DNA of 64,000 nucleotides, from positions 124,001 to 188,000 of the forward strand of contig NZ_PJJN01000032.1 of NCBI RefSeq assembly GCF_002929825.1. Reading direction: 5' to 3'. The notes below the pieces were generated by a model. The model searched no databases, had not been told where the DNA came from, and saw only the letters and a list, made by a program, of their open reading frames with translations. This stretch comes from Cryobacterium sp. Y29 (lineage in GTDB: Bacteria > Actinomycetota > Actinomycetes > Actinomycetales > Microbacteriaceae). A program made the position numbers and the translations under genes. Of the stretch, positions 1 through 64,000 are shown one piece after another (the first letter of the stretch is position 1; every line of letters starts with the position of its first letter).

Positions 1-469
1 TGGTGCGCAGACGGTCGATCGCCTCGGTGGCGATTTCGACAGCGGTGTTGAAACCGAAAGAATAATCGGTAGCCTCGAGGTCGTTGTCGATTGTTTTCGG
101 AACCCCGACAATGTTGAGGCCGGCTTCGGTGAGGCGGTGCGCGGCGGTCAGTGTGCCCTCACCGCCGATGGCGATCACGGCATCGATACCCTGTGCATCG
201 AGAGTGCGCTGGATATTCTCCGGACCGCCATTCTCGCCCTCAAACGGGTTGGTGCGGGAACTGCCGAGGATGGTTCCACCCTGGCGGGACAGGCCGCGCA
301 CACTGTGGCGGTCGAGGGGCATGAACTCGTTCTGCACGAGTCCGCGCCAACCATTGCGAATTCCGACGAACTCAAAATCGTGCGTGCGCACACCCTTGAG
401 CACGGCACCGCGTATAACCGCGTTGAGTCCGGGGCAATCGCCGCCGCTGGTGAGAATACCGATCTTCAT
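1..469 (-). CDS. pfkA: 6-phosphofructokinase, 3' end outside window
   Basis: Phosphorylates fructose-6-phosphate in glycolysis. The first 156 residues are visible and begin MKIGILTSGGDCPGLNAVIR, the family's N-terminal phosphate-binding loop. A GGEGT loop and a PKTIDND motif follow. In E. coli numbering these correspond to Gly104 and Lys124, a mix of the ATP-type residue (Gly104) and the pyrophosphate-type residue (Lys124), so the phosphoryl donor cannot be settled from sequence. The ATG lies 5 bases after the stop of the upstream helicase gene, so the two are probably co-transcribed. The C-terminal half lies beyond base 1. Confidence 0.93.
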   Translation of the reverse strand, partial: MKIGILTSGGDCPGLNAVIRGAVLKGVRTHDFEFVGIRNGWRGLVQNEFMPLDRHSVRGLSRQGGTILGSSRTNPFEGENGGPENIQRTLDAQGIDAVIAIGGEGTLTAAHRLTEAGLNIVGVPKTIDNDLEATDYSFGFNTAVEIATEAIDRLRT

Positions 470-474
470 ACGAT

Positions 475-2661
475 CTACAGCTTTCCGTCGAGGGCTTGGG
501 TGAGCAGGTAGATAAGAGCACTCGCCTGTACCGATTCGGTGGTCGAGTACTCCGCTTGGGAACCATCGAGGGCGCGAGCTGCAAGACCCTCTTTGCTGCC
601 GATCAGGTCGGCAATGCGTGCGTCGATGGTGTGCGCTGCGATGATGCGCCAGGCGGTGACCGGTTCGTCCTGACCGATGCGGTGCACCCGGTCGATAGCC
701 TGAGTCTGCTCGGCGGCGGTCCAGCTCAGTTCGGCCAGCACCACGTTCGACGCGGCCTGCAGGTTGACGCCAACCCCGGCCGCGGTCAGCGAGCACACCG
801 CGATGGCGACATCGGGATCGTTGTTGAAGGAGTCGATCGCAGCCTGGCGGGCCACTGCACTCTGATCCCCGCGCAACGACACCGTTTTCAGGTCGCGCTT
901 GGCGAAGATCTCCTCTGCCGTGTCCATGACGTCGATGTGCTTGGCGAAGAACACCACCTTGCCCACCGAGCGCGCCAGTTGCGCGGCGTAGTCCGCCGCA
1001 AGCCCGGCCTTGGCCTGGCCGATCTTGCGCACCATCGTGAACACGTTTTCCCCGGTGGTCTGGCCTTTGGAATCTTCGAGTTCGGCGTGGGCGATGGCGC
1101 GAACGTAAGCATCCCGCTGGTCTTCGTCGGGAACGGCCGGGCCGCCGGAGCCGGCATGCCTGGCGGCCACGAGCGCGTGGTACCGGGTGACCAGTCGGGC
1201 CCCCAGTTCGCGTTCGGCCTGGCGGATCGATCGGCCGAGGTCGTCATCAAGTTCCACCGGCAGGTCGGCGATGCGCTTGGCCGGCAGATCGGCAGCTACG
1301 TCGACCTTACGGCGACGCACGATGCCCATGTCGATGACGGCAGCACGGGCTTCCTTGTAGAAGCCCATGTCGGCCGGGGTCAGGCCGGTCTCTTCCAGGC
1401 GTTTCAGCAGCGCAGGGGCCGGTTTGTCGCCATCGATCCAACCGAGGAACTGCCAGATGGCACGAAAATCATCGACGTCGTTGATGAGTGGGGTTCCGGT
1501 GAGTGCCATCAGCAGCGGGTTACCGCCCGGGGTTCTGCGACGAATCTGGTCCGCGAGCGAGAGCACGTGCTTGGACCGCTGGGACGACAGATTCTTGATG
1601 AAGTGCGCCTCGTCGACAACCATTCCCTTGAACCCGAGCGTGCCGAGCCAGGCCAGGTGCCGGTCGAGAACGTCGTAGTTCACCACCACCACATCGGCGA
1701 AAGCGTCGAGGCTGTCGCCGTCGCCGTGAATGACCGTTGCCCGCCGGTGCGGCGTCCACAGTTCCACTTCACGCGCCCAGTTCATCTTCACCACGTTGGG
1801 CACGATGGCCAATAACGGGTAGGCGTTGGCAACGGATGCCGCCAGCAGGCTCTGCGCGGTCTTGCCGAGGCCCGGCTCGTCGGCGAGCAGGTAACTACGG
1901 TGCCCGAGCCGGGCGCTCTCGATGAAGCGGGCTTGGTGCCGCATGAGTTCCATGCCGCCCGGCGAGAGCCGGTCACGGCCAGGTGCCTCCGGCATGTCCA
2001 TGCTGGCCGCCTGGCCGCCTGAACCGTACTCAAATGATTTGAACAGCGGGCCGAGCAGTTCCCAGTTGGCGAGCCGACGCGGGTGCACGATCGGTTGAGC
2101 GGCGGCGCTGAAGTCGGGGGCGAGGAACGGGTTGGCGAGCTGCCTGGCTTTCACCGACTGGGGGATGACCTGGTTCTGCAGCACGACCGGCGCCGCCTCG
2201 GGCTCGCGGGTGATGATGAGCTCGTCGGGGCTGAGCTCGGCACCGGATTCGAGCAGCCAATCACGCCGAAACCGCTGGGCGACGGTGGAGACGCCGGCAT
2301 CGGGCTCGAGCAGCGTGATCAGGCTTGTGTCCCTGGCGGCAGTCTTGGCCAGAATTTGCGCGATCCCGTCGAGGCGTTTGAGCAACTCTGCTCGGTTCGC
2401 GTCGGAGAGTTCCTTGTCGCCTTTGACCCTGGACCGTTCTTCACGCATCAACAGGGCGATGACCTGGTATTTCGTGCGATTGGTCGGCCCGAGCTTGGTA
2501 CCGGACTGCGCCTTGGCCTCGACCTCGCGCACCTTACGAGCAAGAATCGGAATGATCGGGGCGTCGTCGTCGCGGGAGCGTGGATGAGCCCGATTACGGG
2601 TGACTCCGTTACGACCGAGATTGTTCCGGCTGCCCGAGGCATCGGTGCGGGTATAAGCCAT
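475..2661 (-). CDS. SNF2-family DEAD/DEAH helicase
   Basis: A 728-residue SWI/SNF-type ATP-dependent DNA translocase. Visible motifs in order: Walker A DEPGLGKT (residues 261-268), motif II DEAH (350-353), motif III LTGTP (388-392), and in the C-terminal helicase lobe AAGVGVNLQ (628-636) and DRVHRIGQ (658-665). The first 60 residues are basic and low in complexity, then comes a 200-residue stretch without a recognised domain. It has the minimal SNF2 core and resembles bacterial stand-alone SNF2 proteins rather than RapA. The ATG follows a GGAGA ribosome site. It sits directly upstream of the phosphofructokinase gene, 5 bases apart, with no obvious functional link. The role may be repair or chromosome remodelling; the substrate is unknown. 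Confidence 0.9.
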   Translation of the reverse strand: MAYTRTDASGSRNNLGRNGVTRNRAHPRSRDDDAPIIPILARKVREVEAKAQSGTKLGPTNRTKYQVIALLMREERSRVKGDKELSDANRAELLKRLDGIAQILAKTAARDTSLITLLEPDAGVSTVAQRFRRDWLLESGAELSPDELIITREPEAAPVVLQNQVIPQSVKARQLANPFLAPDFSAAAQPIVHPRRLANWELLGPLFKSFEYGSGGQAASMDMPEAPGRDRLSPGGMELMRHQARFIESARLGHRSYLLADEPGLGKTAQSLLAASVANAYPLLAIVPNVVKMNWAREVELWTPHRRATVIHGDGDSLDAFADVVVVNYDVLDRHLAWLGTLGFKGMVVDEAHFIKNLSSQRSKHVLSLADQIRRRTPGGNPLLMALTGTPLINDVDDFRAIWQFLGWIDGDKPAPALLKRLEETGLTPADMGFYKEARAAVIDMGIVRRRKVDVAADLPAKRIADLPVELDDDLGRSIRQAERELGARLVTRYHALVAARHAGSGGPAVPDEDQRDAYVRAIAHAELEDSKGQTTGENVFTMVRKIGQAKAGLAADYAAQLARSVGKVVFFAKHIDVMDTAEEIFAKRDLKTVSLRGDQSAVARQAAIDSFNNDPDVAIAVCSLTAAGVGVNLQAASNVVLAELSWTAAEQTQAIDRVHRIGQDEPVTAWRIIAAHTIDARIADLIGSKEGLAARALDGSQAEYSTTESVQASALIYLLTQALDGKL

Positions 2662-2979
2662 TGTTCTCCACTTCGAAGCAGCACGGTACGGGTACCGGCT
2701 GTATCTGTCCGAACGTGCCGGTCACGGTCATTCTGGTATTACCGGAACGCTGCATTTGCGCAAATCGTCTAATCGTGTGCGGAAACATTCGATTCACGAA
2801 ACGTGGCACGGGTCGCGATCTGACGCCAGACCCAAGGCCAGGCGCATGCTATCGCAGCGCCGGTGCCGTCAAATCAACGATGTCACAACATTGAGTGTAC
2901 GGAAACTTCCACCGGCTACCAGTGCACAGCAGAGACCTGACCGGGTTCTCTCAACGCGATAGTAGTCTACGCCCGACGT
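2662..2979. other. 318-bp non-coding gap upstream of the helicase gene
   Basis: No frame here has coding character. It should hold the promoter of the helicase gene (minus strand). A perfect 12-bp palindrome ATTTGCGCAAAT lies at 2754-2765, about 95 bases upstream of the helicase start, and could be an operator. I see no convincing promoter hexamer pair and no terminator hairpin. Confidence 0.5.
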
Positions 2980-3315
2980 TCAGACCTTGCGAACCGGAAC
3001 TTTGGTGCGCAGACCGACCGCGATGAAAGTGATCGCCCCGATGAATTGCGCCGAAACCCACCCCTGACCGCTGAGGTCGAAAAGTACGACCGGGTTCCAG
3101 AGGACGGCCATCGGAACGAGACCGACCAGCCAGTACCAGGAACGCGCTTGAATTACGAAGACACAGAGAATAAGGGCGAGGATACTGACCGCGTAACGAA
3201 TGATGATGAAACTCTCACTGTCCAAAAGCGCGAGTCCCGCGAGTAGAACGATGGCTCCCAAAAGGCCCGGCGCGAGAGCCGAACGGGTGAATGTCGGTGC
3301 GGCTGGAGTGCCCAT
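2980..3315 (-). CDS. Small membrane protein, DUF6804-like
   Basis: 111 residues with about four membrane segments (roughly residues 15-31, 36-54, 58-75 and 85-102). The pattern of an IIRYAVS segment, a central WYWLVGLVPMAVLWNP turn and a closing VSAQFIGAITFIAVGL helix resembles DUF6804, a short family of unknown function found in Microbacteriaceae. The family name is from memory of the pattern, not a search. The ATG has no clear ribosome site. The neighbours on both sides are separated by 195 bases or more, so it is probably a single-gene unit. Confidence 0.65.
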   Translation of the reverse strand: MGTPAAPTFTRSALAPGLLGAIVLLAGLALLDSESFIIIRYAVSILALILCVFVIQARSWYWLVGLVPMAVLWNPVVLFDLSGQGWVSAQFIGAITFIAVGLRTKVPVRKV

Positions 3316-3510
3316 CAGACGCCGGCGCAGCCGCGAGACAAACCGTGGACGGAACTCGGAGAGGTCGTTACGCGCGATGCGGTCGTGGCCGTGGCCGTGG
3401 AGGATGCACTAGCACCGAGAGTGAGGATACGTGCGGGGTGGGCGGAGCAAAGCATGACTCTATTCTACCGAGCGCAGAGGCCGCTCCCCAGCCCCTGGCA
3501 CACTTCGCCC

Positions 3511-4071
3511 TCAGGCGTGCTGGATGGGAATCGACGTCGTTGACGGTGGACGTTCGAACAACATCTCCAAGCTCGGCTTCAACTCGGCCAGCCAGGCCGC
3601 GTAACCGGCTGGGTTCAGGTGCAGGCGGTCGATGCCCAGAGCTGGATCGAGTTCGCCGTCAGGCAGCGCGAGGGCTGGCCAGAGGTCGAGGTATTGCACG
3701 TGCTGGGTCGGAGCGTACTGCCAGATATGCCGATTGATGGAGCGGATTGTCGCGGCAAATTCTTGTTCACGGGGTAAAACCGACTGCACCATGATGCGGG
3801 TTTCCGGCAGCGCGCGCCGCAGCGTGTGCAGGATGGTTTCCAGGTTACGTACTACGTATTCGTCGGACCTGCGCCAGCCGAGATCATTGGTCCCGACCCC
3901 GATCACGATGGCGTCAGGCCGCAATTCAATAACCTGGGCAAGTTGCACGATCACCTCGTCGGTGGAGTTGCCGCTCACTGCCAGATTGTGCACGTCGTGC
4001 CCGGGAAACCATTCATCCCATTGACCGCCCGCTACGAGGCCGTCACCCAGAAAGGCGAGAGAAACAGACAT
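3511..4071 (-). CDS. SGNH/GDSL-type hydrolase fold protein, serine replaced by glycine
   Basis: 186 residues with the block layout of the SGNH hydrolase family (esterases, acyl hydrolases). Block I reads FLGDGLVAGG, so the nucleophile expected at residue 11 (GDSL) is glycine, codon GGC. The other blocks are intact: SGN (33-35, the oxyanion Gly/Asn), GTND (60-63, oxyanion Asn) and DRLH (148-151, catalytic Asp and His). No signal peptide, so it is predicted cytoplasmic. A strong AGGAGG ribosome site precedes the ATG. It may be a catalytically dead relative, or the nucleophile may be supplied by another residue. It follows the SDR/DUF2867 gene by 85 bases on the same strand. Confidence 0.85.
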   Translation of the reverse strand: MSVSLAFLGDGLVAGGQWDEWFPGHDVHNLAVSGNSTDEVIVQLAQVIELRPDAIVIGVGTNDLGWRRSDEYVVRNLETILHTLRRALPETRIMVQSVLPREQEFAATIRSINRHIWQYAPTQHVQYLDLWPALALPDGELDPALGIDRLHLNPAGYAAWLAELKPSLEMLFERPPSTTSIPIQHA

Positions 4072-4156
4072 AGAGACCTCCTACTCGTAACCATCATGCC
4101 CCGAACCGGGTCGAGTGGCCAGAATTCTCAGAGTATACGCACGTTCTACCCCCGAA

Positions 4157-5677
4157 TCAGTAATTGTCAGAGCGCGACACCGCCCCGAGCGAATGTTTCG
4201 CCTCGACTACGCGTTCCGCCGCGGCCGTCGCCGTGATGCGGGTGGCCATTCCCTCAAAGATGATCCCGTGAAACGGCAGGATCGCCGCCCAATACAGCCG
4301 GCCGCCGAGGCCGCGGGGAAAGAACACCGCACGCTGCCGGTAGAGAGAGCCACCGGCATCCGTCGGGGTGACGCTCATTTCAAGCCAGGCCCGCCCGGGA
4401 ACCCGCATCTCGGCGCGCAACCGCAGGAAGCTACCGTGGTCGATCTGCTCGACTCGCCAGAAATCGAGTACTTCACCCGTGTGCAGGTGGTCGGGGTTGC
4501 GGCGGCCGCGGCGCAGTCCTACACCGCCCACCGCCTTGTCCATCAGGCCGCGCACCGCCCAGGCGAGCGGAAAGGAGTACCAGCCGTTTTCGCCGCCAAT
4601 GCTTTCAATCACCCGCCAGAGCGCGGCCGGAGCCGCCGGTGTGGACTTCTCACGCAGGTCGGTGTAGAAAGCGTGGCCGGACCAGTCCGGGTCGCTTGGC
4701 AGGGGGTTGCTCGACGCGCCCTCGATCGAGGAGTTTCGCCAGCTGGTCTCGACGTCACCGTTACGCATACGGCCAAGCGCGAGGCGAACCGCCCGTCGAT
4801 AGCCGGTGAGCCCGCCCTCCGGCTTGGGGATGTACTCGTCGATGTCGCTCTCGTGCACGACGCAGTCGTATTGCAGCGAGGCGATAATGGGAATGGCGAG
4901 ATTGCGCGGAATCGGAGTGACCAGGTTCACCCACTGCGAGGCCAGCCACGGGGTCAGCACGGGCAGCGCGGCGATCGCCCGCTGTTTGAGTCCGGCCTCG
5001 AGGGCGTAGCCGTTCATCATCTGGCCGTAGCGCAACACGTCGGGGCCGCCGATGTCGAAGGTGCGGTTCACGTCGGGTGCCAGGTCTGCCGCGGCCTGCA
5101 GGTAGTAGAGCACGTCGCGCACGGCGATCGGCTGGATCTTGTTGCGTACCCACTTGGGCGCGGGCATGTACGGTAGCACGTCGGTGAGGTGGCGGATCAT
5201 CTCGAACGAGGTCGAGCCGGAACCGATGACGACGCCGGCCTGGAACGCGATGGTCGGTACCCCGCTCTCGAGCAGGATACGACCGACCTCCCTGCGGGAG
5301 TGCAGGTGGGCCGAGAGCGTGTCGGTGTCGGGGTGCAGACCACCGAGGTAGACGATGCGCTGAACGTTGGCTTCGGCAGCAGCACGGGCGACGTTCTCGG
5401 CGGCCAGGTGCTCGGTTTTCTCAAAGTCATCGGCCGCACCCATCGAGTGCACGAGGTAGTAGAGCACGTCGATGTCGGGGCAGGCGCGCTGCACCGAGTC
5501 CAGGTCGCCGAGGTCACCCCGCACGACCTCCACCTGGTCGACCCAGGGCACATCGCGCAGTTTGGACGGGGTGCGCACGAGCACTCGCACCGTGAAGCCG
5601 GCTTCCAGGAGTTTTGGTACGAGGCGTCCCCCGATGTAGCCCGTGGCACCGGTGACAAGTGCTCTGCGTAGAGTCAT
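4157..5677 (-). CDS. SDR-family NAD(P)-binding protein fused to DUF2867
   Basis: 506 residues in two parts. Residues 1 to about 320 form an atypical short-chain dehydrogenase/NmrA-like Rossmann domain with the cofactor loop VTGATGYIGGRLV at 8-20 and a conserved YYLVHSMG segment. The remainder matches DUF2867 (aromatic-rich strand pattern, HTGEVLDFWRVE, RAEMRVPGRAWLEM). Such fusions are widespread in actinobacteria and annotated as NAD-dependent epimerase/dehydratase or SDR oxidoreductase. The substrate is unknown. A TAAACT hexamer ends 6 bases before the ATG, suggesting a leaderless mRNA. Confidence 0.88.
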   Translation of the reverse strand: MTLRRALVTGATGYIGGRLVPKLLEAGFTVRVLVRTPSKLRDVPWVDQVEVVRGDLGDLDSVQRACPDIDVLYYLVHSMGAADDFEKTEHLAAENVARAAAEANVQRIVYLGGLHPDTDTLSAHLHSRREVGRILLESGVPTIAFQAGVVIGSGSTSFEMIRHLTDVLPYMPAPKWVRNKIQPIAVRDVLYYLQAAADLAPDVNRTFDIGGPDVLRYGQMMNGYALEAGLKQRAIAALPVLTPWLASQWVNLVTPIPRNLAIPIIASLQYDCVVHESDIDEYIPKPEGGLTGYRRAVRLALGRMRNGDVETSWRNSSIEGASSNPLPSDPDWSGHAFYTDLREKSTPAAPAALWRVIESIGGENGWYSFPLAWAVRGLMDKAVGGVGLRRGRRNPDHLHTGEVLDFWRVEQIDHGSFLRLRAEMRVPGRAWLEMSVTPTDAGGSLYRQRAVFFPRGLGGRLYWAAILPFHGIIFEGMATRITATAAAERVVEAKHSLGAVSRSDNY

Positions 5678-5683
5678 GCGGGG

Positions 5684-5689
5684 AGTTTA
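5684..5689 (-). promoter_or_regulatory. Predicted leaderless -10 box of the SDR/DUF2867 gene
   Basis: TAAACT on the minus strand, 6 bases before the ATG at 5677, so transcription would start at or next to the start codon. There is no purine-rich ribosome site in between. Confidence 0.6.
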
Positions 5690-5735
5690 TCCCGTTCTCT
5701 TGGCCCTCGGCTGAGTGTCCTCCCACGCTTTCGCT

Positions 5736-6599
5736 TTAGAGAATAGCTTTGGTGTGCCAGACCGTTTTCAGTTCGGTGAAGGCGAGGATACGATTCAGCG
5801 CCGGCGTGGCGGCATCCGCTCCTGCCTCGGGCGGGAGCACCCGCTTGAGCGTGTCGGCGGCGCTGATCTGCAGCTCCACCCAGTCCAAGTTGCCAGCACC
5901 GACGAGGTCGAGGGCGTTGACGTCGGCATGGGTGGCCAGCCACGGCGCGATCTCGGCCGGCGAACCGGTCACGATGTTGACGACACCGCCGGGCACGTCG
6001 CTCGTAGCGAGCACTTCGCCCAGGCTGATCGCCGACAGCGGAGCGTGCTCGTTGGCGACGACGACGACGGTGTTGCCGGCGACGAGGGCTGGCGCGATCG
6101 CGCTGACCAGGCCGAGCAGCGATTCGGTGCCCTGTGGCGCGATGATCGCGACGACACCCGTCGGCTCGGGTACGGAAAGGTTGAAGAACGGGCCGGAAAC
6201 CGGGTTGGCGTTGCCGGCGACCTGCACGTATTTGTCGGCCCAGCCGGCGTACCAGACCCAGCGATCGATAGCCTCGTCGACCTGAGCGCTCGCGACGGCG
6301 GCGTTGACGCCCTCGCTGCTCTCGATCTCGTCGATGAATTGGTTCCGGCGGCCCTCAAGCAGTTCGGCGATGCGATACAGCACCTGGCCGCGGTTGTAGG
6401 CCGTGGCGCCGGCCCACCCACCGAGCGCACTCCGGGCGGCGACGACCGCGTCACGGGCATCCTTGCGGCTGCCCTTGGCTGCATTGGCGAGAAAGTCGCC
6501 TGTGTGCGAGAGCACCTCGTAGACGCGGCCGGATTCGCTGCGCGGAAACTTGCCGCCGATGTAGAGCTTGTACGTTTTAGGAATGGCGAGGCGGTTCAC
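5736..6599 (-). CDS. Truncated aldehyde dehydrogenase-like protein (N-terminal half only)
   Basis: 287 residues from a GTG that overlaps the stop of the full-length dehydrogenase (GTGA, 6596-6599). It carries the N-terminal oligomerisation and cofactor-binding portion of the ALDH fold: YIGGKF, PTGVVAIIAPQG (position of the usual PWN segment), ALVAGNTVVV and GVVNIVTG. It ends before the catalytic cysteine, and the usual glutamate motif is replaced by LDLVGAGNLDW. The PWNFP motif is altered to APQGT. It is therefore unlikely to be catalytic alone. The gene is intact and has normal base composition, so this looks like a stable partner subunit rather than decay. Terminal gene of the SorC-deoC-ALDH operon. 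Confidence 0.85.
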   Translation of the reverse strand: MNRLAIPKTYKLYIGGKFPRSESGRVYEVLSHTGDFLANAAKGSRKDARDAVVAARSALGGWAGATAYNRGQVLYRIAELLEGRRNQFIDEIESSEGVNAAVASAQVDEAIDRWVWYAGWADKYVQVAGNANPVSGPFFNLSVPEPTGVVAIIAPQGTESLLGLVSAIAPALVAGNTVVVVANEHAPLSAISLGEVLATSDVPGGVVNIVTGSPAEIAPWLATHADVNALDLVGAGNLDWVELQISAADTLKRVLPPEAGADAATPALNRILAFTELKTVWHTKAIL

Positions 6600-8143
6600 T
6601 TGGCGGCCTTCTCTGCGGATACGGACTTCTTGCCGGCGGATGCGGACTTCTTGGTAACGGACGGTGTTCGGTGGTCGGCGGCGATGATCGACCGCGAGCC
6701 GCTGCGCACGGCGGGTTTCAGGTAGGCGGCGAGGCCGTGGCGGCCACCTTCGCGGCCATAGCCGCTTTCCTTGTAGCCGCCGAAGGGGCTCGACGGGTCG
6801 AACTGGTTGAAGGTGTTCGCCCACACCACGCCGGCACGCAGCTTGTCGGCGACGGCGAGGATGCGGCTGCCCTTGTCACTCCAGATTCCGGCGGAAAGAC
6901 CGTAGGGGGTGTTATTGGCCTTTGCGACGGCCTCGGCCGGGGTACGGAAGGTGAGCACGGAGAGCACCGGTCCGAAGATCTCGTCACGGGCGATGCGGTG
7001 GCTGGTAGACACGTTGGTGAAGATGGTTGGCGCGAACCAGAAACCGTTCGCCGGAATTTCGCAGTCGGCGCTCCAACGTTCGGCGCCCTCCTGCTCGCCC
7101 AGATCGGACAGTTCCCGAATGCGCGCGAGCTGTTCGGCGCTGTTGATGGCGCCGATATCGGTGTTCTTATCGAGCGGGTCACCCAACCGCAGCGTCTGCA
7201 TGCGGCGCTTGAGCCGGTCGATGACGTCGTCGTGGATGCTTTCCTGCACGAGCAGGCGACTGCCGGCGCAGCAGACATGGCCCTGGTTGAAGAAGATGCC
7301 GCGCACGATTCCCTCAACGGCCTGGTCGATCGGGGCGTCATCGAAAACAATGTTGGCGCCTTTGCCGCCAAGTTCGAGGCTGAGCTTTTTGTCGGTTCCA
7401 GCGATCGAACGGGCAATGGCCCGACCGACCGAGGTCGAACCGGTGAACGCGACCTTGTTGACGCCGGGGTGGTTGACGAGAGTCGCTCCCGTGCTTCCGT
7501 CGCCGGTGATGATGTTCACGACACCGGCCGGCAGGTCGGCCTGCTGCAGGATCTCGGCGAACAGGAGCGCGGTGAGGGAGGTCGTTTCGGCGGGCTTGAG
7601 CACGACGGTGTTGCCAGCGGCAAGCGCCGGGGCGATCTTCCAGGCCAGCATCATGAGCGGGAAATTCCACGGGATGACCTGAGCGGCGACGCCGAGGGAC
7701 GCCGGGTTCGGTCCCACTCCGGCGTGGTCGAGCTTGTCCGCCCAGCCGGCGTAGTAGAAGAACCAGGCAGCGACGAGGGGGATGTCGACGTCGCGGGTTT
7801 CCTTGATCGGCTTGCCGTTGTCGAGTGTTTCCGCGACGGCCAGTTCGCGGGCGCGTTCCTGCACCAGTCGGGCGATGCGAAACAGGTACTTGCCCCGGTC
7901 GCTGCCGGACAGGCGGGACCAGACACCGTCGTAGGCGTGACGGGCGGCCGAAACGGCAGCGTCGACATCCGTTTCGTTGGCGGTGGCGATCATCGCGATC
8001 TGCTGTTCGGTGGCCGGGTTGATTGTGTGAAACGGGGTTCCGCGACCGGCGGTGAACGCGCCGTTGATGAACAGGCCGTAGTCGCTTTTGAGGTTCAGCA
8101 GGGCCTGGGATTCGGGGGCGGGGGCGTAGTCGAGAAATTTCAT
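6596..8143 (-). CDS. NAD(P)-dependent aldehyde dehydrogenase (deoC operon)
   Basis: 515 residues with a complete ALDH active site: PWN at 158-160, glutamate in SLELGG (Glu257), FTGS at 233-236 and the nucleophile in HVCCAG (Cys291 or Cys292). The C-terminal 35 residues are a low-complexity Lys/Ser/Ala tail (VTKKSASAGKK and similar). It starts 9 bases after deoC, so the natural role is oxidation of the acetaldehyde released by deoxyribose-phosphate aldolase. That role is inferred from position; the enzyme itself could accept other aldehydes. Its stop overlaps the start of the truncated paralogue by 4 bases, suggesting coupled synthesis and possibly a hetero-oligomer. Confidence 0.93.
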   Translation of the reverse strand: MKFLDYAPAPESQALLNLKSDYGLFINGAFTAGRGTPFHTINPATEQQIAMIATANETDVDAAVSAARHAYDGVWSRLSGSDRGKYLFRIARLVQERARELAVAETLDNGKPIKETRDVDIPLVAAWFFYYAGWADKLDHAGVGPNPASLGVAAQVIPWNFPLMMLAWKIAPALAAGNTVVLKPAETTSLTALLFAEILQQADLPAGVVNIITGDGSTGATLVNHPGVNKVAFTGSTSVGRAIARSIAGTDKKLSLELGGKGANIVFDDAPIDQAVEGIVRGIFFNQGHVCCAGSRLLVQESIHDDVIDRLKRRMQTLRLGDPLDKNTDIGAINSAEQLARIRELSDLGEQEGAERWSADCEIPANGFWFAPTIFTNVSTSHRIARDEIFGPVLSVLTFRTPAEAVAKANNTPYGLSAGIWSDKGSRILAVADKLRAGVVWANTFNQFDPSSPFGGYKESGYGREGGRHGLAAYLKPAVRSGSRSIIAADHRTPSVTKKSASAGKKSVSAEKAAK

Positions 8144-8152
8144 GGTCGTTCC

Positions 8153-9166
8153 CTAATCGATCGTCACGTAGTCGGGGCCGGAATAGTGCCCGGTCGTCAT
8201 CTTCTGGCGCTGCAGCAGCACGTCGTTCAGCAGGCTGGAGGCGCCGAACCGGAACAGGCGCGGACTGAGCCACTCCTCCCCCACCGTCTCGGCGACCGTC
8301 ACGAGGTATTTGATAGCGTCCTTGGAGGTGCGGATACCACCGGCGGGCTTCACGCCGATGCGCACACCGGTGAGGCGGTGCCAGTCCCGCACAACCTCGA
8401 GCATCGACAGCGTCACGGGCAGCGTCGCGGCTGGGGCGACCTTGCCGGTGGAGGTCTTGATGAAGTCTCCGCCGGCCAGAATGGCCAGCCAAGAGGCTCG
8501 ACGCACGTTGTCGTAGGTGTTCAGTTCGCCGGTTTCGAGAATCACCTTGAGGTGAGCCATCGACCCGTCGGCGCGGCGGCAGGCCTCTTTCACGGCGACG
8601 ATCTCGTCGTAGACCTGGCCGAACCGGCCGGCCAGAAACGCTCCACGGTCAATGACCATGTCGATCTCGTCAGCGCCGGCCGCGACCGCCTCGCGCACAT
8701 CGGCGAGCTTGATCGCGAGGGAGGCGCGGCCGCTCGGAAACGCGGTGGCGACGGCGGCAACGTTGACACCGTCGGTTCCGCCGGCCGCATGGGCTGAGCC
8801 GAGCGCCGAGACGGCTGAACCGACCATGTCACCGTAGACGCAGACCGCTGCGACGCGGGGTGTACCCGGGTCGCCCGGGTCGGGCACGAGGGCCTTGGCC
8901 ACGAGCGAGCGCACCTTGCCGGGGGTGTCGGCGCCCTCGAGGGTGGTGAGGTCGATCAGGCCGATGATGGTGTCGATCGCCCAGCGTTTGGAACTGGTCT
9001 TGATCGAACGGGTGCCGAGGTCGGCGGCGCGGGCTTCGAGGCCGACGGCGTCGATTCCCGGGATTCCGTGCAGGTACCGGCGCAGGTTGGCATCGGTGGC
9101 CTCCCCACCGATCAACGCGAGGGCACGCTGGTCAGGCTGGTAGGTGGCCAGAGGGCTGTTGGTCAT
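8153..9166 (-). CDS. deoC: Deoxyribose-phosphate aldolase
   Basis: 337 residues. Splits 2-deoxyribose-5-phosphate into glyceraldehyde-3-phosphate and acetaldehyde in nucleoside catabolism. The Schiff-base lysine lies in GGDFIKTSTGK and the second lysine in GVKPAGGIR; GADEIDMVID is the family's substrate-binding strand. It is longer than the short bacterial type (about 220-260) and resembles the long form. The ATG at 9166 is chosen over an upstream in-frame start because AAAGGA lies at ribosome-site distance. It overlaps the stop of the SorC regulator by 4 bases (ATGA). First enzyme gene of a four-gene operon. Confidence 0.95.
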   Translation of the reverse strand: MTNSPLATYQPDQRALALIGGEATDANLRRYLHGIPGIDAVGLEARAADLGTRSIKTSSKRWAIDTIIGLIDLTTLEGADTPGKVRSLVAKALVPDPGDPGTPRVAAVCVYGDMVGSAVSALGSAHAAGGTDGVNVAAVATAFPSGRASLAIKLADVREAVAAGADEIDMVIDRGAFLAGRFGQVYDEIVAVKEACRRADGSMAHLKVILETGELNTYDNVRRASWLAILAGGDFIKTSTGKVAPAATLPVTLSMLEVVRDWHRLTGVRIGVKPAGGIRTSKDAIKYLVTVAETVGEEWLSPRLFRFGASSLLNDVLLQRQKMTTGHYSGPDYVTID

Positions 9167-10119
9167 AGGGTGTCCTTTTCCTGGAGCAAAGCGTTCGCGG
9201 TGTCTTCGTCGGTCACCAGCACGGTGCACAACCCGTTGCGCACGACGGCGCGGGCGATGGCATGCTTATCGTTTCCCGAAATGACCGCGATGGTGAGCGG
9301 GGCACGGCGCAACTGGTCGATCTGAATACCGACCGTTCGTTCATTGAGTTCAGGGTCGACGATGCGGCCGTTCGCATCGATATAGCGGCCGACGACGTCG
9401 CCGACGGCACCGCGCGAGACGAGGTCATCGATCTGTTCCACGGTCAGGAAACCGCTGTCGACGAGAGCGGAATTCGCATCTGCTTGCCCGGCACTGAAGA
9501 GGTAGGCCTGCGCGTTGCGGCCCAGGGCGAGTACCCCGGCGACGGCGCGGTCCGCTTCCATCGCCTGCTTGGTTTCGAGGCGTTCGAAGACGGCGGGGCT
9601 TGGCAGCAGGGTGGCCGAGCCATCGGCCTTGTGAGCGATGGTCACGGCAGTGGATGCTGCGGTGCCGGTGCGTTGGTTCAGGCTGACGCCACCGTTGATC
9701 TGAACCACGTTCACGCCCGGCGCCCAGCCCTGCTTCAGGTGCAAGGACACGTCGTGCAGGGTACGACCCCAGCTGATACCGAGGGTGCGCGGGATCGGGC
9801 GCAGGCTCGTGAGAAAGTCTGCGGCGGCCTGCGCGGTACGCGACTGCAGTTCGGCTTCGCTCGACACCCCCGCGGAGGAAACGACGATCGCATCGGTGAG
9901 GCCGGTCGATTCACGGAGGCGCCGTTCGATCGGCAGGCGGCGGGCGCGCGGGTGCACGATCTCGATGCGGATGAACCCGTTTGCCCTGGCGCTTGCCAGC
10001 AACCGGCCGACCTTCCAGCGGGTCAGGCGCAGAATCACACCGATCTCGTCCTGGGTCTGGTTCTCTTCGTAGTAAAGCTCGGCGGCACGAATAGAGAGGA
10101 GTTCGTCGGTATCGCTCAT
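9163..10119 (-). CDS. SorC/DeoR-family sugar-responsive transcription regulator
   Basis: 318 residues. An N-terminal helix-turn-helix (roughly residues 8-50, with AELYYEENQTQDEIG and LTRWKVGRLLASAR) is followed by the large SorC effector-binding domain with GISWGRTL and a conserved C-terminal ISGNDKHAIA. It probably responds to a phosphorylated sugar such as deoxyribose-5-phosphate, inferred from the deoC gene it overlaps. A longer form from TTG at 10137 has a GGAG sequence 8 bases upstream and cannot be excluded, but a TAGGCT -10 candidate just above would place that GGAG outside the mRNA. The likely operator is the palindrome at 10194-10209. Confidence 0.88.
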   Translation of the reverse strand: MSDTDELLSIRAAELYYEENQTQDEIGVILRLTRWKVGRLLASARANGFIRIEIVHPRARRLPIERRLRESTGLTDAIVVSSAGVSSEAELQSRTAQAAADFLTSLRPIPRTLGISWGRTLHDVSLHLKQGWAPGVNVVQINGGVSLNQRTGTAASTAVTIAHKADGSATLLPSPAVFERLETKQAMEADRAVAGVLALGRNAQAYLFSAGQADANSALVDSGFLTVEQIDDLVSRGAVGDVVGRYIDANGRIVDPELNERTVGIQIDQLRRAPLTIAVISGNDKHAIARAVVRNGLCTVLVTDEDTANALLQEKDTL

Positions 10120-10193
10120 GTCGCTGTCGCGGTCCAATCGTTTGACTCCAGCCTACGTCGACCCGCCGCGCGAATCAACAGTCGTGGGGATTG

Positions 10194-10209
10194 TTGCTCA
10201 CATGAGCAA
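10194..10209. promoter_or_regulatory. Palindromic operator candidate between the SorC and ROK genes
   Basis: Perfect inverted repeat TTGCTCA-CA-TGAGCAA in the divergent intergenic region. It lies 75 bases upstream of the regulator start and 37 bases upstream of the ROK start, near the -35 positions of both genes. Likely bound by the SorC regulator encoded next to it. Confidence 0.55.
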
Positions 10210-10233
10210 ATACCGGGCCGGGATCGCGACCAG

Positions 10234-10239
10234 TACGAT
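10234..10239 (+). promoter_or_regulatory. Predicted leaderless -10 box of the ROK kinase gene
   Basis: TACGAT, then 6 bases, then ATG at 10246. No ribosome site between. Confidence 0.6.
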
Positions 10240-10245
10240 CAACAC

Positions 10246-11190
10246 ATGAGCACCAGTGCAGCGTCCCGGTTCGTTCTCGCCGTCGATGTCGGGGGTACCA
10301 AGGTTGAGTCCGCCCTCATCGACGACCACGGCCTGGTGTTCACACCCAGCCGGCACCGCGCGGCGACCGGGTCGAGCGCTTCGAGCGAACAACTCGCCGT
10401 CGCTGTCACGAATGCGGTCACTCAGACCCGCTTGAGCCTGCCCACCGGTGCGGCCCTGGTCGGAGTTGGCATCGGCTGTGCCGGGCCGATTCACCTTCAG
10501 CAGGGGGCGGTGTCACCGTTGAACCTGCCGGTCTGGCGCGAGTATCCCCTGAAAGATCGAGTCGCCGCGCTCGTTCCCGATCTGCCGGTGCGCCTGCGTA
10601 TGGACGGGCTCTGCATCACACTCGCCGAACACTGGGTGGGAGCGGGAAAGGGCGTCGACAACCTGATGGGCATGATCGTTTCGACCGGCATCGGCGGCGG
10701 CCTGATTCTCGGTGGCGTCACCGTGTCGGGACCAACCGGGAATGCCGGCCACATCGGCCACATCGAGGTCGGCGGCTTTGACGATCCCTGCGCCTGCGGT
10801 GGAATCGGCTGCATCGAGGCGATCGCCTCAGGGCCGAAGACCGTCGCCTGGGCACGGACGCAGGGATTCAAGGGCGAGTCGGGAGAAGATCTCGCGGCGG
10901 CCTACTCGACCGCCGATCCGATTGCGATCGCCGCCGTAACGCGCAGCGGCCGGGCACTCGGTCACGCCATTGCGTCCGCCGCGACGCTGCTCGATCTCGA
11001 CGTGGTCACTATCGGTGGCGGCTTCGCCAACGTCACCCCCGACCTGCTCGATTTCGCACGGGAAACGATCGCGCGGCGGGTGCAGTTCGCCTACGCGACC
11101 CGGGTGCGAGTGGTACCGTCAGCGCTGTCCGGCGACGGCCCGCTGATCGGCGCCGCAGCACTCATCCACCGTGCCCATCTCGTGCCGTGA
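10246..11190 (+). CDS. ROK-family sugar kinase (glucokinase-like)
   Basis: 314 residues. ATP-dependent sugar kinase of the ROK family, cytoplasmic. VDVGGTKVESAL near the N terminus is the phosphate-binding motif, STGIGGGLILGG the second, and HIGHIEV followed by CACGGIGCIE is the ROK zinc-binding signature. The N terminus lacks a winged-helix domain, so this is a kinase and not a ROK repressor. Glucose is the usual substrate of such proteins in actinobacteria, but another hexose or N-acyl sugar is possible. Divergent from the deoxyribose operon and close to its operator, so it may be co-regulated. Confidence 0.92.
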   Translation: MSTSAASRFVLAVDVGGTKVESALIDDHGLVFTPSRHRAATGSSASSEQLAVAVTNAVTQTRLSLPTGAALVGVGIGCAGPIHLQQGAVSPLNLPVWREYPLKDRVAALVPDLPVRLRMDGLCITLAEHWVGAGKGVDNLMGMIVSTGIGGGLILGGVTVSGPTGNAGHIGHIEVGGFDDPCACGGIGCIEAIASGPKTVAWARTQGFKGESGEDLAAAYSTADPIAIAAVTRSGRALGHAIASAATLLDLDVVTIGGGFANVTPDLLDFARETIARRVQFAYATRVRVVPSALSGDGPLIGAAALIHRAHLVP

Positions 11191-11196
11191 TGGCGA

Positions 11197-12417
11197 TCAG
11201 CGAGTGAGCGTCAAGTCGTCCTCCAGCATGCGCGGACGCCCGATCACCCTGCCGGCGATGACGATGGCCAGCGCGGTCGTCAACAAGAAAATGAGCGGCC
11301 AGGTCCACCCGCCGCTGAGTTCATGCAGCAGACCAAAGACCAGCGGCCCGAGCGCTCCCAGGGTGTAGCCGATGCTCTGTACGAAGCTGCTGAGGGCCAC
11401 TGCGCCGGCGTGAGTGCGGGTGCGCAGGTTGATCAGCACGAGTGCGAGGGGAAAGAACAATGGCCCGAGCCCGGCGAGACTGACCCAGAGCCAGGTCAGG
11501 GTTTCCGGTGCGAACAACAGCCCGAGGTCACCGGCGACGAACGCGAACACACCGACGTAGACGAGCGGCCCGACGTTGGTCATGCGGGCGGTGAGGACTG
11601 GAATGATCAGTGCGCACGGAATGCCCATGCTGGCATAGAGCGCCAGGAGCGTTCCGGCCTGGGCAGGACTCACGCCGGCGGTGTCGACGAGTAGCTGCGG
11701 CAGCCAGGCGAACATCGAGTAGGCATTGAGCGACGAGACCGCGAACGCGCCCGCGAGGGCCCAGGCAATCGACGACTTCCAGAGGCGCCCGAGAATGGTG
11801 GCGTCGGCCTCCTCGATGTTCGCGTCCGGCGTTCGCCCACGATGCCGCACCAGCATGGTGATCCAAGGCACCAGGGCGAGTAGGGCGAGGAGCATCCACA
11901 TGCCGAGCGAGATGCGCCAGCCGGCGGCATCCGCTACCGGAACTGCAATCAGTGGCGGTACCAGGGTGCTCAGGGAGACCACGGTGACATAGAGGCTCGT
12001 CACGAGCCCAACCTGGTCGGGAAAGTACTTCTTGACCAGCGGAGGCAGCAGCACGTTTCCGATGCCGAGCCCGGCGAAAGCGATGACGCTGCCGATGATG
12101 AGCATGGTGATCGAGCCGGACAGGCCGCGGGTGACATGACCGAGCAGAATCGCCACGAGGGCGAGTACGAGTGGTACTTCGAGGCCGTGGCGACGGGTGA
12201 TTATGGGGGTGAAGATGCCGAACAGGGCGAAGCACACCGGTGGGAGCATGCCGAGTACCCCGAGCGACACCGCGCCGAGGGAAATGTCGACGTTGATTTC
12301 GGCCACGATCGGCGAGAGGGCGGCGACGGCGGTGCGCAGGTTTGCCGCGACCAGGATGATGCCCAGGAGAGCGAGGCTGCGTCCGGGCCACAGTCGGCGG
12401 GACACGGCGGTATTCAC
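11197..12417 (-). CDS. MFS transporter, CynX/NimT type
   Basis: 406 residues with about twelve membrane segments. AANLRTAVAALSPIV in the first helix and the long hydrophobic repeats are typical of the CynX (cyanate/nitroimidazole) branch of the major facilitator superfamily. The transported compound is unknown. It starts with GTG 9 bases after the stop of a TetR regulator on the same strand, so the two form an operon and the regulator probably controls its own synthesis and that of this pump. The stop nearly abuts the stop of the convergent ROK gene (6 bases between). Confidence 0.88.
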   Translation of the reverse strand: MNTAVSRRLWPGRSLALLGIILVAANLRTAVAALSPIVAEINVDISLGAVSLGVLGMLPPVCFALFGIFTPIITRRHGLEVPLVLALVAILLGHVTRGLSGSITMLIIGSVIAFAGLGIGNVLLPPLVKKYFPDQVGLVTSLYVTVVSLSTLVPPLIAVPVADAAGWRISLGMWMLLALLALVPWITMLVRHRGRTPDANIEEADATILGRLWKSSIAWALAGAFAVSSLNAYSMFAWLPQLLVDTAGVSPAQAGTLLALYASMGIPCALIIPVLTARMTNVGPLVYVGVFAFVAGDLGLLFAPETLTWLWVSLAGLGPLFFPLALVLINLRTRTHAGAVALSSFVQSIGYTLGALGPLVFGLLHELSGGWTWPLIFLLTTALAIVIAGRVIGRPRMLEDDLTLTR

Positions 12418-12426
12418 TCGGTTAGT

Positions 12427-13080
12427 CTACGGCCGATCCGCGGCGCGCTGCCGCTGCACGTCGGCAGCCAGATTCTTCAGGTCATCCCAGCGCCCGGGGG
12501 CAACGAGTCCGGGCAATAGCAACGCCCACATCTCGGTCAGTCGCTGGTCGATGTCCCCACGCCGAGTCAGCACGTCCGAGACAACCTGCACCCCCGTGAA
12601 ACCGGCGGTGCAAAACCGTGCCGCGGCCGATACATCGATCGTTGGCGCTACATCTCCGTCGGCGATCCCCCGACGCAAAAATTCCTCGCAGGCGACCATC
12701 CAGTCCCGGTAAGGCGCAGACACCGGCGTCGAGAAGTTCACGGCCTCGATGGTCAGGCGTACACCGGCGCTGACGACCTGGTCATCGCGCAGTTGGCGAG
12801 CCAGCTCGTAGGACATGGAAACGAGCGCACGCAGGCCGGGCATGTTGTTCTCAAGCAGCTGACGACCGGCATCGACCGATTTCTCGTGCTGAGCCGTGAT
12901 TATGGCGACCGCGAGGGCTTCCTTGGAATCGAAGTGAAAGTACAGTGCTCCCTTGGTCACGCCCGCGGCAGCGCTCACCTGCGCGAGCGACGTGCTCCCA
13001 TACCCGCGCTGCTCGAAGGCTTCCGCGGCGCCGCGAATGATCGCCGCCCGCGTTTCTATCGCTCGTGCTTGTTGCTGCAT
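12427..13080 (-). CDS. TetR-family regulator, gamma-butyrolactone-receptor (ScbR/ArpA) type
   Basis: 217 residues. The N terminus MQQQARAIETRAAIIRGAA, the helix-turn-helix GVTKGALYFHFDSKEALA, and the C-terminal FCTAGFTGVQVVSD strand pattern are those of the ScbR/ArpA/CprB autoregulator-receptor branch of TetR proteins. Members bind gamma-butyrolactones or other small lipophilic ligands, but many orphan members outside Streptomyces have unknown ligands. No butyrolactone synthase (AfsA-type) gene is in the window. Operon partner: the CynX-type MFS gene 9 bases downstream, suggesting ligand-induced export. Confidence 0.85.
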   Translation of the reverse strand: MQQQARAIETRAAIIRGAAEAFEQRGYGSTSLAQVSAAAGVTKGALYFHFDSKEALAVAIITAQHEKSVDAGRQLLENNMPGLRALVSMSYELARQLRDDQVVSAGVRLTIEAVNFSTPVSAPYRDWMVACEEFLRRGIADGDVAPTIDVSAAARFCTAGFTGVQVVSDVLTRRGDIDQRLTEMWALLLPGLVAPGRWDDLKNLAADVQRQRAADRP

Positions 13081-13174
13081 GGAACCCCCAGGAAAATATT
13101 GGTCTGCCCAGCGTACCCGGGCAAACTGGCCTCGATGGATTGCCCTCCGAAACCGGTGCCGCCCACGGTGGTGA

Positions 13175-14122
13175 CTAACCGAGGCTTTCGCGGCCCAGAA
13201 TTAACCGCACCCGCACAACGTCATCGCGGATCTGCGCGATCAGCGGATCGATGCCCGAGTAAGCGACCATGCCGCGAATCCGTTCCACGAACGATACCTC
13301 CACGACGTGGTCATACAGGTCTAGATCGACCTCGTCCAGCACGTAGGCTTCGACCTGCTTCTGGGCCACTCCATCGAAGGTGGGATTATTGCCTACCGAA
13401 ATGGCTGCCGGGTAGCGCGATCCGGCATCCGTCAGCCAGCCGGCATAGACGCCATCGGCAGGGATCAGGCCGTCGGAGTCGGCCGACAGGTTGGCAGTGG
13501 GAAAGCCCAGCTCGCGGCCGCGCGCGGCACCGTGCACGACGACTCCGCGCACGGTGGGCAGGTGGCCGAGCAACCGGCCGGCCTCGGTCACCGCGCCGCT
13601 GCCGAGCAGCTCGCGGATCCAGGTAGATGACACTCGGCGTTGCCCGTCGGGCTTCACATCGTCGATCAGAGCCACCTCGTAGCCGAACTCGGTGCCGAGG
13701 TCACGGAGCAGGGCAATATCGCCCGCACCGCCGGTACCGAAGCGAAAGTCACGACCGACCAGCACAAACCGGGCGTGCAGCGCGGTGACCAGAATGCGTT
13801 CGATGAATTCGCGCGGGGGAAGGCTGGAGAGAGCGTGGTTGAACTCGAGCAACAACGTCGCATCGACCTCGGTCTCGGCGATCAAGTCGAGTTTCTGCTG
13901 GGCGCTGACCAGCGTGCTCGGGCAGGTGGCTGGAGAGAGCAGGGCGAGCGGATGCCGGTCAAACGTGACAACGACGGTCGCAAGTTGTTTCCGGTCGGCG
14001 ATGGCCTTGAGCTCGGCGATCACGGCCCGGTGCCCGGTGTGCACGCCGTCGAACTTTCCGATGCTGACGGCCGAGGCGGGCCAGTCGTTTGGTACCGAGT
14101 CGATACCGTACAGGGTTTTCAT
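13175..14122 (-). CDS. ribF: Bifunctional riboflavin kinase/FAD synthetase
   Basis: 315 residues. Makes FMN from riboflavin and then FAD. The N-terminal FAD synthetase domain shows SIGKFDGVHTGH (nucleotidyltransferase HxGH type) and SSTWIRELL. The C-terminal riboflavin kinase domain shows RGRELGFPTANL. The ATG at 14122 overlaps the stop of the preceding membrane-protein gene (ATGA), and the first residues MKTLYGI are normal for the family. It closes the minus-strand chain truB - membrane protein - membrane protein - ribF. Confidence 0.95.
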   Translation of the reverse strand: MKTLYGIDSVPNDWPASAVSIGKFDGVHTGHRAVIAELKAIADRKQLATVVVTFDRHPLALLSPATCPSTLVSAQQKLDLIAETEVDATLLLEFNHALSSLPPREFIERILVTALHARFVLVGRDFRFGTGGAGDIALLRDLGTEFGYEVALIDDVKPDGQRRVSSTWIRELLGSGAVTEAGRLLGHLPTVRGVVVHGAARGRELGFPTANLSADSDGLIPADGVYAGWLTDAGSRYPAAISVGNNPTFDGVAQKQVEAYVLDEVDLDLYDHVVEVSFVERIRGMVAYSGIDPLIAQIRDDVVRVRLILGRESLG

Positions 14123-14574
14123 GCGCGACTCTCGGTGACTGCCGGGCCGGCGGCCACCGACACCGGGTGGCGTCTGAGCCACCACATGCCCAGAAGTGGC
14201 AGCACGAGGGGAACGAAACCATAGCCCTGACCGAAGACCGACCAGACCGTTTTATGCTGGAACAGCGCGGGGTCGACCAGGCTCAACGTTCCCACGACGA
14301 GCACGCCGAGCAGTTCGAAGCTGATGGTGATCCAGGCAATGCGATACCAGCGGCGGCTGCGCTTGATCAGTGCAACCGTTGCGGCGACGTAGACGACAGC
14401 GGCGAGGGCCGACAGCGAGTACGCGAGCGGGGCGTTTTCAAACTCGGAGGCAATCTGAACAAATGAACGCCCCGTGGCGGCGAGGGCCAGCACCCCGTAG
14501 ACAGCAATGAGGAGTCGCCCAATGCCGCTCACTCGGTGGGATGGGGAGGGCATTTCAGCGTCGGATTGTGTCAT
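14119..14574 (-). CDS. Conserved integral membrane protein between truB and ribF
   Basis: 151 residues, four predicted membrane helices (about 18-36, 52-70, 80-98, 117-133) and short polar ends. No catalytic motif is recognised. An internal ATG eight codons in is an alternative start; neither has a clear ribosome site. The stop overlaps the ribF start by 4 bases, so it is translationally coupled to ribF. Function unknown. Confidence 0.78.
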   Translation of the reverse strand: MTQSDAEMPSPSHRVSGIGRLLIAVYGVLALAATGRSFVQIASEFENAPLAYSLSALAAVVYVAATVALIKRSRRWYRIAWITISFELLGVLVVGTLSLVDPALFQHKTVWSVFGQGYGFVPLVLPLLGMWWLRRHPVSVAAGPAVTESRA

Positions 14575-14634
14575 TGCTCGGCATTCATCTGGTTCGACAA
14601 TTATTGCAGCATCCGCAGCGAACCCGAAACCGCG

Positions 14635-15003
14635 TCAGCTGCCCTGCACGTTCCAGATCTGGTTCATGCGGTAGATCATGACGGCGACCGACAGGCATGT
14701 CACCCCGAGAATGACCGTGCTCCAGCGGCTACGTTCCACCAGCGCCCAGAATCCGGCCACGACCGGCAGCAGCATGGCGCTGACCAGGTAGGTGTAGAAC
14801 TCGAGCAGGCTGCCGGTGGCGTCGTTGCCAGCCAGCGGCGCCGCGATTGCGGCCGCGAGCTGCACGATCAACAACAACTCGACGAGTGCGGTCGCGCCCA
14901 TGGTGAGGTCGGTGGGTTTGCGCCCGGCGAGGCCGAGGACGACACAGAGCAGCCCGCCGGGCACGGCGATGGCCAGTTGCAGCCAGGTGAACCATTCGAT
15001 CAT
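14635..15003 (-). CDS. Conserved small membrane protein downstream of truB
   Basis: 122 residues with four predicted membrane helices (about 5-24, 36-58, 68-88, 95-112). The ATG overlaps the truB stop (ATGA, 15000-15003), so it is made in coupling with TruB. A 60-base gap separates it from the next gene. No domain is recognised. Confidence 0.78.
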   Translation of the reverse strand: MIEWFTWLQLAIAVPGGLLCVVLGLAGRKPTDLTMGATALVELLLIVQLAAAIAAPLAGNDATGSLLEFYTYLVSAMLLPVVAGFWALVERSRWSTVILGVTCLSVAVMIYRMNQIWNVQGS

Positions 15004-15929
15004 GGGGTCGGTGTCGATTCGCTGGCGTCTGATGCGTCGGGTTTATCCGGCGCGAAGTTGAGCAGCACCTTGGCCTGATCACCACGATATTCGATCAGTC
15101 CGACCAGTCGGCCGTCGGGAGCGATCGCGGCGACCGGTCCGGTGCGGGTGGGGTCTCTCTCGATGGTGATGCGCTTGCCGTGGCCGAGGTCGATGGCCTC
15201 TTCTGTCGACAGGTCGAGGCGTGGGAGCAGACGGGTGGCGGCATCCGCTGGCGAAATGAGCTGCGCGACGACATCGATCCGCTCGAGGGTGGCGGCGTTT
15301 TCGATTCGAAACGGGCCGATGCGGGTGCGGCGGAGCGCGGTGAGGTGTCCGCCGACGCCGAGCGCGCTGCCCAGGTCACGTGCCAGGGCGCGAATGTAGG
15401 TGCCAGAAGCGCACACGACGCGAACCTCGAGGTCGAGAAAACCGTCTCCGTGCGTGCTGGAACGCAGTTCGAACTCGCTCACGGTAACCGGTCGAGACGG
15501 TAATTGCACGTCTTCGCCCGCGCGCACTCGGGCGTAGGCGCGTTTGCCGTCGACCTTGATGGCGCTGACCGCGCTCGGCTGCTGGCTGATCTCACCGGTG
15601 AGGTCCGCGATTCCGGCCGCGACGGCCGCGGCACTGATAGCGGAGACCTGCTCGTCAGTCGCTCGGGTGAGTTCGTCGCCCTCTGCATCATCCGTTGTGG
15701 TGGACTGGCCGAGGCGGATGGTCGCGAGGTATTCCTTGTCGAGGCCGACGACATACGTGAGCAGCCGGGTCGAACTGTCGACGCCGAGTACCAGCAGCCC
15801 GGTGGCCATGGGGTCGAGAGTACCGGCGTGGCCTACCTTGCGTGTGCCGGCGAGACGCCGGGTCCTGGCGACAGCGTCATGGCTGGTCCAGCCCTGCGCC
15901 TTATCAATGAGTAAAAGGCCGCTGGTCAC
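15000..15929 (-). CDS. truB: tRNA pseudouridine-55 synthase
   Basis: 309 residues. Isomerises U55 in the T-loop of tRNAs. The catalytic aspartate is in HAGTLDPMATGLL, preceded by KAQGWTSHDAV and followed by the KEYLATIRLG strand. The GTG start at 15929 is supported by a TAACCT hexamer 6 bases upstream (leaderless layout). In many actinobacteria truB follows rbfA directly; here about 4 kb containing panE, mutY, thyA and folA lies between them. Confidence 0.95.
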   Translation of the reverse strand: MTSGLLLIDKAQGWTSHDAVARTRRLAGTRKVGHAGTLDPMATGLLVLGVDSSTRLLTYVVGLDKEYLATIRLGQSTTTDDAEGDELTRATDEQVSAISAAAVAAGIADLTGEISQQPSAVSAIKVDGKRAYARVRAGEDVQLPSRPVTVSEFELRSSTHGDGFLDLEVRVVCASGTYIRALARDLGSALGVGGHLTALRRTRIGPFRIENAATLERIDVVAQLISPADAATRLLPRLDLSTEEAIDLGHGKRITIERDPTRTGPVAAIAPDGRLVGLIEYRGDQAKVLLNFAPDKPDASDASESTPTP

Positions 15930-15935
15930 TAGCTG

Positions 15936-15941
15936 AGGTTA
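15936..15941 (-). promoter_or_regulatory. Predicted leaderless -10 box of truB
   Basis: TAACCT, then 6 bases, then GTG at 15929. Confidence 0.6.
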
Positions 15942-15991
15942 TCAGCGTGGGACTGGGGGCATGGTGCGAATCGGCTGCCAGCCCCGGCCCG

Positions 15992-15997
15992 TAGTAT
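15992..15997 (+). promoter_or_regulatory. Predicted leaderless -10 box of panE
   Basis: TAGTAT, then 7 bases, then GTG at 16005. An out-of-frame ATG at 15998 lies between and would be upstream of the transcript start. Confidence 0.6.
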
Positions 15998-16004
15998 ATG
16001 AGCC

Positions 16005-16997
16005 GTGAGAATCGCGGTGATCGGTGCTGGTGCCCTGGGCAGTACGTTCGCCTGCCTGCTCGCTGAGCAGGGGCACGATCTGGTCGTGACCATGCGCGGG
16101 GCCTCGCTGCCAGCGGTGCTGGCCGACGGTATCCATGTGACGGGCGGCTACGGTGATCGGTTCGCCCGGCCGCTGGCCGTTGAACGCTTGGTCGAACCGT
16201 GTGACCTCGCGCTGATCTGCACCAAGGCACAGGATGCTGCGGCGGCGATTGCTGAGAATGCCGCAGCGCTGGACGGAACCCCCGTGCTCGTCGTACAGAA
16301 CGGACTGGACGGGGTCACCACCGCCGAAAGGCTGCTGCCGCGGTCAGAATGTTTCGGACTGATCACGATCATTGCCGCCCACTATGAAGGGCCGGGCCGG
16401 GTTCGAGTGACGACGGCGGCGCCGAGCTATCTTGGGCGAGGCGACGGCCCGGTCGATGCGGCGACCCGGCGCTGGCAGCTGGTTCTTGACGCCGCTGTAC
16501 CCACCCTCGCCCTCGATAACTTCGTCGGCGCCCAGTGGACCAAGCTCGTCGTCAATATGCTCAACGCCCTGCCTGCCATCACCGGGCTCAGCGTGCAGGA
16601 GGTGATCGGGCAGGCGGACCTTCGCCGGTTGATGACCCGGAGCATGCGCGAAACCGTGCGGGTAGGCCTCGCCAGCGGGGTTCGGTTTCACACGTTGCAG
16701 GGACTGTCGCACCGGCGGCTGCGTGCCTTTGCGGTTGCGCCGCTCTGGGCCGGCCAGGTGCTGCCGCTGTCGATGCGCGCACGTATGGGCAAGGTGGCAA
16801 ACCAGGGTTCGACCTTGCAGAGCCTCGCGCGCGGCCAACGCACCGAGATCGATTTTCTGAACGGAGCGGTGGTGCAAGCCGCAGCTGAAGCGGGCGTGGC
16901 CGCGCCGGTGAACGCGCTGCTGACCAAACTCGTGCACGAGGTCGAGCGCAGCGGTCGGTTCCTGACCCCGACCGAGGTTCGGGCCCGGCACTGGTAA
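16005..16997 (+). CDS. panE: 2-dehydropantoate 2-reductase (ketopantoate reductase)
   Basis: 330 residues. NADPH-dependent reduction of ketopantoate to pantoate in coenzyme A synthesis. The N-terminal cofactor loop VIGAGALGSTFA is at residues 5-16, and the catalytic lysine motif is AQWTKLVVNMLNALPAITG. GTG start with a -10 box 7 bases upstream. Some homologues of this length act on other 2-oxoacids, so the pathway is likely but not certain. Confidence 0.9.
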   Translation: MRIAVIGAGALGSTFACLLAEQGHDLVVTMRGASLPAVLADGIHVTGGYGDRFARPLAVERLVEPCDLALICTKAQDAAAAIAENAAALDGTPVLVVQNGLDGVTTAERLLPRSECFGLITIIAAHYEGPGRVRVTTAAPSYLGRGDGPVDAATRRWQLVLDAAVPTLALDNFVGAQWTKLVVNMLNALPAITGLSVQEVIGQADLRRLMTRSMRETVRVGLASGVRFHTLQGLSHRRLRAFAVAPLWAGQVLPLSMRARMGKVANQGSTLQSLARGQRTEIDFLNGAVVQAAAEAGVAAPVNALLTKLVHEVERSGRFLTPTEVRARHW

Positions 16998-17015
16998 GCA
17001 CTCAGCCGCAACCGG

Positions 17016-17618
17016 TCAGCAGCGATCCGTCAGCACGCGGCGCGGAACAGCCGGGTCGGTCGTGTCGACCACAGCCGACACGACGTCCCGCGGATGCACT
17101 TCGGCGTGGTACCGCAGATCAGAAGCGTTTACCGCTGCGCCTTCCAGCAGCACGCTGTACAGCCAAAGTCCGTGTAGTTCGGGCCGGTTGATGTAGTCAC
17201 CGTCGATGATCAGGATGGCGTCGGCGGGAGCGGTCTGCCAGGTCGGTTGAATCCAGGTATCCCGATCGGGGTCGAACTCTTCGGTGACGAAGCCGGTGCT
17301 GCCGCCCATGCGAAAGGGCTCGACGAGCACCCGGCGAAGCGCTGAGTAGTCGTAGCCGACTCGGTAGCGATGGTCCGGTGTGTCGGGCGCTAAACGCAGC
17401 TGTTCGGCACGGGAGTGCTGGAAGTAGCGCAGGCTGGCCCGGAATACGTGCAGTTCATCTTCCCGGAACACCGCGGCCAGGTCATCACCGAAGGCGGTAC
17501 GACCACCGGCATCCGGCCCGTCGATGGCAATGATGGTGCGGCCGCGGCCGTAGTTGTGCAGGATCTCGGCGGCGAGGGTGCGCAGAAATTCGATGCGCGG
17601 TGTGGAAACCAGCTTCAT
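17016..17618 (-). CDS. Uridine-kinase-like P-loop protein with altered Walker A
   Basis: 200 residues resembling the actinobacterial uridine kinase/phosphoribulokinase-type proteins: an N-terminal nucleotide loop, an FRASLRYFQHSRAEQ segment and a Walker-B-like ADAILIIDGDY strand. The nucleotide loop reads GPDAGGRT (residues 34-41), so the lysine that contacts phosphates is arginine. This may reduce or abolish kinase activity, or the enzyme may tolerate Arg. Start codons of this gene and mutY are only 23 bases apart on opposite strands, and their -10 boxes overlap. Confidence 0.75.
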   Translation of the reverse strand: MKLVSTPRIEFLRTLAAEILHNYGRGRTIIAIDGPDAGGRTAFGDDLAAVFREDELHVFRASLRYFQHSRAEQLRLAPDTPDHRYRVGYDYSALRRVLVEPFRMGGSTGFVTEEFDPDRDTWIQPTWQTAPADAILIIDGDYINRPELHGLWLYSVLLEGAAVNASDLRYHAEVHPRDVVSAVVDTTDPAVPRRVLTDRC

Positions 17619-17624
17619 GAATCG

Positions 17625-17634
17625 AGCCTAGGTT
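17625..17634. promoter_or_regulatory. Overlapping divergent leaderless -10 boxes (uridine-kinase-like gene and mutY)
   Basis: On the minus strand TAGGCT (17625-17630) is followed by 6 bases and ATG at 17618. On the plus strand TAGGTT (17629-17634) is followed by 7 bases and ATG at 17642. The hexamers share TA at 17629-17630 inside the palindrome CCTAGG (17627-17632), so polymerase can probably occupy only one promoter at a time. Confidence 0.6.
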
Positions 17635-17641
17635 AGAACGG

Positions 17642-18538
17642 ATGAACGTCACACCTTTGATTCCCGCCACGGACGGCGTCAGCGCCGCGCTCAATGCGTG
17701 GTTCGTCGCGAACGCCCGCGACCTGCCATGGCGGCGGGACGGCTTCGGGGCCTGGGGCATTCTGGTGAGTGAGTTCATGCTGCAGCAGACTCCGGTGAAC
17801 CGAGTCATTCCGCGGCTCGAGGAGTGGCTGGCGCGCTGGCCCACGCCGGCTGCGCTGGCCGCGGTGCCGCCGAGCGAGGCGGTGCGGGCCTGGTCCAGCC
17901 TCGGCTACCCGAGGCGCGCGCTCTGGTTGCATGCCGCAGCGGTGCAGATCACCGAACTGCACGGGGGTGTCGTACCCTCCGACATCGACGAACTACTGGC
18001 CCTGACCGGCATCGGTGACTACACCGCGCGAGCGGTGGCCGCGTTTGCGTATGGCCATCGGCATCCGGTGGTCGACACGAACACACGACGGGTGATCGCC
18101 CGTGCGATCGTCGGAGCGGGCGAGCCTTCGCCGCCCAATCGTGGCCGCGACCTTGATGCGATGAGCGAGTTGCTACCACAGAGCGTGCAGGAAGCGGCGC
18201 TGTTCAACGCCGCGATCATGGAACTCGGCGCGGTGGTCTGCACCAGCCGCAGCCCCCACTGCGAGGTATGCCCAATTCGGAATGAATGTGCCTGGCGAGC
18301 CGCCGACTACCCCGAGTACACCGGTGCCCGCAAAACGGTGCAAAAGAAGTTCGCGGGCAGCGACCGGCAGGTGCGTGGCTTGATCATGGCCGAGCTGCGC
18401 TCCACTCACCGGTCGGTGACGGATGCCGAGATCAACACACTGTGGCCGGATCCGTCGCAACTGCAGCGCGCACTGGCCAGTCTCGTGGCCGACGGTCTGG
18501 CCATACCGGTGCACGATGGCTACACCCTGCCGGACTAG
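17642..18538 (+). CDS. mutY: A/G-specific adenine glycosylase
   Basis: 298 residues. Removes adenine mispaired with 8-oxoguanine. Helix-hairpin-helix GPD glycosylase with the catalytic glutamate in SEFMLQQTP, the hairpin LTGIGDYTARA, the catalytic aspartate in VVDTNTRRV, and a C-x6-C-x2-C-x5-C iron-sulfur motif (CTSRSPHCEVCPIRNEC). The C-terminal NUDIX-like oxoG-recognition domain is short or missing: only about 85 residues follow the cluster. ATG start with a -10 box 7 bases upstream. Followed by thyA and folA on the same strand. Confidence 0.94.
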   Translation: MNVTPLIPATDGVSAALNAWFVANARDLPWRRDGFGAWGILVSEFMLQQTPVNRVIPRLEEWLARWPTPAALAAVPPSEAVRAWSSLGYPRRALWLHAAAVQITELHGGVVPSDIDELLALTGIGDYTARAVAAFAYGHRHPVVDTNTRRVIARAIVGAGEPSPPNRGRDLDAMSELLPQSVQEAALFNAAIMELGAVVCTSRSPHCEVCPIRNECAWRAADYPEYTGARKTVQKKFAGSDRQVRGLIMAELRSTHRSVTDAEINTLWPDPSQLQRALASLVADGLAIPVHDGYTLPD

Positions 18539-18557
18539 CCGTCCCGGCTTCGCCGCG

Positions 18558-18563
18558 TACGAT
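18558..18563 (+). promoter_or_regulatory. Predicted leaderless -10 box of thyA
   Basis: TACGAT, then 6 bases, then GTG at 18570. The ATG at 18567 is only 3 bases from the box and would lie upstream of the transcript start, so this box argues for the GTG. Confidence 0.55.
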
Positions 18564-18569
18564 TGAATG

Positions 18570-19391
18570 GTGACCGTAACCACTTCTTTTGCTGCCGATG
18601 CCCAGTATTCAACGCTTCTTCGCGATACCCTCCAGAACGGCGCTCGCAAGGCCGACCGCACCGGAACCGGAACCCGCAGCGTGTTCGGCCGCCAGTTGCG
18701 CTTCGACCTGGCCGACGGTTTTCCGCTCGTGACCACCAAACGAGTGCACTTCGCGTCGATCGCTTACGAACTTCTCTGGTTTTTGCGCGGCGATTCCAAC
18801 GTCACCTGGCTGCAGGAAAAGGGCGTGCGCATCTGGAACGAATGGGCCGATGAAAACGGCGAACTCGGCCCGGTCTACGGGGTGCAGTGGCGCTCCTGGC
18901 CCGCCCCCGACGGAGAGACCATCGACCAGATCAGCGACGTGCTCAACACCCTGCGCACCGACCCGGACTCGCGGCGCATGATCGTCTCGAGTTGGAATGT
19001 AGCCGACCTCTCGAAAATGGCGCTCGCTCCCTGCCACGCCCTGTTCCAGTTCTACGTCGCCGACGGCAAGCTTTCCTGCCAGCTGTACCAGCGCAGCGCC
19101 GATCTTTTTCTCGGGGTACCGTTCAATATCGCCAGCTACGCCCTGCTCACCCAACTCGTTGCCGAACAGGCCGGCCTCGAGCTCGGCGAGTTCGTCTGGA
19201 CCGGTGGGGACTGCCACATCTACGACAACCACGTCGAGCAGGTCAACGAACAGCTCTCCCGCACGCCGTTTCCCTCCCCCCGGCTGCGCATCAAGCCGGG
19301 TCGCGCCAGCTTGTTCGACTACGAATTCGACGACCTCGTCCTCGAGAATTACCAGCATCATCCCGCCATCAAGGGCGCGGTCGCGGTATGA
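18570..19391 (+). CDS. thyA: Thymidylate synthase (folate-dependent, ThyA type)
   Basis: 273 residues from GTG, or 274 from the adjacent ATG at 18567. Converts dUMP to dTMP using methylenetetrahydrofolate. The catalytic cysteine is in [30 protein letters not shown] and [11 protein letters not shown] are classical family blocks. The start is chosen from the -10 box spacing. The stop overlaps the folA start (ATGA), coupling thymidylate synthase to the enzyme that regenerates its folate product. Confidence 0.96.
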
Positions 19392-19891
19392 AACTGGGCC
19401 TGATCTGGGCGCAGACGGTCACTGGCGTCATCGGGGCTGACGGAGTCCTGCCCTGGCACCTGCCGGAAGACCTCGCCCATTTTCGTACCGTAACCCGGGG
19501 AGGCGCCGTCATTATGGGACGACGCACCTGGGCTTCGCTTCCAGAGCGTTTTCGTCCCCTGCCGGGGCGGCAGAACGTCGTGATCACCCGGCAGCGGGGC
19601 TGGGCCGCGGCGGGAGCATCCATTGCGCACAGTCTTGACGACGCCCTCGCGCATACCGTGGGGCCGGTCTGGGTGATTGGTGGCGCCGAAATCTTTCGGC
19701 TGGCCCTGCCCCAGGCCGACACCCTCGAGGTGACCGAGATCAACGCCTCGATCGCCGGTGACACTCTCGCGCCTACCCTCGACGCTGCCTGGACCCTCGT
19801 CAAGACAGAGCCCGCGAACGGATGGCTCAGCTCCAGTACGGCGCTCCCCTACCGTTTCACCCGCTACGAGCGGTCCCCCGGCATCCGCTAG
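19388..19891 (+). CDS. folA: Dihydrofolate reductase
   Basis: 167 residues. NADPH-dependent reduction of dihydrofolate, completing the thymidylate cycle with ThyA. The N-terminal block [20 protein letters not shown] contains the catalytic acidic residue. [11 protein letters not shown] is the cofactor-binding segment and VIGGAEIF the C-terminal conserved loop. ATG overlaps the thyA stop by 4 bases. Convergent with rbfA across a strongly palindromic spacer. Confidence 0.95.
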
Positions 19892-19926
19892 CCGGCCGCA
19901 GTGTGCAGCGGCGCCTCAGTCGGACG

Positions 19927-19994
19927 GGGCCCGGGCCCGGAACGCGGGCCCAGTTTATAGCCTGGGCCCGGGGACGGGGCCCGGGCCCCGTCCC
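19927..19994. terminator. Cluster of three GC palindromes between folA and rbfA
   Basis: Three perfect inverted repeats in 68 bases: GGGCCCGGGCCC (19927-19938); CGGGCCCAG, 8-base loop, CTGGGCCCG (19945-19970); and a 24-bp uninterrupted palindrome at 19971-19994 with half-site GGGACGGGGCCC. They lie between the convergent folA and rbfA genes and carry no T-tract on either side. The likely role is two-way termination. They are followed at 19995-20030 by two near-copies of GAGTGAGG..TGGGGCGG. Confidence 0.6.
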
Positions 19995-20034
19995 GAGTGA
20001 GGTGGGGCGGAGTGAGGAGGTGGGGCGGGGTGCG

Positions 20035-20508
20035 CTAGTGCTTCGCGGTGCTCTCGGCGCCAGGCTCGTCGTCTTCTTCGAGGTCGTATTCGCGCGGCTT
20101 CTTGTACGGATCAGCGTCGCCGGCATACGTCGCCGTGCCCTTTTCGTCTTCGGTCGCGGTATCGCGGTCGTGCGCTTCGCGCAACAGGTCATCGATCAAG
20201 GCCGCGTTTTCGGGGATGCCATCGGCGATGAATTCAATAGACGGCGTGAGCCTCGCGGTGATGTTCTTGCCGACTTCGCTGCGCATGAGGCCGGTTGCGG
20301 CCTTCAGAGCGGCTGCGCTGTCGGTGCGCTCCTCGATCGAACCATACACGGTGTAGAACACCGAGGCGTGCTGGAGATCCCCGGTGACTTTCACGTCGGT
20401 GATAGTCACGAACCCGAGCCTTGGGTCGCGCAGGCCACGTTCCAGCCGCTTGGCGATGATGACCTTAATGCGGTCCGCCATCTTTCTGGCGCGTTCCGGA
20501 TCTGCCAT
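20035..20508 (-). CDS. rbfA: Ribosome-binding factor A
   Basis: 157 residues. Late 30S assembly factor acting on the 5' end of 16S rRNA. MADPERARKMADRIKVIIAK and LRDPRLGFVTITDVKVTGDL are the KH-like core; the last 40 residues are an acidic, low-complexity tail typical of actinobacterial RbfA. An AAGGAG ribosome site precedes the ATG. It follows infB with a 227-base leader containing three hairpins. Confidence 0.95.
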   Translation of the reverse strand: MADPERARKMADRIKVIIAKRLERGLRDPRLGFVTITDVKVTGDLQHASVFYTVYGSIEERTDSAAALKAATGLMRSEVGKNITARLTPSIEFIADGIPENAALIDDLLREAHDRDTATEDEKGTATYAGDADPYKKPREYDLEEDDEPGAESTAKH

Positions 20509-20525
20509 GATTCACTCCTTATTAG

Positions 20526-20543
20526 CGGGCGCCGATGCGCCCG
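20526..20543. repeat. Hairpin directly upstream of the rbfA ribosome site
   Basis: Perfect 7-bp stem CGGGCGC, loop CGAT, GCGCCCG. On the minus-strand transcript it ends about 7 bases before AAGGAG of rbfA, so it could affect translation start or mRNA stability. It is not followed by a T-tract in the direction of rbfA. Confidence 0.5.
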
Positions 20544-20614
20544 GTCTTCCTAAACTTTTTTCTCCGCCACAGGATGACGGACATCCGCCTACCAATTGAG
20601 TGACCGAGCGGAAT

Positions 20615-20631
20615 TTCCCACTAAATGGGAA
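20615..20631. repeat. Small hairpin in the infB-rbfA spacer
   Basis: TTCCCA, 5-base loop CTAAA, TGGGAA. Possible processing site or weak terminator between infB and rbfA. Confidence 0.35.
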
Positions 20632-20679
20632 TCGGGGTACGGGCCTCGCTCTTTCCGTTGAGTAGGAAATCATGAAGAC

Positions 20680-20699
20680 TCGACCCCAAAAGGGGTCGA
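20680..20699. terminator. Hairpin downstream of infB
   Basis: Perfect 8-bp stem TCGACCCC, loop AAAA, GGGGTCGA, 37 bases after the infB stop on the minus strand. No U-run follows, so any termination would be the hairpin-only type. Confidence 0.45.
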
Positions 20700-20735
20700 A
20701 CTCGCAAAAACCAAGTCCGACCCCCAAAACCAACG

Positions 20736-23600
20736 CTAGACGCGCGGCTTCTCCTTCATTTCGATGGTCTCGATCTCATCGCCAATTCGGATGTCGTTGA
20801 ACTTGCCCAGTCCGATACCACACTCGAAGTCCGTGCGGACCTCGGTGACATCGTCCTTGAAGCGACGCAGCGACTCGATGCCCAGGTTGTCCCCCACCAC
20901 GATGCCCTCGCGAATAACGCGAGCCTTGGCATTTCGGGTGATGGTACCGGAGCGCACGATGACACCGGCGACGTTTCCGAACTTCGACGAGCTGAAGACC
21001 TCGCGAATTTCGGCGACACCACTCTGGATCTCTTCGTACTCGGGCTTGAGCATTCCCTTGAGGGAATTCTCGATGTCCTCGAGGGCGGAGTAGATGACGG
21101 AGTAGAACCGCACGTCGACGCCTTCGCGAGCGGCACGCTCGCGGGCCTTCGTGTCGGGGCGAACGTTGAACCCGATGATGATGGCGTTGTCGACGGTGGC
21201 GAGGTTGACGTCGCTCTCCGTGACCGCACCGACACCGCGGTGGATGATGCGCAGCTGAACCGAATCGTCGACCTCGATCTTGAGCAGCGACTCTTCCAGG
21301 GCTTCAACGGCACCGGAAACGTCACCCTTGATGATGAGGTTGAGCGACTCGACCTTGCCCTCTTCGAGGGCACGGGTGAAGTCTTCGAGGCTGATGCGCT
21401 TGCGGGCCTTGGCCAGCAGGGCGTTGCGCTCGGCGGCTTCACGCTTCTCAGCGATCTGACGGGCGGTGCGGTCTTCCTCGATGACGAGGAAGGTGTCACC
21501 GGCGCGCGGGACGCTCGAGAGACCCTGCACCTGGACCGCGCGGGACGGAGTGGCGGCGAGAACGGCGACACCGTTTTCGTCGGCCATCGCACGAACGCGG
21601 CCGTAGGCCGTTCCGGCGACGATGGAGTCTCCAACGTGGAGCGTTCCGGACTGGATGAGCACGGTTGCCACCGCGCCGCGGCCCTTGTCGAGGCGAGCCT
21701 CGATGGCGACACCACGGGCATCCTTGTTCGGGTTGGAGCGCATGTCGAGTCCGGCATCGGCGACCAGGAGCACGGCGTCAAGAATTTCCTGGATACCGGT
21801 CTTGTTCTTGGCCGACACGTCGACGAACATGACGTCTCCGCCGTACTCTTCCGCGACGAGGCCGAATTCGGTGAGCTGCTGACGCACCTTCTGCGGGTTC
21901 GCGCCGGGCTTGTCGATCTTGTTCACAGCGACCACGATCGGAACGTTGGCGGCCTGGGCGTGGTTGAGCGCCTCAATGGTCTGGGGCATGATGCCGTCAT
22001 CGGCAGCGACTACGAGAATGGCGATGTCGGTGACCTGCGCGCCACGGGCACGCATGGCGGTGAACGCCTCGTGGCCCGGTGTGTCAATGAAGGTCAGCGC
22101 ACGGTCGATACCCTCGTGCTCGGTGATGATCTGGTACGCACCGATGTGCTGCGTGATTCCACCAGCTTCACCCTCAGCGACCTTGGCGTTACGGATCGCG
22201 TCCAGGAGCGCGGTCTTACCGTGGTCGACGTGACCCATGACGGTGACGACGGGAGGACGAATCTCGAGGTCTTCGTCGGTTTCGTCTTCGAGTTCCTGGT
22301 CGATGTCGATGTCGAACGCGAGCAGCAGCTCACGGTCTTCGTCATCGGGAGAGACCATCTGAATCTTGTAGCCAAGCTCACTGCCGAGCACATCGAACGT
22401 CGCCTCGTCAAGGGACTCTGTAGCCGTAGCCATTTCACCGAGGTGGAACAGTACGGTAACGAGGTTTCCAGGACTCGCGTCAATCTTGTCGGCGAAGTCC
22501 GTGATGGACGCTCCGCGACGGAGACGAACAACGGTTCCACCGTCGCCGCGGGGTACGGATACTCCACCCAGCGACGGGGCCTCGCGCAGCTCGAACTCTG
22601 CTCTCTTCGTGCGCTTGGACTTGCGCGCCTTGTTCTTGCCGCCACCGCGTCCGAAGGCACCAGCAGTGCCACCGCCGGGGCCGCGACCGCGACCGGCTCC
22701 ACCGCCACCACCGGCAGGGCGAGGCGGGCCGAAGCCGGGGGCTCCGGCAGGAGCGCCGGGACGAGTGAATCCGGGGCGTGCTGCGCCGGCTCCGCCCGGG
22801 GCGCCACCAGGACGCTGGAAAGCGCCTGGCCGCTGGCCGAACCCGGTCGGTCGAGCGGCCTGACCGGGTCCGCCGGGGCGCGGAGCGCCGGGACGAGGTG
22901 CCGGCGGGCGCGGAATGTTGCTTGGGGTAGGTGTCGCGGGACGCTGGCCCATGCCTTGCGCACTCGCGAACGGGTTGTTACCCGGACGCGGCGGCTGGGT
23001 CGGACGCTGGCCCATGCCCTGGTTGCTGGCGAACGGGTTGTTACCCGGACGTGCTGCTCCGGGACGAGGCATACCGGGCTTGACCGGCGTAGCCGATCCT
23101 TCCGGAGTTTTCGCTTTGGGGGTCTCGGTGCCGGGCTTGTCAGCGGCGTCAGCCGCGGCGGCCTGGTCGGCAGCGGCGACTTTCTGGGCAGCTTCAGCTT
23201 TCTGGGCGGCCTGCGCCTGGCGCTCGGCCACGGTCAGCGGCGCGACCGGAAGGGGCGCGGCATCCGCTGCCGGGACAGACTCGACAACGACCGGGGCTAC
23301 CGGTTCAGCAACGGGCTTGGGGCCGGGACGAGCACCCGGCTTGGCGCCGTGGCTCGGGCGAGCAGGCGTTGCCGTAGTGGTAGCACCGGCGACAGCACCA
23401 GTCGCCTGCACGGGTGTTGCAGCCTTAGCAGCGGCACTTTCCGACTCGAGAGCGGCGCGAAGGCGACGCGCTACCGGCGGTTCAACACTGGAAGACGGTC
23501 CCTTGACGAACTCGCCCATTTCTTTCAATTTAGCAAGGGCTACCTTGCTGTCGACTCCGAGCTCGGTAGCGATCTCGTGTACGCGTGGTTTCGCAGCCAC
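20736..23600 (-). CDS. infB: Translation initiation factor IF-2
   Basis: 954 residues. GTPase that brings initiator tRNA to the 30S subunit. It begins with the IF2_N helix bundle ([19 protein letters not shown]). A Pro/Gly/Ala-rich linker of about 300 residues follows, containing two copies of [16 protein letters not shown]. The G domain shows [16 protein letters not shown] and NKIDK, followed by the C-terminal domains. I choose GTG at 23600 over the upstream start because AGGAG lies 4 bases before it and conserved homology begins there. Part of the nusA-ylxR-infB-rbfA group. Confidence 0.96.
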
Positions 23601-23676
23601 AATTCTCCTGTTCCGGGCCTGCACCCGGAAAGGGGCAGGCCGTTAGTAACGGACGGGTCTCATTTCGAGCCGCTCA

Positions 23677-23934
23677 TTAGTTATCCATAAGCCAATTCAG
23701 CCTGTTCTCTAGTTGTTTCGCGTCCAGTGACCTGGTCACACGAAAGGCACGCCCGAAAGCGTGTCGCCTTACGGCATCCTGAAAGCACGAGTGGCGGGCA
23801 TGCAGCCACGCACCTCTACCGGGGATTGTGGCGGTTTCATCCACCACAATTTCTGATTTCCCAGCAACGATCCGCAAAAGTGAGGATCGAGGGGCGCGCG
23901 AACGGCAGCCAATACACGTTCTAACGGGTTCCAT
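23677..23934 (-). CDS. ylxR: YlxR-family RNA-binding protein (DUF448)
   Basis: 85 residues. Small basic nucleoid/RNA-binding protein of the nusA-infB operon. The signature RTCIGCRSRAPRSSLLRI is at the N terminus and GRGAWLHARHSCF in the middle. A GGGGG ribosome site lies just before the ATG and overlaps the end of nusA, 8 bases upstream. Confidence 0.92.
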   Translation of the reverse strand: MEPVRTCIGCRSRAPRSSLLRIVAGKSEIVVDETATIPGRGAWLHARHSCFQDAVRRHAFGRAFRVTRSLDAKQLENRLNWLMDN

Positions 23935-23942
23935 CGTACCCC

Positions 23943-24980
23943 CTATTCGGCATCCTCCAGAATGCTGTCCGGCTGGATGTCGATTTTCGCACCGGTCAGC
24001 TTGGCCGCGAGACGGGCATTCTGACCCTCCTTGCCGATCGCAAGGGACAGCTGGTAGTCGGGCACGAGGGCACGCACAGCCTTGATCGACTCGTCGATCA
24101 CGTAGGCGCTGGTGACCTTGGCCGGCGACAGGGCGCTCGCGACGAAGGTCGCGAGGTCGGGCGAGAAGTCGACGATGTCGATCTTCTCGTTGTTGAGCTC
24201 AACGGTCACGGCGCGTACGCGCTGGCCGAGCTCACCGATGCAGGCACCCTTGGCGTTGACGCCGGGCTCCGTGGCGCGCACGGCGATCTTGGTGCGGTGT
24301 CCGGCTTCACGAGCGAGCGAGACGATCTCGACGACTCCGCTCGCGATCTCGGGCACCTCGAGAGCGAACAGCTTGCGCACGAGCGAGGGATGGGTGCGCG
24401 ACACGGTGATCTGCGGGCCTTTGAGTCCGCGACCGACGGCCGTGACGAACACGCGAATGCGCGCGCCGTGCACGTAGCTCTCGGTAGGAACCTGCTCCTC
24501 GGGGGGCATGATCGCTTCGATCGTGCCGAGATCGACGTGGATCATTCGGGGGTTCGGTCCCTGCTGAATGATTCCGGCGATGATGTCACCCTCGCGACCC
24601 TTGAATTCACCGAGCACAGCATCGTCGGCCAGGTCGCGCAGACGCTGGTTGATGACCTGCTTGGCGGCGAAGGCTGCGATACGCCCGAAGTCGGTCGGGT
24701 TGTCGACGGCTTCGCCGACGACGTTGCCCTCGTCATCGTGCTCGGGAACGTAGATGTCGACGTGCCCGGTCTTGCGGTCGAGAACGACGCGCGCTTCGGG
24801 AGCTACCTGGATGTCATGCTTGGCATCGGCAATTTTCGAAGCTTCAAGCTTCGTCACATCTTGCTGGATGTGCTTGCCATAGGCAATCAGAATCGCCTGT
24901 TCAATGATGTGCACGAGTTCCTCAAAGGGAATCTCTTTTTCGCGCTCCAGTAGCCGCAAAACACTGAGGTCGATGTCCAT
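23943..24980 (-). CDS. nusA: Transcription termination/antitermination protein NusA
   Basis: 345 residues. Binds RNA polymerase and RNA to control pausing. N-terminal polymerase-binding domain (residues 1 to about 110), S1 domain with the VPTESYVHGARIRVFV strand, and KH1/KH2 domains with IGELGQRVRAV and LAIGKEGQNARLAAKL. It lacks the acidic C-terminal repeats of E. coli NusA, which is normal for actinobacteria. A strong GAGGAGG ribosome site precedes the ATG. The gene usually found upstream, rimP, is absent: only 183 bases separate nusA from proS. Confidence 0.96.
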   Translation of the reverse strand: MDIDLSVLRLLEREKEIPFEELVHIIEQAILIAYGKHIQQDVTKLEASKIADAKHDIQVAPEARVVLDRKTGHVDIYVPEHDDEGNVVGEAVDNPTDFGRIAAFAAKQVINQRLRDLADDAVLGEFKGREGDIIAGIIQQGPNPRMIHVDLGTIEAIMPPEEQVPTESYVHGARIRVFVTAVGRGLKGPQITVSRTHPSLVRKLFALEVPEIASGVVEIVSLAREAGHRTKIAVRATEPGVNAKGACIGELGQRVRAVTVELNNEKIDIVDFSPDLATFVASALSPAKVTSAYVIDESIKAVRALVPDYQLSLAIGKEGQNARLAAKLTGAKIDIQPDSILEDAE

Positions 24981-25109
24981 GGCCGGCCTCCTCTATTCAG
25001 ATCTTGCCGCCGCGAAACCGCGCAGCGGGCTGAAGTCAACGGTACCCGAATCTGCGGCGTCCCGTCACCCACTCCCCCCGCGCCCGGTCGGTGGGGCGGG
25101 TTCGCTGCA

Positions 25110-25150
25110 GAGCGGATGCTGCCGGCTCAGCCAGCCGGCAGCATCCGCTC
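25110..25150 (-). terminator. Long perfect hairpin after proS
   Basis: An 18-bp perfect stem (25110-25127 pairs with 25133-25150) with a 5-base loop CAGCC, located 14 bases beyond the proS stop. It contains GCGGATGC/GCATCCGC, an octamer recurring across the window. No U-tract follows, as is common for actinobacterial hairpin terminators. It would separate proS from nusA. Confidence 0.75.
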
Positions 25151-25163
25151 GCGATGCGGTCGA

Positions 25164-26942
25164 TCAGGCGAAGTGCTGGGCGAAGTGCGTTGCGACGTCG
25201 GTGACGTCGACCTGCTCGCGGTCGCCGGTACGGCGGTTCCACAGCTCGACGATGCCGTCAGCTGCGCCTCGGCCGACGATGACGATCCACGGCACGCCGA
25301 TGAGTTCGGCGTCACCGAACTTGACGCCGGGTGAGACCTTGCGGCGGTCGTCGTAGAGCACGTCGCGGCCGGTGGCCTCGATCGCGGCGACGACGGCCTC
25401 CGCGGTGTCGAAGACGATCTCGTCCCGGCCGGTGGCGATCACGTGTACGTCGAACGGGGTGACCGATTCGGGCCAGATCAGGCCCTTTGTGTCGTTGTTG
25501 AGTTCGGCGATGACCGCGAGGATGCGGGTGACGCCGATGCCGTATGAACCCATCGTAACCGTGACCAGCTTGCCGTTTTCGTCGAGAACCTTGAGGCCGA
25601 GTACCTCGGCGTACTTGCGGCCGAGCTGGAACACGTGCCCGATTTCCATACCGCGAATGAGTTCGACCGGGCCGGAGCCGTCGGGCGCAAGGTCGCCGGC
25701 GCGCACATCGGAGGCTTCGACCACATCGTCGATGGCGAAGTCGCGGCCGGCGACGAGACCGAACACGTGGCGGCCCGCTTCGTTGGCGCCGGTGATCCAC
25801 TCAGTGCCAGAGACCACGCGCGGGTCGACCAGAAAACGGATGCCGGTGGTCGACGCTGTGCCGAGTACGGCGCCCTGCGCAGCACCCCATGGGCCGATGT
25901 AACCCTTGACCAGACCGGGGTTCTTAGCGAAGTCGCCCTCGTTGGCGGCCTCAACCTCGGCCGGCGCGAACGCCACCTCGACGCGTTTGAGGTCGACCTC
26001 GCGGTCGCCGGGAACGCCGATCGCGATGAGTTCACGCGTGCCGTCCAGGCTGGTGAGCGCGAGCACGACGTTCTTGAGCGTGTCGCTTGCCGTCCACTCC
26101 CGGCCATCGAGGCGGGGGTGTTCGGCGTTGGCCTTGTCGACCAGTGTCTGGATAGTCGGGGTGTTGGGGGTGTCGAAGACCTGCGCGGCGGGCAGCGCGG
26201 TGAAATCCTTGTCGGCCGGCACGAGGGTACGGAACGCCTCGATGTTGGCCGCGTAACCGCCGGCACTGCGCACGAAGGTGTCTTCGCCGACGAGGGTGGG
26301 GTGCAGGAACTCTTCGCTCTTGGAGCCACCCATCGCGCCGGCATCCGCTTGCACGATCTCGTAATCGAGGCCGAAACGGGTGAAGATGCGCTCATAGGCA
26401 TCGCGCTGCAGCTGGTAGCTGACGTCGAGGCCGGCGTCGGTGTAGTCGAAGGAGTACGCGTCTTTCATGGTGAACTCGCGGCCGCGCAGCAATCCGCCCC
26501 GCGAGCGTGCCTCATCGCGGTACTTATCCTGAATCTGGTAAATCGCCAGCGGCAGGTCTTTGTAGCTGCCGTACAGGTCTTTCACCAGCAGCGCGAAGAC
26601 CTCTTCGTGGGTCGGCGCCAGCAGCATGTCGGAGCCCTTGCGGTCTTTCAGGCGAAAAATCCCCTCGCCGTATTCGTCCCAGCGGCCGGTCACCTCGTAG
26701 GGTTCGCGCGGAAGCAGGGCCGGAAAGTGTACCTCGTGCGCACCAGCGGCGGTCATCTCCTCACGGATGATGCGCTCCACTTTGGCTTTCACCCGCAGTC
26801 CGAGCGGCAGCCAGGCAAAAATACCCGGAGCCTGTCGACGGATGTAGCCGGCCCGCACGAGCAGGCGGTGGCTGGTCACCTCGGCGTCGGATGGGTCTTC
26901 GCGGAGAGTACGGAGGAAGTAGTTGGAGAGACGTGTAGGCAC
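25164..26942 (-). CDS. proS: Prolyl-tRNA synthetase (bacterial type, with editing insertion)
   Basis: 592 residues, the length expected for the ProS form with the INS editing domain. Class II motifs: [20 protein letters not shown] near the N terminus, LRPREFTMKD-like [14 protein letters not shown] for motif 2, and the C-terminal GSYGIGVTR for motif 3. The GTG start at 26942 is supported by TAAGGT 6 bases upstream (leaderless layout). Lies between ispG and nusA on the minus strand. Confidence 0.95.
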
Positions 26943-26948
26943 CCGTCT

Positions 26949-26954
26949 ACCTTA
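26949..26954 (-). promoter_or_regulatory. Predicted leaderless -10 box of proS
   Basis: TAAGGT, then 6 bases, then GTG at 26942. Confidence 0.6.
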
Positions 26955-26975
26955 CGCGGGCGTCGCCATCCGCTC

Positions 26976-27000
26976 CGTACGTTCGCTGCGTACGTTCGCT
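26976..27000. repeat. Tandem 12-base direct repeat in the ispG-proS spacer
   Basis: CGTACGTTCGCT occurs at 26976-26987 and 26989-27000, separated by one base. It sits 34-58 bases upstream of proS, overlapping where the -35 region and upstream activator sites would be. Confidence 0.5.
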
Positions 27001-27065
27001 CTCCTCCGCGCAACAGCGTCTTTGTGACGTTACTGACGAATCCGCTCGCCTCGAGATTGGACCTG

Positions 27066-28220
27066 CTACTTCGCGCCGACAGACACCGTGGGGCTGCCGA
27101 GGTCGGCGGCAGGCATCTCCGCGGCGAGACGGTTGGCCTCTTCGATGAGCGTGGCCACGATCTCGGATTCGGGCACGGTCTTGATGACCTCGCCGCGCAC
27201 AAAGATCTGCCCCTTGCCGTTACCGCTTGCCACGCCGAGGTCGGCCTCACGTGCCTCCCCCGGTCCGTTGACGACGCAACCCATGACCGCGACACGCAGC
27301 GGCACGGTCATGCCCTCGAGTCCGTCGGTGACATCGTTGGCGAGCTTGTAAACATCCACCTGCGCCCGGCCGCAGCTCGGGCAGGAGACGATCTCCAGCT
27401 TGCGTTCGCGCAGGTTGAGCGATTGCAGAATCTGCAGGCCCACCTTGATCTCCTCGACCGGCGGGGCGCTCAGGGACACGCGGATGGTGTCGCCAATGCC
27501 CTCGCCGAGCAAGATGCCGAATGCTGTTGCGCTCTTGATCGTGCCCTGGAAGCTCGGGCCAGCCTCGGTGACGCCGAGGTGCAAGGGCCAGTCGCCACGT
27601 TCAGCGAGCAAACGGTAGGCCTTGACCATGATCACCGGGTCGTTGTGCTTGACCGAGATTTTGAAGTCGTGAAAGTCGTGTTCCTCGAAGAGGCTCGCCT
27701 CCCAGACGGCGCTCTCGACGAGCGCCTCAGGGGTAGCCTTACCGTATTTTTGCATGAGGCTCGGCTCGAGCGATCCGGCGTTGACGCCGATGCGCAGGCT
27801 CACGCCCGCCGCCTTCGCGGCAGCAGCGATCTTGCCGACCTGGTCATCGAACTTGCGGATGTTGCCGGGGTTGACCCGCACGGCAGCGCAGCCAGCGTCG
27901 ATTGCGGCGAAGACATAGTTTGGCTGAAAGTGGATATCCGCGATCACCGGAATCTGGCTCTTCTTCGCGATGATCGGCAGCGCCTCGGCGTCGTCGCGGG
28001 TCGGTACCGCCACGCGCACGATATCGCAGCCGGTTGCCGTGAGTTCGGCGATCTGCTGGAGCGTTGCATTGATGTTCGTCGTCGGAGTCGTCGTCATCGA
28101 TTGCACGCTCACTTGAGCATTGCCACCGACCAGGACCTTTCCGACCTTGATCTGACGGGATTTACGTCTGGGAGCGAGTACCTCAGGTACTTTGGGCATC
28201 CCCAAGTTGATTGCAGCCAC
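27066..28220 (-). CDS. ispG: 4-hydroxy-3-methylbut-2-enyl diphosphate synthase
   Basis: 384 residues. Iron-sulfur enzyme of the MEP isoprenoid pathway that reduces methylerythritol cyclodiphosphate. Cluster cysteines lie in SCPSCGR and [21 protein letters not shown] and DIHFQPNY are conserved barrel strands. The GTG at 28220 is preferred over an ATG seven codons later because TAAGCT stands 6 bases upstream. Dxr of the same pathway is encoded about 5 kb upstream with rseP between, the common dxr-rseP-ispG order. Confidence 0.95.
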
Positions 28221-28526
28221 GGACCCAGCTTAGTTGTCGCAGTGTGCGCCAAGCTGAATGCCGCCCCCTCATCCTCGCCCTGCTGCCGTGCACGCCACTG
28301 GCCAGAGAACAGGTCTCCGCCGACACCGGGGCTGGGAACGGCCGGCACTCGTGACTCGTCGTGTCCACACGTCGTACACTGCGTGCACTGCCGCCGTGCG
28401 GGTTGGCCAATTCCAGCAATCCAAGGTTTTGCGATGGCGCAGTCCAGAGTTTTCTGAAGATATCTGCGGCGCACCCCAATATGCTGGGAAGGTGGTATGT
28501 AGCATCTCATTGACAAAGGAGTCCCG
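28221..28526. other. 306-bp divergent spacer between ispG and the thiolase gene
   Basis: Contains the ispG -10 box at one end and the thiolase ribosome site AAAGGAG at the other. A short TTGGCCAA palindrome lies near 28404-28411. Open frames here lack coding character. I see no clear promoter pair for the thiolase and no RNA gene. Confidence 0.5.
28227..28232 (-). promoter_or_regulatory. Predicted leaderless -10 box of ispG
   Basis: TAAGCT, then 6 bases, then GTG at 28220. Confidence 0.6.
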
Positions 28527-29711
28527 ATGACCGAAACCGACGTCGTAATCCTGGCCGGATCCCGCACCCCGCAGGGTCGCGTGAACGGACAACTCTCGTC
28601 TCTCACCGCCGTTGACCTCGGCGCCGCCGCCATCCAAGGGGCCCTCGCCCGGGCCGGAGTAGCTCCGGAGCAGGTCGACTTCGTGCTCATGGGGCAGGTA
28701 CTTCAAGCCGGCTGCGGGCAGAACCCGGCTCGGCAGTCCAGCGTGGCTGCCGGCATCCCCTGGAACGTGCCGGCCATGACGCTCAACAAGGTCTGCCTGT
28801 CCGGCTTGGCCGCCGTGATCGACGCCGCCCGGCTGGTGCGGCTCGGCGAAGCGGAAGTCGTCGTGGCCGGTGGCCAGGAATCCATGTCGCGCGCTCCCCA
28901 CCTGCTGCCCGGCGCACGTCAAGGCTGGGCCTACGGAACCGTATCGGCCCTCGATCACGCCGCCCACGACGGGCTCACCGACGCATTCGACGGCCTCTCG
29001 ATGGGACTCTCGACCGAGCGCGCCAACGTTGAACTTGGCCAGACCCGGCTCGAGCAGGACGAAATCGCCGCCGCCTCGCACCAGCGGGCCGCCGCGGCCG
29101 CAGCCCATGACGTTTTTCACGACGAGATCACGCCCATCAGCGTGCCGCAGCGTAAGGGCGAGCCGCTCGTGATCAGCACCGACGAGGGAGTGCGTGCCGA
29201 GAGCACAACCGAGACGCTCGGCCGATTGCGCCCGGCATTCGACCCGGCGGGAAGCATCACCGCCGGCAACGCTGCACCATTGAGCGACGGCGCGAGCGCG
29301 ATCGTCGTGACCAGCCGCGCCTGGGCCGAGAAGCACGGCCTGCCCTGGCTGGCCGTGATTGAGGCCAACGGCCAGGTCGCTGGCCCCGACAACTCCCTGC
29401 ACTCCCAACCGGCCAACGCGATCACGCATGCACTCTCTCGCCAGGGCTGGACCGTGGCGGACCTCGACGTAATCGAGATCAACGAGGCCTTCGCCTCGGT
29501 CGTGGCGCAGTCGTCGAAGGTGCTCGGGGTGAGCGCCGACGAGGTGAACATTCACGGCGGTGGCATCGCGATCGGTCATCCCATCGGGTCGAGCGGCGGG
29601 CGCATTGCCCTGCATGCCGCGCTCGAGCTGGCGCGTCGCGGCACCGGCAAGGCCGCCGTGGCCCTGTGCGGCGGCGGCGGCCAGGGCGAAGCGCTGCTAC
29701 TGTCGCGGTAG
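28527..29711 (+). CDS. Acetyl-CoA C-acyltransferase (thiolase)
   Basis: 394 residues. Condenses two acyl-CoA or cleaves 3-ketoacyl-CoA. The acyl-accepting cysteine is in LNKVCLSGL, the catalytic histidine in GHPIGSSGGR and the second cysteine in ALCGGGGQG. Length and motifs fit the biosynthetic acetoacetyl-CoA type, but direction and chain length are uncertain. AAAGGAG precedes the ATG. It lies on the plus strand between rseP and ispG, interrupting that minus-strand pair; no other fatty-acid or PHB gene is near. Confidence 0.93.
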   Translation: MTETDVVILAGSRTPQGRVNGQLSSLTAVDLGAAAIQGALARAGVAPEQVDFVLMGQVLQAGCGQNPARQSSVAAGIPWNVPAMTLNKVCLSGLAAVIDAARLVRLGEAEVVVAGGQESMSRAPHLLPGARQGWAYGTVSALDHAAHDGLTDAFDGLSMGLSTERANVELGQTRLEQDEIAAASHQRAAAAAAHDVFHDEITPISVPQRKGEPLVISTDEGVRAESTTETLGRLRPAFDPAGSITAGNAAPLSDGASAIVVTSRAWAEKHGLPWLAVIEANGQVAGPDNSLHSQPANAITHALSRQGWTVADLDVIEINEAFASVVAQSSKVLGVSADEVNIHGGGIAIGHPIGSSGGRIALHAALELARRGTGKAAVALCGGGGQGEALLLSR

Positions 29712-29718
29712 CGCTCTG

Positions 29719-31098
29719 CTACCCGAAGAAGTTGATCGGCTTGACGATGTCGGCGTAGATAAGCAACAGGCTCATGCCGCCGAGCAGAACAACGACCGCC
29801 AGCGTAAGGGGCATGAGCTTGGCCATGTCGACCGGCCCCGGGTCGGGCCGCTTGAACAGTTTCGCGAAGAATCGACGGATGCCTTCCCACAGCGCCCCGG
29901 CAACGTGGCCGCCGTCGAGCGGCAGCAGCGGCACCAGGTTGAAGACGAACAGGGCGATATTGAGCGATCCGAGCAAGCCCAGCATGCTGGCAACTTTGGT
30001 CGCGACCGGGATCGTGTCCATGCTTGCGAGTTCGCCGGCCACCCGGCCGACACCGACGACGCTGATCGGTCCGTTCAGGTCGCGCTCCCCCGGGCCGAAC
30101 GCAGCATTGGCCACGGCCACGAGACGGTTGGGCAGGTTGAGGATCACGTGCGCGACTCCGGCGATGTTGTCGCCGACTGCAGGTAGCACGGCGGTCGCCG
30201 GCTGCGGTACGAGTTCGCTGGCCGCTCCGATTCCGACGAAGCCGACCTCCTCGGTAATCGCAGCGCCGGAAGCATCCGTTTTGACTTTGTTATCGGCGGT
30301 ATAAACGTATCGTTCGGTGAGTTTGGGGGTGAGCGAGAGATCGACGTCGGCACCGGCCCGTTCGACGACGACGGCGAGGGTGCGACCGGATGCCGAGCGG
30401 ATGATCTCGGTCGACTGCTCCCAGCTCGCGATGGCGGTGCCGCCGATACTGACCAGTCGGTCACCGGGCAGTAGACCGGCAGCGGCACCGGGCGATGCTT
30501 CATCGGTGGCCGCACAGGTCTGTCGGTCGTTCGATGCGGGCAGCACACACTCACTCACGCTGCCAACGGTGGTGCTGACCTGCGCGCTGCCGAATCCCAT
30601 GAGCAAAATTGCGAACATCACGATCGCGATGAGCAGGTTCATGGTCGGCCCGCCGAGCATGATGATCACGCGTTTGTAGACCGGCAGTTGGTAGAACGCG
30701 CGGTGATCTTCACCCTCGCCGATGGTCTCCGCGCTGGCCTGACGTGCGTCGTCGACCAGGGTGGACAGGGCGCTGGTTTTCTTCTCCGGTGCGCCCTCCT
30801 GCACCATCTGGTCGAAGAAGCCGGTGGTGGTGCTTCGGGGGGCTCCACCCTTCTTGGAAGGCGGGAACATGCCGATCATGGCGATATAGCCGCCCAGAGG
30901 CAGCGCTTTAACGCCGTATTCCGTCTCGCCCTTGGTGCGCGACCAAATCGTGGGTCCGAAGCCGATCATGTATTGGGTGACCTTGACGCCGAAGAGCTTC
31001 GCGGGCACGAGGTGGCCGATTTCATGCAGGCCGATGGACACGGCTAGTCCGACGACGACGATCGCGACGCCCAGTATAAATAGCAGTACGGTTTCCAC
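29719..31098 (-). CDS. rseP: Site-2 intramembrane metalloprotease (RseP/Rip1 type)
   Basis: 459 residues. Membrane zinc protease that cuts transmembrane anti-sigma factors and other substrates within the membrane. The zinc motif HEIGH is in the first helix, and the second active-site motif LDGGH lies in NLVPLLPLDGGHVAGAL near the C terminus. A PDZ domain sits in the periplasmic-type loop (around PGAAAGLLPGDRLVSI). The GTG start at 31098 is supported by TACTCT 6 bases upstream. Between dxr and ispG in the usual order, but the Ser/Thr kinase pair is inserted just upstream on the opposite strand. Confidence 0.93.
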   Translation of the reverse strand: METVLLFILGVAIVVVGLAVSIGLHEIGHLVPAKLFGVKVTQYMIGFGPTIWSRTKGETEYGVKALPLGGYIAMIGMFPPSKKGGAPRSTTTGFFDQMVQEGAPEKKTSALSTLVDDARQASAETIGEGEDHRAFYQLPVYKRVIIMLGGPTMNLLIAIVMFAILLMGFGSAQVSTTVGSVSECVLPASNDRQTCAATDEASPGAAAGLLPGDRLVSIGGTAIASWEQSTEIIRSASGRTLAVVVERAGADVDLSLTPKLTERYVYTADNKVKTDASGAAITEEVGFVGIGAASELVPQPATAVLPAVGDNIAGVAHVILNLPNRLVAVANAAFGPGERDLNGPISVVGVGRVAGELASMDTIPVATKVASMLGLLGSLNIALFVFNLVPLLPLDGGHVAGALWEGIRRFFAKLFKRPDPGPVDMAKLMPLTLAVVVLLGGMSLLLIYADIVKPINFFG

Positions 31099-31104
31099 TG
31101 TTGT

Positions 31105-31110
31105 AGAGTA
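31105..31110 (-). promoter_or_regulatory. Predicted leaderless -10 box of rseP
   Basis: TACTCT, then 6 bases, then GTG at 31098. Confidence 0.6.
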
Positions 31111-31206
31111 TCTGCATCAAGCTGCAAAGCGGCTGGCTGTGAATATCGTCCAGCCATTCCGGGGGTGCATGTGCTTTGCTAGCGCGCAGAAGCATCAGGA
31201 GGTACC

Positions 31207-32511
31207 GTGTCTTACGAACCTGTTCCCACGCAGAAGCTGCCCGTTCCGGCCACACTTGGCCCGGTCGGCAGTCTGTTGGCCGACCGCTTTTCGATCGAGA
31301 GCCTGATCGGCGCAGGCGGGATGGCATCCGTTTACCGAGCGAACGATACCGCGCTCGGACGCACCGTAGCCGTCAAGTTGTTTCGAGCCGATGGAGGCGC
31401 CTCCGACCCCGAACGCCAGAGCGGCGAAATCGCCCTGCTGGCAAGCCTGAATCATTTCGCTCTGGTCACCCTGTTCGACGCCGGCACTGCGATCGTCGAC
31501 GGCGCCCCACGCGCCTATATCGTGATGGAACTCGTCGACGGCCCCGACCTGCGCACCCGCATCGAGAGCGGCCCGCTGCCGAGCCTCGATGTGGCCATAA
31601 TGGGCGCTGACCTTGCCGAAGCGCTGCACTACGTGCACGAGCAGGGCATCATTCATCGCGACGTCAAGCCGGCCAACGTCTTACTGGCGCCGTCGGGTTT
31701 TCCCGGGCGCGGCATGCACGCCAAGCTGGCCGATTTCGGCATTGCCCGGCTCCTCGATGAGACCCGCCTGACGGCGACCGGGTCGTTGCTCGGTACCGCC
31801 AGCTACCTCAGTCCCGAGCAGGCGCTCGGTGGAGTTATCGCTGCGCCAACGGATGTCTATTCGCTCGGCCTGGTGCTGCTGGAATGCCTCACGGGAGTGC
31901 GCGCCTACCCCGGGACCGCCGTGGAATCGGCGATGGCTCGTCTGCAGCGTCAGCCGGAGATTCCTAGCCAGCTCGGCCGCCAGTGGACCGAAGTCCTCCG
32001 TGCCATGACCGCCCGCGATTTCGCCGACCGGCCCACTGCCGCCGATGCCGCCGGGTTGTTGCGTGCGCTAGCCACCGGCAGCAGCAATGCCGATGCGTCC
32101 ACCGCACTGTTGCCTGCGGCGGCGCCCACTGCCACCCTGCTGCTGCCGGCCGCCGTGCCCGACCCCACGTTGTTGCTGCCGGCTGACGCTGACGCTGAGA
32201 CCGAGATTCTGAAGACGGATGCTCCCGCCAGCATCCCTGCGTCCAGCATCCCCGCATCTAGCATCCCCGCATCCAGCATCCCCGCATCCAGCATCCCCGC
32301 GTCCAGCATCCCCGCCAAGCCGCGCCGCCCCGTGCGCCGCCAGGTACTGCTCATGGTCACGAGTGGGCTCACCCTGATCGCCATCGCCGTCGCCGCCCTG
32401 CTCCTGCTCAACCCGGCCGAAGCACCAGTTGCGGTACCACCGAGCTATCCGGCCGTGGACGGCACGCTTGGCACCCACCTTCAGATTCTTCAGGAAAGCG
32501 TGAACCCGTGA
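31207..32511 (+). CDS. Membrane-anchored Ser/Thr protein kinase (PknB-like, no PASTA)
   Basis: 434 residues. The Hanks-type kinase domain is complete: glycine loop GAGGMASVY (35-43), Lys57 in VAVKLF, Glu74, HRDVKPAN (150-157), DFG (176-178), and activation-segment TASYLSPEQ. A low-complexity linker with repeated T.LLLPA units and five tandem PASSI units (about 343-370) leads to one membrane helix (about 380-401) and a 33-residue outer tail. No PASTA or other sensor domain. GTG start behind an AGGAGG site. Translationally coupled (GTGA) to a lipoprotein gene that may supply the sensing part. Confidence 0.93.
   Translation: MSYEPVPTQKLPVPATLGPVGSLLADRFSIESLIGAGGMASVYRANDTALGRTVAVKLFRADGGASDPERQSGEIALLASLNHFALVTLFDAGTAIVDGAPRAYIVMELVDGPDLRTRIESGPLPSLDVAIMGADLAEALHYVHEQGIIHRDVKPANVLLAPSGFPGRGMHAKLADFGIARLLDETRLTATGSLLGTASYLSPEQALGGVIAAPTDVYSLGLVLLECLTGVRAYPGTAVESAMARLQRQPEIPSQLGRQWTEVLRAMTARDFADRPTAADAAGLLRALATGSSNADASTALLPAAAPTATLLLPAAVPDPTLLLPADADAETEILKTDAPASIPASSIPASSIPASSIPASSIPASSIPAKPRRPVRRQVLLMVTSGLTLIAIAVAALLLLNPAEAPVAVPPSYPAVDGTLGTHLQILQESVNP
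32230..32319 (+). repeat. 15-bp tandem repeat inside the kinase gene
   Basis: Five full units and one partial unit of AGCATCCCCGCATCC (single-base variants), in frame, encoding repeated Ser-Ile-Pro-Ala-Ser in the linker before the membrane helix. Change by whole units would alter linker length without a frameshift. Confidence 0.9.
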
Positions 32512-33038
32512 ATCGACGCTATCGACGCTATCGACTGACCCTGTCCGTCGCCGCCCTGCTCCTCCTGCCGCTGACCGGTTGCACGGCGCCCCCTATCGAC
32601 CTGCCGGCTGCCACGGCCAAGCAGCTGCAAGGCGAGATTCTGGCGATCAGTGAGGCCTCCGCCGCCGGAGACTTCGCCAACGCCCAGTCGTTGCTCACCG
32701 CCATGCAAGATAATCTGCGCACGGCGGCCGCTTCTGGTCAGGTCAGCTCAGAACGATCGGCATCGATACAATCCGCGATCAATCTGGTACGAGGTGATTT
32801 GACCGCTGAGATCGATGCCGCCGTGGTGGCCGCGGAGGCCGCAGCTCGGGCCGCTGCGGAGGCCGCAGCGGCGGCCGCACGACAGAACGACGAAGAGGCC
32901 AAGAACCGCGCCGAACAGGATAGGAAAGACGCAGAAAACGCTCGGGAAGACGCCAAAGACGCCGCGGAAGAGGCCAAAAAAGCCCTAGAGGACTGCCTCG
33001 ACGATAGGGACAAGGTCGAGGCCGGCGAGTGCAACTAG
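32508..33038 (+). CDS. Coiled-coil lipoprotein coupled to the kinase
   Basis: 176 residues. A signal peptide with a strongly basic start (MNRRYRRYRL) and the lipobox LTGC places a lipidated Cys25 outside the membrane. Residues about 100-165 are an Ala/Glu/Lys/Asp-rich heptad region predicted to form a coiled coil, with two cysteines near the C terminus. GTG overlaps the kinase stop by 4 bases. No known domain. The pairing suggests a surface partner or sensor for the kinase, whose own outer tail is too short to carry a sensor domain; this is inference. Confidence 0.8.
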   Translation: MNRRYRRYRLTLSVAALLLLPLTGCTAPPIDLPAATAKQLQGEILAISEASAAGDFANAQSLLTAMQDNLRTAAASGQVSSERSASIQSAINLVRGDLTAEIDAAVVAAEAAARAAAEAAAAAARQNDEEAKNRAEQDRKDAENAREDAKDAAEEAKKALEDCLDDRDKVEAGECN

Positions 33039-33050
33039 CGCAGTAGTCCG

Positions 33051-34133
33051 TCAGCGCTTGGCTATCAGCTTGTCGGCGGCGTCACGCGCCCACCGTTCGG
33101 CCTCAGCCAGCGACTCCCGGGTAAGCTCTGGTGCCTGTTCGTGGGATTCGACCACGCGCAGCACCGTGTCGACGATATCCAAGAAGCCGATGCGGCCAGC
33201 GTGAAAAGCAGCAACGGCCTGCTCGTTGGCCGCGTTGAATACCGCAGGATAGGTGCCACCCATGCGGCCGACCTTTTTGGCCAGTTCGACCGCTGGAAAG
33301 GCGGCGTTGTCGAGGGGTTCAAAAGTCCAGCTGTGCGGCACGGTCCAGTCGATCGGAGTGCCAACCGCGGCCACCCGGTTCGGCCAGTCCAGCCCGAGCG
33401 AGATCGGCAGCCGCATGTCCGGGGGGCTTGCCTGCGCGATCGTCGACCCATCGACGAATTCGACCATCGAATGCACCACTGATTGCGGGTGGACGACAGC
33501 GTCGATGCGGTCATATTCCACGTCGAACAGCAGGTGCGCCTCGATGATCTCCAGGCCCTTATTCACGAGGGTGGCGGAGTTAGTGGTCACCACGAGGCCC
33601 ATGTTCCAGGTCGGGTGGGCGAGGGCCTGCGCGGGAGTGACCCGGGCAAGCTGCTCCCGGGTGCAACCTCGAAACGGCCCACCGGATGCCGTCAGCACGA
33701 GTCGACGTACCTCCTGCGGGGTTCCGGCGAGCAACGCCTGCGCAATGGCGGAGTGCTCGGAATCGACCGGCACAATCTGCCCGGGTGCCGCCAGCGACTT
33801 CACCAGATCACCGCCGACAATGAGCGACTCCTTATTGGCCAGGGCCAGGATGCGACCAGCCTTCAATGCGGCGAGCGTCGGTCCGAGACCAACCGAACCG
33901 GTGATGCCGTTCAGCACGACGTCGGCGTCGATGTCTCGCACAAGCTGCTCGGCAGCATCCGCTCCCAGGGCGGTGTGCTCGACTTGGAAGTCGAGGGCTT
34001 GCACCGCGAGCAGGTCGCGGTTGCTGCCGGCCGCGAGGCCAACCACCTCGAATCGGTCAGGGTGGGAACGGATGACGTCGAGGGCCTGGGTTCCGATCGA
34101 GCCCGTGGACCCGAGGATAATTACTCTCTGCAC
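33051..34133 (-). CDS. dxr: 1-deoxy-D-xylulose-5-phosphate reductoisomerase
   Basis: 360 residues. Second step of the MEP isoprenoid pathway, NADPH-dependent. Cofactor loop [13 protein letters not shown] (6-18), LANKESLI, the metal/substrate segment [12 protein letters not shown], and SGGPFRG are all present. The start is GTG at 34133: TAGCAT lies 6 bases upstream, and the GGAGGG in between is too close to act as a ribosome site. First gene of the dxr-rseP-ispG order. Divergent from plsC across 44 bases. Confidence 0.95.
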
Positions 34134-34139
34134 CCCTCC

Positions 34140-34145
34140 ATGCTA
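34140..34145 (-). promoter_or_regulatory. Predicted leaderless -10 box of dxr
   Basis: TAGCAT, then 6 bases, then GTG at 34133. Confidence 0.6.
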
Positions 34146-34165
34146 GATGCACGCCGCCGGAGAGG

Positions 34166-34171
34166 TAGTGT
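34166..34171 (+). promoter_or_regulatory. Predicted leaderless -10 box of plsC
   Basis: TAGTGT, then 6 bases, then GTG at 34178. Confidence 0.6.
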
Positions 34172-34177
34172 CAACGG

Positions 34178-35017
34178 GTGACTGGTGCCAAAGCAGAACC
34201 CGATAAGACTGATGCAACCGACACGAGCGACAGCACTCCCGCAGCCGTCACGCCAGACCCGGCTGCCGACCAGCCCGACGAACCCGAACGCGTGAAACGT
34301 CCGGGTTTTGTCTATTTTCTCGGCTACGGCATCATGGCCCCCGTCGCCCGCGTCGTGTTTCGCCCACGAATCTTGGGCCGCGAGAACATCCCTGCTACCG
34401 GACGCGTCATTCTGGCCAGTAATCATCTCTCCTTCATCGACAGCATCGTCATACCGCTGGTCGCTACCCGACGGGTGCAATTTCTAGCCAAATCGACCTA
34501 CTTCACCGGAACCGGTTTTCGGGGCTGGGTCTCCCGAACCTTCTTCACCGCGATCGGGGCCATTGGCGTGGAACGCGGCGCCGGTCAGGCAGCGCAGGTT
34601 GCTCTCGATGAGGGCCGCGCGGTGCTCGACGCCGAAGGCGCCTTCGCGATCTACCCGGAGGGCACCCGTTCACTCGACGGCCGCCTCTATAAGGGACGCA
34701 CCGGCGTTGCCTGGCTGGCCCTCACCACGGGCGCTGTTGTGGTTCCGGTTGGACTGATCGGCACGCAAGAGATTCAGCCGGTGGGAACCACCCTGCCGCG
34801 CATCCGCAAGGTCACGGTCGCTTTCGGCAAGCCGCTCGACCTCAGCCATCACGGCCAGGCCACATCGGGGAAGGCCCGCCGCCAGGCAACGGATGAGATC
34901 ATGGCGGCCATTCACGGCCTGTCCGGCCAGGAATTGGCTCATGCCTACAACGAATCGCCACCGGTCGGCACGCTGAATCGCCTCGCTCGCCGCGTCTTTC
35001 CGCGCGAACGCCTGTAA
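34178..35017 (+). CDS. plsC: 1-acyl-glycerol-3-phosphate acyltransferase family protein
   Basis: 279 residues. Adds the second acyl chain in phosphatidic acid synthesis. The catalytic block is NHLSFIDS (HxxxxD), with the phosphate-binding block YPEGTRSLDG and a conserved VPVGLIGT. An acidic, low-complexity extension of about 40 residues precedes the catalytic part. GTG start with a -10 box 6 bases upstream. Such proteins beside dxr are seen in other actinobacteria; specificity for lysophosphatidate is assumed from the family. Confidence 0.88.
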   Translation: MTGAKAEPDKTDATDTSDSTPAAVTPDPAADQPDEPERVKRPGFVYFLGYGIMAPVARVVFRPRILGRENIPATGRVILASNHLSFIDSIVIPLVATRRVQFLAKSTYFTGTGFRGWVSRTFFTAIGAIGVERGAGQAAQVALDEGRAVLDAEGAFAIYPEGTRSLDGRLYKGRTGVAWLALTTGAVVVPVGLIGTQEIQPVGTTLPRIRKVTVAFGKPLDLSHHGQATSGKARRQATDEIMAAIHGLSGQELAHAYNESPPVGTLNRLARRVFPRERL

Positions 35018-35057
35018 CCGTAAAGCTCAGACGGTCGGCCACAAGCGCCGACAGTCA

Positions 35058-35063
35058 TAGGCT
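35058..35063 (+). promoter_or_regulatory. Predicted leaderless -10 box of the first gabT
   Basis: TAGGCT, then 6 bases, then ATG at 35070. Confidence 0.6.
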
Positions 35064-35069
35064 GGACCA

Positions 35070-36416
35070 ATGACTGCTATGTATTCGGTGCCCCAGCAAC
35101 GCAAACTCGTCACGGCTCTTCCCGGGCCCAAGTCGGTCGAACTTCAGGCCAGGCGGGAGAAGTCGGTCGCCCGCGGCGCCGGAACGCTCGCCAACATCTA
35201 CATGGATCACGGCGCAGGAGCGATCCTGGTCGACGTCGACGGCAACCAGATCATCGACCTCGGCAGTGGTATCGGGGTGACCACTATCGGTCACGCGCAT
35301 CCGGATGTCGCGGCGGCAGCATCCGCGCAGGCAGCGAAGCTGACCCACACCCTATTCACGGTAACTCCCTACGAAAACTATGTGGCGGTGGCCGAGAAGC
35401 TCGCCGAGATCACCCCCGGCGACTTTGAGAAGCACTCAATTCTGGTCAACACCGGCGCTGAGGCCGTTGAGAACGCGGTCAAGATTGCCCGCAAGTTCAC
35501 CGGCCGCCGAGCCATCGTGGCCCTCGACCACGCTTTCCACGGACGCACCAACCTGACCATGACAATGACCTATCGCCCCTGGCCGGAACGTGCCGGCATG
35601 GGTCCGTTCCCCGGTGAGATTTACAGTGTGCCCACCAGCTACCCGTTCCGCGACGGGCTCAGCGGGCTCGAAGCGGCCGAGAAGACCATCGACTACATCA
35701 CGACCCACATCGGAGCGACCGAGATCGCGGCGTTCTTCGTCGAGCCGATCCAGGGCGACGGCGGCATCATCATTCCGGCGCCCGGCTATTTCAAGCGCAT
35801 TCGCGAATTCTGCACCGAGAACGGCATCGTCTTCGTCGCCGATGAGATTCAGGCTGGCATCGCCCGCACCGGCGTCTGGTATTCGATCGAGCACCACGAC
35901 GTCGTGCCCGACCTTGTCACCACGGCCAAGGGAATCGCCGGTGGCTTTCCCCTCGCCGCCGTCACCGGCCGCGCCGACATCATGGATTCCGTGCAGCCTG
36001 GCGGCATCGGCGGCACCTTCGGCGGCAACCCGGTCTCAACCGCAGCCGCCCTCGCGGTGTTCAACCTGATCGAGCGGGACAACCTGCTGGGCGAGGCGAA
36101 GCGGGTCGAGGCCGCACTCTGGGCACGGATCGGTGACTGGGCGCAGAAGTTCTCCATCGTCGGCGAGGTTCGCGGCAAGGGCGCCATGTTCGGTGTCGAG
36201 CTCGTGCACCCCGGCACCAGAAAGCCCTACCCCGAGGCGCTCACTGCGGTGATCAAGCACGCCACGACGAACGGGGTCATCGCGCTGGATGCCGGCAGTT
36301 GGGATTCCGTGCTGCGCATCATGCCGAGTGTTGTGATCTCCGACGAGCTGATCGACGACGCTGCGACCGTGCTCGAAGAAGCACTGACCGCCCTGGTGGC
36401 CGCCTACCCGGCCTAG
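35070..36416 (+). CDS. gabT: 4-aminobutyrate aminotransferase (copy 1)
   Basis: 448 residues. Class III PLP enzyme converting GABA and 2-oxoglutarate to succinate semialdehyde and glutamate. The PLP lysine is in TTAKGIAGGFPLAAV, the cofactor aspartate in FVADEIQAGIARTG, with SGAEAVENA-type NTGAEAVENAVKIAR. It is close in sequence to the second copy at 38725 throughout, so one probably arose by duplication. Its stop is followed after 19 bases by a hairpin terminator. It supplies the last visible step of the putrescine route in this window; a gabD is not present. Confidence 0.93.
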   Translation: MTAMYSVPQQRKLVTALPGPKSVELQARREKSVARGAGTLANIYMDHGAGAILVDVDGNQIIDLGSGIGVTTIGHAHPDVAAAASAQAAKLTHTLFTVTPYENYVAVAEKLAEITPGDFEKHSILVNTGAEAVENAVKIARKFTGRRAIVALDHAFHGRTNLTMTMTYRPWPERAGMGPFPGEIYSVPTSYPFRDGLSGLEAAEKTIDYITTHIGATEIAAFFVEPIQGDGGIIIPAPGYFKRIREFCTENGIVFVADEIQAGIARTGVWYSIEHHDVVPDLVTTAKGIAGGFPLAAVTGRADIMDSVQPGGIGGTFGGNPVSTAAALAVFNLIERDNLLGEAKRVEAALWARIGDWAQKFSIVGEVRGKGAMFGVELVHPGTRKPYPEALTAVIKHATTNGVIALDAGSWDSVLRIMPSVVISDELIDDAATVLEEALTALVAAYPA

Positions 36417-36435
36417 TCTGCAGTCTGGCCCACCG

Positions 36436-36468
36436 CGACCCAGTCAGTGATGTCGACGGACTGGGTCG
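36436..36468. terminator. Hairpin terminator between gabT and the HAAS gene
   Basis: Perfect 10-bp stem CGACCCAGTC / GACTGGGTCG with a 13-base loop, 19 bases after the gabT stop and 54 bases after the convergent HAAS stop. No T-tract; it could act in both directions. Confidence 0.65.
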
Positions 36469-36522
36469 GCGGCAGGTCGAGTGCAGACGGGCTGATTACG
36501 GTCGGCACGACCGTCAGGCGCG

Positions 36523-37644
36523 TCATTGCCCGGCCACCGGTGCAGCGGATGCTGTGGGTTCCGGCAAAAGCGTGGGCGCAGGCGACGATGACGGTGTGGG
36601 CGACAGCTCCCCCGGCGCCGGCGCCTCGACGAGCGGCCGCACCTGGGCGAACGGGAACGGCGCGGGCGCGGCATCCGTTTGGTCGGCCTGCCCGACGTAG
36701 TCGTAGGTGTAGTCGATGTCCGCTGACTTCACCAAGCGCAGCGGGAACACGTTCCAGCCGCTGCCCCCCGGTACCAACAGACTCGGCACGACCAAGTCAT
36801 GCCCGCCGGCCACATCAAACTGGGGAAGATTGTTCGTACGGGCCGGGTCGAAGACCACGCTAAGCGCGCGCCCGTCCTGGTCGAACAACTGCACGTCGGT
36901 GAGCGGCTGGCCGTCGGCGTCGTAGGCGAACACGTTGGTCACTTGCTCGCCGTTCTGCATGAGTCCCGTCGTGCTGTACGAGATGTCATCCGAATACGCG
37001 CTGGCCTGTGCGTTCGCCGCTTGATGCGCCGTGAGATTCAGCATCAACGGCAGCGCCAGAACCGCGCACACGCTGACCACGGTGCGAAAGCGTGGTAGCC
37101 AGCGCCAGGGCAGCCACCGGCCACGCCCCCACTGCACGCTCAGTACCACGAAGGCCGCGAGCGCGAGAGCGCGCACCGGGTTGGTCGGCACGGTGCTGAT
37201 CGCGCCGCCCACAAAGATCTCTGCGACCGCGTAGACCACCCAGCCGCGCAGCACCCACCAGAGCGGGCGAAGCACGAGCAGAAAGTCGAGCACCGCCGCA
37301 CCTGCCGCAGTCGAGCGGATGCGCTGGGCGGTGCTCGACCGAATGCCCTCGACCCTGGTGCGCAGCCGGCGCAGCCGCGGCACCCGAACGATGGGTGCCG
37401 TTCCCCGCACGGAGAACCCGGCGGCGCCGCGCAGCTCGTCGGCGTAGGCGACCGGATCGCCGAGCTCGAAGTTTGGCGCAGCGGCATCAGCATCGGCGTC
37501 ATCGACGTCAGCGGCCTGCTCGGTCAGGTCGGCTTCGAGGCCGTCAGTGAGGTCGTCGATATCGTCGGCCGGCAAATCGCTCAGAGCAGCCCGCACGGCC
37601 AGGGCGAAGTCACGAATGGGCTGGGTGGTGGTGGTGTCGCTCAT
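36523..37644 (-). CDS. HAAS-type signalling membrane protein
   Basis: 373 residues. The N-terminal helical region (about 1-75, AVRAALSDLPADDIDDLTDGLEADL and DPVAYADELRGAAG) matches the HAAS/DUF1700 signalling domain. At least three membrane segments follow (about 118-146, 150-168, 188-207), then an external Asp/Asn-rich beta-type domain and a Pro/Ala/Ser tail. HAAS proteins are usually encoded with PadR regulators and are thought to act with them. Here the ATG overlaps the padR stop (ATGA). Function and ligand unknown. Confidence 0.8.
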   Translation of the reverse strand: MSDTTTTQPIRDFALAVRAALSDLPADDIDDLTDGLEADLTEQAADVDDADADAAAPNFELGDPVAYADELRGAAGFSVRGTAPIVRVPRLRRLRTRVEGIRSSTAQRIRSTAAGAAVLDFLLVLRPLWWVLRGWVVYAVAEIFVGGAISTVPTNPVRALALAAFVVLSVQWGRGRWLPWRWLPRFRTVVSVCAVLALPLMLNLTAHQAANAQASAYSDDISYSTTGLMQNGEQVTNVFAYDADGQPLTDVQLFDQDGRALSVVFDPARTNNLPQFDVAGGHDLVVPSLLVPGGSGWNVFPLRLVKSADIDYTYDYVGQADQTDAAPAPFPFAQVRPLVEAPAPGELSPTPSSSPAPTLLPEPTASAAPVAGQ

Positions 37645-38000
37645 GAGTTGTCGCCGATCGTGAGTAGGGGAACTGCGGGCTGGGGCTGTTCGAGCAGCCG
37701 GGTGAGGGTATCGGCGAAGTGAGTCCAGTTCGCACGTTGTTCGGCGAGCATGGCCCGGCCATTCGCGTTCATTCCGTAGTACTTACGGTGCGGACCGCCG
37801 TCGGACGGAACGACATAACTCGACAGCGCCCCCGCACTGTACAGCCGCCGGAGTGTGCCGTAGACGGACGCGTCGCCGACCTCATCCAGTCCAGCAGCAC
37901 GCAACCGACGCACGATGTCATAGCCGTAGCCGTCGTCATCAACGATCACGGCCAAAACGGCCATATCGAGCACCCCCTTAAGCAACTGGGTGGTATCCAT
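37641..38000 (-). CDS. PadR-family transcription regulator
   Basis: 119 residues. Winged helix-turn-helix repressor: LLKGVLDMAVLAVI at the start, DDDGYGYDIVRRLRAAG, and the conserved SVYGTLRRLYSAGALSS wing followed by HRKYYGMNANGR. The ATG at 38000 is chosen over a GTG seven codons upstream because AAGGGA lies 6 bases before it. Coupled by a 4-base overlap to the HAAS gene, so it probably controls this two-gene operon. Confidence 0.92.
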   Translation of the reverse strand: MDTTQLLKGVLDMAVLAVIVDDDGYGYDIVRRLRAAGLDEVGDASVYGTLRRLYSAGALSSYVVPSDGGPHRKYYGMNANGRAMLAEQRANWTHFADTLTRLLEQPQPAVPLLTIGDNS

Positions 38001-38093
38001 CGGTATCCCTTCGATTAGCACGCGTCTTCAACGCACCCCACACTACTCCGCAAACCGCAGTACTGCGCCATCCACAATCAAAGCCGACCTCCC

Positions 38094-38114
38094 CGAGCCG
38101 CGAGTTACGGCTCG
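38094..38114 (-). terminator. Hairpin downstream of the OsmC gene
   Basis: Perfect 7-bp stem CGAGCCG, loop CGAGTTA, CGGCTCG, about 50 bases after the OsmC stop. No U-run. Confidence 0.4.
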
Positions 38115-38164
38115 TTCTAGCGCCGAAAAGCGCTCACACCCACGGCTCGGCAGCGCACCAGCAC

Positions 38165-38647
38165 TCAGGCGGTGGTCACCGGCTCGTGACCGACCGGAAA
38201 ATTGACCGAGGCCGCGATAAAGCATTCCCGGGCAGCCTCGGCGTGCAACGACTGCGCGAACTCGACCTGCTCGGGGTCGGTGATCGTCACGCGCGGGCGC
38301 AGCGTGACCGTCGTGAAGTGGCCACCGCCCCCGGATAGCTGTTCCATGGTGCCGACCGGGGCATCCGTATACGCCGTCACCGTGACCCCGTTTCGGGCAG
38401 CGACGTGCAGATACGACAAGAGATGGCACTGGCTGAGCGCCGCGAGCAGCAGCTCTTCGGGGTTCCACCGATCGTTGTCTCCGTGGAACGTCGGGTCGGA
38501 CGAGCCCTGGATCGTCGCCTTGTCGGCGGATGCCCGACCGGCCGGCGAGATCAGGTGGTCGCGCCCGTACGCCTTGTAGTGGTTCGTTCCGGTACCCCGA
38601 TTGCCGGTCCACTCCACGCGCACCGCATATTCGTGCACTCCGTTCAT
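38165..38647 (-). CDS. OsmC-family peroxiredoxin-like protein
   Basis: 160 residues. Reduces organic hydroperoxides through two cysteines. The peroxidatic cysteine is in LSQCHLLSYL and the resolving one in AARECFIAASVNFPV, at the usual spacing. NPEELLLAALSQC is the family signature. AAGGGAG precedes the ATG. Monocistronic and divergent from the second gabT. It belongs to the OsmC/Ohr superfamily; closer assignment would need a tree. Confidence 0.9.
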   Translation of the reverse strand: MNGVHEYAVRVEWTGNRGTGTNHYKAYGRDHLISPAGRASADKATIQGSSDPTFHGDNDRWNPEELLLAALSQCHLLSYLHVAARNGVTVTAYTDAPVGTMEQLSGGGGHFTTVTLRPRVTITDPEQVEFAQSLHAEAARECFIAASVNFPVGHEPVTTA

Positions 38648-38724
38648 GCTTCTCCCTTGGCTCTACAAGATTCTTGCAGCCGGTTCAGGTTCACCGCACT
38701 CACGGTCGGTAAAGTGGATCCATC

Positions 38725-40125
38725 ATGACTGACACTCTTACTGACTCTGCCACCGTTTCCGCACCGACATACTCGGTCACGCAAGAACGAAAGATCCGCA
38801 CCGCGATCCCCGGTCCGATCTCGGCAGCGTTGCATGAGCGGCGCCGGGCGGTCGTCTCCGACGGTGTGAGCTCCATGCTCCCCGTCTACATTGCCAAGGC
38901 CAATGGCGCGATCGTCGTCGACGTCGACGGCAACCAGTTCATCGACCTGGGCGCCGGAATCGGCGTGACCACGATCGGCCACACCGAGGCCAGCGTTGTC
39001 GCGGCGGCCGTCGAACAGTCCCAAGACTTCATTCACACACTCTTCACTGTCACACCGTACGAAGAGTACGTGCGCGTCGCCGAGTTGCTCGCCGAGCACA
39101 CCCCAGGAGATTTTGCGAAGAAGAGTGTGCTCATCAACTCCGGCGCCGAAGCCGTCGAGAACGGCGTGAAGATCGCCCGCAAGTACACCGGCCGTCGCGC
39201 CGTCGCCGTGCTCGACCACGCTTACCACGGTCGCACCGTGCTGACCATGGCCATGAACTACAAGGCCATGCCCTACGCCACCGGCTACGGCCCGCTCGCC
39301 AGCGACGTCTACCACGCACCGAGTTCCTACCCCTACCACGATGGTCTGACCGGTGCCGAGGCGGCAGTCCGCACCATCACGTACCTTGACAAGGTGATCG
39401 GGGCATCCGATCTGGCCTGCCTCGTCGTCGAACCCATCCAGGGTGAGGGCGGTTTCATGGTTCCAGCGGATGGCTACCTGCCGGCCCTGCAGAAATGGTG
39501 CACCGCCAACGGTGTCGTCATGATCGCCGATGAGATTCAGAGCGGCATGGCCCGCTCGGGCAAGTACTTCGCGAGCGAGCACTTCGGTTGGGTCCCCGAC
39601 CTTGTCCTCACCGCCAAGGGCATTGCCGGCGGTTTCCCGCTCGCGGCTGTCACCGGCCGCGCCGAGATCATGGATGCCTCGCAGCCCGGCGGCCTCGGTG
39701 GCACCTTCGGTGGCAATCCCGTCTCCTGCGCCGCCGCGATTGCCGTGTTCGATGCGATCGAGGCCAACAACCTGCTTGGTGAAGCAGTGCGCATCGGGAA
39801 AGCGCTCACCACGGGGCTGACCGCGCTGAAGAACAAGTACGACATCATCGGCGAGATTCGGGGCCACGGCGCCATGATGGCGATCGAGCTCGTGCAGCCC
39901 GGCACCGGCGACACCACGAAAACGCCGAACGCTGCCGCGGTGAGCGCCATCTCCACCTACGCCGGCAAGCACGGCGTTCTGCTGCTGACGGCCGGCACCC
40001 ACGGCAACGTACTGCGTTTCCTGCCGAGCCTGGCGCTGTCCGATGCGCTCATCGTCGACGCCCTCTCGGTGATCGACGATGCCATCGCTGCCCACGCTGC
40101 AGCACTCACCGAGTCGTCACTCTAA
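38725..40125 (+). CDS. gabT: 4-aminobutyrate aminotransferase (copy 2)
   Basis: 466 residues, class III PLP enzyme. PLP lysine in LTAKGIAGGFPLAAV, cofactor aspartate in MIADEIQSGMARSG, and NSGAEAVENGVKIAR. It shares most conserved blocks with the 35070 copy but carries a longer N terminus. No ribosome site is evident; TAAAGT lies 9 bases before the ATG. Followed after 4 bases by an asparaginase gene, so the two are co-transcribed and may serve nitrogen supply. Some close relatives use 5-aminovalerate or other omega-amino acids, so the split of substrates between the copies is open. Confidence 0.92.
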   Translation: MTDTLTDSATVSAPTYSVTQERKIRTAIPGPISAALHERRRAVVSDGVSSMLPVYIAKANGAIVVDVDGNQFIDLGAGIGVTTIGHTEASVVAAAVEQSQDFIHTLFTVTPYEEYVRVAELLAEHTPGDFAKKSVLINSGAEAVENGVKIARKYTGRRAVAVLDHAYHGRTVLTMAMNYKAMPYATGYGPLASDVYHAPSSYPYHDGLTGAEAAVRTITYLDKVIGASDLACLVVEPIQGEGGFMVPADGYLPALQKWCTANGVVMIADEIQSGMARSGKYFASEHFGWVPDLVLTAKGIAGGFPLAAVTGRAEIMDASQPGGLGGTFGGNPVSCAAAIAVFDAIEANNLLGEAVRIGKALTTGLTALKNKYDIIGEIRGHGAMMAIELVQPGTGDTTKTPNAAAVSAISTYAGKHGVLLLTAGTHGNVLRFLPSLALSDALIVDALSVIDDAIAAHAAALTESSL

Positions 40126-40129
40126 CGCC

Positions 40130-41122
40130 GTGACTGAAACTTTCACGGTCGACGATTCCGTCGAGCTCGCCGTCGTCGAGCGCAGCGGCTTCGTCGAATC
40201 CCGTCACGCCGGTGCGGCAATCGTGCTCGGTACCAACGGTGAGGTGTTGCGTGCGCTCGGCGACGTAACCAGTCCGATCTTTCCCCGTTCGGCGATGAAA
40301 CCCTTCCAAGCCGTTGCGGTCATGGCGAGTGGCGCCGCCCTGCGGGGAGCGGATGCTGCCATCGCCACCGCCAGCCACAGCGGCACCGCCGCCCACGTCG
40401 ATCTCGTTCGCGGGCTCCTCTTCCGGGCGCAAGTGCCCGAGACAGCGCTCGCCTGCCCGGCGGCCTGGCCGATCGATTCCGCCGCCCGCGACACCCTCGT
40501 GCGACTCGGTGCCAGTAAGGCGCCAATCTATATGGAGTGTTCCGGCAAGCACGCGGCAATGCTCGTGGCGTGCCAGCAGAACGGTTGGGCGCTGGAAGGG
40601 TATCTGGACCCTTCGCATCCGTTGCAAAAGCGTATTCTCGACGTGCTCGAACGTTTCACCGGCGAACGGCCGGTCGCCTCGGGCGTCGATGGCTGCGGCG
40701 CCCCGGTGCACGCGATCTCCCTCACCGGGCTGGCCCGTGGCATCGCCCGCATCAGTACGAGCAAGTCGAACTCACCGTTTGCGATTTACCGCGAGGCCGG
40801 TTTTCTGGCCGAAGCGGTGCGCGCCAATGGCTGGGTCGTGGCCGGACCCGGCCATCCCGACAGCATCGTGATCGACCGGATCGGCCTGTTTATGAAGGGC
40901 GGCGCCGAGGGCATCATGGTCGCTGCTGCCGAGAACGGCACCACCGTGGCGTTGAAAATCCTCGACGGTAACCTGCGCGCCGCCGCGGCGGTCGCGCTGA
41001 GCCTGCTGGCCGACGCCGGCGCAATCGCGCGAACGGCTGTCGCTGAGCTACTGCCCGAGCTCGGCCTCACCGTGACCGGCGGGGGCTTACCGGTCGGCGA
41101 GATTCGCGCCAGCTACGTGTGA
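40130..41122 (+). CDS. L-asparaginase II-family protein
   Basis: 330 residues from GTG, 4 bases after gabT. It matches the Rhizobium-type asparaginase family (Pfam L-asparaginase II), unrelated to the E. coli enzymes. Motifs: RSAMKPFQ with an S-x-x-K pair (Ser54, Lys57), SHSGTAAH, MECSGKHAAM with C-x-x-K, and GVDGCGAP. From memory of the Rhizobium etli enzyme, the cysteines and the lysine of the C-x-x-K motif bind zinc; the residues are all kept here. Likely releases ammonia from asparagine. The stop lies 5 bases from the stop of convergent potC. Confidence 0.85.
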   Translation: MTETFTVDDSVELAVVERSGFVESRHAGAAIVLGTNGEVLRALGDVTSPIFPRSAMKPFQAVAVMASGAALRGADAAIATASHSGTAAHVDLVRGLLFRAQVPETALACPAAWPIDSAARDTLVRLGASKAPIYMECSGKHAAMLVACQQNGWALEGYLDPSHPLQKRILDVLERFTGERPVASGVDGCGAPVHAISLTGLARGIARISTSKSNSPFAIYREAGFLAEAVRANGWVVAGPGHPDSIVIDRIGLFMKGGAEGIMVAAAENGTTVALKILDGNLRAAAAVALSLLADAGAIARTAVAELLPELGLTVTGGGLPVGEIRASYV

Positions 41123-41127
41123 AGAAG

Positions 41128-41934
41128 CTATTTCAGCTTCGCCAACCGCCGCGCTTTCGCTGCACCGGAAACTTGTACCGTCACGACCACGACCAGCGCG
41201 AGGATGAACACGGCCGAAGCAAGTACGTTGGCCTCGGCCGGAATGCCGCGCGCCGCCGAGATGTAGATGTACTTCGGAAAGGTCGTTACCGCGCCGGAGT
41301 TGAAGTTCGTGATGATGAAGTCGTCAAACGACAACGCGAACGACAGCAGCGCAGCCGCGAGAATGCCGGGCAGCAGCAGTGGGAAGGTGATGCGAGCGAA
41401 CACCTGCCAGGCCGAGCCATACAGGTCACGGCCCGCTTCCTCCAGCGCCGGGTCGAGGCTCGAAACACGCGCCTTCACCGTGACCACCACAAAGCTGATG
41501 CAGAACATCGTGTGCGCGAGAATAATCGTCAGCATGTCCTTCGGCACACCGACTGATAAAAACTGTGCCGCCAAGCCGGCGCCAAGCACGACCTCAGGGG
41601 TGGCCATCGGCAAAAACAACAGCAGGCTGGTTTGCGAGCGAAACTTGAACCGGTAGCGCACGATGGCGATCGCGATCATAGTGCCGAGGGTGGTCGCCAC
41701 GACGGTGGCAACGGCCCCGATGAACAAACTGTTGCCGAACGCCTGGCAGACGGCACCGTTTTGCACGTTGCAGATGCCCAGCCACTTGTCGAAGGTGAAG
41801 CCCCGCCAGGTGATGTTCGATTTGAGGGAGTCGTTGAAGGAGTAGACGAAGGTGTAGCCGATCGGGATCATCAAAAACAACAGCGCCAACCCGCTGTACA
41901 CGGGCAACAACCATTTGCCGAGGGAGAGCTTCAC
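41128..41934 (-). CDS. potC: Polyamine ABC transporter permease PotC
   Basis: 268 residues, about six membrane helices. The EAA loop that contacts the ATPase is EEAGRDLYGSAWQVFARITFP. The ATG overlaps the potB stop (ATGA). Last gene of the potDABC operon on the minus strand. Specificity for putrescine or spermidine is inferred from the family and from the putrescine catabolic genes nearby. Confidence 0.9.
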   Translation of the reverse strand: MKLSLGKWLLPVYSGLALLFLMIPIGYTFVYSFNDSLKSNITWRGFTFDKWLGICNVQNGAVCQAFGNSLFIGAVATVVATTLGTMIAIAIVRYRFKFRSQTSLLLFLPMATPEVVLGAGLAAQFLSVGVPKDMLTIILAHTMFCISFVVVTVKARVSSLDPALEEAGRDLYGSAWQVFARITFPLLLPGILAAALLSFALSFDDFIITNFNSGAVTTFPKYIYISAARGIPAEANVLASAVFILALVVVVTVQVSGAAKARRLAKLK

Positions 41935-42848
41935 AGCAATTCCTCCGTTCCGGAACGTTTGACGTAGATGCTGACGATCACCAGGATCACGGTCATGAGA
42001 ATGATCGACAGCGCCGCTGCCGTGGGATAGTTTTGCAGCACGAGAAAGTTTGCCTCGATCACATTTCCCATCATCTGGGTGCCGGTACCACCGAGAAAGT
42101 CCCGGCTGGCATTGATGTAGTCCCCGGCCGCGGGAATGAAGGTGAGCAGGGTTCCCGCCACGATGCCGGGCATAGACAGCGGAATGGTGACCTTGCGAAA
42201 GACCTGGAATGGGCTCGCATAGAGGTCATTACCGGCCTCGAGGTAGCGCACGTCGAGCCGTTCAAGCGTCGTGTACAACGGCAGGGTCATGAACGGAATG
42301 AAGTTATAGGTCAGGCCAAAGATCACCGAGAATGCGGTGCCGGTCACGTGTGCTTCCGGGCCGAGCAGCGACAGGGCCTTCAGCGATTGCACAACGAAGG
42401 ACTCGTCGGAGAACAACTGCTTCCAGGCCAGGGTGCGCAGCAGGAAGCTAATGAAGAACGGCGCGATCACGAGCACGAGCATGAGACTCTGCAGCAGCGG
42501 CCAACTGCGAGCCTTCACACCAATGAAGTAGGCCAGCGGGTAGCTGATCAACAATGCAAAGAATGTCGCGGCGAGGGCATAGCTGAACGACCGCACGATG
42601 TGCGGCCAGTAGGTCGTGACGACCTCGACGTAGTTCTGCCAGCGAAAGGCATAGTCGTACTGGCCGATGTCGCCGAACTCCCGCGGCGCCTGGAACGATG
42701 TTAGAAGCAGAGACACCAGCGGGGTGAGAAAGAACAGCATCAAGTAGAGGATGCCCGGCAGGAGCAGGAACAGTGCTACCGGGCTGCGACGCCGGGCGAC
42801 CGGGTCGGTCGACGGCGTCGTGGTAGTTGAGAATGCGGCGAACGCCAT
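41931..42848 (-). CDS. potB: Polyamine ABC transporter permease PotB
   Basis: 305 residues, about six membrane helices after a 20-residue cytoplasmic start. EAA loop EAGNDLYASPFQVFRKVTIP, with the family SPF/IPLSMPGI pattern. Begins 2 bases after the potA stop and overlaps the potC start by 4 bases. Forms the membrane channel with PotC. Confidence 0.9.
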   Translation of the reverse strand: MAFAAFSTTTTPSTDPVARRRSPVALFLLLPGILYLMLFFLTPLVSLLLTSFQAPREFGDIGQYDYAFRWQNYVEVVTTYWPHIVRSFSYALAATFFALLISYPLAYFIGVKARSWPLLQSLMLVLVIAPFFISFLLRTLAWKQLFSDESFVVQSLKALSLLGPEAHVTGTAFSVIFGLTYNFIPFMTLPLYTTLERLDVRYLEAGNDLYASPFQVFRKVTIPLSMPGIVAGTLLTFIPAAGDYINASRDFLGGTGTQMMGNVIEANFLVLQNYPTAAALSIILMTVILVIVSIYVKRSGTEELL

Positions 42849-42850
42849 CG

Positions 42851-44050
42851 TTAGGCGCCCTCAAGCTCCGTGATCAGCGACGACCGGCGCTGCCGGGCGA
42901 TGGTCTTGGTATCAAGATCGGCCTCGTACCGCGGCGCTTCGGCCGGATCGTCGTCGAGCCCAAAGCCATGGTCGATGTTCCAGCTGAGCCAGACCTGGGC
43001 TCCGACGTGCACGGCCGGTCCGAAGGCCACATTCTGGGCAAACACGACCAGAGTCTTGACTCCGGGCACCGCCACGAGATACTGCGTGCTGACCCCGCTG
43101 AACGACACGTCGATGACCCGGCCCGGGCCCATCACGTTGCGACCGGCGTCGTGGATCGGCCCTTGGGTGTGCAGAGTAAGTTTTTCGGGACGCACGCCGA
43201 TCGTGACCTGGCCCGAAGCCCGGTGCGCCCGCCGCACCGGCACCACGATCTTCTCACCGGAGACATCCACCGCTATGGCAGTGCTCGTGGTCCCAACGAC
43301 GGGCCCGGTAAACAGGTTGGACTGGCCGAGAAAGTTCGCCACGAAAGCGGTCTTGGGTAGCTCGTAGAGCTGTTGTGGCTCCCCCATCTGTTCGATGCGG
43401 CCCTTATTCATGACCGCGATCGTGTCGGCCATGGTCATGGCCTCTTCCTGGTCGTGCGTGACGTGCAGAAAGGTGAGGCCGACTTCTTCCTGGATGGTTT
43501 TCAACTCGAGCTGCATCTGACGCCGCAACTTGAGGTCGAGGGCCCCGAGCGGCTCGTCAAGCAGCAGCAGCGCCGGCCGGTTGACGATGGCGCGAGCGAG
43601 TGCAACGCGTTGTTGCTGGCCGCCGGAAAGTTGCTGCGGTTTACGGTGGGCGAGGTGATCGAGTTCCACCAGGAGCAACGCCTCGTGCGCCTTGGCGACC
43701 GGATCGCCGATCTTGCGTCGCCGTAGTCCGAACGCGACGTTTTCCAGCACGGTCATATGTGGAAAAAGAGCGTAGCTTTGGAATACCGTGTTGACTGGCC
43801 GCTGGAAGGATTTCTGATTCGTCACATCCGCTCCCCCGATCAGGATGCGACCGTTCGTGGGTTCCTCCAGTCCGGCGACCAGCCGCAGCGTCGTCGTCTT
43901 GCCGCAGCCAGAGGGGCCGAGCAGCGCGAAGAACGACCCGGCCGGAATGGTCAGGTTGAGATTTTCAATGGCGGTGAACCCGGGGAAACGTTTTTCGATG
44001 CTGACCAGCTTCAGGTCAGCGCCACGATCAGCGAACGCACCGACGGCCAT
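42851..44050 (-). CDS. potA: Polyamine ABC transporter ATPase PotA
   Basis: 399 residues. Walker [10 protein letters not shown], signature [14 protein letters not shown], and Walker [13 protein letters not shown] are all present. The C-terminal 140 residues form the TOBE-type regulatory domain ([10 protein letters not shown]). The ATG shares one base with the potD stop (TGATG), a coupling arrangement. Powers import by PotB and PotC. Confidence 0.93.
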
Positions 44051-45264
44051 CAGGCTGCACCCAGCAGGATCGCCTGGAACTGGTTATTGAAGGTCTGTTC
44101 CTCGGTGCCGTCGAGGCCCCGGAAGACGTAGGCGTTGGCGAGGGTGGCGTCGTCGGGAAAGATCAGCGGATCTTCGGCAAGCGTCGGGTCGATGGCCATC
44201 ATGGCTTCCTTGGCTCCAGCCACCGGAGTGATGTAGTTGACATACGCGGCGACCTCGGCAGCGACGGCCGGGTCGTAGTAGTAGTTGATGAGTTCCTCGA
44301 CATTCTTCTTACCGGGCGACCCGATCGGCACCACGAAGTTGTCGTTCCAGAGAGTGCCGCCCTTTTCGGGAACGACGAAGCCCCACTTGTCGCCGTTTTC
44401 GGCGTTGAGCTGCACGATGTCGCCAGACCAGACGATCGCGGCCAGGGTGTCTTCGTTCGCGAGGTCCTCCTTGTAGGAGTTGCCCTTGATGTTGCGGATC
44501 TGGCCGTCGGACACCTGCTTCTTGAACTCGTCGATAGCCGCGGTGAATTCCTCTTCGCCCCACGTGCCAGAGATATCGACGCCGTGGTCGAGCATGATCA
44601 AGCCCATTGTGTCCCGCATTTCGGAGAGCACCCCGACACGCCCCTTCAATTCGGCAGCCCAGAGGTCTTCGACCGATCTGAGGCCTTGTGGATACTTTTC
44701 CTTGTTCCAGGCCAGACCGGCGAACCCGCCCTGCCAGGGAATACTCATAGCCCGATCCGGGTCGAAGTCGACGTTCCGCAGCGATGGCAGCAGATTAACG
44801 AGGTTGGGAATGTTGGCGTGGTCGAGTTCCTGGGTGTAGCCGAATCTGATCATGCGACTGACCATCCAGTCGGTCAGGCACGCGACATCTGCGCCGATGT
44901 CCTGGCCGAGGGCGAGCTGATCCTTCACCTTGCCGTAGTAGGAGTTATTGTCGTCGACGGCTTCGGTGTACTTGACCGAAATGCCCGTCTGTTCCTTGAA
45001 GGCGGCCAGGGTGGGGTAATTGCCCGCGTCATCGACGTCGATGTAGAGCGCCCAGTTGTCCCAGCGAATGGTCTTGTCGGTGGCCGAGGTGTCTGCGGCA
45101 GCGGTGGGTTTGGCCGCCGCTCCAGACGAGCACGCGGCGAGCGCTAGCGTCGTGGCACCAGCACCGGCACCGGCCAGCAGCGTGCGACGGCCCATCAGCG
45201 TGCTCTGCGCCTGGCCAATCAGCTGACGGATCAGGGGGTCGGCGGGCAACGGCTTGGACTTCAT
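44050..45264 (-). CDS. potD: Polyamine-binding lipoprotein PotD
   Basis: 404 residues. Extracellular substrate-binding protein. The N terminus shows a twin-arginine-like signal (MGRRTLLAGAGAGATTLALA) ending in a lipobox LAAC, so it is probably exported folded and lipid-anchored. The mature part has the PotD/PotF fold with WDNWALYID, GTWGEEEFTAAI and AIVWSGDIVQLN. The ATG at 45264 has AGGAG 7 bases upstream; an upstream in-frame start lacks this. First gene of potDABC. Confidence 0.92.
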   Translation of the reverse strand: MKSKPLPADPLIRQLIGQAQSTLMGRRTLLAGAGAGATTLALAACSSGAAAKPTAAADTSATDKTIRWDNWALYIDVDDAGNYPTLAAFKEQTGISVKYTEAVDDNNSYYGKVKDQLALGQDIGADVACLTDWMVSRMIRFGYTQELDHANIPNLVNLLPSLRNVDFDPDRAMSIPWQGGFAGLAWNKEKYPQGLRSVEDLWAAELKGRVGVLSEMRDTMGLIMLDHGVDISGTWGEEEFTAAIDEFKKQVSDGQIRNIKGNSYKEDLANEDTLAAIVWSGDIVQLNAENGDKWGFVVPEKGGTLWNDNFVVPIGSPGKKNVEELINYYYDPAVAAEVAAYVNYITPVAGAKEAMMAIDPTLAEDPLIFPDDATLANAYVFRGLDGTEEQTFNNQFQAILLGAA

Positions 45265-45504
45265 TATGGTTCTCCTAGCGTTCTGAGCACGCACACGGTC
45301 ACGCTCGCTGCGTTGCGAGTTGGTCGATAGTTGCACATATCCGTACTGGACACACCGAAAAGAGGTGAAAACATTGATCTTGCAATCGTTCTGTCACGAA
45401 ATCAGCACAAACTTGCAACATTCGCCCTCTAAATCGTCGGTATGCCACGACCAGGGAGGTGGCGCTGCCAGAGTGCCGCACCCACCGCTGGCCGAGGTTT
45501 TGAC
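45265..45504 (-). promoter_or_regulatory. potD upstream region
   Basis: 240 bases between the EccC-like gene and potD; it must hold the potDABC promoter. On the minus strand three related short sequences occur (TGTTGCAAGTTT, GATTGCAAGATC, ATGTGCAACTAT), and nearer the gene CAACTCGCAACG. The last resembles the CGCAAC/GTTGCG palindrome upstream of the aminobutyraldehyde dehydrogenase gene at 52174, hinting at a shared regulator. No convincing -35/-10 pair was found. Confidence 0.4.
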
Positions 45505-48435
45505 CTAGCCCGGCAACATCGCCCTGGTGGCCTCTCCGTCGGAGTGCAAGACCCAGACCCGTCCACGTCCGGGTGCCAGCGGAGGCGGCAGCTCCCGGCG
45601 GTGACTGAGTAGCCGAAAGTCCGACAAGCTGCAGCGGTCGAACACCAGGCTGGCCGCTCGTTCGCTCGAAGTCGAACCACGAAGCCGTGCTAGCAAAGAC
45701 CAGTGCGCCTGCCAGGTTTCGGCGTCACCGACGACAATCAGTTGACCGGCAGCATTCGCTTGGCCCACAGCGCCTGGAACCAGCAGAGCGGATGCCTCTG
45801 GTCCGCTGGTTCCGGCAAGTTCCAGCACCGGAACACCCATAACAGTGCGCAGGCGGGCGGCCGTGCTCGTCGGCGATGATGACACGATCAGAAGCGGACC
45901 TTCAGCCGGTAGCGAATTGGGCACCACGACAGCAGGAACGACCAGGCCCGGAGTCGGCGCCAATAGCTGCACGCGCAGGCTGCGCCACACTCCCCCACCC
46001 GGCGGCAACGACGCGATATAACCGGCCGATTGTCCGCCGGCCGCGAGGTGGTCCTGCACGCTCGGCAGTTTCAGTAGCAGGGTGCTCTGGCACAGAGCTG
46101 CCAGCCCGGGAACGACGCTCGTGTGCCGTTGCACGGCGACTACGACATGCACGCCGGCGGCCGGTCCGTCCCGCAGCAGGCCGACGAGCAGATCCACGGC
46201 TGCCAGCCGGTGGTCGGGCTGCCAGCGGGCGCAGACGGAATCAAAATCGTCGAACAGTACCAACCGGGGTGAAGCCGAAGTCTGCTGCCCGGTTTCCACG
46301 CGGGCACTCAGGCTCGCAAGCGCATCCCAAACAGACTCCATATCGGCTGTGAATAGCTGGGTGGCGACCCGATGTTCGGCTACCCGGGCGAGCGTGTGCA
46401 GCAGGGTGGATTTGCCCGAACCCGCCCCGCCGACCACCAACAAGTGCCCATCACTGTCGGGGTTGTAGGTGAACACGCAGTAGCGCTGGCGCTCGGGTTC
46501 ATCAAGCAACCCGACCGGATACCCCGTCACCGGCGCCTTCCCCACCGTCGCCGCGTCTAGATCGAACTCGGTCACAATCGGCGGCAGCGCATCGAGCCAT
46601 GGACGTCTCGGAACGTATCCGCACGACGCTGACAGAGGCGCCGCTATGATGCTCGCAATGTCGAGTTCGCCCGTTGTAGCGACTTGGCAGAGCACCGGTT
46701 CTCCGTCTTCCGTGGCGACCAAACACCGCCCGGGCTGATTCGGTGCCAGCCCGGCCGCGGCATCCGTGCCGATCACGGCCTGGCTGTCGGCCCGGTTATT
46801 CACCCGCAGCGACACACGCAGGCTGCAATTAGCCAGCAGCGCGTCGCGCACGACCCCGGCCGGCCGTTGGGTACACAGAATCAGGTGCACGCCGAGCGAC
46901 CGCCCCCTGGCGGCAATGTCCACAAAGAGAGCGTGCAGCTCGGGAAACAGCCCGAGCATGGTCGCAAATTCATCGACGACGATGATCAGCCGGGGAAGCG
47001 GATGCTCCAGGCGTACGTCGGTCACGTCTCGCGCTCCGGCCGCGCTCAGCGTGCGCTCCCGGTAACGTAATTCGGCACCGAGACTCGCGAGAGCCCGAGT
47101 GGCTGCGTTCGAGTCGAGGTCGGTAATGAGTCCAACGCAGTGCGGCAGTCGCGCAAGCGGTTGAAAGGCCGCGCCGCCCTTGAAATCAACCAGGAGAAAG
47201 TTCACCTGCCGCGGCGAGAAAGTCGCGGCCAGCGCGGCAACCCAGGTGGTCAGGAGTTCGCTCTTGCCGCTGCCGGTCGTTCCCCCGACCACAGCGTGAG
47301 GTCCGGACTGCACCAGGTCAAGGTACGCCGGCCCGTCACGGCCCACTCCGATCGGGCAGGCGAGGCTCGGTGGTGCCGCCGACCGGTTTAGCGCTGCAGC
47401 ATCGGTGACGTGCTCGAGCAGTTGCATGACCGGAACCATGGCGGGGATCACTCCCGTCGTGCTCACGAGGCCTGCGGACTTGGCCTGCCCGGCGAGTGAC
47501 ACCGCGAAATCGACGGCTTCGGCCCTGGCGAGAAGTTCCGGATAGAAATCCAGAGGCGGCGCACGATTCGGCGAGCGAATAATCTGCGCCCGTGCCGGGC
47601 CAAGCACGCGCACGACCGTTCCGCAGCCCGGCGGCAGGTCGTCGAGCCTCATCGCCACGGCGAGCAGCAGCCGCCCGCTTTCTGGTTCACCACGGCCTGG
47701 ATCGGTGGCGCTGGTGGTGGTGGTGCGCAGTAGGAGTGTGAACCGGCGCGGCGATGGCGCCACGTGCGGCAGCTGAACCACCCAGTCCCAATCGGTGGAC
47801 ATGGCATCGCTCGGGCCGGCGACACTCAAATCGGTCGGCGGCACCGCAAAACAGACCTGCACACACACGGCGCGACCGAGGGCTGCCGCGAGCGGCATCG
47901 GCCCGACGATGCCGAGCCCCTGGGCCAGGTCGACGACGATGGGGGCACCGGTGACTGTTGCGGCCCACTCCCGCAGTTGCCGGTTATCGTTCGGTGCGCT
48001 CGCTCCGCCGAGTCGGATACCGCTCGGGGCCGAGCCCACGCCCAGCGAGACGAGCGTGCCATCCGTTTGTCGCCAACGCGCGGCCGCCGCACGCCCGAGC
48101 ACAATATTTCTCGCCGAAGGCGTGTGCCGCCAGGCTTCGTCGCGCCAGCGGGTATGACGTTCGGTGATCATCGAACAGAGCACCGTCACAGCCTCGCTGT
48201 GCGAGGCCGTCTCGGCCCGGCGGCGTTTGCGGCCGGAACGTTTCGAGTCGAACATGCTGGCTACCGCGATGATCGGGCTGAGAACGGCGAAAATCAATGC
48301 GAAGGCCGAGCCGGTGATCAGCCAGATCAATCCGGCGGCGACCAGGGGTGCCACTGTGGCGAGTAGGGGAAACCCTGCCGGCGGCAGAGCGGCCGGCGCG
48401 GGCGGCAGAGCGAGGGTTTCATCGACGGTGGACAC
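45505..48435 (-). CDS. EccC/EssC-like FtsK-SpoIIIE ATPase
   Basis: 976 residues. Two N-terminal membrane helices (about 22-60), a basic stretch (64-73), an unassigned region (about 80-360), and two FtsK/SpoIIIE ATPase modules. Module 1: Walker A GTTGSGKS (385-392), LLVDFKGGAAF, Walker B IIVVDEF (484-490), CTQRP sensor. Module 2: Walker A GGAGSGKS (669-676), Walker B LVLFDDFD (725-732). This is the arrangement of type VII secretion motors (EccC/EssC), with two ATPase modules instead of the three in typical EccC. No WXG100 substrate, EccB, EccD or EccE gene is in the window. GTG start. Follows FHA and PP2C genes on the same strand. Confidence 0.88.
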   Translation of the reverse strand: MSTVDETLALPPAPAALPPAGFPLLATVAPLVAAGLIWLITGSAFALIFAVLSPIIAVASMFDSKRSGRKRRRAETASHSEAVTVLCSMITERHTRWRDEAWRHTPSARNIVLGRAAAARWRQTDGTLVSLGVGSAPSGIRLGGASAPNDNRQLREWAATVTGAPIVVDLAQGLGIVGPMPLAAALGRAVCVQVCFAVPPTDLSVAGPSDAMSTDWDWVVQLPHVAPSPRRFTLLLRTTTTSATDPGRGEPESGRLLLAVAMRLDDLPPGCGTVVRVLGPARAQIIRSPNRAPPLDFYPELLARAEAVDFAVSLAGQAKSAGLVSTTGVIPAMVPVMQLLEHVTDAAALNRSAAPPSLACPIGVGRDGPAYLDLVQSGPHAVVGGTTGSGKSELLTTWVAALAATFSPRQVNFLLVDFKGGAAFQPLARLPHCVGLITDLDSNAATRALASLGAELRYRERTLSAAGARDVTDVRLEHPLPRLIIVVDEFATMLGLFPELHALFVDIAARGRSLGVHLILCTQRPAGVVRDALLANCSLRVSLRVNNRADSQAVIGTDAAAGLAPNQPGRCLVATEDGEPVLCQVATTGELDIASIIAAPLSASCGYVPRRPWLDALPPIVTEFDLDAATVGKAPVTGYPVGLLDEPERQRYCVFTYNPDSDGHLLVVGGAGSGKSTLLHTLARVAEHRVATQLFTADMESVWDALASLSARVETGQQTSASPRLVLFDDFDSVCARWQPDHRLAAVDLLVGLLRDGPAAGVHVVVAVQRHTSVVPGLAALCQSTLLLKLPSVQDHLAAGGQSAGYIASLPPGGGVWRSLRVQLLAPTPGLVVPAVVVPNSLPAEGPLLIVSSSPTSTAARLRTVMGVPVLELAGTSGPEASALLVPGAVGQANAAGQLIVVGDAETWQAHWSLLARLRGSTSSERAASLVFDRCSLSDFRLLSHRRELPPPLAPGRGRVWVLHSDGEATRAMLPG

Positions 48436-48526
48436 CCAGCCAGCAGATCAGATTATCGGTCGAGGAACACTCGTGACGTGAGGATCGGTGCACAATCAGC
48501 GTTCCAGTGGGCGGTGGAGGACGTCC

Positions 48527-49123
48527 TCACGCGACGCTGAACGAGTGGTCGGCGATTTCGACCCGGGCACCGCGCGGCAGAACGTACCGTCGGCCCGGTT
48601 CGAGTGCCTCGGCCGTTTCGCCCGGGCGGCGAATCACAGTACCGTTACCCGAGACTCGGTCGCTGACCCAGAACTCGTCGTCATGCTGGCCGAACTCGAG
48701 GTGAGTCTTCGAGACCGAGCGGTCGGCATCCGCTACCCGAATGAGGTCATCAAAAATCTCGTCGGGTTGGGCCAGGGGTTTGCGCCCGATCAGGCCGGAG
48801 CCTCGCACGGAGACCACCTGACCGGTGCTGAAGGTCAACACGAAGGTCGCCCGGGTCGGCAGCACGGCGGCGGGGAGTGCGGGCGGTGCTGCGGCTGGCG
48901 CGGCGGTCACGACAGCGATGGCCCGCACTGGCGCCGGCACCTCCGCGGGAATCGGTACCGAGATGACGACGGTGGTGCGCGGCAGGCGCGCAATGATCGT
49001 CGTGTCGTTGGGACGAGGGTCCGGGCGCTGGCGCGACTCCACGGTAGCGGTGCGAGAGCTGCCGCATTCGCCACAGAACATGGCCAAGGCCGGCAACCAT
49101 GCCCCGCAAATCTGACACGTCAC
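48527..49123 (-). CDS. Zinc-ribbon and FHA-domain protein
   Basis: 198 residues. The N terminus carries a C-x2-C ... C-x2-C zinc ribbon (CQICG, CGECG). A Pro/Ala-rich linker (about 35-90) and a C-terminal forkhead-associated domain follow. FHA hallmarks: GLIGRKP, DRSVSKTHLEF and VSGNGTVIRR, so the phosphothreonine-contacting Arg, Ser, His and Asn are present. Binds phosphothreonine peptides; partners could be substrates of the kinase at 31207 or the EccC-like protein encoded 91 bases downstream. GTG start, 12 bases after yjdM. Confidence 0.9.
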   Translation of the reverse strand: MTCQICGAWLPALAMFCGECGSSRTATVESRQRPDPRPNDTTIIARLPRTTVVISVPIPAEVPAPVRAIAVVTAAPAAAPPALPAAVLPTRATFVLTFSTGQVVSVRGSGLIGRKPLAQPDEIFDDLIRVADADRSVSKTHLEFGQHDDEFWVSDRVSGNGTVIRRPGETAEALEPGRRYVLPRGARVEIADHSFSVA

Positions 49124-49135
49124 GATCGGCCGGGC

Positions 49136-49480
49136 CTAGACCTTTTTGACCAGACTGGACTTGAGCTGAATGAATCCAAAACCATCGACCTTGCAGTCGA
49201 TGTCATGGCCGTCGACCGGATCGACGACGCGAATATTGCGAACCTTGGTGCCGACCTTGATCGACAACGCCTGGCCCTTGACCTTGAGGTCCTTGATGAT
49301 CGAGACGGTGTCCCCGTCGGTCAAAACGGTTCCGAAGGCGTCTTTGACCTGGACTTCCTGATCTTCTTCGACCGGTTCGTTCGACCATTCGTGGGCGCAG
49401 AGCGGGCACACCAGCAAGGAACCCATCTCGTAGGCCAGGTCACTGGAACATTCAGGGCACGGGGGCAGGGTCTCGTTCAC
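49136..49480 (-). CDS. yjdM: YjdM/PhnA-family zinc-ribbon protein
   Basis: 114 residues. Small protein with an N-terminal zinc ribbon (LPPCPECSSDLAYEMG and VCPLCAHEW) and the C-terminal VKVGTKVRNIRVVDPVDGHDI-type domain. The name PhnA is historical; a direct role in phosphonate use is not established. GTG at 49480 is chosen because TATTGT stands 7 bases before it; a GTG three codons upstream is the alternative. Having its own promoter inside this cluster suggests it is not simply part of the PP2C-FHA unit. Confidence 0.88.
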   Translation of the reverse strand: MNETLPPCPECSSDLAYEMGSLLVCPLCAHEWSNEPVEEDQEVQVKDAFGTVLTDGDTVSIIKDLKVKGQALSIKVGTKVRNIRVVDPVDGHDIDCKVDGFGFIQLKSSLVKKV

Positions 49481-49487
49481 TCGATCC

Positions 49488-49493
49488 ACAATA
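49488..49493 (-). promoter_or_regulatory. Predicted leaderless -10 box of yjdM
   Basis: TATTGT, then 7 bases, then GTG at 49480. Confidence 0.55.
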
Positions 49494-49521
49494 CGCGACT
49501 GGACTCGCCGACACGGGCGTG

Positions 49522-49755
49522 CTAGCGGCGGCGGGTCAACACGCGCCAGAGCCGGCCGGCAATGATGGCCGCGATGACCACGACCATCAGCGGAATGTAG
49601 GCGATGAAAGAGGATGCTTCCCAGCCGATCCCGATTCCGGAATCACGGTTGAAAGCCGATACCGACAGTTCGAGAAAGTATGACGCGGCCGACTCTGTTC
49701 CGCTGTCCATTGGGGCTGACAACATGCCAGCGGTGAAGGCGAAGGCGAGGGCCAC
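49522..49755 (-). CDS. Hypothetical small membrane protein
   Basis: Up to 77 residues from GTG (an internal ATG at residue 11 would give 67). The C-terminal half has one clear membrane helix (about 50-68) followed by a basic end (WRVLTRRR), and its codons are G/C-rich at the third position as in real genes here. The N-terminal part is weakly hydrophobic. No ribosome site or -10 box is evident. It may be a real small protein in the PP2C-FHA cluster or a chance frame. Confidence 0.45.
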   Translation of the reverse strand: MALAFAFTAGMLSAPMDSGTESAASYFLELSVSAFNRDSGIGIGWEASSFIAYIPLMVVVIAAIIAGRLWRVLTRRR

Positions 49756-49810
49756 CGCGCCGTCGTCGGTGATACCTAATAGCTGTGAGTACTAGCCACT
49801 ACGGGCCAGG

Positions 49811-50614
49811 TCAGGTGTTGGGCGCCTCGTATGGTTCGACGGCGAGCACATCGACCACGATTACGGTGACGTTGTCGCGACCACCGTTTTCCAGGGCGGC
49901 TGTGACCATCGCTGCGACGGCATCCGCTGCGAGCTTCTGTTCAAGCAGAAAATGACGGATTCCGTAGGAGGTGAGTTCTTTGGTGAGCCCGTCGGAACAG
50001 ATCAGGATGCGCATACCGGCCTGGATCGGCAGGATGCGATAGTCGGGAATCGGCGGTTCGTGAAAGCCGACGGCGCGAGTAATGATGTTGCCGTGCGGGT
50101 GGACGTCCGCCTCTTCGCGGGTGATGCGACCGGCGTCGACGAGTTCCTGCACGACCGAATGGTCATTGGTGACCTGCTCGAGGACACCGCCGGTCAGCTG
50201 GTAGACCCGGGAATCGCCGATGTTATAGACGATCCAGCTGACGGCGTCCGAGACGAGTGCCAGCGCCACGCCGGTCACAGTCGTTCCGGTGCCTTGGTCG
50301 GTGACGCCGACACCCTGCGCCATGTCCTCCACGGCGAGAGCGAGCGCCCGATCGATCGAACCGGCCTCCGCCACGAGTGTTCCGGAAAGCTCGGCAAGCC
50401 TGGTCACCACGGCGGCACTTGCGACATCGCCCGCTGAGTGGCCGCCCATGCCGTCGGCGACGGCGAACAGGGGCGGCGCGGCGAGGAGGCTGTCCTCGTT
50501 GACCTCGCGGCGATGGCCGACATCGGTCAGGCCTGCCCACGCCAGCGTCAGCGTCGTGCCAATGCTGGGCAGTTCGACGCGAAATTCGGTCGAACCTTGA
50601 CCAATCTGGGTCAC
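49811..50614 (-). CDS. PP2C-family Ser/Thr protein phosphatase
   Basis: 267 residues. Metal-dependent phosphatase with all motifs: TDVGHRREVNEDS, FAVADGMGGHSAGD, NIGDSRVYQL, CSDGLTKEL and GGRDNVTVIVV. The metal-binding aspartates are present. No membrane segment, so cytoplasmic. The GTG at 50614 has GGAAGG 8 bases upstream and fits the family's usual start. First gene of the PP2C - small membrane protein - YjdM - FHA - EccC-like series. Probable counterpart of the Ser/Thr kinase at 31207, which is not adjacent. Confidence 0.92.
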   Translation of the reverse strand: MTQIGQGSTEFRVELPSIGTTLTLAWAGLTDVGHRREVNEDSLLAAPPLFAVADGMGGHSAGDVASAAVVTRLAELSGTLVAEAGSIDRALALAVEDMAQGVGVTDQGTGTTVTGVALALVSDAVSWIVYNIGDSRVYQLTGGVLEQVTNDHSVVQELVDAGRITREEADVHPHGNIITRAVGFHEPPIPDYRILPIQAGMRILICSDGLTKELTSYGIRHFLLEQKLAADAVAAMVTAALENGGRDNVTVIVVDVLAVEPYEAPNT

Positions 50615-50718
50615 GGGTGGTGCCTTCCGAGTGTGGGTACGAATTCGTCCCCGCCGTTCCAACGTTCACCGAAGGACTTGAATCATAATAACGTCACCGC
50701 TCACGGCCATTGCACCGG

Positions 50719-52155
50719 CTAGTGCCCGATGTAGCTCATCACGTGCTTGATCCGGGTGTAATCCTCGAACCCATACATCGACAGATCCTTGCCATAGCCG
50801 GAGTGCTTGAAACCGCCATGCGGCATCTCGGCAACGATGGGAATATGCGTGTTGATCCAGACACAACCGAAGTCAAGGTGCTTGGCGAAGCGCATCGCGC
50901 GGCCGTGGTCGCGGGTCCACACCGACGACGCCAGGCCGTATTGCACGTCGTTCGCCCAGCGAAGCACCTCGGCCTCGTCGGTGAAGCGCTGCACGGTCAT
51001 CATCGGCCCGAAGATCTCCTGCTGCACTGCCTCATCGGTCTGTACAAGCCCGCTCACGATGGTCGCTTCGTGAAAATATCCGGTACGGCCAACCCGATGT
51101 CCGCCGAGTTCGAGCACGGCGTGGTCGGGCAGCCGGTCTACGAAGCCGATTACCTGAGCAAGCTGGTGCGCGTTGTTGACCGGTCCAAACAGAATGCCCG
51201 CTTCGCGAGGAGTCCCCGTGCGGGCGTTGTCCCGGGAATACGCGGCGAGCGCGGCGACGAATTCGTCGTGAATGCCACCCTGCACGAGCAGCCTGGTAGC
51301 CGCGGTGCAGTCCTGGCCGGCGTTGAAGAAGCCGGCGGCGACGATCCCGGCTACGGCGAGCTCAATGTTGGCGTCGTCAAACACGATCACCGGCGCTTTC
51401 CCGCCCAATTCCAAATGCACTCGCTTGAGGTCGTGTGACGCAGCCTCGGCCACAGCCATTCCCGCCCGCACCGAACCGGTGATTGAGACAAGCTGCGGGC
51501 TCTTGTGATCAATCATGGCCGCACCGGTCGTGCGGTCACCGACGAGCACGTTCAGCACACCGGCGGGAAGAAATTCCGCCGCGACCTCGGCGAGCAGCAG
51601 GGTCGTGCTCGGGGTGGTGTCCGAGGGCTTCAGCACCGTGGTGTTACCGGCGGCGAGCGCGGGCGCAAACTTCCACACCGCCATGTTCAAGGGATAATTC
51701 CACGGCGTGACCTGGCCGACGACGCCGATCGGTTCGCGCCGGATGAATGAGGTGTGGTCGGTCATATACTCGCCGGCCGCGCGACCCTCGAGGGTGCGGG
51801 CGGCACCGGCAAAGAATCGAACCTGGTCGACCGAGAGCAAAATCTCATCGTCAATCAGGTTGGAGCGAGGCTTGCCGGTGTCGAGCGATTCGGCGTCGGC
51901 GAATTCCGCGGCGCGCGCCTCGATCGCATCCGCTATGCGAAACAGTGCCAGCTGCCGCACAGCCGGCGTTGTCTCGCCCCAAATTTCGAAAGCGGCTGCT
52001 GCAGCTCGGTAGGCCGAGTCAACATCGGCTGCATTCGATACCGGGCTACTGCCGTAGACCGTTTCGGTCGCGGGATCGATGAGGTCGAACCGGTCCGTAG
52101 CGGTGGAGTCGACGTACTGGCCGTTGATGAAGTTGCGTAGTTCGGGGGCGCCCAT
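50719..52155 (-). CDS. Gamma-aminobutyraldehyde dehydrogenase-type ALDH
   Basis: 478 residues. NAD-dependent oxidation of 4-aminobutanal to GABA in putrescine breakdown, inferred from similarity to PatD/Prr-type enzymes and from the divergent aminotransferase. PWN in [10 protein letters not shown], glutamate in HLELGGKAP, nucleophile in [13 protein letters not shown]. The ATG at 52155 is chosen because TACACT lies 7 bases upstream and the conserved [12 protein letters not shown] start follows; an ATG at 52173 would be upstream of the predicted transcript start. The 14-bp palindrome at 52174-52187 lies just above. Confidence 0.88.
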
Positions 52156-52162
52156 GCGGCCC

Positions 52163-52168
52163 AGTGTA
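52163..52168 (-). promoter_or_regulatory. Predicted leaderless -10 box of the aminobutyraldehyde dehydrogenase gene
   Basis: TACACT, then 7 bases, then ATG at 52155. Confidence 0.55.
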
Positions 52169-52173
52169 TCCAT

Positions 52174-52187
52174 CGCAACGAGTTGCG
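52174..52187. promoter_or_regulatory. Palindromic operator candidate upstream of the dehydrogenase gene
   Basis: Perfect inverted repeat CGCAAC-GA-GTTGCG, immediately upstream of the predicted -10 box and about 90 bases from the divergent Lrp gene. Likely bound by that regulator or another controlling putrescine use. Confidence 0.45.
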
Positions 52188-52276
52188 TCGAGATTCACGA
52201 ATGAAATGCGCAGTATTTCGCTCAAGACGCGACGGATTCGCTTGCCGAAGCGTATTTAGACTGACAGAATCGATGC

Positions 52277-52759
52277 ATGAATGGACAAAAGCGCGGTCAG
52301 TCGCCCAAGCCGGCCCAGCTCGACGATGTGTCGAAAAAAATCATCGAACAGCTTCAAGCCGACGGGCGACGGTCGTACGCGGAGATCGGCAAAGCCGTCG
52401 GCCTCAGCGAAGCGGCCGTGCGCCAACGGGTCCAGAAACTCACTGACTCCGGTGTCATGCAAGTGGTAGCCGTAACGGACCCGATGCAGCTGGGTTTCTT
52501 CCGTCAGGCCATGATCGGTATTCGTGCCTCGTCCGACACCCGCGTACTCGCCGAGCAGCTCGCCGAGATCGATGCCGTGGACTACGTCGTACTCACAGCC
52601 GGCAGCTTCGACATTCTCGCCGAGGTCGTCTGCGAAGACGACGACCAACTGCTCGAACTACTCAACTCTAAGATCCGCAATCTCGAGGGAGTTCTCTCCA
52701 CCGAGACGTTCGTTTATCTCAAACTCCATAAACAGTTTTATAACTGGGGAACACGGTAA
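52277..52759 (+). CDS. Lrp/AsnC-family transcription regulator
   Basis: 160 residues. N-terminal helix-turn-helix (about 16-60: LDDVSKKIIEQLQADGRRSY, LSEAAVRQRVQKLTDSG) and a C-terminal RAM ligand domain (about 70-150) with GSFDILAEVVCEDDDQL. Such regulators bind amino acids or related amines and commonly sit beside putrescine aminotransferases in actinobacteria. The downstream aminotransferase starts 4 bases after its stop, and the dehydrogenase gene is divergent, so it probably controls both. Confidence 0.93.
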   Translation: MNGQKRGQSPKPAQLDDVSKKIIEQLQADGRRSYAEIGKAVGLSEAAVRQRVQKLTDSGVMQVVAVTDPMQLGFFRQAMIGIRASSDTRVLAEQLAEIDAVDYVVLTAGSFDILAEVVCEDDDQLLELLNSKIRNLEGVLSTETFVYLKLHKQFYNWGTR

Positions 52760-52763
52760 AAAA

Positions 52764-54194
52764 ATGACTCTCACGACGCCCACTCAGACGCCTTTCGCCT
52801 TCAGCGACGCCCACAACGCCGAGCTGCAGCAAAAGGCCAAGGATCACCTCTGGATGCACTTCTCGCGTCAGTCCGTAATGGAATCCGGCGCTGGAGTGCC
52901 CATCATCGTCAAAGGCCATGGACACCACATCTGGGATTCCACGGGTAAGCAGTACATCGACGGCCTCAGCGGCCTGTTCACCGTCAACGCGGGCCACGGA
53001 CGTAAACGCTTGGCCGAAGTAGCTGCCAAGCAGGCCGAGGAACTCGCCTTCTTCCCGATCTGGTCATACGCCCACCCGAACGCAATTGAACTCGCCGATC
53101 GGCTCGCCTCCTATGCTCCCGGCGACCTCAACCGCGTGTTCTACTCCACCGGAGGCGGCGAGGCGGTCGAGACCGCGTTCAAGCTCGCCAAGTATTACTG
53201 GAAGCTGATGGGCCGCCCGACCAAGCACAAGGTCATCTCTCGCAATGTCGCCTACCATGGGACCCCGCAGGGCGCCCTGGCCATCACCGGTATCCCAGCG
53301 ATGAAGGAGATGTTCGAGCCGGTCACCCCCGGTGGTTTCCGCGTTCCCAACACGAACTTCTATCGAGCCGACGAGATGAGCCCCGGCCTCGGCCTCGGTG
53401 ACAACCTCGAAATGTTCGGTCAGTGGGCCGCGAACCGCATCGAGGAAATGATCGAGTTCGAGGGCCCCGAAACCGTCGCCGCCGTCTTCCTCGAGCCGGT
53501 ACAGAACTCCGGCGGCTGCTTCCCGCCGCCCCCCGGCTACTTCAAGCGAGTGCGCGAGATTTGCGACAAGTACGACGTGCTCCTGGTCGCCGACGAGGTC
53601 ATCACCGCGTTCGGTCGCATCGGAAACGTTTTCGCCTCGACGACCTATGACATTCAACCCGACATGATCACCTGTGCCAAGGGCATGACGAGCGGATACT
53701 CGCCAATCGGCGCGACCATCATCAGCGACCGCATCTACGAACCGTTCAAACACGGCGACACGACGTTCTACCACGGCTATACGTTTGGTGGCCACCCGGT
53801 CTCCTCGGCGGTGGCGCTGGCCAACCTCGATATCTTCGAAGAGGAAAAACTCAACGAGAACGTTCGCGAGAATTCACCGCTGTTCCGCAAGGAACTGGAG
53901 AAGTTACTCGACCTGCCCATCGTCGGCGACGTGCGCGGTGACGGGTATTTCTTCGGTATCGAGCTGGTCAAGGACAAGGGCACCAAGGAAACTTTCAACG
54001 ACGAGGAGTCTGAGCGTCTGCTGCGCGGTTACCTGTCGAAGGCGCTGTTCACGGCCGGGCTGTACTGCCGCGCCGATGACCGTGGCGACCCGGTCATCCA
54101 GCTCGCTCCCCCACTGACCGTGGGCCCGAAGGAATTCGCTGAGATGGGAGAGATTCTGCACGGGGTGCTGTCGGAGGCGCCGAAGTACATGTAG
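52764..54194 (+). CDS. Class III aminotransferase, putrescine/omega-amino acid type
   Basis: 476 residues from ATG 4 bases after the Lrp gene. PLP-dependent omega-transaminase: LSGLFTVNAGHGR, STGGGEAVETAFKLAKYYW, LLVADEVITAFGRIG (cofactor Asp) and TCAKGMTSGYSPIGA (PLP Lys). This branch includes SpuC-type putrescine-pyruvate and beta-alanine-pyruvate enzymes and differs from the two GabT proteins. Best guess is putrescine to 4-aminobutanal, the substrate of the divergent dehydrogenase. Its stop is 17 bases from the convergent DUF4192 gene. Confidence 0.9.
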   Translation: MTLTTPTQTPFAFSDAHNAELQQKAKDHLWMHFSRQSVMESGAGVPIIVKGHGHHIWDSTGKQYIDGLSGLFTVNAGHGRKRLAEVAAKQAEELAFFPIWSYAHPNAIELADRLASYAPGDLNRVFYSTGGGEAVETAFKLAKYYWKLMGRPTKHKVISRNVAYHGTPQGALAITGIPAMKEMFEPVTPGGFRVPNTNFYRADEMSPGLGLGDNLEMFGQWAANRIEEMIEFEGPETVAAVFLEPVQNSGGCFPPPPGYFKRVREICDKYDVLLVADEVITAFGRIGNVFASTTYDIQPDMITCAKGMTSGYSPIGATIISDRIYEPFKHGDTTFYHGYTFGGHPVSSAVALANLDIFEEEKLNENVRENSPLFRKELEKLLDLPIVGDVRGDGYFFGIELVKDKGTKETFNDEESERLLRGYLSKALFTAGLYCRADDRGDPVIQLAPPLTVGPKEFAEMGEILHGVLSEAPKYM

Positions 54195-54211
54195 CTGACG
54201 GCGAACAGGGT

Positions 54212-55504
54212 TCAGCGACCGGCTTCACGCGCGTCGAAGTCTTCACCCCAGTTTTGATCAAAGTCGTCGTCGAGTTCGTAGCCCTCGCTCTTTTCATCCT
54301 CGTCGTCATTATCCTTGTCATCGTCTTGCGGGACCGCAAACGCCCACTCCGGCAGGTGCCCCGAATCGAGCAGGAGTTTCAGCAGGATCGCCATGCTGTA
54401 CTGCGACTCGATGGCAAGAGCTTGGTCCACGAAGAATCCGGCTACGGACCCGCTGCCGAGTGCCCACGACAGCCAAGCCAGCATGCAGAGCGGCGCCGGT
54501 CTGGCCGATCGAGGCGCCATAGCAACGACGGTGCGTAGCAGGGTGATCGCGACACGGATCCGGTCGATGTCGGGCCGTTCGCGCTGCAGGCCGAGCATGA
54601 TGTCGCCGGTGTGCTCGGCGGTCGGGTCACCGATGTCGATCTCCTCGGCTACGAGGTCGTCGAGGCTTCGCCCGGTCTCGTGCTGGAGCCGAGCGTACCG
54701 CCCGTTGATAGCGTGGGCGCGCACCCCTTCATCGCGCCCAAAGGCGAACTGCACCATGATCTGATCGCGGTTGGGCGGGGACTGCACGAGCACGAGAAGC
54801 GCGGCGACGTTTTCCTCGGTGGGCGGATTCGGCCAGGTGAGTGCTTCCTCGGCGATCACTACCGGGTCGAGTGCAACGCCGAGGGCGTCGAACAGTGGTG
54901 GAGAGTTCTCGGCGCGCGCGAGCAGGTGGCGGTACCGCCGGTAGATCCGGGCCAGGCGTTCCTGGGTCGCCGGGTTGACACCGACCGGGTCGGCGCCGTT
55001 CTGTAGGGTGCCGAGCGGGCGTACGATCTTGGTCCCCGACTCCTCGTTCGCCGCCGTGTTCACCGGTGACTCGGCAATATCGTTGAGTGGATGCCCGCCA
55101 GCGGGGCACGTGGGATCGAGGTAACTTCCCCACGCATCCGCTGCCACGCATAGGGAATCGCGCAGCAGAAAACCGCTCCATTCGAGTCGCCGGTTTAAAA
55201 TCTCGGCAAACTGTTCGCGCGGGATACCAACGGTATTGATAAAGGAATCATCGGTGTAGATGACCGGAACGACGGCGTCTACTCCGGGAATCTTGCACAG
55301 CATCCCGGCGAGGGTCGTCGCGATGCGTGTGTACACCTTGTGGGGTAAGTCGTCGTTCGGCAGGTTGAAACGCAGCGCGCCGCAGGTGCGGTTGCCACGA
55401 AACGCCACGAGCACGGCGCTGGTCTCGGGAGCAAAACCGAGCAGCTGGGGAACGAGTGCCAGAAAGTCCTGGGCCTTCTGGGCTTTGACAATGGTGGGAT
55501 GCAT
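54212..55504 (-). CDS. DUF4192 domain protein
   Basis: 430 residues. The DUF4192 family is confined mainly to actinobacteria and has no known function. Hallmarks: DFLALVPQLLGF, SAVLVAFRGNRTCGALRFNLP at the start, and DALGVALDP and ARLQ segments later. The C-terminal 45 residues are very acidic (DDDKDNDDEDEKSEGYELDD), which could bind metals or basic proteins. I take ATG at 55504 because homology begins there; a frame extending 40 codons upstream is rich in Ser/Gly/Pro and unlikely. An inverted repeat CGAATC-7-GATTCG lies about 45-65 bases upstream. Confidence 0.85.
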   Translation of the reverse strand: MHPTIVKAQKAQDFLALVPQLLGFAPETSAVLVAFRGNRTCGALRFNLPNDDLPHKVYTRIATTLAGMLCKIPGVDAVVPVIYTDDSFINTVGIPREQFAEILNRRLEWSGFLLRDSLCVAADAWGSYLDPTCPAGGHPLNDIAESPVNTAANEESGTKIVRPLGTLQNGADPVGVNPATQERLARIYRRYRHLLARAENSPPLFDALGVALDPVVIAEEALTWPNPPTEENVAALLVLVQSPPNRDQIMVQFAFGRDEGVRAHAINGRYARLQHETGRSLDDLVAEEIDIGDPTAEHTGDIMLGLQRERPDIDRIRVAITLLRTVVAMAPRSARPAPLCMLAWLSWALGSGSVAGFFVDQALAIESQYSMAILLKLLLDSGHLPEWAFAVPQDDDKDNDDEDEKSEGYELDDDFDQNWGEDFDAREAGR

Positions 55505-55700
55505 GCTGCCACTGTGCCCGCCTGCCGCGCCCCGGATCTGCGCCCCAGGCGAATCTGGGTTTGATTCGGATAGACGACCCGTTGGGGAGGAGGCGATCGA
55601 TTGGGCCAGGTGAAAGACAATCACCCCCAGCAGCGGCTGTCAGTGCGGACGCAGGTGACGCACGAGCAAGACTGCAGCACGAATTTCTCCTCGGGTGAGG

Positions 55701-56663
55701 TCAGGCGAAAAGGTTGGAAATGTAGGCAACCTCGTCAGCCGACGGCTGCCAGGACGTCGCGGCATTCGCGTTTTGAACGATTTGCTCGGGCCTGGTAGCG
55801 CCGGCGATGACGCTGGTCAGTCCCGGCTGCGCCAGCAACCACGCGAACGTCGAGGTCAGCATACTCACCCCGCGCGCATCACACCATTGCTGATACTGCT
55901 CAATCGCGTCCCACGGGGCATCGTCGGCGAGATGGCGCCTGATCATCATGATGCGGCTGTCGGCTGGCCCTCCCGTGCGCGAGAACTTGCCGGTGAACAG
56001 GCCGTTGTAGAGCGGGAAGAAGGGCAGAAACCCGAGACCGTAGGCGTTCACAGCCGGCAGCACCTCGTCTTCGACATCACGCACGAGCAGGCTGTATTCG
56101 TTCTGGCTGGAGATGAACGCGGGGTGACCGTTCATCCGGGCGGTGAACTCGGCTTCGGCGATCTGCCATCCGGCTAGGTTGGAGTGACCGATGTAACGAA
56201 TCTTGCCCTCGGTAATGAGGTCGTGCAGGGTTGACAGGGTCTCTTCGATCGGTGTCGACGGGTCGGGAACGTGCAGCTGGTATAGGTCGATCCAGTCGGT
56301 CTGCAGCCGACGGAGGGACGCCTCGACGGCCAAGCGGATGTACCGGCGTGAGCCCCGCGCGCCCCAGTCCGGACCGTTCGACCCACCCATGTCCATGCCG
56401 AATTTCGAAGCCAGCACGATTTGGTCGCGCTTGCCGCTCAGCGAGTGTCCCATGAGCGTTTCGCTCAATCCTCGCTCCGCACCGTAAATATCGGCGGTGT
56501 CGAAGAGCGTCACCCCTGCTTCGATAGCGGCGTCGATCACCGCCGTCGTGCCTTTCTGACTCTCTGATGCGGTCCCGGCGCGACCAAAATTGTTGCACCC
56601 GAGCCCGATCGTCGAGACAGTCAGCCCGGAGGAGCCAAGTCTGCGATATTCAATTTGAGCCAT
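55701..56663 (-). CDS. Aldo/keto reductase
   Basis: 320 residues. NADPH-dependent oxidoreductase with a TIM-barrel fold. Catalytic tetrad region: FDTADIYGAERG (Asp, Tyr), LASKFG (Lys) and the Y-QLHVPDPSTP strand (His). IGHSNLAGWQ is the conserved strand following. It resembles the actinobacterial AKR group with unknown carbonyl substrates. The ATG at 56663 is supported by TAGTCT 6 bases upstream. Divergent from ogt; a 31-base inverted-repeat element lies between. Confidence 0.92.
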   Translation of the reverse strand: MAQIEYRRLGSSGLTVSTIGLGCNNFGRAGTASESQKGTTAVIDAAIEAGVTLFDTADIYGAERGLSETLMGHSLSGKRDQIVLASKFGMDMGGSNGPDWGARGSRRYIRLAVEASLRRLQTDWIDLYQLHVPDPSTPIEETLSTLHDLITEGKIRYIGHSNLAGWQIAEAEFTARMNGHPAFISSQNEYSLLVRDVEDEVLPAVNAYGLGFLPFFPLYNGLFTGKFSRTGGPADSRIMMIRRHLADDAPWDAIEQYQQWCDARGVSMLTSTFAWLLAQPGLTSVIAGATRPEQIVQNANAATSWQPSADEVAYISNLFA

Positions 56664-56669
56664 CACTAC

Positions 56670-56675
56670 AGACTA
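56670..56675 (-). promoter_or_regulatory. Predicted leaderless -10 box of the aldo/keto reductase gene
   Basis: TAGTCT, then 6 bases, then ATG at 56663. Confidence 0.6.
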
Positions 56676-56692
56676 GGGGCGCAGCCATCTCC

Positions 56693-56723
56693 TGCACAGG
56701 CGCGCGTGCCGGGCACCTGTGCA
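56693..56723. repeat. Inverted repeat between the aldo/keto reductase and ogt genes
   Basis: TGCACAGG, 15-base GC-rich centre, CCTGTGCA, with perfect 8-base arms. Possible operator for one or both divergent genes. Confidence 0.5.
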
Positions 56724-56764
56724 CCCCCGTCTGAAACCCGCGAGGTCTCGGCCGAAGCGAGGGC

Positions 56765-56770
56765 TACAGT
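56765..56770 (+). promoter_or_regulatory. Predicted leaderless -10 box of ogt
   Basis: TACAGT, then 6 bases, then ATG at 56777. Confidence 0.6.
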
Positions 56771-56776
56771 CGAATC

Positions 56777-57304
56777 ATGGACAGCATCCCGGCGCACGTC
56801 GCCCAGCACCCCACAACGACAAACGCGCTCCTCCGCCTCCTCAGCCCCGTCGGTCGGCTGGAACTCACCGCCGACGATGAGGGCATCCTCTCTCTTTCCA
56901 TCGAAACCGACGGTCAACTACCGCTCGACGCGACCGCGGAAACGCCCTCTCCCGTGCTGAGACGGGCGGCCGAACAGCTCGACGAGTACTTCGCCGGAAC
57001 GCGGCAGTCGTTTGATCTTCCCGTACACCTCACGCGCGGCACCGAGTTTCAGCGCAGCGTGTGGGCTCGGCTGGCCAGCCTCAACTTCGGCGATGTCATC
57101 TCTTACGGGGCGCTCGGCACTGACGTCGGCCGGCCGGGTTCGGCCCGCGCCATCGGCGGGGCCGTCGGCGCCAATCCGGTGCCGATCATCATCGGCTGTC
57201 ACCGCGTACTCGCGACGAGCGGGCAGATCACCGGCTACAGCGCCGGGCAGGGCATCCCCACCAAAGCTTGGCTGCTCAACCACGAGGGCATCGCGCACCG
57301 GTAG
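56777..57304 (+). CDS. ogt: Methylated-DNA--protein-cysteine methyltransferase
   Basis: 175 residues. Suicide repair of O6-methylguanine. The acceptor cysteine lies in IIIGCHRV; the residue before it is Gly where the family nearly always has Pro (PCHRV). ISYGALGTDVGRPGSARAIG is the DNA-binding helix-turn-helix with the arginine finger, and SAGQGIPTKAWLLNHEG the C-terminal block. No Ada-type regulatory domain. Activity is likely, but the Pro to Gly change beside the nucleophile is worth noting. Confidence 0.92.
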   Translation: MDSIPAHVAQHPTTTNALLRLLSPVGRLELTADDEGILSLSIETDGQLPLDATAETPSPVLRRAAEQLDEYFAGTRQSFDLPVHLTRGTEFQRSVWARLASLNFGDVISYGALGTDVGRPGSARAIGGAVGANPVPIIIGCHRVLATSGQITGYSAGQGIPTKAWLLNHEGIAHR

Positions 57305-57326
57305 CTGGGCAGCATGACCGTGAAAC

Positions 57327-58370
57327 TCAGCGACGCCCCAATGGCAGCAGGCCGAGGGCCCGCACTGCGTCTCGTTCCTCCACGAGCTCTGCAACAGATG
57401 CCGCGATTCGACTGCGCGAGAATTCGTTCTGCTGCAACCCGTTCACGATGCGCCAATTCCCGTCAACCGATCGCACCGGGAAAGAGCACACCAAGCCAGG
57501 TGGAACATCGTAGGAGCCATCGGAAACGACCCCGGCGCTGGTCCAGTCGACGCCGTGGCCGGTGACCCAGTCGCCCACATGATCGATGGCTGCGTTGGCG
57601 GCGGAAGCGACCGAGGAGCCTCCCCGCACGGCAATAATCTCGGACCCACGCTGGGCGACTCTCGGGATGAAGGTCTGCGCCAGCCACTGCTCGTCGACGA
57701 GATCGCGAACCGCTCGGCCCTCTGCGGTGGCGTGGAAGATATCCGGGTACTGACTGGCCGAATGGTTTCCCCACACGGTCAGCCCGTGAATCGCCCCTAC
57801 TGAGACGTCCAGGTGGCTGGCCAATTGCCCGACGGCCCGGTTGTGGTCAAGCCGGGTCATGGCAGTGAAGCGGTCACTCGGCACATCCGGCGCGTGAGCG
57901 GCGGCGATGAGGGCATTTGTATTGGCTGGATTGCCCACCACCAACACGCGCACGTCATCGGCTGCGCCCGCATTGATGGCTGCCCCCTGGGGTGCGAAAA
58001 TGCGGCCGTTGGCCCCCAGCAGATCGGCACGTTCCATCCCCGGCCCACGCGGGCGAGATCCAACGAGTAGGGCGATATTCACCCCGTCGAATGCGACTGT
58101 GGGGTCATCGGTGACCGTCACACCGCGCAGCAGGCCGAAGGCACAGTCCTCGAGCTCGAGCGCAGTGCCTTCAGCTGCTTTCACCCCCTGGGGTATCTCC
58201 AGCAAGGTGAGACGGATCGGCGTCATCGGCCCCAGCAGCGCGCCGGCGGCAATGCGAAAGAGCAAGGCATAACCGATCTGCCCGCCTGCCCCGGTGACGG
58301 TCACATTGACCGGTTGCCGAAGGATGGGAACATTGACCGCTGCGGGGAAGGTGCTGGTGTCTGTACTCAC
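57327..58370 (-). CDS. mdh: Malate dehydrogenase
   Basis: 347 residues. NAD-dependent oxidation of malate in the TCA cycle, of the cytosolic-MDH-like type common in actinobacteria. Cofactor loop [19 protein letters not shown], substrate loop [16 protein letters not shown] with its arginines, MTRLDHNRA, and the catalytic histidine in [12 protein letters not shown]. The GTG overlaps the yaaA stop (GTGA), so it is coupled to yaaA and the distal atp genes. Length is 15-20 residues above the usual because of an N-terminal extension. Confidence 0.95.
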
Positions 58371-59194
58371 GCACCCAGCCTAGCCCCGGTAAAGATCGTC
58401 GATGAGGCTGCGCGTCCCGGGGCGGCGAGGTGCTGCTCAACGACGAGCTCGAGTTCGCCGGGTGCTCCATGGCCGAGTCGAATTCCGACCGATTGCGCCC
58501 AGTGGATAAGTTCGGCCGCGCTCGTGAAATTGTGTTCGTGTTCGAGCAGAGCCCGGGTGAACTCACCCTTCGACTTCTTATTGAAGTGGTTCAGGGCACG
58601 CTTCTGACCGTCTGCGCCGTCGGAGACCACCCGCAGGTAGAGTGAGTCCGCCCGCACGGGTCGGGCGCCGAGGCCAACATAGGCCTCGGACCTCAGGTCG
58701 AGCAGCAGTCCTTCGGTCCGGCCGAGGAGCCGCTGAATATCGCTGCTCCAGTGCTGTTTGAGAGTGTGGTTGGCCAGCGTGACGCCCGGAACGCGCGAAT
58801 CGTGGGACAGCCGGTAGGCCGGTATCGGATCAAGTGCCGCGAGCGGCCCGAGCAGCGCGGAGTGTACGACCAGGTGAGCGTGAGCGAACTCGCGCTGCGA
58901 ACCTGCGAGGGTGGCAGCATCCAGACCGTCGAAGAGCACCCCGGTATAGCGATCCATTACCGCCAGGGTCGCAGATTCAAGCAACTCCCGGTTGCGGTCA
59001 ATCTCGAACAGCTGTGTGCGGCCCAGTTTGAGGGCGGTGCGGGCAGCTTCGGGATGCCGTGTCAGCGCTACGAGCGCCCGCGCTAGCGCCCGACGCTTCA
59101 CGTTCAGGGTCGGGTAGGCCAGTTTTTCCCAGTCCAGGGGTACAGCTTCGCCGCCGGAGCGTTTCGTCTCCGACGGCGGAAGCAGTATCAGCAC
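58367..59194 (-). CDS. yaaA: Peroxide-stress protein YaaA (UPF0246)
   Basis: 275 residues. YaaA-family proteins limit peroxide damage, apparently by binding DNA or lowering free iron. The start [12 protein letters not shown] is the family hallmark (SETK), followed by [26 protein letters not shown] and the C-terminal [19 protein letters not shown] at 59194 directly begins the conserved block, 16 bases after atpC. Overlaps mdh by 4 bases. Confidence 0.92.
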
Positions 59195-59210
59195 TGGTGT
59201 GTCAGACGGG

Positions 59211-59483
59211 CTATTTGGAACCCACGAGTTCAGCCTTGCGGGCCACGATGGTGATCGTGTCATTGTCGACCGACAAGAATCCATCTTCAGCCTGGGCCAG
59301 AACCTTGGAGCCGTCTGGCAGGGTGAGACGCACGTCACCCGCGGCCAGGATCGCCAGCATCGGCTCGTGACCGGCCAGGATGCCGATTTCGCCCTCGACG
59401 GTCTTGGCGACAACCATGGTCACCTCGCCGGCCCACACCTGCTGGTCGGCCGAAACGACGCTGACGGACAGCGACTTCGCCAT
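59211..59483 (-). CDS. atpC: ATP synthase F1 epsilon subunit, short form
   Basis: 90 residues. Only the N-terminal beta-sandwich is present (SLSVSVVSADQQVWAGEV, GEIGILAGHEPMLAIL). The C-terminal two-helix domain, about 40 residues in typical epsilon subunits, is missing. That domain inhibits ATP hydrolysis in other bacteria, so this enzyme must be controlled otherwise. The ATG at 59483 is 2 bases after the atpD stop. Short epsilon subunits occur in related actinobacteria, so this is not decay. Confidence 0.94.
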   Translation of the reverse strand: MAKSLSVSVVSADQQVWAGEVTMVVAKTVEGEIGILAGHEPMLAILAAGDVRLTLPDGSKVLAQAEDGFLSVDNDTITIVARKAELVGSK

Positions 59484-59485
59484 GC

Positions 59486-60982
<1,497 letters not shown>

Positions 60983-61885
60983 CTACTTCTTAGCGGATGA
61001 GAGCGCGTCGGCTCCACCCACGATCTCGGAAATCTGCTGGGTAATCTCGGACTGGCGCGCGTTGTTCGACAGGCGTGTGTAGTCCGTAATCAACTTGTCG
61101 GCATTGTCGCTGGCCGACTTCATCGCCTTCTGACGACTCGCGTGCTCCGACGCCGCCGACTGCAACATAGCGTTGAACAGACGACTCTCGATATATACCG
61201 GGAGGAGGCTGTCGAGAACGGTTTCCACGTCGGGTTCGAACTCGTAAAGCGGAAGGACCTTGTTGTCGCCGGGTTCTTCCACTCCCTCAACGACCTCGAG
61301 GGGAAGCAGCCGAACGACTTCGGGCACCTGGGTGACCATGCTGACGAAACGGTTGTACACGATGTGGATCTCGTCGACGCCACCATCGGAATAGTCCGTC
61401 AGGAACGTTTCCAGAAGGGCCTCGCCGATTTCCTTGGCTGTTTCGAACTGCGGCTGGTCGGTTCCGCCCGTCCAAATTCGCTCCGAAGCGCGGTTTCGAA
61501 AGTTGAAGTACGCGATGGCCTTTCGGCCCACCAGGAAATAGACGATCTCTTTACCCTGGCCGCGGAGCAGTTCACTCAACGACTCCGCTTCCCGCAGTAC
61601 CTGCGAGCTGAAGGCACCGGCCAAGCCGCGGTCGGACGCGAAGATGACGACCGCTGCACGCTCGATCTTCTCGGGCTCCGTTGTGAGTACGTGCTCGACG
61701 TTCGAGTACGTGGCTACCGCTGAAACGGCACGCGTTACCGCGCGCGAGTACGGGGTTGACGCAGCTACTCGCGCCTGCGCTTTCTGGATGCGCGAGGCGG
61801 AGATCAGCTCCATGGCCCGAGTGATCTTCTTGGTCGTCTGGGCAGACTTGATCTTCTGCCGGTAGACCCGAAGTTGCGCTCCCAT
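60983..61885 (-). CDS. atpG: ATP synthase F1 gamma subunit
   Basis: 300 residues. Rotating central stalk. [37 protein letters not shown] at the N-terminal helix and [17 protein letters not shown] at the C-terminal helix are the family ends. Separated from atpA by 82 bases with repeats, a larger gap than between the other atp genes here. Confidence 0.97.
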
Positions 61886-61915
61886 GTGTCTGCTTCCTTG
61901 TCTTTCAGTTTGTCG

Positions 61916-61965
61916 TCGTCAGTGTTACAGCATCGTCAGTGTTACTGCCTCGTCGAAATCGACGA
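61916..61965. repeat. Direct and inverted repeats in the atpA-atpG spacer
   Basis: TCGTCAGTGTTAC occurs twice (61916-61928 and 61933-61945). An inverted repeat TCGTCGA-AA-TCGACGA follows at 61950-61965, just after the atpA stop in transcription order. It could form a small hairpin influencing RNA processing between atpA and atpG. Confidence 0.6.
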
Positions 61966-61967
61966 AA

Positions 61968-63605
<1,638 letters not shown>

Positions 63606-63707
63606 CATCTTCCCTTTTCTGTACGGCTGTACAGGTTTTGTCTGTTCGAGGACGCTGCCGCCCTGAGTCATCTGGTACTGCTGGGTTTATGGTGTCACGG
63701 AAGTGAC

Positions 63708-64000
63708 TCAGCGAACGAGCTGGAGTCTCAGATCCGCCAAGCGGGTTGCAATGCTGCCGTCGATGACCAAATCACCGATTTGTACGCGCACTCCACCGAC
63801 CAGTTCCGGGTCAACGACCAAGTTGGTGGTGAGTGCCCGTCCGTGGCGCAACTGAAGGTTCTTCTGCAAGCGGGCGAGCTGGTCGGCTGTGAGAACACTG
63901 GCCGACGTGATCGTGGCGATCGACGTGCCAGACTCGTCCGCAACGACGGCTGCTGCGTGTCGCAGCAGTTCGCCAATGCGGCGGCCGCGAGGCTGCTGCA
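63708..64000 (-). CDS. atpH: ATP synthase delta subunit, 5' part outside window
   Basis: C-terminal 96 residues only. The end reads [20 protein letters not shown] and [17 protein letters not shown], the conserved C-terminal block of the delta/OSCP family (GGVRVQIGD). Joins the stator stalk to F1. Actinobacterial delta subunits are long (about 260-270 residues), so the missing part is probably about 170 residues. Followed by atpA on the same strand. Confidence 0.95.

What the first reader, a model, noticed from the sequence alone, without database searches (positions are those of the whole stretch)
45505..50614. Orphan EccC-like double ATPase grouped with FHA/zinc-ribbon protein, PP2C phosphatase, YjdM and a small membrane protein
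The 976-residue protein has the membrane anchor and tandem FtsK modules of type VII secretion motors, but neither WXG100 substrates nor other Ecc genes are in the window. Upstream on the same strand are a PP2C phosphatase and an FHA phosphothreonine reader. This suggests a phosphorylation-controlled translocase lacking classical partners, either a minimal secretion device or a motor with another cargo. The role of the group is inference.
Basis: partly seen in the sequence, partly recalled or inferred. Interest (0 to 1): 0.6.

Follow-up and report, generated by a model that had tools for sequence, protein, structure and literature searches.

The report
Secretion motor without its usual partners
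A Cryobacterium genome carries a membrane motor related to the type VII secretion ATPase, next to a phosphatase and a phospho-reading protein; relatives show it is what is left of a conserved cluster of about eight genes that lacks the WXG100 proteins such motors normally go with, so what it moves is unknown.

Summary
The observation mostly holds: an intact 976-residue EccC-like protein, an FHA/zinc-ribbon protein, YjdM and a PP2C phosphatase lie on the minus strand of a Cryobacterium contig. The 77-residue "membrane protein" is doubtful; YjdM is incidental (4 of 56 loci, all Cryobacterium). The motor belongs to one clade (47 of 47 short rows, SH-aLRT 99), all from Microbacteriaceae. In 27 of 40 relatives a transglutaminase block (Ig/FN3 giant, MoxR, DUF58, transglutaminase) precedes it; 9 of 9 loci read further upstream add a Ser/Thr kinase and PP2C. 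This resembles Bifidobacterium's PFNA operon plus a motor. In Cryobacterium the middle is missing. A separate locus (contig C20) keeps kinase to phosphatase but lacks EssC and WXG100. The motor keeps D1 and D2 P-loops, has a shrunken third module without one, and no fused FHA. No WXG100 was found near 57 short-motor loci, against 44 of 73 other motor loci. Purifying selection (dN/dS 0.16-0.25) argues against decay. Best reading: a phosphorylation-gated translocase derived from a type VII motor, with non-WXG100 cargo. Origin is well supported; cargo and gating are inference. New variant of a known kind.

The parts
45505..48435 (-). Short EccC-like membrane motor, 976 aa: N-terminal hydrophobic region/2 TM helices (about 21-64), stalk/DUF region, D1 ATPase (P-loop GTTGSGKS at about 385, Walker B VVDEF), D2 ATPase (P-loop GGAGSGKS at about 669), reduced third module (about 848-976) without P-loop
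48527..49123 (-). Zinc-ribbon FHA protein, 198 aa; phosphothreonine-site residues G-R, S-x-x-H, N-G present (motif recalled)
49811..50662 (-). PP2C-type Ser/Thr phosphatase, 283 aa from TTG (alternative start 50614)
49136..49489 (-). YjdM (PhnA-like) protein, 117 aa; only in Cryobacterium loci, judged incidental
49522..49755 (-).

Best explanation
The group is the reduced form of a Microbacteriaceae cluster (PP2C, Ser/Thr kinase, giant Ig/FN3 protein, MoxR, DUF58, transglutaminase, zinc-ribbon FHA, short EccC). The short EccC most simply descends from a type VII (EssC-type) motor; its likely closest relatives, with fused FHA and three ATPase modules, often sit in loci with the same partner genes. 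In the short form the FHA is a separate protein, the third ATPase module has no P-loop and is shrunken, and no WXG100 gene lies nearby (shown by sequence). Proposed mechanism (inference): a membrane hexamer powered by D1 moves a non-WXG100 polypeptide; a Ser/Thr kinase phosphorylates the motor or a partner, the FHA protein binds the phosphothreonine and switches or docks the motor, and PP2C resets it. In Cryobacterium the kinase would be one encoded elsewhere (C20 locus or window 31207-32511).
For: Synteny: 27 of 40 fetched relatives carry the transglutaminase beside the motor; 9 of 9 with more upstream sequence read also have PP2C and kinase before FN3. Tree: 47 of 47 short rows form one clade (99); it joins a clade of 22 EssC rows (99), 13 of which have a transglutaminase match in their locus against 0 of the 71 remaining long rows (the joining branch itself is weak, 76). 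WXG100: none in 57 short-motor loci, present in 44 of 73 other motor loci. Fold: T. curvata EccC Z 35.8 over 608 residues; ESX-5 EccC Z 19.7 over model 1-319. D2 profile match E 1e-40. D1 P-loop in 47 of 48 short motors by pattern and the 48th by eye; no third P-loop in any. FHA core in 30 of 31. dN/dS 0.16-0.25 motor, 0.06-0.10 PP2C.
Against: No cargo, kinase target or activity is shown. In 4 of 24 loci without the transglutaminase the motor has neither PP2C nor FHA in the stretch read (L074, L076, L255, L259), so phospho-gating cannot be general unless supplied in trans. The D2 P-loop is canonical in only 26 of 47 short motors assessed, so D2 is not a general engine. The branch joining the EssC clade is weak (76). 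Third-module homology is weak (E 9.5e-5, probability 59). The WXG100 contrast mixes families and flank lengths. Other T7SS pore parts (EssB, EsaA, EccD, EccE) were not searched for.
Confidence: 0.5

Rival explanations
1. Split type VII system: the motor serves the C20 locus (kinase, Ig/FN3, MoxR, DUF58, transglutaminase, FHA, PP2C), which lacks EssC and WXG100, and exports the solo WXG100 of contig C36.
For: C20 locus has these genes without EssC/WXG100; the genome has one EccC-type motor and one WXG100; 13 of 13 reduced genomes of my first set keep a TGase and a DUF58 match elsewhere.
Against: G141 has the short motor and also an intact EssC with WXG100 in its own locus. Four genomes at least 99% complete (G016, G097, G100, G116) keep the short motor with only weak DUF58 matches, E 8e-28 to 3e-12. 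WXG100 occurs in 145 of 150 genomes, including six whose best motor match is no better than 6e-25 (two of them incomplete).
Confidence: 0.15
2. Signalling scaffold: the ATPase no longer moves cargo but senses envelope state within a kinase/FHA/PP2C circuit.
For: PP2C is the commonest companion when the transglutaminase block is absent (19 of 24 loci); third module reduced and D2 P-loop often degenerate.
Against: D1 Walker residues are invariant in 19 of 19 aligned motors, as expected for a working engine.
Confidence: 0.2
3. Decaying remnant without function.
For: The cluster is reduced in several branches; YjdM fills the gap here.
Against: dN/dS 0.16-0.25 in six pairs of four Cryobacterium genomes, open frames in all four; in 4 of 24 loci without the transglutaminase the motor is still there although PP2C and FHA are not.
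Confidence: 0.08
4. DNA translocase of the FtsK/TcpA kind.
For: D1 resembles FtsK (Z 29.9, 278 residues).
Against: Best match over most of the chain is EccC (Z 35.8, 608 residues); the N-terminal third matches ESX-5/ESX-3 EccC; EssC profile far outscores FtsK's (295 vs 44 bits).
Confidence: 0.05

Closest known systems
T7SSd (Garrett, Higginson, Palmer 2024, PMC11217815; abstract, sections 5, 9, 16 and found passages read)
   Same: Actinomycetota; EssC-type motor with a Ser/Thr kinase and a giant Ig-like protein (TsdI); phosphothreonine/FHA theme
   Different: T7SSd has WXG100 TsdA and FHA domains on the ATPase; here neither, FHA is separate, and MoxR/DUF58/transglutaminase/PP2C are added in the full cluster. 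That paper's main text has 0 occurrences of transglutaminase and MoxR
PFNA operon of Bifidobacterium (PMC8430577, PMC6803598; found passages read only)
   Same: kinase pkb2, fn3, MoxR-type AAA ATPase, duf58, transglutaminase, with prpC phosphatase and fha in some species
   Different: FtsK and type VII have 0 occurrences in either main text; in Microbacteriaceae the cluster ends in the motor. Homology of the single genes to the Bifidobacterium ones was not tested by sequence
T7SSa EccC and T7SSb EssC (PDB 4nh0, 7b9f, 4lya)
   Same: N-terminal membrane part, stalk/DUF, FtsK-type ATPase modules
   Different: only two P-loops, third module reduced, no WXG100 nearby

Membership tests
Type VII secretion system (any subtype) | EccC/EssC membrane ATPase | tested here: met
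   but below NCBIfam equivalog cut-offs
Type VII secretion system (any subtype) | WXG100 (TsxA) encoded with the motor | tested here: not met
   0 of 57 short-motor loci; one WXG100 elsewhere in the genome
Type VII secretion system (any subtype) | third C-terminal ATPase module with P-loop | tested here: not met
   no third P-loop in 0 of 48 short motors by pattern, against three in 18 of 22 long ones; module reduced
Type VII secretion system (any subtype) | protein export by the motor | not testable with these tools
   needs experiment
T7SSa | EccB in the genome | tested here: inconclusive
   no match, but no control genome rang either
T7SSd | N-terminal FHA on the ATPase | tested here: not met
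   no FHA match in the motor; it begins with the membrane part; FHA is a separate gene
T7SSd | TsdH (single-TM protein) | not tested
   no sequence searched
PFNA operon | pkb2-fn3-aaa-duf58-tgm at the locus | tested here: not met
   absent beside the window motor; a like-ordered set is on C20 and beside the motor in 27 of 40 relatives, judged by transglutaminase

The most novel reading that the evidence does not exclude
Microbacteriaceae hold a separate kind of type VII-derived translocase that works without any WXG100 protein: the motor lost the third ATPase site, has its FHA gate on a separate zinc-ribbon protein, exports another class of cargo under kinase/PP2C control, and can function when all other cluster genes are gone.
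Probability: 0.33. Interest if true: 0.75.

Novelty: new variant of a known kind. Interest (0 to 1): 0.5.

Why it matters
WXG100 proteins are held to be near-universal and essential for type VII systems (PMC11217815). A conserved motor clade without them nearby, with a short-type hit in 94 of 150 sampled genomes of the family (hand count, my cut-off), would let one ask which parts of the machine are needed for export itself, and would link the Bifidobacterium PFNA operon, described as a host-communication operon, to secretion motors.

Tried and rejected
Rejected: the five genes as a unit (YjdM in 4 of 56 loci; small ORF unconserved). Rejected: duplicate of a complete T7SS in the same genome. 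'No third module' was my first reading; the model and hhalign suggest a reduced one. Solo WXG100 as a dedicated partner: the same histidine kinase lies beside WXG100 in 8 of 30 sampled WXG100 loci (best-scoring, about 3 kb each), and WXG100 occurs in genomes without a good motor match; it is not excluded.

Co-occurrence: short motor with DUF58 match at E < 1e-60, 89 of 94 against 37 of 56, Fisher p 1e-5, hand-tallied and driven partly by small genomes; of the five exceptions G146 is a contig-end case (L256 holds TGase and a DUF58 fragment), leaving G016, G097, G100, G116. The short/long split (E <= 2e-77) is my cut-off; G056 with E 3e-63 and a 1114-aa frame may be a further short one.

Sets: the 40 neighbourhoods were chosen by me from the 94 (93 without the window's own). 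The 56 loci are the window, those 40, 7 and 8 of 10 (L256 and the repeat L258 left out); several were picked because they lack the block, so 32 with and 24 without is not a frequency (L044 is cut by its contig end). Of 143 loci with a motor ORF, three were left out of the tree: L165 and L228 for not matching my P-loop pattern (L165 has GVTGSGKS, intact by eye) and L200 for a score under 250. Loss rather than gain of the middle block is inferred from shared flanks and scatter in the tree, not reconstructed.

WXG100 models: the first had three sequences, the second 15 (14 from 30 loci plus the window genome's own). The 73 control loci are not all long motors (L175, L192, L224, L228, L241 are 640-1044 aa) and many are Bacillota. 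Failed or useless: the gene picker missed the WXG100 ORF and some overlapping genes; the first FHA expression was wrong (corrected); EccB search without a ringing control. Not run: second structure job, promoter scan. Names such as rpoC, pilus, whiB, PdtaS, spermidine/putrescine transporter are read by eye. Literature: I saw listings only and no title on a WXG100-less EccC of Microbacteriaceae; open-access library, top 10-15 rows of up to 92.
Full report
What is there. The window lies at G000:C22:124001-188000, a 3.66 Mb genome of 37 contigs. The nearest named relative of the motor is from Cryobacterium suzukii, 89% identical, and window, C. suzukii and two same-genus genomes form one clade (support 100), so the organism is most likely a Cryobacterium (Microbacteriaceae). 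On the minus strand lie PP2C (49811-50662), a doubtful 77-aa ORF, YjdM, a zinc-ribbon FHA protein and a 976-aa motor. Downstream is a spermidine/putrescine-type ABC transporter set, upstream an aldehyde dehydrogenase-like gene (by eye).

The motor. Pfam FtsK_SpoIIIE covers residues 362-526; EssC and EccC profiles match at 295 and 237 bits, below cut-offs. Against PDB sequences the profile's best hit is T. curvata EccC (E 1e-98). The AlphaFold model (pLDDT 82.8, pTM 0.59, 27 sequences) aligns with that EccC over 608 residues (Z 35.8, rmsd 6.5) and its N-terminal third with ESX-5 EccC (Z 19.7). Of 22 long relatives 18 show three P-loops by pattern; none of 48 short motors shows a third, and the window protein has two. 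D2's P-loop is canonical in 26 of 47 short motors assessed, the window's among them. The second module is D2 (E 1e-40); the last 150 residues weakly resemble the end of D3 (E 9.5e-5, probability 59) and hold no P-loop. In PDB 4n1a a signal peptide is bound to an EccC ATPase 2-3 fragment (title); that the reduced module cannot bind WXG100 signals is inference.

The cluster. I read 40 neighbourhoods out of 94 genomes with a short-type hit among 150 family genomes. In 27 of 40 a transglutaminase stands beside the motor, as a rule in the order FN3/Ig giant, MoxR, DUF58, transglutaminase, zinc-ribbon FHA (some cut by the stretch; L070 has no FHA match). Of the other 13, L044 is cut by its contig end. 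Nine of nine loci read further upstream show PP2C and kinase before the giant protein, six of them with DUF4192- or ALDH-like flanks as in the window. Across 56 loci, 32 have the transglutaminase and 24 do not; of the 24, 19 have PP2C, 8 the FHA, 4 YjdM, and 4 neither PP2C nor FHA. So the window's arrangement is most simply this cluster with its middle lost. In G086 and G033 a close copy of the middle sits elsewhere in the genome.

The second locus. On C20 (about 191400-205820) the window's genome has PP2C, FHA, transglutaminase, DUF58, MoxR, a 2035-aa Ig/FN3-type protein and a kinase. In G141 the same order continues with WXG100 and an EssC before rpoC. In the window's genome pilus-type genes lie between kinase and rpoC instead (the last kilobase was not read). 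In G078 no WXG100 or EccC match was found in the 19.9 kb between block and rpoC, and a disrupted EssC with a WXG100 match lies on another contig. So of three same-genus genomes one keeps the classical motor, while all three keep the short one. FtsK and the window protein are the only proteins over the FtsK_SpoIIIE cut-off in this genome.

WXG100. A model of 15 sequences finds none in the window and 40 loci of the first set, in L162-L168, or in nine further short-motor loci, that is 0 of 57, against 44 of 73 other motor loci as positive control. The control loci are of mixed families and have longer flanks. The genome's single WXG100 gene lies on C36 after a histidine-kinase-like gene.

Ancestry. 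In a tree of 140 D1 segments all 47 short rows form one clade (99). It joins, weakly (76), a clade of 22 EssC rows (99). Of those 22, 13 have a transglutaminase match in their locus; of the 71 remaining rows none has. Shared neighbours thus support the joining better than the branch does. A further group, mostly FHA-fused motors with three P-loops, is spread over other families; four of the 20 loci (L120, L137, L138, L139) have a WXG100 match.

Selection. dN/dS in six pairs of four Cryobacterium genomes is 0.16-0.25 for the motor, 0.10-0.17 for FHA, 0.06-0.10 for PP2C. The FHA phosphothreonine core is present in 30 of 31 proteins scoring over 190 bits.

Function. Shown: arrangement, architecture, constraint, absence of WXG100 nearby. 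Inferred: translocation, gating by phosphothreonine, cargo. Since four genomes at least 99% complete (G016, G097, G100, G116) keep the motor with only weak DUF58 matches, three of them with PP2C beside it and one without, the motor can apparently act without the middle block.

Known kinds. It looks like a type VII motor but fails two features (WXG100 neighbour, third P-loop). Garrett et al. 2024 describe T7SSc-j with kinases, phosphatases and FHA proteins and note that no clear esxA was found in T7SSi. The PFNA papers do not mention an FtsK-type gene. I therefore call it a new variant of a known kind.

Noticed in passing
L147 8845-17001 and L146 1-10326 (G000 C20): Type IV pilus-like gene sets (by eye) lie on both sides of the C20 locus; one occupies the place where G141 has WXG100 and EssC.
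   Followed up: partly
L151 10528-13205 (G078 C16): Disrupted EssC and a WXG100 match in a same-genus genome.
   Followed up: partly
L007 11641-14510 (G000 C36): WXG100 gene directly after a response regulator/histidine kinase pair; that kinase is beside WXG100 in 8 of 30 sampled family loci, function unknown.
   Followed up: partly
L123, L124, L135, L136: EssC-like motors of other families with FHA-like N-termini beside whiB-like and PdtaS-like genes (names by eye); no WXG100 match in these loci.
   Followed up: no
L238 6302-15112: 2936-aa EccC-like ORF in an uncultured bacterium, high-scoring (875 bits).
   Followed up: no
window 31207-32511 (+): Ser/Thr kinase-like protein (434 aa, one hydrophobic stretch) about 13 kb from the group; possible kinase for it.
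   Followed up: no
L224, L241: Bifidobacterium 640-690 aa FtsK-type proteins on a long branch in the motor tree; none of my PFNA-type models matched nearby.
   Followed up: no
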